Source: a virus
Length of the DNA: 29,774 bases
Direction: 5' to 3' (one strand)
Virus record (IMG/VR): IMGVR_UViG_3300030012_000076
Span: 1 to 29,774 of that record
Positions 1 to 29,774 of this stretch are shown piece by piece. The position numbers and the translations under genes are program-made. Each line of letters opens with the position of its first letter. Position 1 is the stretch's first letter. The notes under the pieces are model-generated. The model had not been told where the DNA came from and did no database searches. It saw only the letters and a list, made by a program, of their open reading frames with translations.

Positions 1-323
1 GACAAGAAATCAGGAACATCAGGGCCTATTGTAGCTCCGAACCCTGCTTTCGTAAGTTCTTCTGCCTGTTGATTGTACGGAAGACCTTTGATACGGTCTA
101 AGACCTGTAAATACGATTCGGGTTTTCTGCTACCTTCAGGCATGCCAGCAAACTGTCTCATAAACTGCTGCCCTGCAAGTCTTCTACGAGCTTCAAGTCC
201 GCCGTTTGCACGACGACTTACAGTATCTACCATCTCAGGCGAAGATGCGAGGATCCCGGCTGGAGCACGAGAGTCCGCCAGTACAGTGCGGAACATTTTA
301 CGACGTAGAACTTCGTTGTTCAT
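1..323 (-). CDS. Partial internal virion/ejection-type protein, N-terminus only
   Basis: An ATG at 323 opens a frame with no stop to the left edge, giving 107 residues that begin MNNEVLRRKMFRTVLADSRA. The start overlaps the stop of the preceding gene as TAATG, the usual junction in this operon. The visible part is charged and helical (KMFRTVLAD, GLEARRRLAGQQFMRQFAG) and carries no catalytic motif. Position after two ejection-type proteins suggests a long internal virion protein, which in related short-tailed phages often carries a peptidoglycan-cleaving domain further in; that is inference, because the body of the gene lies outside the window. Certain as a gene, uncertain in function. Confidence 0.75.
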   Translation of the reverse strand, partial: MNNEVLRRKMFRTVLADSRAPAGILASSPEMVDTVSRRANGGLEARRRLAGQQFMRQFAGMPEGSRKPESYLQVLDRIKGLPYNQQAEELTKAGFGATIGPDVPDFL

Positions 324-1147
324 TAGCTAGTCCTCGCTGGGCCAAAGAAGTTACCAAAGCCACCAGCCTGACCAACAGCACCGAGACCCGCGATACCGAG
401 TCCGAGAAGTTGTGAGCCAAGGCTCGGACTCGGAGTCGAAGTTGTTTGCATAGTTGACTGCAACGCTGGTACACCACGGAAGATATCTGATAAGAATCCA
501 ATTTCCTGAAATGGCAGAGCCTGTCGAGCAAGTTCGTTTGCTCTGGCAATATCAAAGCCAGCCTGCTGCTGACGCTGTTGTAAACTACCAATACCCAGAA
601 GCTGATTAACGTCCTGCCCAAACATCTGCTGCTGCGCCTGACCAAGCCCTGCTTGTAGTCGTGCAGCATTTTGTGCCGCTTGCTGTGCTTGCTGGAAACC
701 CTGTTGGCGAAGCTGACCAGCAGAACGTGCCTGTTGTTCTAGTGTCTTACCAGCTAGGTCTGCCTGCGCCACACCAAATCGTGAGCCACCAAACGCACCA
801 GACGCTACGCCTTGCCCCGCTAGTTGATTCTGTGCTTTAGCCCCTTGAGTTGCAATGTCCTGCATTGTTTGCTGGACAACCTGATTCTCAAAAGGATTCA
901 TAAACTGTTGTGCGCCACCCGGTCCCGCAAACTGAGCCGCCCGATCAAGAAAAGGTTGATACCCACCAATACCAGAACCTGCTAACGCTATTGCTCGATT
1001 CTGATCAGCTGACAACTTAGCTAATTGTTGTGGTGCAAAAGGCTGTGGTGTGCCACGAAGAGCCTGTGCCTGTGCAAAAATATCTTTCAGAAACTCTTCC
1101 TGAAAGGGGGCAAGTCTTGTTACCTGTTCTACTGTTTGTGTCGCCAT
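323..1147 (-). CDS. Gln/Ala-rich putative ejection (internal virion) protein
   Basis: 274 residues. The middle (about 85-215) is a long helical stretch rich in Gln and Ala (QQAQQAAQNAARLQAGLGQAQQQMFGQ), followed by a Gly-rich hydrophobic C-terminus (LGSQLLGLGIAGLGAVGQAGGFGNFFG) that could insert in a membrane. This composition is typical of podovirus ejection proteins such as P22 gp7/gp20 or T7 gp14, which leave the capsid with the DNA and form a channel through the envelope. No sequence-level match to a named family is claimed. It follows the gene at 1147-1998 by a TAATG-type overlap and is co-expressed with it. Virion location is inferred from position after the nozzle-like gene. Confidence 0.7.
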   Translation of the reverse strand: MATQTVEQVTRLAPFQEEFLKDIFAQAQALRGTPQPFAPQQLAKLSADQNRAIALAGSGIGGYQPFLDRAAQFAGPGGAQQFMNPFENQVVQQTMQDIATQGAKAQNQLAGQGVASGAFGGSRFGVAQADLAGKTLEQQARSAGQLRQQGFQQAQQAAQNAARLQAGLGQAQQQMFGQDVNQLLGIGSLQQRQQQAGFDIARANELARQALPFQEIGFLSDIFRGVPALQSTMQTTSTPSPSLGSQLLGLGIAGLGAVGQAGGFGNFFGPARTS

Positions 1148-1998
1148 TAGCCTGTCGCCTCTAGTTCTGACATCATATCATATAAACGTGCGGCACCAAT
1201 ATCTCTATCTCCACCGCCTGCACCTCGAACAGCCTTGGCTGTTAAAACAAACTCACCGTCGGAGAGTCTTGCTGGCACAGAATCCGATGTTCCTGTGCCC
1301 GGTCCGTCAACCTCACCACCGCCTGCATGTACATCCCCACCATGAGCATACCCAGAAGAACGAGCAACAGGCCGATATGGGTCAGTGTAGTAATTGTACC
1401 CTGGATCTTGAAGCTCTCTAAGTTCATCTGCATATTGTTTCATATCCGTAGGGTCATTCATATCATACCTTTTTCCAGACCTGCCTACAAGTGTGCCCTT
1501 AACTTCGCCCGGTCTTGTGTCGGGCATACCAGAACCGCCCTTTTCTTCTTCTTCTTCACCAAACATGCCGCCAGCAAGTGCTAACGCACCAGCACCCAGC
1601 CCAAGTTTTGTGCCCATGCTCATGTCGTCAAACATTGAGAAGATGCCTTTTTTCTCTGGAGACACGGAAGATTTAAGACCAGTGCGAAGAAACTCTCCAC
1701 TTCCTCTACTGCCTACGGGCAAGGAAGGTGCACCCATGCCAAGCATAGACGTACCTTTGTAACTTGGAAGAAGACTGCCAATGCCTTTACCTGCGCCCAT
1801 GCCAAAGCTTGCTCCCTTGGCAAGTGAACCACCCGCGTAACCCATAGCACCAGCAAGCAAAGCGTCTTCAATATCTCCACCACCAGCAAGTGAACCAATC
1901 CCAGAACCAAGGGCCGCGCCCATTGGGCCACCAAGAGCAAACCCAACAACTCCACCAATAGGAGCAAGCATTTTTTTGAATGACTTAAATAAACCCAT
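1147..1998 (-). CDS. Glycine-rich putative ejection protein with C-terminal SDGEFVLTAKAVRGAG module
   Basis: 283 residues. Residues 12-40 and 50-70 form Gly/Ala zipper helices (GGVVGFALGGPMGAALGSGIG) likely to enter a membrane; a second hydrophobic Gly/Ala helix lies near 130-147, followed by an acidic run EEEEE. The last 58 residues are a distinct module: GPGTGTSDSVPARLSDGEF, then VLTAKAVRGAGGGDRDIGA and a terminal helix. I recall this C-terminal module as very common in uncultured marine phage proteins of varied N-termini, without a known function. Location between the nozzle-like protein and other ejection-type proteins supports an internal virion or DNA-ejection role. The function remains inference. 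Confidence 0.7.
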   Translation of the reverse strand: MGLFKSFKKMLAPIGGVVGFALGGPMGAALGSGIGSLAGGGDIEDALLAGAMGYAGGSLAKGASFGMGAGKGIGSLLPSYKGTSMLGMGAPSLPVGSRGSGEFLRTGLKSSVSPEKKGIFSMFDDMSMGTKLGLGAGALALAGGMFGEEEEEKGGSGMPDTRPGEVKGTLVGRSGKRYDMNDPTDMKQYADELRELQDPGYNYYTDPYRPVARSSGYAHGGDVHAGGGEVDGPGTGTSDSVPARLSDGEFVLTAKAVRGAGGGDRDIGAARLYDMMSELEATG

Positions 1999-2225
1999 TA
2001 CGCAACCTTTATTGTGCCGCTGTCGTTATACAAGGACCCAGTTTCAAGGCCCGTCGCTGAAGTAGGCAGATCCGTCAGCGTTAGTTTAGTCCCCCGCATC
2101 TCACCCGGATTACGCTCCTGCTCGATAAAAGTCTGTATAGAACGCACAAGATCCGCCATATACTGTTGTGTATACTCGATCGGTGGTTCTGGGAGCCTTG
2201 GTGGTGCAACCTGATTACTTGACAT
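1998..2225 (-). CDS. Small conserved tail-associated protein
   Basis: 75 residues: a proline-rich N-terminus (PPRLPEPPIEYT), a helix with QQYMADLVRSIQTFIEQER, and a C-terminal segment with LPTSATGLETGSLYNDSGTIKV that looks like a short beta motif often seen in phage fibre or tail proteins. It starts by a TAATG overlap with the end of the nozzle-like gene and its stop overlaps the next start, so it is translated with both. The helix followed by a small beta tip suggests a trimeric needle or plug element, but nothing in the sequence proves it; P22 gp26 is much longer. Function not recognised. Confidence 0.7.
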   Translation of the reverse strand: MSSNQVAPPRLPEPPIEYTQQYMADLVRSIQTFIEQERNPGEMRGTKLTLTDLPTSATGLETGSLYNDSGTIKVA

Positions 2226-4366
2226 TATCTTCTACCATCCTGCCTTATGTCTACACGAGGGCTACCTAGTTTCCATTTAGACCCTAATGCATTTGATTCT
2301 ACACGAAGTGCAAAGGAACGTCCACGAACTCTTAGGTCTAGCTGTTCTGTAAACTCTTCTACTGGTGTTGTTTGTGTGCGGCTGGTTGTACCAGACTGCG
2401 TGTTGTCAAAGTCTGCTCCCGGATTGTTGCGCGCCTTAACTGTAAATGTAGCCTGCGGGGAGGCTAAGTTAGTTGACCCATCAAAAGTTAAATCGGGTAT
2501 GACTTTACGCAGATATGTAAACTTATCCCCGTCACCTATATCAATGGCAGCAGATTCAATAAACGAGTTCATCGCAGAACCGTCGTCGTCGTAGCCAAGC
2601 TCGTGGTTGTAAATATAATTATCACCTACAGCTATGGGAAAGGTCCGAGTTCCACGATCCAACCATGCAGTTCTTTCAAGCGTACCAAAGTACCATACCT
2701 TCTCACTGTAGTTGTATGTGACATATCGGTTGTTGTCACTGGAACTAGCGGACGGATAGAACCATGTTACTTCACTAAACTCAGAGTTGATGCCTGCAAC
2801 AACCTTGTCTTTTTGTGCGAGGTTAAAGTCTAAGAAAACCTTGTCCTTAACTGTGCAGGGAAGTGTTTGTGTCTGCCCAGCATAAACATAAAATGTATCA
2901 ATACCCATCCAGAAAACAAAATCTTCTGTCGATACCGCAGCGTTTGGACTCATAATAGTAATGTTACTGGACAGTTGCTGTAGGCCAAAGGTAAATGGTG
3001 GACCAATAAATCGCATGGATGTAAGGGCGGTGTCTGTCCACACCAGTATCTCACGCTTTGTTTCTACGGCCTGCATGAAGGTTGACCCTGCACCCAAGCG
3101 CAAGTCACCCGCTGTGTTAGTAGAAGTAGGATACCATTCAGTTGGGTTCTCTTGATCAGAAAAACGAATAATCAGCGGGTCTTGAATACCATCGCCATCT
3201 GTTGCAGATGCGCTAGAGTTCAACCCATCGGCACCAAAAGCAATAACATGCCTGTCGCGGTCAGAAACAAGAACCTGTTTGGCTACAGTTGGGACGCTTC
3301 GCTTTGTGCCTGTAATTGTGTTCAGCTTTACAGCACGAGTGGACAGGTTGTTTGTTCTGTCCCAATAGTAAATCTCATCATCGCGTGGATTGATAAGCAG
3401 GTCTTCCCCAAAGTTATCATGTGACCACAAACGAATCTGTGTCGTAGTTGTTAGACCACCAGATGCTGCGCTGCCCCAGCCAGAGAAATCATTCGCCGGG
3501 TCAGCATTACCTAGTGCCAGTCTTACAACAGAACCATCAGCGTGTGTTGTAGCTGTAGTACCAGAGTGACCGCGTGTGCAGCTTGTCAGGTCGTTGCTTG
3601 ATATACCACCAACTAGAATAAGTTCATTGCCAATTAGTACAACATCACTAGCCACAATGCCTGTGGTGCTTGTTACAGTGATTGTTGTGTCTCCAGCGGT
3701 TAACGTACCGCCCTCGTTTACGGTTGTCTGCAATGCACCGTTGGTTACACCATAGTAAAGACCTGCACCCCAACCTGTTCCACCAACAGTGGTGTCAAGT
3801 CCCACGTTTATCTGATACGCACCCACGGTGCTTGAACCACCGTTGCCTGAGTCTGAAGAGTTAGCGGCTACTGCGCTAGTAATTTCGTAAGTATCGGCAT
3901 CTACAACCCGTGCAACTTGATATTCTTGATTAAGAACAGTAGCAGTGATTACACCGCCAAGGCTTGCCGCTCCAGAAAAAGTAACAAAATCGAACTGAAA
4001 GGCACCATGCCCTACGTCTGTAACAGTGATAGTGGTTGAGCCATTTGTTGCAGCGAAGGTAACATCCCCCGCCGCAGTAGTGTTACGAAGCGGAGTTATG
4101 TTATTCAGGCTTTCACCTTCTTCTATATAGTATTTAAGATGGGTGCCTATGCCCAAATAGTCAGAACCGTCTAGCGCAATCCAGTTATGTAACGCACGGG
4201 CAGAGCCATCATAGGTGCTTTCTGTGTACTTTTCCCAACCGCCTATTTTTTCAGGATAGCCAAACCGAAATCTAATTTTGTCACAGTCGCGCCAACCCCC
4301 TTCGTTTGAATACGAAGTGACCTCTCTGTTAATACCTGGCTTAAACTGTAACTTAGTTAAGGGCAT
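2225..4366 (-). CDS. Tail nozzle / P22 gp10-like structural protein
   Basis: 713 residues. The N-terminus MPLTKLQFKPGINREVTSYS followed by GGWRDCDKIRFRFGYPEKIGGW is the signature I associate with short-tail hub/nozzle proteins of marine podovirus contigs, comparable in role to P22 gp10 or T7 gp12. The body is beta-rich with propeller-like blocks (DRDRHVIAFGAD, REILVWTDTALTSMRF, VSTEDFVFWMGIDTFYVYAG, RYVTYNYSEKVWYFG). Residues about 95-290 look like an insertion of beta repeats (GSTTITVTDVGHG, GDTTITVTSTTGI) absent from shorter homologues. The C-terminus (LRVRGRSFALRVESNALGSKWKLGSPRVDIR) is the expected beta end. It lies between fibre genes and ejection proteins, consistent with forming the distal tail tube. 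Confidence 0.75.
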   Translation of the reverse strand: MPLTKLQFKPGINREVTSYSNEGGWRDCDKIRFRFGYPEKIGGWEKYTESTYDGSARALHNWIALDGSDYLGIGTHLKYYIEEGESLNNITPLRNTTAAGDVTFAATNGSTTITVTDVGHGAFQFDFVTFSGAASLGGVITATVLNQEYQVARVVDADTYEITSAVAANSSDSGNGGSSTVGAYQINVGLDTTVGGTGWGAGLYYGVTNGALQTTVNEGGTLTAGDTTITVTSTTGIVASDVVLIGNELILVGGISSNDLTSCTRGHSGTTATTHADGSVVRLALGNADPANDFSGWGSAASGGLTTTTQIRLWSHDNFGEDLLINPRDDEIYYWDRTNNLSTRAVKLNTITGTKRSVPTVAKQVLVSDRDRHVIAFGADGLNSSASATDGDGIQDPLIIRFSDQENPTEWYPTSTNTAGDLRLGAGSTFMQAVETKREILVWTDTALTSMRFIGPPFTFGLQQLSSNITIMSPNAAVSTEDFVFWMGIDTFYVYAGQTQTLPCTVKDKVFLDFNLAQKDKVVAGINSEFSEVTWFYPSASSSDNNRYVTYNYSEKVWYFGTLERTAWLDRGTRTFPIAVGDNYIYNHELGYDDDGSAMNSFIESAAIDIGDGDKFTYLRKVIPDLTFDGSTNLASPQATFTVKARNNPGADFDNTQSGTTSRTQTTPVEEFTEQLDLRVRGRSFALRVESNALGSKWKLGSPRVDIRQDGRR

Positions 4367-4373
4367 GTATCAC

Positions 4374-5099
4374 CTATGTCGGTTGCGGCACTGAAGAAGA
4401 ACTGTAAAAAGTACCACCTAAAACTCGCGCACCTTTACCAAAGCTAGGAGGGTTGGTAACTTTAAACCCAAACCATGTGTATCCATTGGAATTTGCGGTG
4501 CTCACATTATCTGTAGCCCATGTAATAATTCCCGTGTTATAGCTTCCACCCGTATAAGTAATTGAACTTATAAGACCTGCGGTAGTCCAAACTATGTCGT
4601 AACTTCTTGACCCACCTGTACTGCCGCTAGACCCAGCATTCCATGCGGCAACTATGTTAGTTACATTGCTATCAGTTGTGCCGCCGTACAAAACAACATT
4701 GTTGCTGTACGCAGAGGTGTCTTCGTTTTGTGAAATTGTAATACTTGCACTGGTTATATAGCCTTGCCCCGCACGAAATACAGGTTGCCAAGCCACAGCA
4801 TTTGCAGATGCAGAAATACTAAAAGGTGCGTCCGTGCTGCTTTGGTCATTCAAGCCAAACCCATTTTCGTTAAACAGATAAGACATCCAAACCCGTATGT
4901 CTCTGTTGCCTGACTGAGAACTACCGTAGAAGTCCTTAATTCCAATCTCACCGCTTGTCGGTATACTAGCTGTGGCTACAGTATCAGGCACACCTTCAGT
5001 GCCGTTGCGATAATAGTCCTTCAAGCTGTGCGGTGCGGTTCCGCCATACTGTGAAGCTATTTCGCTTAAACTAATTGCGCCAGAACTTGGAAGAGCCAT
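4374..5099 (-). CDS. Virion structural / tail fibre protein (MALPSSG family)
   Basis: 241 residues. The N-terminus MALPSSGAISLSEIASQYGG followed by SLKDYYRNG and IPTSGEIGIKDFYG is a short repeated pattern (SG-x-ISLSEI / SGEIGIKDFYG) that I recall at the start of many marine phage structural proteins, probably an attachment region. Residues about 80-241 are Ser/Thr/Gly-rich beta sequence with regular aromatic positions, as in fibre tips. No catalytic motif is visible. It begins one base before the end of the preceding 263-residue fibre gene and precedes the nozzle-like gene by seven bases. Likely a receptor-binding or decoration component; exact place in the virion unknown. Confidence 0.65.
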   Translation of the reverse strand: MALPSSGAISLSEIASQYGGTAPHSLKDYYRNGTEGVPDTVATASIPTSGEIGIKDFYGSSQSGNRDIRVWMSYLFNENGFGLNDQSSTDAPFSISASANAVAWQPVFRAGQGYITSASITISQNEDTSAYSNNVVLYGGTTDSNVTNIVAAWNAGSSGSTGGSRSYDIVWTTAGLISSITYTGGSYNTGIITWATDNVSTANSNGYTWFGFKVTNPPSFGKGARVLGGTFYSSSSVPQPT

Positions 5100-5891
5100 T
5101 TAAATTGTCCCTGAAGCTGTAATGTCATCCGCAGAGACTATTTCGCCTGTAGTTTTTATTTTTGCATAGCCAGTGCCGTTATAACTAAACACAAGTTCGT
5201 TACTGACTACACTTATGGTCCAGCTACCTAGTGTAAAAGTACTGCCGCTAATGGGAACAGTAGAGAAGCTTAGAGTGCCTGAACCATTTGTTTGCAGGTA
5301 CTGACCGTTTGTACCGTCAGCCGTAGGATAGTTTAGGCTTGCTGCTTGCAGTTTAGATATGGCAACCGTGCCTGTGCCATTGGGTGTAATGTTAATATTT
5401 CCGTTGCTGGTAGAGACAATCGAGTTGCCATTAACGTCCAAATTTCCGCCAAGCTGGGGAGTCGTGTCCCCAACAACATCAGAAGGCAACACACGAACCT
5501 GTGCGCCGGAACCTGCGCCATCACCGTATATCCAAGCAGAAGCCCCTGCTAAAATGGTCACATTACCACCAGAGCCTTGAGTAAATACAACAGACTGTGA
5601 GGTGGTGTTGTTTACAAGATACAGCTTTGACTGGTCGTTAGGGGTAATAGTGACCGTGTTTGTTCCTGACGGCGAACCAGATAACACCAACACTTTATAG
5701 TGACCGTCTGACAAAGCCCCGTCTGTTGTGGTAAGTGTTGTGGTTGTACCCGTTAAAGTAAGCGTAACAACTCCATTTAACACACGATCAATAATGTCAA
5801 AGTTTGTGTTGACTGTTGTGCCCCAGGCTCCAGCCTGTTCACCAGATCCCGGCTTTTCAATGCCTGAGTTTGAAGTAAATGTACTTGCCAT
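5100..5891 (-). CDS. Tail fibre protein
   Basis: 263 residues. The N-terminus MASTFTSNSGIEKPGSGEQA followed by GAWGTTVNTNFDIIDRVLNG is a recognisable virion-anchoring segment of marine phage fibres. The middle has a beta block (VTITPNDQSKLYLVNNTTSQSVVF) and a collagen-like or beta-helical Asn/Gly repeat (PQLGGNLDVNGNSIVSTSNG, NINITPNGTGTVAI) typical of trimeric fibre shafts. The C-terminus (GSWTISVVSNELVFSYNGTGYAKI) resembles a small beta tip found in many phage proteins. It abuts the repeat-rich gene upstream and the MALPSSG gene downstream without gaps. Structural role is well supported by style; receptor specificity cannot be read. Confidence 0.75.
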   Translation of the reverse strand: MASTFTSNSGIEKPGSGEQAGAWGTTVNTNFDIIDRVLNGVVTLTLTGTTTTLTTTDGALSDGHYKVLVLSGSPSGTNTVTITPNDQSKLYLVNNTTSQSVVFTQGSGGNVTILAGASAWIYGDGAGSGAQVRVLPSDVVGDTTPQLGGNLDVNGNSIVSTSNGNINITPNGTGTVAISKLQAASLNYPTADGTNGQYLQTNGSGTLSFSTVPISGSTFTLGSWTISVVSNELVFSYNGTGYAKIKTTGEIVSADDITASGTI

Positions 5892-6608
5892 TTATGCCAC
5901 CTTGTTTGTCCATGTTTCAGACGATGTGCCTGCGTTTATTTCAGTCCAACTATCGCCTGTGTGAGTTATGGGTGTCCAGTTTTCAGTTGTTGCACCAGCG
6001 TCAATCTTTACCCACAGTATATCACCATTCGTAGTTATAACAAATAGACTGTCCATTGTTTGTGAAGTGGTTAACAAAAAACCACCTAAAGTAGACATGT
6101 CGAAAGAACTATCTAACGAAGCAACGCCTCTAAGCAATAAGCCCCCTGTAGATGTTTGAATAAAGTTTGCATCCAGTTCTGCCACACCTGACGCGATCAA
6201 CTGTTGTGTGGTAGTTTGCGTAAAGTTTGCATCAACACTAGAGCTTCCTGATGCGATAAAAATCGGTGTAGTGGTTTGCGTGAAGTTAGCATCAACACTT
6301 GCAACACCAGAGGCTGTAAAGTTTGGCGCGGTAGTCTGCGTGAAGTTAGCATCTACTTCCGCAACGCCCACAGCTATGAGTTGTTGTGTTGTAGTTTGCG
6401 TAAAGTTACTGGATAAATCTACTTCACCTATAAGAGTACCCGCAGCGGCAGATATCTTTACAAACAGTGCTTCTAATTCTAACACCCCTGAAAAGGTAGC
6501 GTTAGCGGCGGTTGTTTGCGTAAAATTTGCATCAACGGTCTCAGTCCCAAATAGCAAAATGCCATCGGTAGCGATACTGTTTTCAGCTATCGCATAAGAA
6601 CCAAACAT
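5892..6608 (-). CDS. Repeat-rich fibre protein with nine 20-residue VDANFTQTT units
   Basis: 238 residues. After a short N-terminus (MFGSYAIAENSIATDGILLFG), residues 25-200 consist of nine consecutive units of exactly 20 residues whose core is VDANFTQTT-x5-ASGVAS, the outer units being the most degenerate. Regular length with alternating hydrophobic positions suggests a beta-solenoid or stacked trimeric shaft. The C-terminal 38 residues have spaced Trp motifs (ENWTPI, DSWTEI, ETWTNK) repeated about every 13-15 residues. The start overlaps the previous stop (TAATG). No homologous family is claimed. Copy number is a plausible source of length variation among relatives. Confidence 0.75.
   Translation of the reverse strand: MFGSYAIAENSIATDGILLFGTETVDANFTQTTAANATFSGVLELEALFVKISAAAGTLIGEVDLSSNFTQTTTQQLIAVGVAEVDANFTQTTAPNFTASGVASVDANFTQTTTPIFIASGSSSVDANFTQTTTQQLIASGVAELDANFIQTSTGGLLLRGVASLDSSFDMSTLGGFLLTTSQTMDSLFVITTNGDILWVKIDAGATTENWTPITHTGDSWTEINAGTSSETWTNKVA
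6009..6536 (-). repeat. 60-bp tandem coding repeat, nine units
   Basis: On the plus strand a block of the type gtagtttgcgtaaagtttgc recurs at about 6210, 6270, 6330, 6390 and 6510, always at multiples of 60 bases. Inner units are nearly identical at the DNA level and the outer ones only at protein level. It encodes the 20-residue units of the protein at 5892-6608, so it is a coding repeat in frame, not an array of spacers. Confidence 0.85.
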
Positions 6609-6811
6609 TAGTCTGCGTCCTGTATTGTTAACTCACCAGCATCTATTTTGGCTTGAATGTCTGAAGGCAAGCTACTTCTATTAGCACGGAGCCATGACTG
6701 AAAAGGCGGATACTTGTCTGTAGCATGAAGTCTTATTTTATCATCGGTATCAACTTTAGCATACATCTGTGTACCATCTTCTAATTGATAATCTACGGTA
6801 TATGTTTTCAC
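6608..6811 (-). CDS. Small fibre-associated protein, unrecognised
   Basis: 67 residues beginning with a GTG codon at 6811, preceded by GGAGATATCT, a good Shine-Dalgarno at suitable spacing, so the GTG start is favoured. The sequence is acidic, with MKTYTVDYQLEDGTQMYAKVD as a possible beta hairpin and DIQAKIDAGELTIQDAD as a C-terminal helix. It sits between the 371-residue fibre gene and the repeat fibre gene, the usual position of a small fibre-folding chaperone, but no chaperone motif is visible. Its stop overlaps the next start. Function unknown. Confidence 0.65.
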   Translation of the reverse strand: MKTYTVDYQLEDGTQMYAKVDTDDKIRLHATDKYPPFQSWLRANRSSLPSDIQAKIDAGELTIQDAD

Positions 6812-6820
6812 AGATATCTC

Positions 6821-7936
6821 CTATAGTTCCGCACTAAATGCTAAAAACGCATCGGTGCTTTCAGCCCTCATAAAACAAGCATCTCCGCTTGTAAATCCTG
6901 CACCACTTGAAATTAAATTTATTAATGCGTTTTCAGCAGTAAACCCGCCTGCCGTGGGTACACTTGTGCCGTTAGCGTCTGATGTAACTCGTATTGAATA
7001 ATCACTTGCTGTACCACTCTGCTCAATAGCTGATGGTGCTGCTCTCATAGGAATTGGAAATTGAAGCATGTAAGCACCTGTTTGAGTGCCATCCATGTTA
7101 CCAATACAAGGGAAAGTCTCGTTTGCTGACATACCACCATTAGGTGCTGGCGTTCTATAGTAATAACGTAAACACCTTTGATACTCATCCCCAAATAACC
7201 GATGTTCAAATGGTGTAGCCTGTTCGCCTACTTCAAGCTGTACGCCAGTTATTTGCCACGTTGCATTTGTTGTTGTAGCAACTGCATTAGCTGTATGTCC
7301 AACAGCACTTTTTGCTGTAGCAAATGTTTCCCAACTAGAGTTAGAGCCTGATGTGTAATTACTGCCAGCCATCAAAAACCAATTAAGCTGTAGCCCAGCC
7401 GTATTGTCATCAGTTATGCCGCTGGCAGTATTCGCGTCAAATGTAATACTTTTTCTTTCCCAAGTGTTTGCGCTATTAATAGTGTAAGCCTGACCAAACA
7501 CTTTGTTAGCGTCATAAATATAGGCGTTGAATCCATAAGTAGCCGCAACACTACTTTTTACATAAAATGAAACAGTAAATTTTTTAGCGGCAGATGTACC
7601 AAAGCCTAATGACTGTAAGTCTTGACCCTCTGCCCTGTATATTACCCTTAACTCTTCATCAGCCGCAACTGCACTTTCAGCGGTAGTTGTTTGTAGTTTT
7701 AGTGAATTAGAAAACCCGCTTGGCCCGTCTGCCTCTTGTGTTACTGTAAGGCGTAACTCATCTTCATTTACAAAGTTAAATAGAAATCTGTCACAAGTTA
7801 TGTACCCACTTGTATGCTGTGCCGTTTCACTTACGCTTCTTTGGCTCACGTTCATTGCGCCATTGATAATCAAATTCCTGTTTGACAGGCTTGATTGCGA
7901 ACCTATCAGTGCGGCTAGTTCTGCTGCTTTACTCAT
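6821..7936 (-). CDS. Large tail fibre / putative carbohydrate-binding receptor protein
   Basis: 371 residues starting MSKAAELAALIG at 7936; this start overlaps the previous stop as ATGA and has GGAG seven bases upstream, better than an earlier in-frame codon at 7954. Residues 17-60 (LSNRNLIINGAMNVSQRS, GYITCDRFLF) match the NLIINGAM-x-V-x-QR...DRW/F pattern of phage fibre proteins with a CBM-like jelly roll. Residues about 120-240 continue the jelly roll (FTVSFYVKSSVAATYGF, WERKSITFDANTASGITDD) and end in the familiar WQITGVQLEVGEQATPFEHR followed by CLRYYYRT. The C-terminal 100 residues form a separate beta domain, probably the tip. A role in glycan recognition at the cell surface is inferred from the fold. 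Confidence 0.75.
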   Translation of the reverse strand: MSKAAELAALIGSQSSLSNRNLIINGAMNVSQRSVSETAQHTSGYITCDRFLFNFVNEDELRLTVTQEADGPSGFSNSLKLQTTTAESAVAADEELRVIYRAEGQDLQSLGFGTSAAKKFTVSFYVKSSVAATYGFNAYIYDANKVFGQAYTINSANTWERKSITFDANTASGITDDNTAGLQLNWFLMAGSNYTSGSNSSWETFATAKSAVGHTANAVATTTNATWQITGVQLEVGEQATPFEHRLFGDEYQRCLRYYYRTPAPNGGMSANETFPCIGNMDGTQTGAYMLQFPIPMRAAPSAIEQSGTASDYSIRVTSDANGTSVPTAGGFTAENALINLISSGAGFTSGDACFMRAESTDAFLAFSAEL

Positions 7937-8310
7937 GCTAGGTCTCCATGCCAAGTGCCAAACACATCATCCATATCATTGCCACTGCCGCTGTCATGCA
8001 AGCAATCTATTGTTGTTTGACTTGATGTTCTAGCTGTAGAACCAGCAATATCTGCTTGAGTACCATTTAAATTACAAGCAGTAGTTATAGAATAGTTAGC
8101 TGAGTTCATATTATTAGAAAATGCAGTTGTGTAATTACCTGTTCCGTTATCTGTCAAAGAACCAATATTAAAGCTATCATCAATACTAACAGTGCCACTG
8201 CCATCAAAATGCACCCACGCTTTTGCACTTCCCTCCGCCACATATGTCATGGCAACAGAGTTGTTACCGCTGGCATCTTTCAGGGTGTTTACTCTCAGTT
8301 CGCTTGCCAT
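7933..8310 (-). CDS. Fibre-tip paralogue B3 (SFNxxSxTD / GDLA family)
   Basis: 125 residues; third tip gene of module B. It has the family core: GSAKAWVHFDGSGT, then DDSFNIGSLTDNGTGNYTTA, FSNNMNSANYS, and the terminal HGDLA. The VxxGSAKxW segment is shared specifically with paralogue A3 at 11218-11595. The family resembles small beta-sandwich tip domains common in marine phage fibres; receptor contact is inference. ATG at 8310 overlaps the stop of the gene upstream (TAATG), and its own TGA overlaps the ATG of the large fibre gene. The codons for GDLA supply the Shine-Dalgarno GGAG of that next gene. Confidence 0.75.
   Translation of the reverse strand: MASELRVNTLKDASGNNSVAMTYVAEGSAKAWVHFDGSGTVSIDDSFNIGSLTDNGTGNYTTAFSNNMNSANYSITTACNLNGTQADIAGSTARTSSQTTIDCLHDSGSGNDMDDVFGTWHGDLA
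7934..7947 (-). repeat. Junction repeat copy 1 (GDLA codons + Shine-Dalgarno)
   Basis: Minus strand GGAGACCTAGCATG: codons for Gly-Asp-Leu-Ala, then ATG of the next gene (6821-7936) overlapping the TGA stop. GGAG lies seven bases before the ATG. Confidence 0.8.
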
Positions 8311-8702
8311 TATGCTAGGTCTCCTACAGCCACGGTATTAAATCTACAATCAGTACGAGTCCAACTACTATTGTAAGAAACGGCTCTTGCTTGAGTAGTT
8401 GTTTGACCACTTATACTGCCTTGAGTATTTCCATAGTTATCGTCTATAGCAACGTGGGCGTAATTAGCGTTTGAGAAAGCGTTACTCCAATTTGGTCTAG
8501 CATAACCTGTGTCATAATCTGTAACGCTTGAGACGTTAAAACTATCTCCAAGTGCGCCACCACTTAAATTATAATTTCCTACAAATCCTTTTACCATTCC
8601 CTGCTGTAACTGCATAGTCGCAGAGCCACCCTCGCTGGTAATCGTAATGTTGCCAGCCGCTGTGTTACCTCTTAGGTCATCTACTTTGAGTATGCTTGCC
8701 AT
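8310..8702 (-). CDS. Fibre-tip paralogue B2 (GDLA family)
   Basis: 130 residues from the ATG at 8702 (MASILKVDDLRGNTAAGNIT), chosen because it overlaps the previous stop as TAATG and follows GGAG ten bases upstream; an earlier in-frame start at 8732 would lie inside the upstream gene. Residues 16-40 (TAAGNIT, EGGSATMQLQQGMVKGF) match paralogue A2 (TAGSISV, EGNSTTTNLQQGLCK) better than any other copy. The core GDSFNVSSVTDYDTGYARPN and SNANYAH are followed by a variable beta region and VAVGDLA. Likely a receptor-contacting tip domain, by analogy within the set. Confidence 0.75.
   Translation of the reverse strand: MASILKVDDLRGNTAAGNITITSEGGSATMQLQQGMVKGFVGNYNLSGGALGDSFNVSSVTDYDTGYARPNWSNAFSNANYAHVAIDDNYGNTQGSISGQTTTQARAVSYNSSWTRTDCRFNTVAVGDLA
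8311..8324 (-). repeat. Junction repeat copy 2
   Basis: Minus strand GGAGACCTAGCATA followed by ATG of B3: same GDLA codons ending in TAA; GGAG is ten bases from the start. Confidence 0.8.
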
Positions 8703-9091
8703 TATGCTAGGTCTCCTAAAACAGCAATACATACATCTGAATCTACATAACCATTAGTGGCATGATTTAGAACTCCGATTCCAGTTCTACCACTTGTGTA
8801 TGCGTCTGGAACACCTGTCCAGTTAGTGACAAGTGTGTAACTACTATTATCGTTACAAGAACCTACAGAGGAATACGTTGCGCCGTTCATATTGTTTGTA
8901 AAATTAAAACCATACTGCCCTGTGCCATCATCCAAAACTGAACTGACGTTAAAACTGCCGTGTTGAGTAGTCGTTGAACCACCACTGCTATCCAATGATG
9001 ACCAAGCCTTCGCTGCACTCTGCTTCGTCAATCCAACAGGGCCAGTACCAGCCTTATCTGCAATAGTATCTACATTCAGTACACTGGTCAT
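8702..9091 (-). CDS. Fibre-tip paralogue B1 (GDLA family)
   Basis: 129 residues from the ATG at 9091 (MTSVLNVDTIADKAGTG); GGAG lies eight bases upstream, and the earlier in-frame start is a TTG at 9103 with no better signal. The N-terminal DTI...LTKQSAAKAW is shared with paralogue A1 (DTI...LTKQHAAKSW), as is FNFTNNM after the core HGSFNVSSVLDDGTGQYG. It ends VLGDLA. First of three tip genes following the MPYIG gene at 9088-9546, with a four-base ATGA overlap. Probable fibre tip; the region between core and C-terminus is the most divergent between copies. Confidence 0.75.
   Translation of the reverse strand: MTSVLNVDTIADKAGTGPVGLTKQSAAKAWSSLDSSGGSTTTQHGSFNVSSVLDDGTGQYGFNFTNNMNGATYSSVGSCNDNSSYTLVTNWTGVPDAYTSGRTGIGVLNHATNGYVDSDVCIAVLGDLA
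8703..8716 (-). repeat. Junction repeat copy 3
   Basis: Identical to copy 2, joining B1 to B2 (GGAGACCTAGCATA then ATG). Confidence 0.8.
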
Positions 9092-9546
9092 ACGATGCTC
9101 CAATACCCGTTAACAGTCACGGTTGCAGACTGTGTGATTGGCCCTGCACTCACGCCATTCTCATCTGCATCAATAGTGATGTCTGCGCTGATGGTCTGAC
9201 CGTTCAAACGGATGATGCTGTTGTTGCCCTTGAATGGGTAGCGTGTGTCTGATTCAGTTTTGGTGTACGAATTAGCAACAGAAAAGGTGTCGTATATGAC
9301 CATCTCAACCACGTCATTGAGGCTTGCCCCTGTGACCAAGACTACTGTTGTGCCTGTTGTAGCAGCATAGTCAGTCCCTGGTTTAAGCAAAACACCGTTC
9401 TGGTACACATCCATGTACAGACTGTCTTGATAGGTCAAGACTTTACTGTCAGCATCGCTGCCGCTAAAAGAGGTTTGCCCCGCAGTTGCCTGATAAACAA
9501 AGCGATTGCGAAAACCTACTGCTGGGGATTTACCTATGTATGGCAT
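9088..9546 (-). CDS. Module-B fibre head protein (MPYIG family)
   Basis: 152 residues. MPYIGKSPAVGFRNRFVYQA followed by GQTSFSGSD and VYQNGVLLKPGTDYAATTGT with TVVLVTGASLNDVVEMVIYD is the widespread phage fibre domain in which the strand pair ends in NGV-x-L-x7-DY-x7-GTTV. The C-terminus (IRLNGQTISADITIDADENG, then AGPITQSATVTVNG) is a small beta module shared with the paralogue at 12421-12870 (FRTNAQSLTSNTTILATENA, TGPFTVASGVTLTV). A strong AAGGAAG Shine-Dalgarno precedes the ATG. Probably joins the tip proteins encoded just downstream to the tail. Confidence 0.75.
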   Translation of the reverse strand: MPYIGKSPAVGFRNRFVYQATAGQTSFSGSDADSKVLTYQDSLYMDVYQNGVLLKPGTDYAATTGTTVVLVTGASLNDVVEMVIYDTFSVANSYTKTESDTRYPFKGNNSIIRLNGQTISADITIDADENGVSAGPITQSATVTVNGYWSIV

Positions 9547-9555
9547 TAGTCTTCC

Positions 9556-9876
9556 TTATGGTTTAGTAGGCCAAGTAACATCGTCTAATGAAGTAGCGGT
9601 CTTGGTTATATCTCTTAAATCTTGCCTATATTTTACTTGAGCAGATGACATAGTAAGGTCACTAGATGCCCACCAATCAGTTTCTGCAATAAGTCTATTA
9701 CGTTCTTCTCGTAGTAATCGCATAGGCTCTGCTTTTTTTAACTCATCTATTTTTGCATTAATTGCATCATTAGATGGCTGAGAAATATCTTTGCTATGCC
9801 ACTCAATTTCTGTGCCTCTAACAGTCCACTCAGCGGTTGGGGCTAATTGTACTAAGGCTGTGCCAATATCAGTCAT
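9556..9876 (-). CDS. Phage tail assembly chaperone-like protein
   Basis: 106 residues. The C-terminal half, LREERNRLIAETDWWASSDL followed by VKYRQDLRDITKTATSLDDV and TWPTKP, matches the R-x-x-RN-x-L-x-x-TDW...YRQ-x-LRD...WP-x-P pattern of the phage tail assembly chaperone family (Phage_tail_APC, as I recall it). Such proteins help fold or assemble fibre proteins and are usually encoded next to fibre genes, as here. The N-terminus (TALVQLAPTAEWTVRGTEIE) is a small beta segment. ATGA overlap with the preceding 150-residue gene, with GGAG upstream of the start. Whether it is part of the virion or only an assembly factor cannot be told. Confidence 0.75.
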   Translation of the reverse strand: MTDIGTALVQLAPTAEWTVRGTEIEWHSKDISQPSNDAINAKIDELKKAEPMRLLREERNRLIAETDWWASSDLTMSSAQVKYRQDLRDITKTATSLDDVTWPTKP

Positions 9877-10325
9877 CCAGCAATCTCCATAAGTGTAATT
9901 GTAAAATGACCATAAGAGGGATATGAAATGTAAGTAGTGTTGCTTGAGGAACCCACTTTTCCGTACACGGTATAAGTCGTTGCGCTTGTCGTGGCGGGGC
10001 TATCTAAAACTTGAGTTGTAGATGGTATGCGTAATTGATCGTTAACTGTATACATAAGTGCATTTGCTGTCCCAGTTCCTAAATTAGTTGAACCGCGATA
10101 AACAGTCACATGAGACTCCCCGCCCGAACCGCTAAGATACCAGCCTGGAATACTAACAAGACATAAAATTTTACTGCTAGTAGATGTTGGAGTTATAGCC
10201 TGCGAAAGACCCGTTGTTACAAAACTTGTGCTATTTGTATTAAAATCAGTTGTGATAAAATTACTAACAACTTGAAGCACAGAACCTTCTGGCAGACCCG
10301 CATCACGAATTTTAGTTAACGCCAT
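9873..10325 (-). CDS. Fibre protein with small beta tip domain
   Basis: 150 residues. N-terminal MALTKIRDAGLPEGSVLQVV is a short attachment segment frequent in marine phage fibres, followed by a beta domain (TSTSSKILCLVSIPGWYLSG, SHVTVYRGSTNLGTG, TYTVYGKVGSSSNTTYIS) ending HFTITLMEIA. The pattern 'SSKIL...V...R..T.LG...YTVYGK...HFTITLMEI' is that of a fibre tip I have seen repeatedly in such contigs. Its ATG follows GGAGTAAGTAG and its stop overlaps the chaperone-like gene, which probably assists its folding. Not a GDLA family member. Confidence 0.7.
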   Translation of the reverse strand: MALTKIRDAGLPEGSVLQVVSNFITTDFNTNSTSFVTTGLSQAITPTSTSSKILCLVSIPGWYLSGSGGESHVTVYRGSTNLGTGTANALMYTVNDQLRIPSTTQVLDSPATTSATTYTVYGKVGSSSNTTYISYPSYGHFTITLMEIAG

Positions 10326-10348
10326 CTACTTACTCCTCAACAAGGGAA

Positions 10349-10372
10349 GCCCCACGCATTATGCGTAAGGGC
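10349..10372 (-). other. Imperfect hairpin at end of 123-residue gene
   Basis: The minus strand reads GCCC-TT-ACGCAT-A-ATGCGT-G-GGGC across the stop codon of the upstream gene and into the 33-base gap before the next gene. Both arms pair with one small internal loop. There is no T run after it, so it is a poor intrinsic terminator; it may stabilise or process the mRNA, or be incidental. Confidence 0.3.
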
Positions 10373-10730
10373 TATCACCAAGTACACTTGTGTCCCAAGC
10401 TGCTTTTAGCTTTGCAATTGTATCTGCATTAGTAATCGCAGATGCTGCTGGGGCATCACGAAGGGCTTTCTTCTTATTTACAGAAGCGGTCTTTGCATCT
10501 GCATCATCAGCTTCAAGTGCCTTCATGTACACTACGTCTTCTGCTTCAAGCAGAGGTCCACGAACTTCACGGATCTTATCTTTAAAGATGACTTTGGCTG
10601 CGTCCATATCTTCTGATATGACTTTGCCACTCAATGACCATGCACCACGAAAGTGACGGTCAGAAGGAACGGTAGCTGTAGAAGCATCTATCTGATTCCC
10701 GTCCTTGTCTACGATGTATGTTGTTGCCAT
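10359..10730 (-). CDS. Tail fibre assembly-like protein with PxxRxFRxAW motif
   Basis: 123 residues. Residues 21-45, TVPSDRHFRGAWSLSGKVIS then EDMDAAK, carry the P-x-x-R-x-F-R-x-AW...I-x-x-DM-x-x-A pattern of a small phage family located beside fibre genes. Residues 46-110 are helical (FKDKIREVRGPLLEAEDVVY MKALE; VNKKKALRDAPA; TIAKLKAAWDTSVLG), with the L-RD and K-AW spacing typical of tail-assembly chaperones. A fibre-folding role is inferred from both. The gene follows the 159-residue gene by 11 bases, and an imperfect hairpin overlaps its stop. Confidence 0.65.
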   Translation of the reverse strand: MATTYIVDKDGNQIDASTATVPSDRHFRGAWSLSGKVISEDMDAAKVIFKDKIREVRGPLLEAEDVVYMKALEADDADAKTASVNKKKALRDAPAASAITNADTIAKLKAAWDTSVLGDSPYA

Positions 10731-10741
10731 TGGGTTTCTCC

Positions 10742-11221
10742 TTATGCGGCTACAGTTTTATCAGTGGCTAGGTCTTCACTAATCTTCCAAGCATTACGCC
10801 ACTCTCTTGTTGCCGGAAGCTGTTCTTTCTTGCATATTACCAGTTTTGGCTTATTACCGCTATCCCACTCACGCCACACATGTTGTGGGCAGTCTTTCAT
10901 TATGAGATATTCTAAGGCTTGCTCTTCTGTCATCGCCTCAACAGGCTCTGTGTTGTGCAACAGATAACCACGAGTATGTTTCTTAAAGTCGGGCTGCGCC
11001 TCATCCTTTGCAAGTTCCCAGTAAACTTGCACTGGCGGTAAGATGCCGCCCTGCAAAGCGCAAGCCATCCAGTTGGGGTCAGGTACAAGTATCTTAGCGC
11101 ACTCGTCTATGCTGTCTTCGTAGACCACACGGTAGTCTGACTGATAGGCTTCTAGGTTTTCTTTTGCCCAGCACAGTCTATCCCATAAGTGTGTGCCTTG
11201 AAATTCAGGTGTCTGCATCAT
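10742..11221 (-). CDS. Fibre-associated protein ending in a PxxRxxRxAW motif
   Basis: 159 residues. The N-terminal 100 residues (THLWDRLCWAKENLEAYQSD; DPNWMACALQGGILPPVQVY; PDFKKHTRGYLLHNT) form a globular Trp- and acid-rich domain that I do not recognise. The C-terminus KKEQLPATREWRNAWKISED repeats the P-x-x-R-x-F/W-R-x-AW motif found near the start of the next gene. Position after tip paralogue A3, with an ATGATG start overlapping that gene's TGA, suggests a fibre-folding partner or a fibre-head subunit. Function is not established. Confidence 0.65.
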   Translation of the reverse strand: MMQTPEFQGTHLWDRLCWAKENLEAYQSDYRVVYEDSIDECAKILVPDPNWMACALQGGILPPVQVYWELAKDEAQPDFKKHTRGYLLHNTEPVEAMTEEQALEYLIMKDCPQHVWREWDSGNKPKLVICKKEQLPATREWRNAWKISEDLATDKTVAA

Positions 11222-11595
11222 GCGAGGTCTCCGTGTACTAAAGTAGCATTAACGGCTCTATCCCGATACGTTCCACCAGAATCTGCAACCGTATATCTGT
11301 GTGTTGTTGTTGTGGATGCCGCCCTTGAGTTAGATGTTATAACACATTCATTGGCATCTTCGTTACCGGCACTTCCACCAATTACTTGTGTAGCCGCACT
11401 TAAAGCGTTGGAATATGTAACTGTTGTGTCACCCGTTCCATTATCTGTAATACTTGATACGTTAAAACTACTATTAAGAACATGAGATGCGTTATGTCGT
11501 TCCCAAACCTTCGCACTACCATTGACAACAAACTGCGTATCAAGCGACCCTGCGGTGCTGTGTTCTAGTTGGTCTGCTACAATCTTTCCAGCCAT
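11218..11595 (-). CDS. Fibre-tip paralogue A3 (GDLA family)
   Basis: 125 residues: MAGKIVADQLEHSTAGSL, then VVNGSAKVWERH, core NSSFNVSSITDNGTGDTTVT with YSNALSAATQ, and VHGDLA at the end. VxGSAKxW pairs it with B3. The segment between core and terminus (GNEDANECVITSNSRAASTT) is unlike the other copies, as expected for a receptor-contacting surface. The start overlaps the previous stop as TAATG; its GDLA codons carry the GGAG used by the 159-residue gene. Function as fibre tip is inference from the family context. Confidence 0.75.
   Translation of the reverse strand: MAGKIVADQLEHSTAGSLDTQFVVNGSAKVWERHNASHVLNSSFNVSSITDNGTGDTTVTYSNALSAATQVIGGSAGNEDANECVITSNSRAASTTTTHRYTVADSGGTYRDRAVNATLVHGDLA
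11219..11232 (-). repeat. Junction repeat copy 4
   Basis: Minus strand GGAGACCTCGCATG: CTC variant of the Leu codon; joins A3 to the 159-residue gene with an ATGATG start. Confidence 0.8.
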
Positions 11596-12056
11596 TATGC
11601 GAGGTCTCCTGCTACATTGTAGGTAACATTATCTTTATCCGCGTCCGAACCGCCATTTCTAAGACGAATTACAAAAGTTCCTGCTGCCACACTGTTAGAA
11701 GAACCATGACAGGTGCTACTTGAAACTGTATCCCAATCTGCTCCAATAGATAGCGAATAGTTTGCATTGCTCATGTCGTTGGCTATGGTTACGGTATAAT
11801 TTCCCAAACCGTTATCTGTAATGCTTGTTGTATTAAAGCTGTCATCTAGTGTAGTGTCAGACCCTTCAAAGTGACCCCAGCATTTACACAACCCCTGCTG
11901 AAGATTAGTTGTCGTACTATTGCCTTCACCCACAACAGAGATAGAACCAGCAGTTGTCTTGCCTGTTAACTTATCTGTCTTCAGACCACCATTATCCGTA
12001 ACCAAAGAGGCGTTGCCTGAGATGTCATTGATATTTGTTACTTCAATGGTACTCAT
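11595..12056 (-). CDS. Fibre-tip paralogue A2 (GDLA family)
   Basis: 153 residues, the longest of the six because of an extended N-terminus (MSTIEVTNINDISGNASLVT, then GGLKTDKLTGKTTAGSISVV). EGNSTTTNLQQGLCKCWGHF pairs it with B2. Core DDSFNTTSITDNGLGNYTVT and ANDMSNANYSL, then a variable stretch, and YNVAGDLA. Three cysteines (two in LCKCW, one in STCHGSS) are unusual for the set. ATG at 12056 overlaps the previous TGA (ATGA). Probable receptor-binding tip. Confidence 0.75.
   Translation of the reverse strand: MSTIEVTNINDISGNASLVTDNGGLKTDKLTGKTTAGSISVVGEGNSTTTNLQQGLCKCWGHFEGSDTTLDDSFNTTSITDNGLGNYTVTIANDMSNANYSLSIGADWDTVSSSTCHGSSNSVAAGTFVIRLRNGGSDADKDNVTYNVAGDLA
11596..11609 (-). repeat. Junction repeat copy 5
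   Basis: Minus strand GGAGACCTCGCATA then ATG of A3; CTC variant as in copy 4. Confidence 0.8.
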
Positions 12057-12424
12057 GCTAGGTCTCCATGAACCGTACTTATCATCAATTCTACATTTGT
12101 TAAAGAATTTGATTCGTAATGCCTTAAATGTCCTTTTGCGGCAGTGTTGTTTGACCCCGCTGCACTTCTATTAAAAGCGTCATTAGTACTTGTCGCATCA
12201 GAACAAAGCTGAATTGCAAAATTTCCACTATCCATATTGTTAGTAAAATTAGTTTCATATTTTCCTGTAGCTAAATCCGTTAAACTTGCCACGTTAAAAC
12301 TATCCCGTAATGCAATAGTTCCAGTGCCATCAAAATTAGCCCAAGACTTTGCAGCATGTTGTTTAGTTAACGTAGCCGCACCGCCACTGGTGTTCTGAAT
12401 TGTATCTGCTTTTAACGTACTCAT
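12053..12424 (-). CDS. Fibre-tip paralogue A1 (GDLA family)
   Basis: 123 residues: MSTLKADTIQNTSGGAATLT then KQHAAKSWANFDGTGTIALR, core RDSFNVASLTDLATGKYETN with FTNNMDSGNFA, and STVHGDLA. The DTI...LTKQxAAKxW N-terminus pairs it with B1. It is the first tip gene after the MPYIG gene of module A and starts inside that gene's last codons (ATGA-type overlap). Beta-sandwich fibre tip is inferred; nothing catalytic is present. Confidence 0.75.
   Translation of the reverse strand: MSTLKADTIQNTSGGAATLTKQHAAKSWANFDGTGTIALRDSFNVASLTDLATGKYETNFTNNMDSGNFAIQLCSDATSTNDAFNRSAAGSNNTAAKGHLRHYESNSLTNVELMISTVHGDLA
12054..12067 (-). repeat. Junction repeat copy 6
   Basis: Minus strand GGAGACCTAGCATG: joins A1 to A2, same arrangement as copy 1. 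Confidence 0.8.
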
Positions 12425-12870
12425 AGCGTCACCAATGTACCACCAGATTCAACGGTGAGTGTCACACCGCTGGCTACTGTAAATGGTCCTGTTACGTTAG
12501 CGTTCTCTGTTGCCAGAATGGTTGTATTGGATGTAAGAGATTGTGCGTTGGTACGAAACATACCACCCGCCTTAAAGTTTCCCTTGTTTTCTGCGGGGGG
12601 AACAATCGTGCCTGCTTGCGGGGCAAGATAATTTACAAAGATATTGCCTGTACCGGAGGACGGAGCGGCGGTAAATGTGAGAGTAGTTCCGTCTGGTATT
12701 GTATAAGCGGCTGTGTCTTGCACTACGCCATCAACAGACACTAACACATCTTGCACAGAAGATACTGTAGTGTTCAATGTAAACGTAGTGTCGCTACCGT
12801 CTCCATTAAACCTTTGTACAGCTTTGACGGCCTGATAAGACCCTGGAACTTTTTGACCTATATACGGCAT
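12421..12870 (-). CDS. Module-A fibre head protein (MPYIG family)
   Basis: 149 residues: MPYIGQKVPGSYQAVKAVQR then DGSDTTFTLNTTVSSVQDVL with VSVDGVVQDTAAYTIPDGTT and LTFTAAPSSGTGNIFVNYL. This is the common fibre domain with NGV/DGV hairpin, matching the gene at 9088-9546 in both halves. The C-terminus (FRTNAQSLTSNTTILATENA, then TGPFTVASGVTLTVESGG) is the shared small beta module. It precedes tip genes A1-A3, mirroring module B, so it probably links those tips to the virion. Confidence 0.75.
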   Translation of the reverse strand: MPYIGQKVPGSYQAVKAVQRFNGDGSDTTFTLNTTVSSVQDVLVSVDGVVQDTAAYTIPDGTTLTFTAAPSSGTGNIFVNYLAPQAGTIVPPAENKGNFKAGGMFRTNAQSLTSNTTILATENANVTGPFTVASGVTLTVESGGTLVTL

Positions 12871-12879
12871 TATCCATCC

Positions 12880-13206
12880 TTATGAGCTAATAGTATCTAC
12901 AACAGAAACCCAGACATCTGCGCTGCTTGCCGTATCGCTCTGCACTTTTAACACATCATTGTTTTGCATTACTATTTTTGCCCCGCCGTCTAATACTTGC
13001 AATGCTGATCCAACAGGTATAGGCGCATCTTTAATAATGTAGTAATCATTAGACCCATCGTTAATAAACACATCCATCAAGATTTGAGTGGTTGTTACAT
13101 TAGCAATGTTAATGCCTATTAGAGCATCATCAGAGTTTGCTGTACGCATAGTCACAGCAGCCGTGCCTACGTTTCGTGCTATGTTTCTTTCAAAATCCTG
13201 CGCCAT
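12880..13206 (-). CDS. Small virion structural protein
   Basis: 108 residues, beta-rich: NIARNVGTAAVTMRTANSDD, LIGINIANVTTTQILMDVFI, YYIIKDAPIPVGSALQVLDG, KIVMQNNDVLKVQSDTASSA. The IGxNxANxxxxQIxxDV...YxIKxAPIPxGSALxVLDG pattern is one I recall as a frequent small structural protein of marine phages next to fibre genes; its position in the particle is unknown. It lies between the 180-residue fibre gene and the module-A head gene with gaps of about ten bases on both sides. Confidence 0.65.
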   Translation of the reverse strand: MAQDFERNIARNVGTAAVTMRTANSDDALIGINIANVTTTQILMDVFINDGSNDYYIIKDAPIPVGSALQVLDGGAKIVMQNNDVLKVQSDTASSADVWVSVVDTISS

Positions 13207-13216
13207 AATTTACTCC

Positions 13217-13759
13217 TTAGAGGGCAATCGCCATAGCCACTGCGAAACCAGCCGTTGCTCCTGTAGCTGGCAAATTAGTTAACTGTGACCCATCAACTGC
13301 GGGTAGCCTAGCAGAACCGTCAAGTATAACGATCTTGTTTGCTGATGTGCCCGTGTCTATTCTTGCAACAGGCACTGTTCCAGAAGCTATGTTACTGCCA
13401 TTTAAAGCGGTCAACGCGCTACCGTTTGCTGCTACCAGATTACCACTAGCATCTAAAAAAGACATTTTCTCTGCTGGCAACGTGCAGAAGATGGTGCGAG
13501 TGCCTGAAGACCAGCTCACCGCGCTATCAGAATTACTAGACTGCAAAATTGTGGTACGAGCCAAGGTTGTACCAGATGCAGTATAAGTTCCAATGCCTAT
13601 CTCAAAGTCAGTTCCATCTGTACAAGCGTAGAAAGTAGTGTTTCCATCGCCTATTTGACTAAACGCTTCAAAACCAGTAAATGCCCCCGCAAGCGTATAA
13701 GTACCTGTGCCTGTGGTGGTGGTAGTTTCTTTTATTCGGTCTTTTATGACCAGTGCCAT
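13217..13759 (-). CDS. Tail fibre protein (KDRIKETTTTTGTGT family)
   Basis: 180 residues. MALVIKDRIKETTTTTGTGT, YTLAGAFTGFEAFSQIGDGN, then TDFEIGIGTYTASGTTLART with TILQSSNSDSAVSWSSGTRT is a highly typical N-terminal domain of marine phage fibres. The C-terminal half (NGSALTALNGSNIASGTVPV, then DGSARLPAVDGSQLTNLPA) is a low-complexity shaft with the 'DG-S-x-LTNLPA' repeat. A hydrophobic tail AGFAVAMAIAL ends the protein. The start overlaps the preceding stop. Role as a fibre is well supported by composition and neighbours. Confidence 0.75.
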   Translation of the reverse strand: MALVIKDRIKETTTTTGTGTYTLAGAFTGFEAFSQIGDGNTTFYACTDGTDFEIGIGTYTASGTTLARTTILQSSNSDSAVSWSSGTRTIFCTLPAEKMSFLDASGNLVAANGSALTALNGSNIASGTVPVARIDTGTSANKIVILDGSARLPAVDGSQLTNLPATGATAGFAVAMAIAL

Positions 13760-14187
13760 TACTTCAACTCAATAGTTAGGTTGTTTGTATTAATGCGAAA
13801 CACATCACCCGTTGCAATTGTTTTTGAAGCATCTAAAGCACCTACAAACAAGATGTTTCCAGAACTAGCTGCATCAACAATAAAAGCATGAGTAATAGTA
13901 TTACTGGTGCCCGTTGATGCTGGGAACTCAATATTAGCCGCATTCTTAATTGTTTGAGTGTCTCCTGAAGCAGACGTAAGTGTCCAGTTTGCCGCTGTAA
14001 CTTGCTGCCGCGCATATGAACCAAAGGTTGCTTCTGTTAAAGAACCAGCTTCTGCGTCAGAAACTGCTGTTGCCAAGCCAACATATATACTGTCGCCTGG
14101 TGTTGCGAATGAACCAGCATTATTCTTAAAAATAAAACCAAGTATTTTATTCTCAAGATAAGTGGTTGCTGCGTTACTTGTTGCCAT
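13759..14187 (-). CDS. Tail fibre-like structural protein (Gp80-like)
   Basis: 142 residues. N-terminus has a helix (AATTYLENKILGFIFKNN) followed by beta segments SIYVGLATAVSDAEAGSLTE, FGSYARQQVTAANWTLTSAS and NITHAFIVDAASSG-type strands ending VFRINTNNLTIELK. The pattern (L-x-x-x-IL...YVGL...YARQ-x-VT...NA-x-I-F-P...GN-x-LF-x-GAL...I-x-x-GD-x-F-x-I) is that of a small structural protein recalled as Gp80-like tail fibre family; the name is from memory. Located between the SU10-like adaptor and fibre genes. Likely the connection between tail hub and fibres. Confidence 0.65.
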   Translation of the reverse strand: MATSNAATTYLENKILGFIFKNNAGSFATPGDSIYVGLATAVSDAEAGSLTEATFGSYARQQVTAANWTLTSASGDTQTIKNAANIEFPASTGTSNTITHAFIVDAASSGNILFVGALDASKTIATGDVFRINTNNLTIELK

Positions 14188-14196
14188 TTGTTACTC

Positions 14197-14844
14197 CTAA
14201 GTCCTTGGCCTATCGGGTAAGCCCCTGCGATACGCATCTGAGTTTTCTCTAGCTTCTGCCAAGTCTTTCAAACGCTGAATTTCCTGTGCAAACCTTTGTT
14301 CGTACAGTTGCATCATATCTTGCTCACCTTTCATGTAAGTATACGCTTCTACAAGTGAGCCGTAAAGAAGAGCGTTAGGGGCGTTCTCGCTCAACCATGA
14401 TGTTCCTGAATCTGACCCCGCAGTTATGCTGGCAGGTCTGTAGTAATAGTGTAGCTCTACTGTGTAGTTACTGTCAGGTGTAGGGCCAACAATAAAGTTA
14501 TCTACGTCATAGACGCTGTAGTATTTTGGTCTGGCATTTGCACCTGTGTCTATAGAATACTGTTGAACAAAGTTTACATCTTTAAAATCTAAAAACACTT
14601 TATTCGATACTGTTGTGATTTGAAGAGAAAACGGCGCAAGGTAATCTGTAGGAACAGATAAGTATGGATCAGCATTTGACAGAGCAGACGTGGCGTTCTT
14701 ACGAAACAACTCAAGGTCAACAAGTGTGAAGATACGATCTTCTGCACCACGAATAAACACAGGCAGATTCGTGACAAAAGATGTCTCAGTGTTTTCTGCG
14801 AAGTCTTGAATAGCTTGTTTAAGTTGTGCGTATGTAAATGACAT
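14197..14844 (-). CDS. Head-tail adaptor protein, SU10-adaptor-like
   Basis: 215 residues. MSFTYAQLKQAIQDFAENTE, then FVTNLPVFIRGAEDRIFTLV and DLELFRKNATSAL are the N-terminal helices; PYLSVPTDYLAPFSLQI, VFLDFKDVNFVQQY, RPKYYSVYDVDNFIVGPTPD and YTVELHYYYRPASI form the central beta region; WLSENAPNALLYGSLVEAYT, then KGEQDMMQLYEQRFAQEIQR form C-terminal helices. This order matches the phage SU10-type adaptor family as I recall it, a ring below the portal of short-tailed phages. A second adaptor-like protein is encoded at 16086-16754, so two stacked rings are plausible. Confidence 0.75.
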   Translation of the reverse strand: MSFTYAQLKQAIQDFAENTETSFVTNLPVFIRGAEDRIFTLVDLELFRKNATSALSNADPYLSVPTDYLAPFSLQITTVSNKVFLDFKDVNFVQQYSIDTGANARPKYYSVYDVDNFIVGPTPDSNYTVELHYYYRPASITAGSDSGTSWLSENAPNALLYGSLVEAYTYMKGEQDMMQLYEQRFAQEIQRLKDLAEARENSDAYRRGLPDRPRT

Positions 14845-14856
14845 GTTACCTGCTCA

Positions 14857-15507
14857 CTATACTATTGTTATATTTCCAACCATGCTGCTGTGAACAGTAC
14901 ACTGATATACTAACGAAGAATCACTAGGCTCGTGTGGCACGATAAACTGAGTTAGCCCAGCAGTGCTGTTATAGTTGTCCGTAACCCCTGTGGTAAAAGC
15001 AGAACCCCCAGAGGCTGTTCGTATCTGTAAAGGATGGCTGCTGACGTAGGAAGAATTATCAATTAAATATGTGTGGCCTTTGTAAAACGTAAAGTTAGGA
15101 TTATTGCCAGCAGTAGCTCCAGGGCCAGAGAATGTATAAGCGGAACCCGTAGCCGCTGTTGTTGTGTATTTAGTTATAGGACCACTAACTTCATCATTTA
15201 TTCGTATCCAAATCCCACCATGAGCAAAATACATGCCAGCGTTTGCGTGGACATGTGCAATTGCACCATGATAAGTTGATGCACTGGGCAAGTCAGTCAA
15301 AGCAGCGTAATAAAAAACAATTTTGTTTGCACCAGAGCTAACGTCAATAACACCGTTTGTATCAATGATATCAGTTAGTGTAGTGCCATTCCCCAACGCA
15401 TTGTAGATTTCGTTGAAGTTATCATTAATCTTATCTGCGCCGTCACGCAGAGTATCACCAGTGCCATCGTTTGCGGCAGAGCCAATTCCTACTGTTTGTT
15501 TTGCCAT
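14857..15507 (-). CDS. Virion protein with C-terminal cupredoxin-like domain
   Basis: 216 residues. The N-terminus (KQTVGIGSAANDGTGDTLRD, then GADKINDNFNEIYNALGNG) is the INDNFNEIY anchoring segment of many phage structural proteins. Residues about 112-216 resemble a cupredoxin: SAYTFSGPGA, NPNFTFYKGHTYLIDNS, SSHPLQIRT, FIVPHEPSDSSLVYQCTVHS and SMVGNITIV. The residues H158, C203, H206 and M209 give a full type-1 copper ligand set with C-x2-H-x2-M spacing, the spacing of amicyanin. Copper binding is inferred, not shown. Encoded between the two adaptor-like genes, so probably a virion component displayed near the neck or tail. Confidence 0.7.
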   Translation of the reverse strand: MAKQTVGIGSAANDGTGDTLRDGADKINDNFNEIYNALGNGTTLTDIIDTNGVIDVSSGANKIVFYYAALTDLPSASTYHGAIAHVHANAGMYFAHGGIWIRINDEVSGPITKYTTTAATGSAYTFSGPGATAGNNPNFTFYKGHTYLIDNSSYVSSHPLQIRTASGGSAFTTGVTDNYNSTAGLTQFIVPHEPSDSSLVYQCTVHSSMVGNITIV

Positions 15508-16086
15508 TTAGCCCTCGTCAAAAGTCTTAGTTGCCGAATCGAGTGTAACATTTGTCGCATCAAAGGTCGATGCTGTTGTTGCAGCGGCAGTCCCCGGCCC
15601 AGAGGTCGCATTGTCACCGCCGCCTCGTGCGTTACCGATTGTTGCTGTTTCACCTCCGGTAATGGTGATTGTATACGAATTAGCATCGACAACCGTGATT
15701 GTATACCCTGTAGCTTTTTCAAGACTAGCTTCTGAAAATCCATCAAACGCCTCCACTTTACGAAAAACAACAGCATCTGATGTGCTGCGACCATGAGAAG
15801 GTTCAAACACCGTGATTATCGGAGAACCCGGAGAACCAGATTGAAAAGCATTCTTTATCAAAAGTCTTTGACCAGCCACCTCTGTGCTTGTGTCTGGTCT
15901 GGGTTCAAAAAGTGCTTGTGGATCTGAGCCGGGGGATATGGGTTCTAACTGTGGGTGTTTTGGCTCGTACTCATCTGGGCCAACTTTAAGACCGTTCCAT
16001 TCCGTTATCATGTCAGCAAGACGATAACGAAACCCAGAACGGTCTGATATACCGTAAGCATATTTCCCAGATGCATATCTAGCCAT
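15508..16086 (-). CDS. Conserved virion structural protein (YGISDRSGFRYRL family)
   Basis: 192 residues. The N-terminal 55 residues (MARYASGKYAYGISDRSGFR, then YRLADMITEWNGLKVGPDEY and EPKHPQLEPI) are a highly conserved block that I recall in many marine phage contigs directly next to the adaptor gene. The rest is beta sequence: a PIITVFEPSHGRSTSDAVVF strand pair and YTITVVDANSYTITITG, a bacterial-Ig-like edge, then a Gly/Thr/Ala tail. No zinc or nuclease residues are arranged as a catalytic site. Probably a head-completion or tail structural part; function unproven. Confidence 0.65.
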   Translation of the reverse strand: MARYASGKYAYGISDRSGFRYRLADMITEWNGLKVGPDEYEPKHPQLEPISPGSDPQALFEPRPDTSTEVAGQRLLIKNAFQSGSPGSPIITVFEPSHGRSTSDAVVFRKVEAFDGFSEASLEKATGYTITVVDANSYTITITGGETATIGNARGGGDNATSGPGTAAATTASTFDATNVTLDSATKTFDEG

Positions 16087-16754
16087 TAGTTTACCCGAAG
16101 ATAAGAAATACTAGGCTGTAACTTCAACGGTACTCTATCTTCGTCCTCATCCGCTGCACGTTGGAACTCTTCTTCATACACAGACTTCAAAAGCTGCACC
16201 CGCTCTGGTGCTCTTTTGATTGACAGATAATACGCTAAACCTGCGACCATACAGGGCAAGAACCGAAATGGTGCATCGGTTGTGTTGGCTAGGGTGTCAA
16301 CGTCTTCTATGCGCTTCACATAGTAATACACAAGCGTATCGGTTGAGTTTTCTGGAGTAGACCACAAAGTAATCTGCGGAGCACTTTGTCTGTTGTAGTA
16401 ATACTGACTTGGCTTACCCTGTGTTGTTTTGTTTGGTATGCCAAGATACTCACCACGAGACATCCGAGTAAGTTCTTGATCCACACCGCTGCGTCGTAGT
16501 GAAACCTCAAGAAGATCTGTGTGGTTAGCGTCAAGCGTGTAAGTAGCCGTGCCTTGTGTCAAAGCTTGCGTTGCCTGCTTCACCGTCCACAAGTTGAGGC
16601 CACGATTGGCCCAGTCAGCAAACATCAGGTTCATAGAACGACGTGCTGTCTTGGCATCGTATCCGGTGCGAACCTCAAGTCCACACCGCTCATACGCCTC
16701 TTCAATTATCTCGGCTACGTCGAGGTCGAAGTCTGTTGAACCTGATGTTGCCAT
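16086..16754 (-). CDS. Head-tail adaptor, P22 gp4 / T7 gp11-like
   Basis: 222 residues. GSTDFDLDVAEIIEEAYERC, then GLEVRTGYDAKTARRSMNLM and FADWANRGLNLWTVKQAT are the N-terminal helices characteristic of adaptor proteins that form a ring under the portal. A beta hairpin follows (GTATYTLDANHTDLLEVSLR), then YYYNRQSAPQITLWSTPENS, LVYYYVKRIEDVDTL and a C-terminal helix block (APFRFLPCMVAGLAYYLSIK; EEEFQRAADEDEDR). The start is directly after the stop of the 48-residue gene (TAAATG). Function by family resemblance from memory; assignment to adaptor is more certain than the exact homologue. Confidence 0.75.
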   Translation of the reverse strand: MATSGSTDFDLDVAEIIEEAYERCGLEVRTGYDAKTARRSMNLMFADWANRGLNLWTVKQATQALTQGTATYTLDANHTDLLEVSLRRSGVDQELTRMSRGEYLGIPNKTTQGKPSQYYYNRQSAPQITLWSTPENSTDTLVYYYVKRIEDVDTLANTTDAPFRFLPCMVAGLAYYLSIKRAPERVQLLKSVYEEEFQRAADEDEDRVPLKLQPSISYLRVN

Positions 16755-16901
16755 TTACTTCTTAGCCGATCCGCCGCGCTTCATTCTCATAGGTTTTTTC
16801 ATCATGCTGCCGCCACCACGCATCGCTCTCATAGGCTTTTTAGCTGCACCACCACGCATCATTCTCATGGGTTTCTTTTTTCCACGCATCATTCCTGGCA
16901 T
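16755..16901 (-). CDS. 48-residue Met/Arg/Gly/Lys-repeat protein
   Basis: A short gene starting ATG at 16901 after AAGGAGATTATACG, one of the best Shine-Dalgarno sequences in the window. The product MPGMMRGKKKPMRMMRGGAA continues with KKPMRAMRGGGSMMKKPMRM and ends KRGGSAKK; it consists of three to four copies of KKPMRxMRGG and has no acidic residue. Its first 62 bases overlap the end of the 173-residue gene in another frame, and its stop touches the start of the adaptor gene. The strong ribosome site and operon fit argue that it is real. Nucleic-acid or portal-DNA contact is guesswork. Confidence 0.65.
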   Translation of the reverse strand: MPGMMRGKKKPMRMMRGGAAKKPMRAMRGGGSMMKKPMRMKRGGSAKK

Positions 16902-17361
16902 CGTATAATCTCCTTGCCGAACGCTCGGCTATTAGGTTGTCAAAGTCATCATCATCATAGTTGTCATAGTAACCTTTTTTCAGCAGCTTTGCACTTGCAT
17001 CATCAAGTTTTGACAACCGTTGTATAAACACCATAGTTATGTCGTGTTGAAACGACAATAGCCAGATGTTCATTCCTTTTTGCGCAAACCATTTGTTTAG
17101 TGCCATACATGAGACTTCAAGGTCTTCATACTCACAAAATGGTTCTTGCTGTGCCACAATGACAACCTGATGGTCGTCATTAAAACTATCAACCTCTTCA
17201 TTTACAACGTCCCAGAAGTTATCTTCTGTTTCGATTACCTTCACTTGGTTCTCGAACCAAGCTTTCTTTGCGTATGGACAGGGCCAGATATTGTTTAAAT
17301 CTGGGTCGGGAACACTAAGCTCCTCAACAATCCACTGTTCAAGCTCTTCCTTTACGTCCAT
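16840..17361 (-). CDS. Conserved hypothetical protein (CPYAKKAW motif)
   Basis: 173 residues, acidic. LEQWIVEELSVPDPDLNNIW then PCPYAKKAWFENQVKVIETE and DNFWDVVNEEVDSFNDDHQV form the N-terminal half; ALNKWFAQKGMNIWLLSFQH, then ITMVFIQRLSKLDDASAKLL and KKGYYDNYDDDDFDNLIAER the C-terminal half. I recall this CPxAxxAW...LxKxGYYxxY family in marine phage genomes, with no known function. Start at 17361 overlaps the previous gene by 23 bases. The last 20 residues are coded in the region shared with the 48-residue gene, so the exact C-terminus may not be conserved. Confidence 0.7.
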   Translation of the reverse strand: MDVKEELEQWIVEELSVPDPDLNNIWPCPYAKKAWFENQVKVIETEDNFWDVVNEEVDSFNDDHQVVIVAQQEPFCEYEDLEVSCMALNKWFAQKGMNIWLLSFQHDITMVFIQRLSKLDDASAKLLKKGYYDNYDDDDFDNLIAERSARRLYDARNDAWKKETHENDAWWCS

Positions 17362-17683
17362 TTCTTTTCGGCATATTCATTGCACCAGCTTCTAACTTGC
17401 GCGGTGAGCACATAAACTTACCTTTTTTGAAACCAGGAACGCCGCGACCTTTTAAAATATCTTTCTTTGTGACCTTGCCATCACCTGTTAAATCAGGAAA
17501 ACTTGCTGCACCGCCTGCTTTCTTAAACTCTTTCGGATTTCGTTTAACATAATCATCAACCTCCATGTCAATTTCACGAAGAATTTTTGAAATTTCATCG
17601 TGGTCTTTTCTTGTGGAGTATTTGTCTAAGCGCGGTCCAGACTTTAACTTAGATATAAGTTTATTTATTTTTGTGTTAGACAT
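17339..17683 (-). CDS. Small basic protein with EF-hand/dockerin-like calcium loop
   Basis: 114 residues. An N-terminal helical region (SKLKSGPRLDKYSTRKDHDE, then SKILREIDMEVDDYVKRNPK) is followed by FPDLTGDGKVTKKDILKGRG. Residues 64-75 read D-L-T-G-D-G-K-V-T-K-K-D, a 12-residue loop with calcium-ligand positions 1, 3, 5 and 12 occupied by D, T, D and D and the Gly at position 6, as in dockerin-type loops. The C-terminus is Lys/Arg-rich (VPGFKKGKFMCSPRKLEAGA). Start by TAATG overlap. I recall 'DLTGDGKVTxxDxLKGRGV' as a frequent marine phage motif; virion role and calcium binding are inferred. Confidence 0.7.
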   Translation of the reverse strand: MSNTKINKLISKLKSGPRLDKYSTRKDHDEISKILREIDMEVDDYVKRNPKEFKKAGGAASFPDLTGDGKVTKKDILKGRGVPGFKKGKFMCSPRKLEAGAMNMPKRNGRKGRA

Positions 17684-17961
17684 TACTTCTTCTTCCTTCT
17701 AAGTGATTTAACGCGACGTGGCTTACCAGCAGGCTGACCCAATCGCTTCTTCTGTGCTATTCTACTACGTTTTTCTGTAGCCGTCATCTCTTTGGATGTT
17801 TTGGGTGTCTTGCTAGAAATCCTCTTAGTGGGGCGACAATATGGAGTACCCCGTTTTTCACCTTTGCGTCTGCCACACGCTTTCCCCGTGCGCTGATCCT
17901 TCCAGTCTTCTTTGAACCACCGTTTGAGAGCAAGACCAGCTTTTGTTTTTCTAACAGCCAT
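17683..17961 (-). CDS. Small basic CGR...YCRP protein (DUF5872-like)
   Basis: 92 residues, very rich in Lys and Arg. Residues 9-46, GLALKRWFKEDWKDQRTGKA, CGRRKGEKRGTPYCRPTKRI and SSKTPKT, match a small family (W-F-K-E-x-W-x-D...CGR...P-x-CRP-x-K-R-x-S-x-K-T-P) also present in giant algal viruses; the number DUF5872 is from memory. The C-terminal 40 residues are almost entirely basic (EKRSRIAQKKRLGQPAGKPR). C29 and C42 could hold a metal or cap a fold. Likely a nucleic-acid-binding or virion protein by composition; not a recognised enzyme. Confidence 0.7.
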   Translation of the reverse strand: MAVRKTKAGLALKRWFKEDWKDQRTGKACGRRKGEKRGTPYCRPTKRISSKTPKTSKEMTATEKRSRIAQKKRLGQPAGKPRRVKSLRRKKK

Positions 17962-17971
17962 ATTCTTCCCA

Positions 17972-18415
17972 TCAGCCCCTAATACTTACAACTATAAATA
18001 TTCCTAATCCAACTAACATAGCAATTATAACAGACACTAAAGTCCATTCCATAACTGCTTCTATCAAACGCTCCCGTTTTCTTTTCTTTGCCTGTCGTTC
18101 TTTTCGTAAATCACCTTGTACTTTTAATACATCTCTCCAAGCATTAAACCCGTAGTTAGCAACCAAGAAGTTACGAAGCTCTGCTTCCATCTTTTCTGCC
18201 TTCTTTTTTGCAGCGTAGGTGTGTAAAGCTTCTTCTTCTACACTACCAAACCGCCTACCCTTTGCCTTCTCATGCCCCTCTTTAATTTGGCCTATGGCAC
18301 CCATAAGTTTACCAATGTCTTTTGACATTGATGTTACTTCTTTGCCGAGGGCGAATCCTTTTTTAATCGCCTGATATGAAGTTGTGGCGGTGGCGATTAA
18401 TGTAACAGGATCCAT
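17972..18415 (-). CDS. Tail-anchored helical membrane protein, conserved hypothetical
   Basis: 147 residues. MDPVTLIATATTSYQAIKKG then FALGKEVTSMSKDIGKLMGA and IGQIKEGHEKAKG are amphipathic helices; VEEEALHTYAAKKKAEKMEA, then LRNFLVANYGFNAWRDVLKV and QGDLRKERQAKKRKRERL form a long charged helix; residues 122-144 (MEWTLVSVIIAMLVGLGIFI) are a single C-terminal membrane segment. Topology with most of the protein cytoplasmic resembles proteins I recall near head genes of marine phages (GSVEEEAxxTYAAKKKAExM). Function unknown; a lysis or membrane-remodelling role is possible. Confidence 0.7.
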   Translation of the reverse strand: MDPVTLIATATTSYQAIKKGFALGKEVTSMSKDIGKLMGAIGQIKEGHEKAKGRRFGSVEEEALHTYAAKKKAEKMEAELRNFLVANYGFNAWRDVLKVQGDLRKERQAKKRKRERLIEAVMEWTLVSVIIAMLVGLGIFIVVSIRG

Positions 18416-18688
18416 CTACGACTGCGTTACCGCCCCCTTTGTTCTTTTACGTCTACGATTCATCACAGCACCACATCCACGCGCCACTGCTGTCCCTCTG
18501 ACGGCTTTTCCTCTGAAGGCGCGCTTGGGCTTCTGGTCGTGTATGCCACCATCGGCTTTCTTTGCTGAGTTTCCCCAATTGGAAGCACCGACTTTTCTGC
18601 ACTTGGCGATGGCCCCGCTTGCGTACGCCGACGGGAAAACCTTATATCTTGCCTTAACCTTGTGATAGCATGCATCTTTCTTACTCAT
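18416..18688 (-). CDS. Small basic protein (KDACYHKVKARYKVFPSAYASG family)
   Basis: 90 residues. KDACYHKVKARYKVFPSAYA then SGAIAKCRKVGASNWGN is a conserved motif I recall in many phage and giant-virus small proteins; Cys7 and Cys29 flank it and may pair or bind metal. The C-terminal 45 residues are basic with AFRGKAVRGTAVARGCGAVM then NRRRKRTKG, the RGCGAV end also being characteristic. The ATG overlaps the previous stop as ATGA. No enzyme motif. Binding to nucleic acid is suggested only by charge. Confidence 0.7.
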   Translation of the reverse strand: MSKKDACYHKVKARYKVFPSAYASGAIAKCRKVGASNWGNSAKKADGGIHDQKPKRAFRGKAVRGTAVARGCGAVMNRRRKRTKGAVTQS

Positions 18689-18837
18689 TTCTTTTTCTTC
18701 CTACCTGCACAATGTGCTCTTTCGCTAAACCCACGCGGACGCTTACAGTTTATTTTTGCCTTACGTTTCTTACTCCACTTGCGTTTTTGCGGTGGTTTGG
18801 ATATCTGGCTTGCGAGTGACCCACGCGAGATTGCCAT
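18685..18837 (-). CDS. 50-residue basic protein ending RPRGFSERAHCAGRKKKK
   Basis: Starts MAISRGSLASQISKPPQKRK at 18837 after AGGAAAGGG, the better of two candidate starts (the other, at 18876, lies deeper inside the upstream gene). Residues 20-50 are nearly all Lys/Arg with INCKRPRGFSERAHCAGRKK: C-x11-C around RP. I recall the C-terminal 'CxRPxGFSxRAHCxGRKKK' as a recurring marine-phage signature. It overlaps the gene upstream by 68 bases in another frame and the gene downstream by ATGA. Real-gene status is supported by that signature and the ribosome site. Confidence 0.65.
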   Translation of the reverse strand: MAISRGSLASQISKPPQKRKWSKKRKAKINCKRPRGFSERAHCAGRKKKK

Positions 18838-19015
18838 CGTTGACCCTTTCCTGTAAGTAATAGTCCCAAAGTTCACCCAGCATTTTATGGTTTTGATCTA
18901 CCTTAACTGCTATAACAGCAGTCTCGGTCTTCAAATCAACCACAGTAAAGGCTATCCAGCCTATAAACCCTAGCGTTGCACCGCCGATAAGACTATTCAC
19001 GTTTAACACTTCCAT
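18770..19015 (-). CDS. Small single-pass membrane protein
   Basis: 81 residues. Residues 8-27 (SLIGGATLGFIGWIAFTVVD) form one membrane segment, followed by a helical region LKTETAVIAVKVDQNHKMLG with heptad-like spacing and ELWDYYLQERVNDGNLA. The arrangement short N-terminus, TM, coiled coil resembles other small phage membrane proteins but no named family is assigned. It starts within the last codons of the preceding gene (13-base overlap), and its 3' third overlaps the 50-residue basic gene, so two frames are coding there. Confidence 0.6.
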   Translation of the reverse strand: MEVLNVNSLIGGATLGFIGWIAFTVVDLKTETAVIAVKVDQNHKMLGELWDYYLQERVNDGNLAWVTRKPDIQTTAKTQVE

Positions 19016-19287
19016 CTCCGTCTCGCTTGCCTCAATCTGCTGTTCGGATCTTTGGCTGCTTTTGGAAATTTTTTCATTTGACCAGCACTTCTAGCGCAGA
19101 AAGACTTACGTCTCTTAGCGTCCTTGCTACCCTTTTTAACTTTACCTGTGACGGCTGTCTTCAACTTAGAACCAGGATTGGCGCGACGGTACGCCGCCAC
19201 GCCAGCCTTAGTCATGCCTGCCCCTGCTTTCGTTGGACGAAAGTTTTTCTTATTACGGGGCGGCATCTTACTTTTTTTACGAGCCAT
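19003..19287 (-). CDS. Small Lys/Arg-rich protein, DUF6321-like
   Basis: 94 residues from the ATG at 19287 (MARKKSKMPPRNKKNFRPTK); a TTG four codons earlier is less likely because it lies two bases from the upstream stop. AGAGMTKAGVAAYRRANPGS then KLKTAVTGKVKKGSKDAKRR, KSFCARSAGQMKKF and KAAKDPNSRLRQARRRWKC match the G-x-T-x-AG...R-x-x-PG-x-KL-x-TAVTG...RRKSFCARS-x-G...DPNS...RWKC pattern that I recall as DUF6321. Cys residues in SFCARS and at the C-terminus (RWKC) are conserved features of it. Function unknown; strongly basic. Confidence 0.75.
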   Translation of the reverse strand: MARKKSKMPPRNKKNFRPTKAGAGMTKAGVAAYRRANPGSKLKTAVTGKVKKGSKDAKRRKSFCARSAGQMKKFPKAAKDPNSRLRQARRRWKC

Positions 19288-19291
19288 AGGA

Positions 19292-19567
19292 CTACCCAAA
19301 GAAAGCAGTTATCGCGTCTACGTTTGTCAATGTAACATGACACCCATCATCAAATATTATTCCGTGGTCGGGAATAGTAATCTGAGTGTCGTCACCCGCT
19401 ACAAATGTCATGGTTAAAAGCGTTGTGCCACCAGAACCACCAGTTTTGAAAACTGCCGCAGGAGACCCACTCCCAGCAGAACGAACCACAAAAGCTTTTA
19501 AGCGGGTTCGACCACCAAGCAATGTGCCTGTGGCTGTAGCAGTTTTTGCTGTAATAGAAGCAGCCAT
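19292..19567 (-). CDS. Small beta-rich structural protein
   Basis: 91 residues: ITAKTATATGTLLGGRTRLK then AFVVRSAGSGSPAAVFKTGG and SGGTTLLTMTFVAGDDTQIT with IPDHGIIFDDGCHVTLTNVD. The G-R-T-R-L-K...IPDxGIxFxDGxxVTLTNVxxxTxFFG pattern is one I recall as a frequent small protein beside capsid genes of marine phages. Strand alternation suggests a compact beta sandwich. It follows the 160-residue structural gene by 12 bases. Probably a virion component; copy number and site unknown. Confidence 0.65.
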   Translation of the reverse strand: MAASITAKTATATGTLLGGRTRLKAFVVRSAGSGSPAAVFKTGGSGGTTLLTMTFVAGDDTQITIPDHGIIFDDGCHVTLTNVDAITAFFG

Positions 19568-19579
19568 ATCAGCCTCCTA

Positions 19580-20062
19580 TTAAGCAGTTGGTGAATCGGA
19601 AGCAATACCAAAGAACTTCAGAGCAACAACGCCACCAGCACCTGCTGTACCAGAAATTACAACTTCAACTTCGTCAGCAGTCTCTGTAGCAGCGGTTGTT
19701 GTTCCACCAGACATGCCAAGCACACCGTTACAAGGGAAGAACCCTTTAAATCCTGTTGAGTTAATAGCAACAGAGATGCCGTCTACAAAGCCATCTGTGT
19801 CAGCGTCTGTACCAATATCAACCAAATTTACGTTGTTAGCCGCAGCACTTGTTACTGTGACGGCAACGCCCATAGGAATGAAGTTGGACGGAATACCAAT
19901 AGATGATTCTTTGTGATCTGTACCAGATGCAGCAATTGTAATTGAAGTGCTGTAGGTAGACAAAGTCATTTCATTGGTAAGAGCACCAGTTGTGGAGTTC
20001 TTGATGATTGTCTTGAATCCGTTTTCTGAACGGACGGGACCGTTGAAAGTAGTATTAGCCAA
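19580..20062 (-). CDS. Virion structural protein (TFNGPVRSENGF family)
   Basis: 160 residues starting from a TTG at 20062, supported by AGGAGATAAAA just upstream and by the conserved MANTTFNGPVRSENGFKTII start. The remainder is beta-rich (TSITIAASGTDHKESSIGIP, MGVAVTVTSAAANNVNLVDI, GISVAINSTGFKGFF, EVEVVISGTAGAGGVVALKF). I recall the TFNGPVRSxNGF family next to capsid genes; it may be a decoration protein. It is the first gene after the capsid terminator, so it may be expressed from its own promoter or by read-through. Confidence 0.7.
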   Translation of the reverse strand: MANTTFNGPVRSENGFKTIIKNSTTGALTNEMTLSTYSTSITIAASGTDHKESSIGIPSNFIPMGVAVTVTSAAANNVNLVDIGTDADTDGFVDGISVAINSTGFKGFFPCNGVLGMSGGTTTAATETADEVEVVISGTAGAGGVVALKFFGIASDSPTA

Positions 20063-20119
20063 TTTTATCTCCTGTCTCGGCTAGTGTCAGCCACACCATG
20101 CGGCTGTCAGGGATACCTA

Positions 20120-20146
20120 AGTATACAATAAAAAAGGGCGAGTGAA
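20120..20146 (-). promoter_or_regulatory. Weak candidate sigma70-type promoter after the terminator
   Basis: On the minus strand TATACT (20125-20120) is preceded at 15 bases by TTCACT (20146-20141), the latter inside the terminator loop. The -10 is good, the -35 and spacing poor. An imperfect stem TGTCAGCC/GGCTGTCA (20085-20109) lies between it and the TTG start of the next gene. Genes beyond the terminator need some way to be expressed; this is one possibility. Confidence 0.25.
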
Positions 20147-20158
20147 TACCCGCCCTTT
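20127..20158 (-). terminator. Intrinsic terminator after the major capsid gene
   Basis: Minus strand: AAAGGGCG, a ten-base loop, CGCCCTTT, then TTTT and ATT. The stem of eight perfect pairs followed by a T run of six lies 20 bases beyond the capsid stop codon, in the only intergenic gap above 100 bases in the window. It is correctly oriented for the capsid transcript, and probably lets capsid mRNA accumulate above the downstream genes by partial termination. Confidence 0.85.
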
Positions 20159-20177
20159 GAAAAAGATGTTTCTAACT

Positions 20178-21092
20178 TTACGCTGCGCCGGGTGAACCGA
20201 ACAAGCAACGTGGGTCAGAGAAGCCAAAGCTGTAACGCTCACGAGCTTTGAAGCGCATGTTACCAGTGTCGAAATCTGGGTCCATTGCTGTTGACAGTGC
20301 AGTACGCTCAAAGTGCTTGAGGCCATTTGGTGCATCTGTCTTGATGAAGAACGCATCAGTGTCTGTCAGGTAGTCGTTGACTACATAACCTTCAGGCAGC
20401 ATGCCCATTGACTTGAGTGCGTTTACATCATTGTCTGCTGTACCTACACGAAGGTTGGAGACAAGCAGACGTTCTGCAACGAACTGAAGCTGACGTGGAA
20501 TAATTAGCTTCATACCGCGAAGAGCGATAATCAGGCCACGCTCATCAACGAAACCAGCGATGTTGATCAGAGCGTCTTCCAAAGAAGTTTCGTTCAAATC
20601 AGCAGCAGTTGACGGTTCGTTGGCAAATGTGCCACCTGATGTCAGCGGGTGAGATGCGTCACACAGAGCAACACCGTCACCACCAGCAGATGCGCCAGCA
20701 GTAAATGCGTTGTTCAGGATAGCCGCAGCTTTAACCTGCTTGGTGTGTGCCATAGAACGTGCAAGTGCACGAGTATAGCGTGAAGCCAGACGATCGTACA
20801 GATTGTCTTCCACAGCTTCTTCAGTGATTGAGAAGGCCATTGCCACTGTCTCGTGGTTGTAACGAGCAGTGTATGCTTCATTTGCATCATCAAATGATAC
20901 GCCTGTACCTTCATTTTTCACGGGAGCCGCGCCGAAGCCTGACAGCATTACCTCTTCTTCAAACGCCCGGTCGGATGACTCGGTGTCAAAGATTTCAGAA
21001 TGCTGACCTTCGTAGCGACCATATTCCATGCCGAACAGAGCGTTAAGACCAGGCTCTAGTTCTTTGGCGAGTTGTGCTCTAGAAATAGCCAT
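20178..21092 (-). CDS. Major capsid protein, HK97 fold, Mu gpT-like
   Basis: 304 residues. MAISRAQLAKELEPGLNALF is the usual N-arm; SSDRAFEEEVMLSGFGAAPV then KNEGTGVSFDDANEAYTARY and NHETVAMAFSITEEAVEDNL match the E-loop/spine region; RYTRALARSMAHTKQVKAAA ILNNAF, CDASHPLTSGG, LEDALINIAGFVDERGLIIA, MKLIIPRQLQFVAERLL form the P-domain and A-domain of the Mu-like major head subunit (gpT) family. Length fits that family without a cleaved delta domain, in line with the separate scaffold gene upstream. Followed by the terminator. Forms the icosahedral shell. Confidence 0.85.
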   Translation of the reverse strand: MAISRAQLAKELEPGLNALFGMEYGRYEGQHSEIFDTESSDRAFEEEVMLSGFGAAPVKNEGTGVSFDDANEAYTARYNHETVAMAFSITEEAVEDNLYDRLASRYTRALARSMAHTKQVKAAAILNNAFTAGASAGGDGVALCDASHPLTSGGTFANEPSTAADLNETSLEDALINIAGFVDERGLIIALRGMKLIIPRQLQFVAERLLVSNLRVGTADNDVNALKSMGMLPEGYVVNDYLTDTDAFFIKTDAPNGLKHFERTALSTAMDPDFDTGNMRFKARERYSFGFSDPRCLFGSPGAA

Positions 21093-21105
21093 TACCTACA
21101 CTCCC

Positions 21106-21720
21106 TTACGAAATTGCCGCTTCAGAATCAGCCTGAAGCAGTGCGTGATTGTTAAGCATCACAATCATAGGAATGCCAGCAGCAGCGAAGTCTTCGTTCT
21201 CAACGTCGTCTTGAATGCCAACAATCTTCAAAGGAAGAGAAGCATTTGATGAGTCAAGAGTTGCGACATCCATCTTTGCACTGGAAATGCCTGTGGTTGT
21301 GTTACCACTTGCACCACTATCTAACTGCGAATTTTCAAAAATAGCAGCTATAGCAGTGTCTCTATTAGTAAACGTAGCATCCGTCGCAATAATATAACGC
21401 TGCATCGGGTTGTCGTACACGAATCCGATAATATCGAAGTTTGTGTCCGCACCTGACCCAGGCCATGTATTTGAGAATACTTTTTTACCTGTGGTTGAGG
21501 ATACATACTCACAGCCAGCAAAAACGCCAAGAGGAGCTTCGGTGTCCGCAGTAGCAGAACTAATGACGATTTCACCGCCATTGTCGCACTTAACTATTGA
21601 ACCCTGAAAGATCGCGCTTGCGCCGCTGTCAATAAAGTATGCATTAGTACCGGAAGTAGCAGGAGTGCTACCAGCGGTATTAATCGGCTTTAGGCCGAAG
21701 GCAACATTAACATTTGCCAT
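21106..21720 (-). CDS. Probable capsid decoration / head structural protein
   Basis: 204 residues. VNVAFGLKPINTAGSTPATS then AYFIDSGASAIFQGSIVKCD, GGEIVISSATADTEAPLGVF and AGCEYVSSTTGKKVFSNTWP followed by FDIIGFVYDNPMQRYIIATD form repeated beta segments. The AIFQGSIVK...GVFAGCEY...KKVFSNxWPG pattern is recalled from marine phage contigs where the gene stands directly before the capsid gene; it has no assigned function but its beta-rich make-up and place suggest decoration of the shell. Position between scaffold and capsid genes with gaps of 13-27 bases implies co-expression. Confidence 0.7.
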   Translation of the reverse strand: MANVNVAFGLKPINTAGSTPATSGTNAYFIDSGASAIFQGSIVKCDNGGEIVISSATADTEAPLGVFAGCEYVSSTTGKKVFSNTWPGSGADTNFDIIGFVYDNPMQRYIIATDATFTNRDTAIAAIFENSQLDSGASGNTTTGISSAKMDVATLDSSNASLPLKIVGIQDDVENEDFAAAGIPMIVMLNNHALLQADSEAAIS

Positions 21721-21747
21721 TGCTTACTCCTTGTCAAGTTAAGAGGG

Positions 21748-22215
21748 CTAGGTTTTGTCCTTGCCCCCAAATGATACACGACTTTGCCTATCGTTATGAA
21801 TAGGCATTGAGGGATGTTGTTCCCTCATAAGGTTTTGATCCACGGCATCCATTTGTGTGCGGGTCTGCTCCCGGAAGTATTCAGTTCGTTCTTCTACCGT
21901 TTCTTCTGGGATTCGTGCCAACATTAGGCCACCAACCCCAATAACACCTGCGTGTGTTCCATCCTCAATTGTTGGGTAACGACCCGCTAACTCAGGATAT
22001 TCATCAGCACGAACAGGTTCCCATCCTTCCCGCAACCTAGCGGATACGTTCATTGTGTCGTCTTCCCCCCGAATAGAGGTACGAATCCAACGATGTGAGT
22101 ATCCTGCTGGTGGCTCTGGAGCCTCTAGCTTGGAAGGTGGTGTCCACGGCTTACGCCTTGTGGACTTTGCACGAGTTTGTGAGTCCCGTGAAACTCTTTT
22201 TGTAGAATCAGCCAT
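21748..22215 (-). CDS. Conserved head-associated protein, function unknown
   Basis: 155 residues from ATG 22215 (MADSTKRVSRDSQTRAKSTR), four bases after the scaffold stop, with GGAG in the scaffold's last codons; an upstream ATG at 22260 would overlap the scaffold and is not preferred. RKPWTPPSKLEAPEPPAGYS, then HRWIRTSIRGEDDTMNVSAR, LREGWEPVRADEYPELAG and HAGVIGVGGLMLARIPEETV followed by EERTEYFREQTRTQMDAVDQ and PSMPIHNDRQSRVSFGG are blocks I recall as a standard gene between scaffold and capsid genes of marine phages. Possibly a minor head or maturation factor. Confidence 0.7.
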   Translation of the reverse strand: MADSTKRVSRDSQTRAKSTRRKPWTPPSKLEAPEPPAGYSHRWIRTSIRGEDDTMNVSARLREGWEPVRADEYPELAGRYPTIEDGTHAGVIGVGGLMLARIPEETVEERTEYFREQTRTQMDAVDQNLMREQHPSMPIHNDRQSRVSFGGKDKT

Positions 22216-22219
22216 TCTC

Positions 22220-23119
22220 TTACTCCTTAACATACTTAGCGTATTCTTCGAGCGGAACATTCAACCGCTTTGCTATCGCTATCTGCGATGGAGTCAGCTT
22301 GACTGTTCTGCGCCCCTTAGTTGACTTCGACCGTGAGGCCGTGGACTCAGCAGAAGCGACTCTGGGTCCTGTATCGCCCTTGGTAGGTGCCGCGAACTTG
22401 TGCGGAAACTCTTTCCTCATGCGATTGTCAAGTTCATTATAGTACTCATCGGACTGTGGGTCAAATCCCTCATCCTCAATTAATTGCCTATGCACTCCAA
22501 AAGCAGCATAAGTCATAGTTTGATCTGCACCAAACCACTCATTCTTTTGTGCCCATGCCTCTGCCTTTGGGTCAGGTGGCTGTGGTTTTGACTGTTGTGG
22601 TTGAGCAGCAGGTTGAGTTTCTGCAACCTGTTCAGCTTTTTCTTGTCTTTTTTTCGCCTGTTCAAGCTGCGCTTGATCCAAAGCCAATTTGCTGAGATTC
22701 TTTTGAGCCTCAAACATAGCTTCGGCATCGCCGTCATCATAAGCTTTTTGATAAGCTTGCTTGGCGGCTTCAATTTGAGAATCAACTCGTGTGCCAAACT
22801 CCGATGTATATGACTGGTCTAACGCACTAAGACGCTGTTTGAGTTCATCGTTTTGTTTCTTCACAGCTTCAGCAAACTCAACCGCTGCTAAACGCTGTGC
22901 TTCCTCATCACGATATTTCTTTGTTAGCTTACTGATACGTTGCTGAACATTCTTGGAGTATTCCTGAAGTTCATCCTCATTTGCAGCTTGTGGCTGCTCT
23001 TCGGTTTCTTCGGTTTCTTCCTCAACAGTAACCTCTGGTTGCTGTTCTTTCTGTTCCTCAGTTTCTTCTAAAACAATTTCTTTTTCTTCAGCTTCTTGCT
23101 GCAATGCGTCGGTGGACAT
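22220..23119 (-). CDS. Capsid scaffold protein
   Basis: 299 residues. The first 50 are strongly acidic (EEKEIVLEETEEQKEQQPEV then TVEEETEETEEQPQAANED). Residues 55-165 form long coiled coils (YSKNVQQRISKLTKKYRDEE; AEAVKKQNDELKQRLSALDQ; AEAMFEAQKNLSKLALDQAQ). A Gln/Pro-rich linker follows, then a globular stretch (AEAWAQKNEWFGADQTMTYA) and a basic C-terminal helix (TKGRRTVKLTPSQIAIAKRL), the part that usually binds the capsid protein. Composition, order and position between co-chaperonin and capsid genes are those of phage scaffolds. Start by TAATG overlap. Acts as internal template in procapsid assembly and then leaves. Confidence 0.85.
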   Translation of the reverse strand: MSTDALQQEAEEKEIVLEETEEQKEQQPEVTVEEETEETEEQPQAANEDELQEYSKNVQQRISKLTKKYRDEEAQRLAAVEFAEAVKKQNDELKQRLSALDQSYTSEFGTRVDSQIEAAKQAYQKAYDDGDAEAMFEAQKNLSKLALDQAQLEQAKKRQEKAEQVAETQPAAQPQQSKPQPPDPKAEAWAQKNEWFGADQTMTYAAFGVHRQLIEDEGFDPQSDEYYNELDNRMRKEFPHKFAAPTKGDTGPRVASAESTASRSKSTKGRRTVKLTPSQIAIAKRLNVPLEEYAKYVKE

Positions 23120-23544
23120 TATGCCGCTCCATACGTTTTGATATCGTCGGGGTCAACGATGGTTGCAATGACTTCGTCGTCATTGATGATTCTCACTTCG
23201 CCACCCTCGATCTGGAATCGAGAACCAGCGTAGCGTCCAATACACACCCAATCACCTTCTTTGCACCAGGCTTCACCACCAAACTTATCTGGATCTTGAT
23301 ATGCCAACGGACCTACCTTAACCACATAAGCTACGACAGTAGCACGAGCCTCGCGCTCTCTTGATTGATCAGGAACGTAAATCCCACTATCAGTTTTCTC
23401 ACGACCCATGTACGGCATAACAAGTATGCGCCATCCGGTAGGCTGTGGAATTCTTTCTGTCAGGGATTTTTCTTTTGCAGCCTTCTCGGCCTTTGCTTTC
23501 GCTTCGCGTTGCGCGAGAACATACTCAGGTACTATCAACGTCAT
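23119..23544 (-). CDS. GroES-like co-chaperonin (Cpn10 fold)
   Basis: 141 residues: a charged helical extension (1-33) followed by a GroES core. IPQPTGWRILVMPYMGREKT then DSGIYVPDQSREREARATVV, AYVVKVGPLAYQDPDKFGGE and AWCKEGDWVCIGRYAGSRFQ with DDEVIATIVDPDDI are the expected Cpn10 strands. The segment 48-66 corresponds to the mobile loop; I55-Y56-V57 takes the place of the hydrophobic tripeptide that docks on GroEL (IVL in E. coli GroES). Longer than bacterial GroES (about 97). Next to scaffold and capsid genes, it likely lets host GroEL fold the capsid protein, like T4 gp31. Assignment by fold resemblance; GroEL binding is inferred. Confidence 0.85.
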   Translation of the reverse strand: MTLIVPEYVLAQREAKAKAEKAAKEKSLTERIPQPTGWRILVMPYMGREKTDSGIYVPDQSREREARATVVAYVVKVGPLAYQDPDKFGGEAWCKEGDWVCIGRYAGSRFQIEGGEVRIINDDEVIATIVDPDDIKTYGAA

Positions 23545-23734
23545 TGATATACTTTGCCTTTGTCAGCAGGGTCTTCAGTTCATCAAGAGCAAAGGTGACA
23601 CCCTGTATTTCACCGACTCTTGCGCGGTAGTCTTCAATATCAGTAATACTACCACTGGTTATAGAAACACTAATGTCTTCTATACGATTATTCAAGACTT
23701 TTTGATACTTTGTTATAAAATCTACGATATCCAC
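23525..23734 (-). CDS. Small helical protein, conserved hypothetical
   Basis: 69 residues from a GTG at 23734, preceded by GGGAATAGAT. VDFITKYQKVLNNRIEDISV then TDIEDYRARVGEIQGVTFAL and DELKTLLTKAKYIND are three amphipathic helices, probably a small bundle. I recall proteins of this pattern (N-R-x-x-DI...G...Y-x-x-x-x-G-x-x-x-G-x-x-F-x-L-x-EL-x-x-LL) upstream of head genes in marine phages. It overlaps the co-chaperonin by 20 bases and thus precedes it in translation. Function unknown. Confidence 0.65.
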   Translation of the reverse strand: MDIVDFITKYQKVLNNRIEDISVSITSGSITDIEDYRARVGEIQGVTFALDELKTLLTKAKYINDVDST

Positions 23735-23736
23735 AT

Positions 23737-23886
23737 CTATTCCCGTTCATTTAACTTTCTTTTACCGTCTTGCCACCACTTAATTCTTTCTTTAATGGCC
23801 TCCTCCTCACAGTAACCACACAAATGTACTAGCCTGTCGTAACTATCATACGAGCAGTTTTCACATTTATTATTCGTGCTCTCCAC
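23737..23886 (-). CDS. 49-residue CxxC...CxxC zinc-ribbon-like protein
   Basis: The frame is open from a TTG at 23940, but the GTG at 23886 (product MESTNNKCENCSYDSYDRLV) is preferred: AGAGGA lies seven bases upstream and it overlaps only the last codons of the upstream gene. C8-x2-C11-x11-C23-x2-C26 is a zinc-binding arrangement (CENC ... LCGYC), followed by a basic helix (AIKERIKWWQDGKRKLNERE). Zinc binding and a regulatory or structural role are inferred; no family is recognised. Confidence 0.6.
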   Translation of the reverse strand: MESTNNKCENCSYDSYDRLVHLCGYCEEEAIKERIKWWQDGKRKLNERE

Positions 23887-24154
23887 CAGTTCCTCTGCCC
23901 AAGCTACCAAAATACTGAGGTCTGCGTTTTGCTGTTTCAAACGTACCTAATGTTATAAAAATTCCTGCTATAAGCAAAGCATGAATACTAGCCGAAACAC
24001 CAAACACGGTTATGCTTCCTATGTACATAGAAAAGATAATACACCACATCCATGCAAGAACTTGCATCACCATGTGACGTGTATTTATATCAGGAATGTG
24101 ACGAAGTGGATTCCTTTCAGAATCCATTATCAGTGCCCAAGTTTGTTTTATCAT
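23870..24154 (-). CDS. Small two-TM membrane protein
   Basis: 94 residues. ALIMDSERNPLRHIPDINTR then HMVMQVLAWMWCIIFSMYIG (TM1 about 28-50) and VSASIHALLIAGIFITLGTF (TM2 about 54-73) followed by a basic tail ETAKRRPQYFGSLGRG. The block 'L-x-x-IPD-x-x-TRHM-x-MQ-x-L-AWMWC' is recalled from related marine phage contigs as a conserved unknown. Could be a holin-type or membrane-anchoring protein; nothing proves it. ATG at 24154 directly follows the previous stop. Confidence 0.65.
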   Translation of the reverse strand: MIKQTWALIMDSERNPLRHIPDINTRHMVMQVLAWMWCIIFSMYIGSITVFGVSASIHALLIAGIFITLGTFETAKRRPQYFGSLGRGTGGEHE

Positions 24155-24625
24155 TTATGCAGCTTCCGTTATTGGACCGCCCGATACCCATGCGTTACAA
24201 ACGCGCATTGACGCGCACTTGAACTTTATAAACTGACAATAGCCAATATCCCCGGCATCAACAGACGCATATGGATCTGCTCCGTCTTCAAAACCAATGC
24301 CTTTTGCAATACAGTCTTTTATCTCTGGAGTGACGTTGAACGCAGCACAGTTGCCACATCTGCTATCTTTTGCAGCCTCGATATCAGTGTTAAATGTATC
24401 TGCTATCTTTTGCCAAAACGAATCATTCTTGCCACTATCATCTAGATTTGGATTCAGCGGTCCGTAACCATACTCATCAATAGCTTTTTGTCTGTTCTCA
24501 AGATTTAAGTCTAAATCCTGTGTAGCAGCAGGACAGGAACCTTCCATCTTGTCTACAGGTATGCCGTCCTGAATTTCTTTTCCAAGGTCTAAGCCGTCAG
24601 GTATTATTTTTATTTCTATTTTCAT
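24155..24625 (-). CDS. Cys-rich protein with HiPIP-like C-terminal motif
   Basis: 156 residues with seven Cys: C31, C90, C93, C105, C130, C137 and C143. RCGNCAAFN followed by GYCQFIKFKCASMRVCNAWV resembles the high-potential iron-sulfur protein arrangement C-x2-C...C-x11-16-C-x-x-W, with an insertion in between. The N-terminal half (EIKIIPDGLDLGKEIQDGIP, then DKMEGSCPAATQDLDLNLEN and RQKAIDEYGYGPLNPNLD) is unlike HiPIPs. I recall this family as frequent in marine phages and unassigned. Fe-S binding is inference from Cys spacing and needs structural modelling; zinc is the main alternative. No signal peptide. Confidence 0.7.
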   Translation of the reverse strand: MKIEIKIIPDGLDLGKEIQDGIPVDKMEGSCPAATQDLDLNLENRQKAIDEYGYGPLNPNLDDSGKNDSFWQKIADTFNTDIEAAKDSRCGNCAAFNVTPEIKDCIAKGIGFEDGADPYASVDAGDIGYCQFIKFKCASMRVCNAWVSGGPITEAA

Positions 24626-24638
24626 TTCAAACTAACTC

Positions 24639-25805
24639 TTATGCTGTGCTGAATGGGATTGAATATCTTAACTGAGGCTCACCGTCTTTAAAGTCAAACT
24701 TAAGGTTTTGTCCGCCCTCTGTTTCAAATAAAGTTCCGTCTTCAAAAAAGTTATCTAAGAACTGGTTTTGCATTATAGTTTCATAAACATTTGGAAGAAA
24801 GTTACTTGCGTCAGAAACGAGGGCAGGGTTATCTCTTAGTTGATTTTGTGACGAAAGAAAACTGTCTTGTATACCCCCGTCAAATGTTAAGAATTCATCT
24901 CGTGCCGTAAGCGGAGCAGGAGTAGGAGTTCTTGTGTCGATAATATCTTCTCTAGTTTCTTGAACTGGTGCTCGTGGACGAGACGGCGGAGCATCAGGAA
25001 GAGGGTTCAATCTATCAGAAATAAATTCCCTGCCTTTAGACAAAGCGTCTGTTAACAAACTAAAAGGACCACTTCTTAGATCCGGGTTTACTTTTGGATC
25101 TCTCTGCGGGTCATAGTCTGGACTTGGTTGAAAGTCTACTGTTCCCATAGGAACGTATGTTGTGCCCGGATTGGGGAGAAAACCTGCACCCGGTATAACC
25201 GAGCTTAAAAGACTTTCTGCGGTTGTTTCTGGGACTTGTGCACGAAGCTCACCCTGCACCGTCATCTCACCTTCAGGGCTACCGAACAGCTTACCAAAAC
25301 CTCTGCGCTGTGCCTCTGGTGTTTGTTGATCAAAGTTCATGTACCTGTCAAAACCAATGTCCAAAAGGTTTTGTGCCTGTTGTCTTTGCCTTGGGTCATC
25401 AGGATTAAACAAAGAAACCTTATCTGCACCAAAAACATTAGCAAGTATTCCGGTATTCCCAAAAGGATTTTTAAGACTTCTACCAGTAGCTGTTAAGTAG
25501 TCTTTGTATTGCTGACTGTTTTGATAGTCACCCATGCCAGAAAGTCTTTGCTGGCGTTGTTTATCTGAGGCTGACGGCATAGAAAAAGTAAACCCTCGAC
25601 CAGGGATATACTCTTGTTTTGCTTTAGTTAAGCTAATTCCTTGTCCGGGAACATAACTGTCACCGCCGTCATCGCCGTCATCGCTGCTAGTAGATATATT
25701 ACTGCTGCCGCTACTACCGCTAAAGTTAAACCCACCACCTAATGTGGAACCTGAACCACCACTGGCGGCTTGCTCTGCAAGTTCGGCTTCGTAAGGATCA
25801 ACCAT
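24639..25805 (-). CDS. Gly/Ser- and Pro-rich hypothetical protein
   Basis: 388 residues without a recognised family. The first 75 are low-complexity Gly/Ser/Asp (GSGSTLGGGFNFSGSSGSSN), followed by SYVPGQGISLTKAKQEYIPG. The middle contains QRLSGMGDYQNSQQYKDYLT and NLLDIGFDRYMNFDQQTPEA; residues 260-300 are Pro/Arg-rich (LPDAPPSRPRAPVQETREDI). The end (NFFEDGTLFETEGGQNLKFD) is acidic. Composition suggests a flexible virion or internal protein. It starts by a TAATG overlap with the preceding gene, so it is expressed with the head genes. Confidence 0.6.
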   Translation of the reverse strand: MVDPYEAELAEQAASGGSGSTLGGGFNFSGSSGSSNISTSSDDGDDGGDSYVPGQGISLTKAKQEYIPGRGFTFSMPSASDKQRQQRLSGMGDYQNSQQYKDYLTATGRSLKNPFGNTGILANVFGADKVSLFNPDDPRQRQQAQNLLDIGFDRYMNFDQQTPEAQRRGFGKLFGSPEGEMTVQGELRAQVPETTAESLLSSVIPGAGFLPNPGTTYVPMGTVDFQPSPDYDPQRDPKVNPDLRSGPFSLLTDALSKGREFISDRLNPLPDAPPSRPRAPVQETREDIIDTRTPTPAPLTARDEFLTFDGGIQDSFLSSQNQLRDNPALVSDASNFLPNVYETIMQNQFLDNFFEDGTLFETEGGQNLKFDFKDGEPQLRYSIPFSTA

Positions 25806-26284
25806 TATCTCAACTTCGTTGCTCTAGGGTTACCCATGTATGCTCGGCCCATGCCACGGACAAAAGCACCGTCAGCGGCTTTGATGACTTTTTCATCGTC
25901 GCCACGACGCTTTAGTTTAGCTTCTTGTCTTGGAGCGGTCCGCATATACTCTTCTAATTTTTCTTCTTCTTTCAACGCTTTTTCATATGCTTCACGATCA
26001 AAGGGCATCATTTCGTTCAAGTCGCCACGTTTAGGGCGAGGGGTTGGTCCAGTCACTGACTTGCCATTTTTAGCTTTCAACTTCATGTTGGTGTCCTCAT
26101 TCGCAATGCGGTCGGCTTCCTTCTGGTCTTGCTTCATTTTATCAAGACGCTTCTTCATACGAGCACGAGACTTATCAAGTGCGTCACTGCCAGAATCTTT
26201 TTTGTTTCTTCCCATATCAACCAACTTCTTTGCTTCGTTGTATGAAATGCCAAGGTCATCAGCAAACTGTTTAATTCTAACCAT
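25805..26284 (-). CDS. Helical basic protein with IF2-N-like N-terminus
   Basis: 159 residues. RIKQFADDLGISYNEAKKLV has the shape of the small IF2_N-type helical domain (F-A-x-x-LG-I-S-x-x-E-A-x-K-L-V). Then charged coils (SRARMKKRLDKMKQDQKEAD; YEKALKEEEKLEEYMRTAPR) and a C-terminal tail KAADGAFVRGMGRAYMGNPR that I recall as a recurring end (ADGxFVRGMGxAYxGxPRAxKxR) of small marine phage proteins. Possibly nucleic-acid or membrane associated; function unknown. Resemblance to IF2_N is weak and does not imply a role in translation. Confidence 0.65.
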   Translation of the reverse strand: MVRIKQFADDLGISYNEAKKLVDMGRNKKDSGSDALDKSRARMKKRLDKMKQDQKEADRIANEDTNMKLKAKNGKSVTGPTPRPKRGDLNEMMPFDREAYEKALKEEEKLEEYMRTAPRQEAKLKRRGDDEKVIKAADGAFVRGMGRAYMGNPRATKLR

Positions 26285-26308
26285 GTTCCTATCCTACACT
26301 ATTTTTTT

Positions 26309-26527
26309 CTAGTCAACCAGCTTTACAATATACTCTTTGCCATCAATGCCAACAGCCACTTCAACCTGTCGTTTCTCACAGGAATAACGTGTGTCTTTTC
26401 TGTCTTTCCAACCGTTGCGTTCTATCTGACGTTTCATCTTCAAACACTCAGACATGTTCATAGGTCCGGTGTGCTCTATGATACCACCGCTTAGATACAG
26501 CAACAATGTCATTGTTTTAGTGATCAC
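26309..26527 (-). CDS. Small two-Cys protein, possibly exported
   Basis: 72 residues from GTG at 26527, overlapping the previous gene by 11 bases; an ATG five codons later (26512) is a possible start. The N-terminus KTMTLLLYLSGGIIEHTG is hydrophobic and might be a short signal or anchor. SECLKMKRQIERNGWKDRKD then TRYSCEKRQVEVAVGIDG contains two Cys that could form a disulfide. It follows a TM plus coiled-coil protein; the pair recalls the order of spanin genes, but there is no lipobox Cys after the hydrophobic stretch. Function unknown. Confidence 0.55.
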   Translation of the reverse strand: MITKTMTLLLYLSGGIIEHTGPMNMSECLKMKRQIERNGWKDRKDTRYSCEKRQVEVAVGIDGKEYIVKLVD

Positions 26528-26912
26528 CGTTTCGCAACTTCTCTATGTTCTGTTCAAGATTACTTATGCGCTTCTCATAAAAGTCTAACGTGAGCTTCTG
26601 CTGCTGGTCATGCGGTGCTCGGCCCTCGTCTATTTGTTTTGCCAGTTCATCCAACTGGTCCGCTAGATGTTCTATCAACATAAACTGTTCTGAGTCTGCT
26701 GGCAGGCTACCCATTTCGCCACGGGGCCATTTGATACGAAACTCTGTGTTGTGTTCCAAGTCGGCTTTCATCATCGTGATGTTGGTCTCGATTTGGTTTA
26801 GCCTTTCGATGATGCCGAAATACGCCCAAGTTGCTAAAGATGCAGCAGCAACCATAGAAATGATGTTACGAAGTGGCAGTGCTACTTCCGTATTTTCACT
26901 CAGTTTGGGCAT
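26517..26912 (-). CDS. TM plus coiled-coil protein, possible inner-membrane spanin or holin partner
   Basis: 131 residues. Residues 15-34 (RNIISMVAAASLATWAYFGI) are one membrane segment, followed by a coiled coil (IERLNQIETNITMMKADLEH), a conserved-looking short stretch NTEFRIKWPRGEMGSLPADS then EQFMLIEHLADQLDELAKQI and a second coil FYEKRISNLEQNIEKLRN. The N-in TM followed by periplasmic coils is the layout of Rz-type spanins, but the block FRIKWPRGEMGSLPADSEQF is one I recall in phages with no such annotation. The role in lysis is a hypothesis only. Confidence 0.6.
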   Translation of the reverse strand: MPKLSENTEVALPLRNIISMVAAASLATWAYFGIIERLNQIETNITMMKADLEHNTEFRIKWPRGEMGSLPADSEQFMLIEHLADQLDELAKQIDEGRAPHDQQQKLTLDFYEKRISNLEQNIEKLRNGDH

Positions 26913-27104
26913 TTAGCTCTTCTCGTGGTTGAGCCAAACTGCAAAAGCACCAGCTAAAACGCCCGTTACGACACTAACTAGAGCCGCCTGTTGAGCAGTA
27001 GGGTCTGGCAATGCCATGAACCACTCCACTACCCGCCAAGCGGATATTGACATCCCAATCATCATCAAGCGGGGTAGTATCTTCCACTTGAGAAATCTTT
27101 CCAT
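26913..27104 (-). CDS. Small two-TM protein, holin-like
   Basis: 63 residues from ATG 27104 (MERFLKWKILPRLMMIGMSI). An upstream in-frame TTG at 27164 exists but adds a charged stretch without a ribosome site. TM1 about 10-30 (ILPRLMMIGMSISAWRVVEW), a proline turn LPDPTAQQAA, and TM2 about 40-58 (ALVSVVTGVLAGAFAVWLNH). The sequence is what one sees in small phage membrane proteins of the holin type, placed next to a second holin-like protein. It overlaps another ORF (26974-27171) that begins earlier. Function by topology only. Confidence 0.65.
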   Translation of the reverse strand: MERFLKWKILPRLMMIGMSISAWRVVEWFMALPDPTAQQAALVSVVTGVLAGAFAVWLNHEKS

Positions 27105-27171
27105 TGTTATCTCTGCCACGATTCTTTCTCGCCTGTTCTTCTGTTGTACGTTGTGAATGATCAAATACCAT
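26974..27171 (-). CDS. Candidate 65-residue ORF nested in another frame
   Basis: An ATG at 27171 overlaps the preceding stop (TAATG) and is preceded by GAAGAAG, the normal junction here, and opens MVFDHSQRTTEEQARKNRGR, followed by DNNGKISQVEDTTPLDDDWD. Without it, the 66 bases before the holin-like ATG would be a rare gap in this dense operon. The first 22 codons are outside the holin-like gene; the rest runs in another frame of it. Real expression, or a leader that couples translation of the 63-residue gene, is possible; the product's C-terminus looks like a frame shadow. Confidence 0.35.
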   Translation of the reverse strand: MVFDHSQRTTEEQARKNRGRDNNGKISQVEDTTPLDDDWDVNIRLAGSGVVHGIARPYCSTGGSS

Positions 27172-27551
27172 TACTTCTTCCTGAACTTGTCCAGTCCTTT
27201 TATTCCTAGTGCGGCACTGCACACAAGGAAAACCAAATATTGATACCAGTCCGGCAACTCGTTCAAACGGTCAAAGCCATTCTTGACTACCTGTTCCATG
27301 CCAGGGATGAAAACTAAAATTACGGGAATCAGGATAATCACCGTGACTATTTCATCTTTGATTGAGGATTTTGTAGACTCAGCCATAATCAATTCCCACT
27401 TGGAATCGTGAGTGGCTGCGGTCTTCATTATCTCCGCTTTCGCTTCCGCCTCAGTTTGCGCAAGAGTTGCTTTCGCTTTTTGCTTGGAAACTTGCCCCTC
27501 AACAAACGATCCAGCCAGTGAAGCAATGGGTCCAATAAGAGCCTGAAACAT
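27171..27551 (-). CDS. Putative holin, GTA-holin-like
   Basis: 126 residues. An amphipathic N-terminus (FQALIGPIASLAGSFVEGQV) and charged helix (KQKAKATLAQTEAEAKAEIM) lead to TM1 about 68-84 (EIVTVIILIPVILVFIPGME) and TM2 about 103-120 (YQYLVFLVCSAALGIKGLDK), separated by LPDWYQYL. The pattern SIKDEIVTVIILIPVILVFIPG followed by LPxWYxxL and GIKGLDKF is close to the holin family recalled as GTA_holin_3TM. A lysis role would be unusual in place between portal and capsid genes but occurs in marine phages. Follows the portal stop by one base. Confidence 0.75.
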   Translation of the reverse strand: MFQALIGPIASLAGSFVEGQVSKQKAKATLAQTEAEAKAEIMKTAATHDSKWELIMAESTKSSIKDEIVTVIILIPVILVFIPGMEQVVKNGFDRLNELPDWYQYLVFLVCSAALGIKGLDKFRKK

Positions 27552-27552
27552 A

Positions 27553-29774
27553 TCATTGATTCCTCTTTAAGTTAGCCTGTGTGTCTATTCGATACACGTT
27601 AACCAAGTTGCGGTCTTCAGCAATTTGCTCCTGCAACTTCTGACGCTTTTGCGCCAACTCATACGCCTGCATCAACCGAGCCTGATCAATCTGGAAGTCC
27701 ATCGCATCATTCATCGCCTTGCGCTGAATCTCTTGGGTATCGTTCTCCAGTTCTTGCTGACGGATAGCAACAAGCGGGTCAGGCTGTTGTGGCGGGGTCA
27801 GAAGCGGTGCTAACTCCTCTGTGGTATCAGCAATCTGCTGTGCAACCGCAGCTTCAAGAGCAGCAGGGTCAACCTGTGGAATCATCTCACCACGAGCCTG
27901 TGCTTCCTGAATCACGCCGTTGAACATCTCCTGCACCAAGTCACGAGCATGCATAGCCACATGTTGCTGAACGTGAGACTGCAACATCATGAACGCCTGC
28001 GGGTTAGAAGCCGTAGACGGCTGCTGCAACATGGCAGCATGAACACGGATATGTGCAATGTGGTCTTGCTCTGGAAACGCCTGAACCATCTGACCGGACA
28101 GCACGTTTGCGTTCTCCATGCCGGGATCCATAGGTGCTGGCGGCTGTGGCGGGGGCAGGATGCTGTCAATGTTCTTAATATCCAGTGCATCATACATACG
28201 CCGATAGGCTTCATACATATTGTGCATCTGTGGTGCAGCCTGCGCCAACTGAAGCTGTGTCTGTGCCAGCGACAGTCTTTGCGCCATAGAAAAGATCGAC
28301 GGGTCGGATACTGGGAGAACGTCTACCCGCCCGTCGAAATCCTGCGCCATTATCTCAGGAGGAATATTCGGTCCAATCATGTAAGGATATGGCACGGGAT
28401 TCAGAGAAAAGATTTCAGCAAGCAGCCGGAACTCATTCTTCTGTGCATAGTGCAGCCGCTTGTGAATACTGCTGATTATTTTTGAGCCTTGCTCGATGAG
28501 AGCCACTGTTGTGCCGACCGGAGCTTGTGAATTAACGTCAGCGACCTTTGAGTCTGCCACTTGTGCAAATCTTCTACCAGAGTCAACAACAACTCCCAGA
28601 AGTTGGGCAAGCGTTCCAGATGGTTCTTTGTAAGGCAAAGGAATAATGGCGTTACGAATATCGCCACCAGGAGCGTCAAGATCGCGGAACTCACCAGGAT
28701 TAACAGGCTCATCATCATTGCGAATGCGAACACCACGAGCCTTGAAACCGCCTGGTAAATTTGAGAGAGTTCCAGCATCAATAAGCTGGCGTAGTATTGA
28801 AGTTGCTGCACGAGACAGCCCTCCTATCATATGAAGTAGGCCAAAGCCATAAAAACCAAAACCAGGAAGAAACTTATAATGAACAAAGAACTGACGCTTG
28901 CGGCGGAGTATATCCGTCTCACGCCAGTTACGAACGACTGATAAAATCTGCCCGGACCCTTCGTCCATTGTGACGATGTAAGGCAACTTAATCCCTGTCT
29001 CCTCACCCATCTCATCCATATCCTCAAATCCCTCAAGGTCCAAGTCCACATGGATTTCATGGATTGTAAACATCTCATCAGAGTAACCCGGACGGAGACC
29101 CTGGATATCATCAGCCTTACCCCGTATTGTTGAATCAGCCTCTTCATCTTCAGTAGCTGAGAGTGATACGTCACGATATATACCTCCTACTTGTAGCTTT
29201 CGGATATCGTTCTCGCTCATGCGAACTACATGTGTGTACCGCTCGGCAGTCTGTAAATCTGTCGCGCTGTACGGCACAATCAAATCCTCCGCAGGCACAA
29301 ACTTCGACACTGCCCTCTGTCTCATCGGGTCGAAGTATACCTTCTTGAACGTAGAACCTGTAATCGGCAAATAGAAAAGCATCTGGTCTGTGTCCAGATC
29401 ATACTCTTCCATCACCTCTGTAACCTGATAATTCATGAAGTCCTTGACCCGCTGGGCCTGATCTTCAACTTCTTTGGACTGCTGCCCTATAATCTGTGTC
29501 TTTACAGGACCACCCGGCGGCAGCATTTCCTTGTAAGCCTGTGCCTGAAACTGTGTAACCGCCTCTGACAACAACGGATGAGTTACACCAGAAGCCCCCA
29601 TGAACGGTTCATTCCGCTCTTCATAGTTTATCCCCAACAGCGTCAGGCCCTTGGAAATAGCTTCTTCCCAATCTTCACGAGAAGACTTGTCTTCATCTAC
29701 CTTACCACCAAGGTCCGAGGACAAAGATCCAAGGATCGAGTCGTCTAATACTTCAGCCAAGTTCGCATTGTGAT
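27553..29774 (-). CDS. Portal protein, 5' end open at window edge
   Basis: 735 residues from a TTG at 29760; the frame remains open to the edge (HNANLAEVLDD), so the true start probably lies outside. Conserved blocks: NYEERNEPFMGASGVTHPLL then SEAVTQFQAQAYKEMLPPGG, VKDFMNYQVTEVMEEYDLDT with DQMLFYLPITGSTFKKVYFD, SKFVPAEDLIVPYSATDL, FGFYGFGLLHMIGGLSRAAT and GSKIISSIHKRLHYAQKNEF. These are the wing, stem and clip regions of P22-like portals in marine phages. The C-terminal 200 residues are Gln/Ala-rich helix (LSLAQTQLQLAQAAPQMHNM), likely the barrel. Forms the dodecameric DNA channel at one capsid vertex. Confidence 0.85.
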   Translation of the reverse strand, partial: HNANLAEVLDDSILGSLSSDLGGKVDEDKSSREDWEEAISKGLTLLGINYEERNEPFMGASGVTHPLLSEAVTQFQAQAYKEMLPPGGPVKTQIIGQQSKEVEDQAQRVKDFMNYQVTEVMEEYDLDTDQMLFYLPITGSTFKKVYFDPMRQRAVSKFVPAEDLIVPYSATDLQTAERYTHVVRMSENDIRKLQVGGIYRDVSLSATEDEEADSTIRGKADDIQGLRPGYSDEMFTIHEIHVDLDLEGFEDMDEMGEETGIKLPYIVTMDEGSGQILSVVRNWRETDILRRKRQFFVHYKFLPGFGFYGFGLLHMIGGLSRAATSILRQLIDAGTLSNLPGGFKARGVRIRNDDEPVNPGEFRDLDAPGGDIRNAIIPLPYKEPSGTLAQLLGVVVDSGRRFAQVADSKVADVNSQAPVGTTVALIEQGSKIISSIHKRLHYAQKNEFRLLAEIFSLNPVPYPYMIGPNIPPEIMAQDFDGRVDVLPVSDPSIFSMAQRLSLAQTQLQLAQAAPQMHNMYEAYRRMYDALDIKNIDSILPPPQPPAPMDPGMENANVLSGQMVQAFPEQDHIAHIRVHAAMLQQPSTASNPQAFMMLQSHVQQHVAMHARDLVQEMFNGVIQEAQARGEMIPQVDPAALEAAVAQQIADTTEELAPLLTPPQQPDPLVAIRQQELENDTQEIQRKAMNDAMDFQIDQARLMQAYELAQKRQKLQEQIAEDRNLVNVYRIDTQANLKRNQ

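Follow-up and report, generated by a model that had tools for sequence, protein, structure and literature searches.

Tailed phages can carry several receptor-binding proteins on one virion, and in the branched tailspike complex of the Ackermannviridae (Kuttervirus CBA120 and S117) the spikes combine conserved N-terminal assembly parts with C-terminal receptor modules that are swapped between spike positions at the motif GTTAVSL (PMC8432352, PMC11414711). Judged by sequence, this swapping of receptor modules among Kuttervirus tailspikes is the nearest known case to the fibre locus described here, in which modules are likewise exchanged across positions at conserved motifs, the breakpoints being the motif AKAW and a GDLA junction. 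In contrast to the large beta-helix spikes with XD/TD domains of Kuttervirus, the present locus encodes single knobs of about 125 aa behind N-terminal addresses of 24-56 aa; its other distinguishing features are a pair of hubs that each have three addressed slots, a position code common to both modules, junctions chained through likely ribosome sites, and swapping between slots in which all six take part. Pfam shows a gp9/10-like domain in none of the tips and hubs, PF07880 being found in another gene of the window (14857-15507). In the papers on HMO-2011-type phages covered by a search of mainly open literature, the arrangement is not described. Receptor-binding module swapping is known already; here the boundary between address and knob is resolved to a few residues, and it recurs in two parallel sets of three slots whose sequence code is common by position.

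The eight-gene block

The window, that is, the whole stretch of 29,774 nucleotides of marine phage DNA analysed (IMG/VR record IMGVR_UViG_3300030012_000076), holds two modules, A and B, each consisting of a hub gene followed by three small tip genes. On the minus strand, the positions originally given correspond to eight open reading frames; both hubs begin with MPYIG and all six tips end in GDLA, as had also been noticed. The block and its neighbours are as follows.

12421-12870, minus strand: A0, hub of module A (149 aa), with a T7-tail-fibre-like N-terminal domain, a linker and a conserved C-terminal beta region
12053-12424, minus strand: A1, tip, slot 1 of module A (PHROG 11355, E 9.9e-21)
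11595-12056, minus strand: A2, tip, slot 2 of module A, its address being unusually long (PHROG 11355, E 7.7e-15)
11218-11595, minus strand: A3, tip, slot 3 of module A (PHROG 11355, E 3.2e-12)
10742-11221, minus strand: Ax, conserved protein after the three A tips, with a homologue in single-module cyanophages
10359-10730, minus strand: conserved gene after Ax (phrog_20196, function unknown, E 1.7e-32), probably encoding a tail/fibre assembly protein
9873-10325, minus strand: fibre in the variable socket ahead of hub B (phrog_6942, tail fiber)
9556-9876, minus strand: chaperone for tail assembly that partners the 9873-10325 fibre (PF16778, Phage_tail_APC, E 6.6e-11)
9088-9546, minus strand: B0, hub of module B (152 aa)
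8702-9091, minus strand: B1, tip, slot 1 of module B (PHROG 11355, E 5.6e-16)
8310-8702, minus strand: B2, tip, slot 2 of module B (PHROG 11355, E 2e-10)
7933-8310, minus strand: B3, tip, slot 3 of module B (PHROG 11355, E 6.8e-18), modelled with AF2
6821-7936, minus strand: fibre gene of larger size that follows module B (phrog_4492, tail fiber, E 1.3e-53; 371 aa)

The 'tail fiber protein' profile PHROG 11355 matches all six tips (E 2e-10 to 9.9e-21), and E-values of this order against one family place the similarity of the tips far beyond chance. B1 likely starts at the ATG that overlaps the stop of B0 rather than at an upstream TTG. Two sockets are variable among phages: ahead of hub B, relatives carry a tip, a fibre with chaperone, or Bx-like or other genes, and where the window has the 6821-7936 fibre, relatives have a tip, different fibres or other genes.

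Hub A0 matches PF03906 (Phage_T7_tail; E 2.9e-7, 30.7 bits against a Pfam gathering cut-off of 25.2) and phrog_18673 (E 1.8e-44). B0 lacks a direct match to PF03906 in Pfam and is linked to A0 by profile comparison, which shows the two to be homologous (hhalign E 5e-16 over 133 columns); its residues 11-105 are about 50% identical to pelagiphage tail fibres. From their sequences, the hubs are probably anchored to the tail via the T7-fibre-like N-terminal domain; the AF2 model of A0 has medium-to-low confidence (pLDDT 62).

Position signal in the N-terminal addresses

It had been proposed that the tips pair by position, A1 with B1, A2 with B2 and A3 with B3. A family-wide slot analysis of about 370 distinct tips encoded on related viral contigs bears this out for the N-terminal 24-56 residues of a tip but not for the remainder: slot information reaches 1.6 bits per alignment column ahead of the shared AKAW motif and is about 0.1 or less from AKAW on, and the excess of same-slot over different-slot similarity is 0.271 in the address (permutation maximum 0.006) as against 0.000 in the C-terminal part. 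Across modules, the N-terminal similarity of tips at the same position exceeds that at different positions by 0.130 (maximum 0.005 in 300 label permutations). Likewise, the address tree requires 18 slot changes against 235 when shuffled, and the knob tree 211 against 233. The addresses in the window, delimited by per-column slot information and slot consensus, are:

12353-12424, minus strand: A1 address, residues 1-24, ending with position-1 code LTKQHA
11889-12056, minus strand: A2 address, residues 1-56, ending with position-2 code NLQQGL; the long form also occurs in one related contig (L006)
11515-11595, minus strand: A3 address, residues 1-27, ending with position-3 code FVVNGS
9014-9091, minus strand: B1 address, residues 1-26, ending with position-1 code LTKQSA
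8595-8702, minus strand: B2 address, residues 1-36, ending with position-2 code QLQQGM
8227-8310, minus strand: B3 address, residues 1-28, ending with position-3 code YVAEGS, mostly inside a predicted helix (21-27)

In the tree of the window's own addresses, A1 with B1 and A2 with B2 are clear pairs but A3 and B3 stay unpaired, their relation being clear only family-wide, where the nearest cross-module neighbour is a B3 address for 73 of 77 A3 addresses. Pairing of whole proteins does not hold within the window, as A1, A2, A3 and B1 each score best with B3, and NFTNNM, originally taken as a position motif, is a family-wide consensus with zero slot information. Full-length positional pairing of the tips was therefore rejected; the addresses alone pair.

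Exchange of knobs between slots

The part of the tip downstream of AKAW is a swappable knob, and one knob is found under different addresses. Similar C-terminal parts occur in 54 pairs from different slots and in 37 pairs from the same slot; over AKAW-to-stop, 37 cross-slot pairs have a DNA identity of about 0.85, which falls to about 0.3-0.45 within some seven codons upstream and immediately downstream. The A1 knob of the window recurs in slot A3 of one contig (L009) and slot B2 of another (L098), and its B1 knob in slot A1 of a third (L005). Two contigs (L119 and L120) share 99.7% identity over 4090 bp, and from the end of the B1 address onward all three module-B tips differ; in another pair (L111 and L113), identity returns 14-15 bases ahead of the end of A3. 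The suggestion that the block serves as a reservoir for swapping tips finds far more direct backing than could have been foreseen, in knob cassettes with sharp breakpoints that are common to different slots, modules and phages. Avoidance of the same knob twice per genome was also considered (0 cases seen against 0.7 expected), a comparison without statistical power. As for a diversity-generating retroelement, a match to RVT_1 is absent from the window record, a 29.8 kb fragment, and the variation consists of whole knobs.

Junctions between consecutive tip genes

The end of each tip overlaps the likely start signals of the following gene:

12053-12067, minus strand: GDLA codons and stop of A1, GGAGACCTAGCATGA, in overlap with the A2 start and its likely ribosome-binding site
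11595-11609, minus strand: GDLA junction A2 to A3, as at A1 to A2
11218-11232, minus strand: GDLA junction A3 to Ax, as at A1 to A2
8702-8716, minus strand: GDLA junction B1 to B2, as at A1 to A2
8310-8324, minus strand: GDLA junction B2 to B3, as at A1 to A2
7933-7947, minus strand: GDLA junction B3 to the next fibre gene, as at A1 to A2

The terminal Gly codon is GGA in 466 of 482 tips (97%), compared with about 22% elsewhere in tips, and the GDLA Asp is encoded by GAC in 93% against 33%. In a rhizobial relative GDLA is replaced by GRLA, GNLA, GTLA and GALA, and the purine-rich, ribosome-site-like sequence is mostly retained. This codon bias and these amino-acid changes rule out a purely protein-level motif, and suggest that the codons for GDLA double as a ribosome site for the gene that follows; the Leu of GDLA is retained with free codon choice, so that by this sequence criterion some protein-level selection remains.

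Predicted fold of the knob

The AF2 model of B3 is a jelly-roll (pLDDT 91.7) with a short helix directly ahead of it. The structures closest to it, at moderate Z scores of at most 8.7, come from tailspike C-terminal domains, H-type lectins and the R2-pyocin foot: 5js4 (Z 8.7, 93 aligned residues, 2.8 A), 7eea (Z 8.4), 4ru4 (Z 7.2) and 6ct8 (Z 5.5). A Foldseek search of the PDB with this model gave zero matches with E under 0.001, and a convincing relative was not found in the PDB by sequence with the tip profile. The R2-pyocin foot and the H-type-lectin-like tailspike ends of phiAB6, LKA1, phi297 and Pam1 resemble the modelled tip in its predicted jelly-roll topology and in the preceding short helix (PMC6363177), at about 10% sequence identity; they differ in being terminal on long single fibres or spikes, whereas the tip domain is a separate gene in a numbered set. 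By analogy, the knob is probably lectin-like and grips bacteria, and may bind cell-surface sugars.

A proposed two-hub array with exchangeable tips and its alternatives

We consider it quite likely that the block encodes a two-hub array with three addressed sockets per hub and exchangeable receptor-binding tips. Each hub would be anchored to the tail and bear three small tips, each made of a short N-terminal address and a jelly-roll knob that extends from AKAW to the C-terminal end and presumably binds the receptor. The address comprises about 20 slot-unique residues followed by a six-residue position code common to both modules (LTKQSA, NLQQGL, FVxNGS), and may serve as a docking tag. Translation would run along the chain, GGA GAC CTN GCA doubling as Shine-Dalgarno sequence and start overlap of the next gene, so that an incoming knob with that end would keep the next gene translated; recombination between AKAW and the GDLA/ribosome-site junction would put knobs into any slot while the address stays. 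A fuller version is more tentative, and we would not rely on it: the six residues before AKAW would be a docking code for position 1, 2 or 3, the preceding 20 or so would name the hub, six different lectin knobs would sit in fixed places, and the AKAW and GDLA/ribosome-site boundaries would form a standard cassette interface to a knob pool common to distinct marine phage lineages. The question of how several receptor binders are kept distinct and in sequence on one phage becomes directly testable here with small recombinant proteins; the split gives a rule for telling the host-specific part of a marine phage genome, and may allow host-binding parts to be exchanged between phages with assembly unbroken.

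The block had first been read as one duplicated unit, and this stands in the sense of ancient paralogy: the positional addresses, the homologous hubs and the existence of single-module relatives together indicate, at the sequence level, that the block is a genuine paralogous unit, its second module being presumably a copy of the first or an import of a relative's module. A simple en bloc duplication, with the four-gene block copied whole and each tip a full-length ortholog of its partner, would draw on the same three observations but is very unlikely, since the knobs, which make up most of each gene, lack a position signal and refute it for their part, and since the N-terminal region of hub B resembles pelagiphage fibres. 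Moreover, A1 of the window is far nearer to another phage's A3 tip than to B1. The criterion originally proposed, each tip nearer to a tip of another phage, would formally refute block duplication, yet it probes only the swappable knob and not the address. Highly improbable, too, is the notion that the N-terminal parts owe their conservation solely to a role as homology arms in DNA recombination or as signals for translation, and not to docking. Address DNA and GDLA junction do form islands of similarity on both sides of divergent knobs, a layout that would promote homologous recombination, and conservation of the address could partly reflect such use; against this, the position code is common to both modules at the protein level, and address residues are kept (pN/pS 0.35-0.45) with synonymous change close to saturation (pS 0.51-0.60), which argues for selection on the protein.

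It is also conceivable, if unlikely, that the three tips of a module form a single heterotrimer at the hub end, one chain per gene, with the addresses enforcing hetero-assembly. T7-type fibres are trimers, and exactly three tips per hub are seen in nearly all arrays and in outgroup phages, which would suit such an assembly; however, slot 2 is replaced by other fibres in 18 of 77 distinct A arrays, where identified by a peptidase-S74 fibre, a C1q-domain protein with chaperone, or a fibre with chaperone, and C1q domains and S74 fibres are homotrimeric. The knob fold further matches the R-pyocin foot, itself a homotrimer (PMC6363177). Because of this fold match and the C1q and S74 replacements in slot 2, the tips of the two-hub array would rather be homotrimers, as the model and the analogy suggest.

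Relatives and occurrence of the array

Both modules are present in every contig long enough to tell (42 of 42 and 50 of 50), and the expectation of a conserved set of three tips per hub is strongly supported, although a few arrays have two tips, four tips or something else in slot 1. Relatives with one module, which it had been proposed to look for, were found among freshwater cyanophages, where a hub and three tips are followed by the same two downstream genes. In Microcystis phage Mel-JY33 and Nostoc phage Nsp-JY18, a hub with an A0-like C-terminus precedes exactly three tips and homologues of Ax and the next gene; they differ in their long hub (422 aa) and in the single module of the stretch examined. 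Two tips of Mel-JY33 end in GDLA with the same GGAGACCTCGCATGA, the gene after its tips is 47% identical to Ax, and the next one is 39% identical to 10359-10730.

In the HMO-2011-type roseophages CRP-1 and CRP-212, one long fibre occupies this place and tip genes are not listed. Puniceispirillum phage HMO-2011 (NC_021864), on the other hand, carries the same block, annotated as tail fibre proteins, with hubs 91% and 88%, Ax 82% and the next gene 77% identical; it differs in that slot 2 of both modules holds non-tip fibres, in module B a C1q protein with chaperone. In the 22 kb of this phage examined, the block genes were the only window genes matched, and the array is found on differing genome backbones more widely, being abundant in marine viral data with at least 600 matches for each hub search.

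Organization of the fibre array

It had been proposed that the window encodes two modules, each of a hub followed by three tips, and the eight open reading frames read from it do lie on the minus strand, at the coordinates of the original prediction:

12421-12870, minus strand: hub A0, module A
12053-12424, minus strand: tip A1
11595-12056, minus strand: tip A2
11218-11595, minus strand: tip A3
9088-9546, minus strand: hub B0, module B
8702-9091, minus strand: tip B1
8310-8702, minus strand: tip B2
7933-8310, minus strand: tip B3

These frames are tightly packed, start codons overlapping the previous stop (ATGA or TAATG), and all six tips belong to the tail-fibre family PHROG 11355. A0 carries a Phage_T7_tail domain (PF03906); a Pfam search returned no direct match of B0 to this domain, and profile comparison related the A0 and B0 families (E 5e-16, probability 98.7%, 133 columns). 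Just downstream of the array, 5892-6608 encodes a 238 aa protein, most of which consists of imperfect repeats of 20 residues (VDANFTQTTT...SG), its coding DNA being 60-base direct repeats. Also near the array, the product of 14857-15507 has an N-terminal domain like that of T4 gp9/10 (PF07880); the branched tailspikes of Ackermannviridae are linked by Gp10-like domains.

Scanning IMG/VR with A0 and with B0 gave at least 591 and at least 547 confirmed relatives, of which 80 loci were kept for each; identical proteins were collapsed and related ones kept, the viral contigs being non-independent samples, and slots (places of tip genes in the row) were assigned from gene order. In the kept loci the genes always follow one order: hub A, three tip slots, Ax (10742-11221 in the window), a second conserved gene and a variable socket, followed by hub B, three tip slots and a variable socket. 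Three tips occur in 53 of 77 distinct A arrays and at the start of 55 of 59 distinct B arrays, while in a further 18 of the 77 A arrays slot 2 is taken by other genes, those examined being a peptidase-S74 fibre, a C1q-domain protein with an assembly chaperone, a fibre with a chaperone, or unclassified. Among contigs long enough to tell, B0 accompanies A0 in 42/42 and A0 accompanies B0 in 50/50.

Slot-specific addresses and exchangeable knobs

The original prediction paired the tips by position across modules, which holds for the N-terminal part (the address, up to an AKAW motif) and fails for the C-terminal part (the knob, a presumed receptor binder). Local alignment scores, independent of the multiple alignment except for the cut point, make the N-terminal part slot-specific and paired by position (A1~B1 0.27, A2~B2 0.44, A3~B3 0.26, against 0.15-0.22 for the remaining cross-module pairs), whereas C-terminal scores are 0.11-0.13 in every slot combination; permutations, which treat contigs as unrelated, support this distinction. 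Slot information per column reaches 1.6 bits upstream of AKAW, and the fall to about 0.1 bits or less sits precisely on that motif. Six residues directly before this motif are common to the same position in both modules (LTKQSA, NLQQGL, FVxNGS), preceded by about 20 residues that differ in all six slots. The address tree needs 18 slot changes versus 235 when shuffled, and the knob tree 211 versus 233. Addresses themselves have alleles, because position 1 also has another type of address (NTSTYVAEGGGATQNTVQ-like), seen in module-B slot 1 of the related loci L002 and L015 and in slot 1 of L171. The window A2 address (11889-12056) has about 23 additional residues (VTNINDISGNASLVTDNGGLKTD), common to L006.

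Similar C-terminal parts were found in 54 pairs across different slots and 37 pairs within the same slot. Of the window's own knobs, that of A1 turns up in L009 (slot A3) and L098 (slot B2), and that of B1 in L005 (slot A1). Across 37 cross-slot pairs, DNA identity is about 85% between AKAW and the stop; on either side it drops to about 0.3-0.45, over no more than about seven codons upstream and immediately downstream. The loci L119 and L120 are 99.7% identical over 4090 bp and diverge from the end of the B1 address, past which all three module-B knobs are different; between L111 and L113 a stretch of 4127 bp with 99.4% identity starts 14-15 bases before the A3 end, and their A tips differ.

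The predicted B3 model is confident (pLDDT 91.7), with a short helix at 21-27 overlapping the position code and a beta-sandwich after it; the hub is modelled poorly (pLDDT 62). Among solved structures, B3 is closest to the C-terminal domains of tailspikes (Z 8.7 for phiAB6, 8.4 for Pam1, 7.2 for LKA1), to H-type lectins and discoidin (Z 5.6-6.2) and to the foot of R2-pyocin (Z 5.5). By analogy with these, the tips are probably small trimeric knobs that bind sugars.

If the array assembles as its sequence suggests, it would work much like the closest known mechanism, that of the Kuttervirus tailspike complex, where TSP1, TSP3 and TSP4 exchange receptor modules at a conserved motif and conserved N-termini govern assembly (PMC8432352, PMC11414711). 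Unlike these tailspikes, the array is built of much smaller parts on two parallel hubs with three slots each, and has a position code and putative translation signals linked in a chain.

Origin and mobility of the block

In the stretch examined, the cyanophages Mel-JY33 and Nsp-JY18 have one module only. Their 422 aa hub, with a C-terminus matching A0, is followed by exactly three tips, the first with a position-1-like address, and then, as in the window, by homologues of Ax and of the following gene (47% and 39% identity, respectively, in Mel-JY33). A phage from Manatee Spring has a T7-like fibre plus three tips, and in most bacterial genome matches the tip domain is the end of one long fibre. 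Together, these cases argue that the hub with three tips is the older unit, and we infer that the two-module block derived from a single module, by copying or import.

Among named phages HMO-2011 is the closest; it shares the block, but other genes take slot 2 in both of its modules. Of the window genes, only those at about 6821-13363 have matches in the 22 kb stretch of HMO-2011 that was compared (hubs and conserved genes 77-92% identical, hubs 88-91%), and the genes on either side have none there; because of this boundary, the whole array block appears to be mobile and behaves like an exchangeable unit.

The GDLA end and translation

The tips end in GDLA in 376 of 398 distinct proteins. Of 482 tips, 466 have GGA as its Gly codon (versus about 22% within tips), and the Asp codon is GAC in 93% (versus 33%), while the Leu codon is freely variable; the stop is overlapped by the next ATG in 470 of 482 tips. 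In the rhizobial relative L182 the amino acid is altered, but a purine-rich sequence is mostly retained. Most simply, the final codons of a tip would double as the ribosome-binding site for the gene that follows, with some selection on the protein end as well. Positions 1-5637 of L182, a metagenome-assembled Cohaesibacteraceae contig, encode two clusters of tips with ends GRLA, GALA, GNLA or GTLA. The first cluster is followed by an Ax homologue, the second by a homologue of the conserved gene that comes after Ax in the window.
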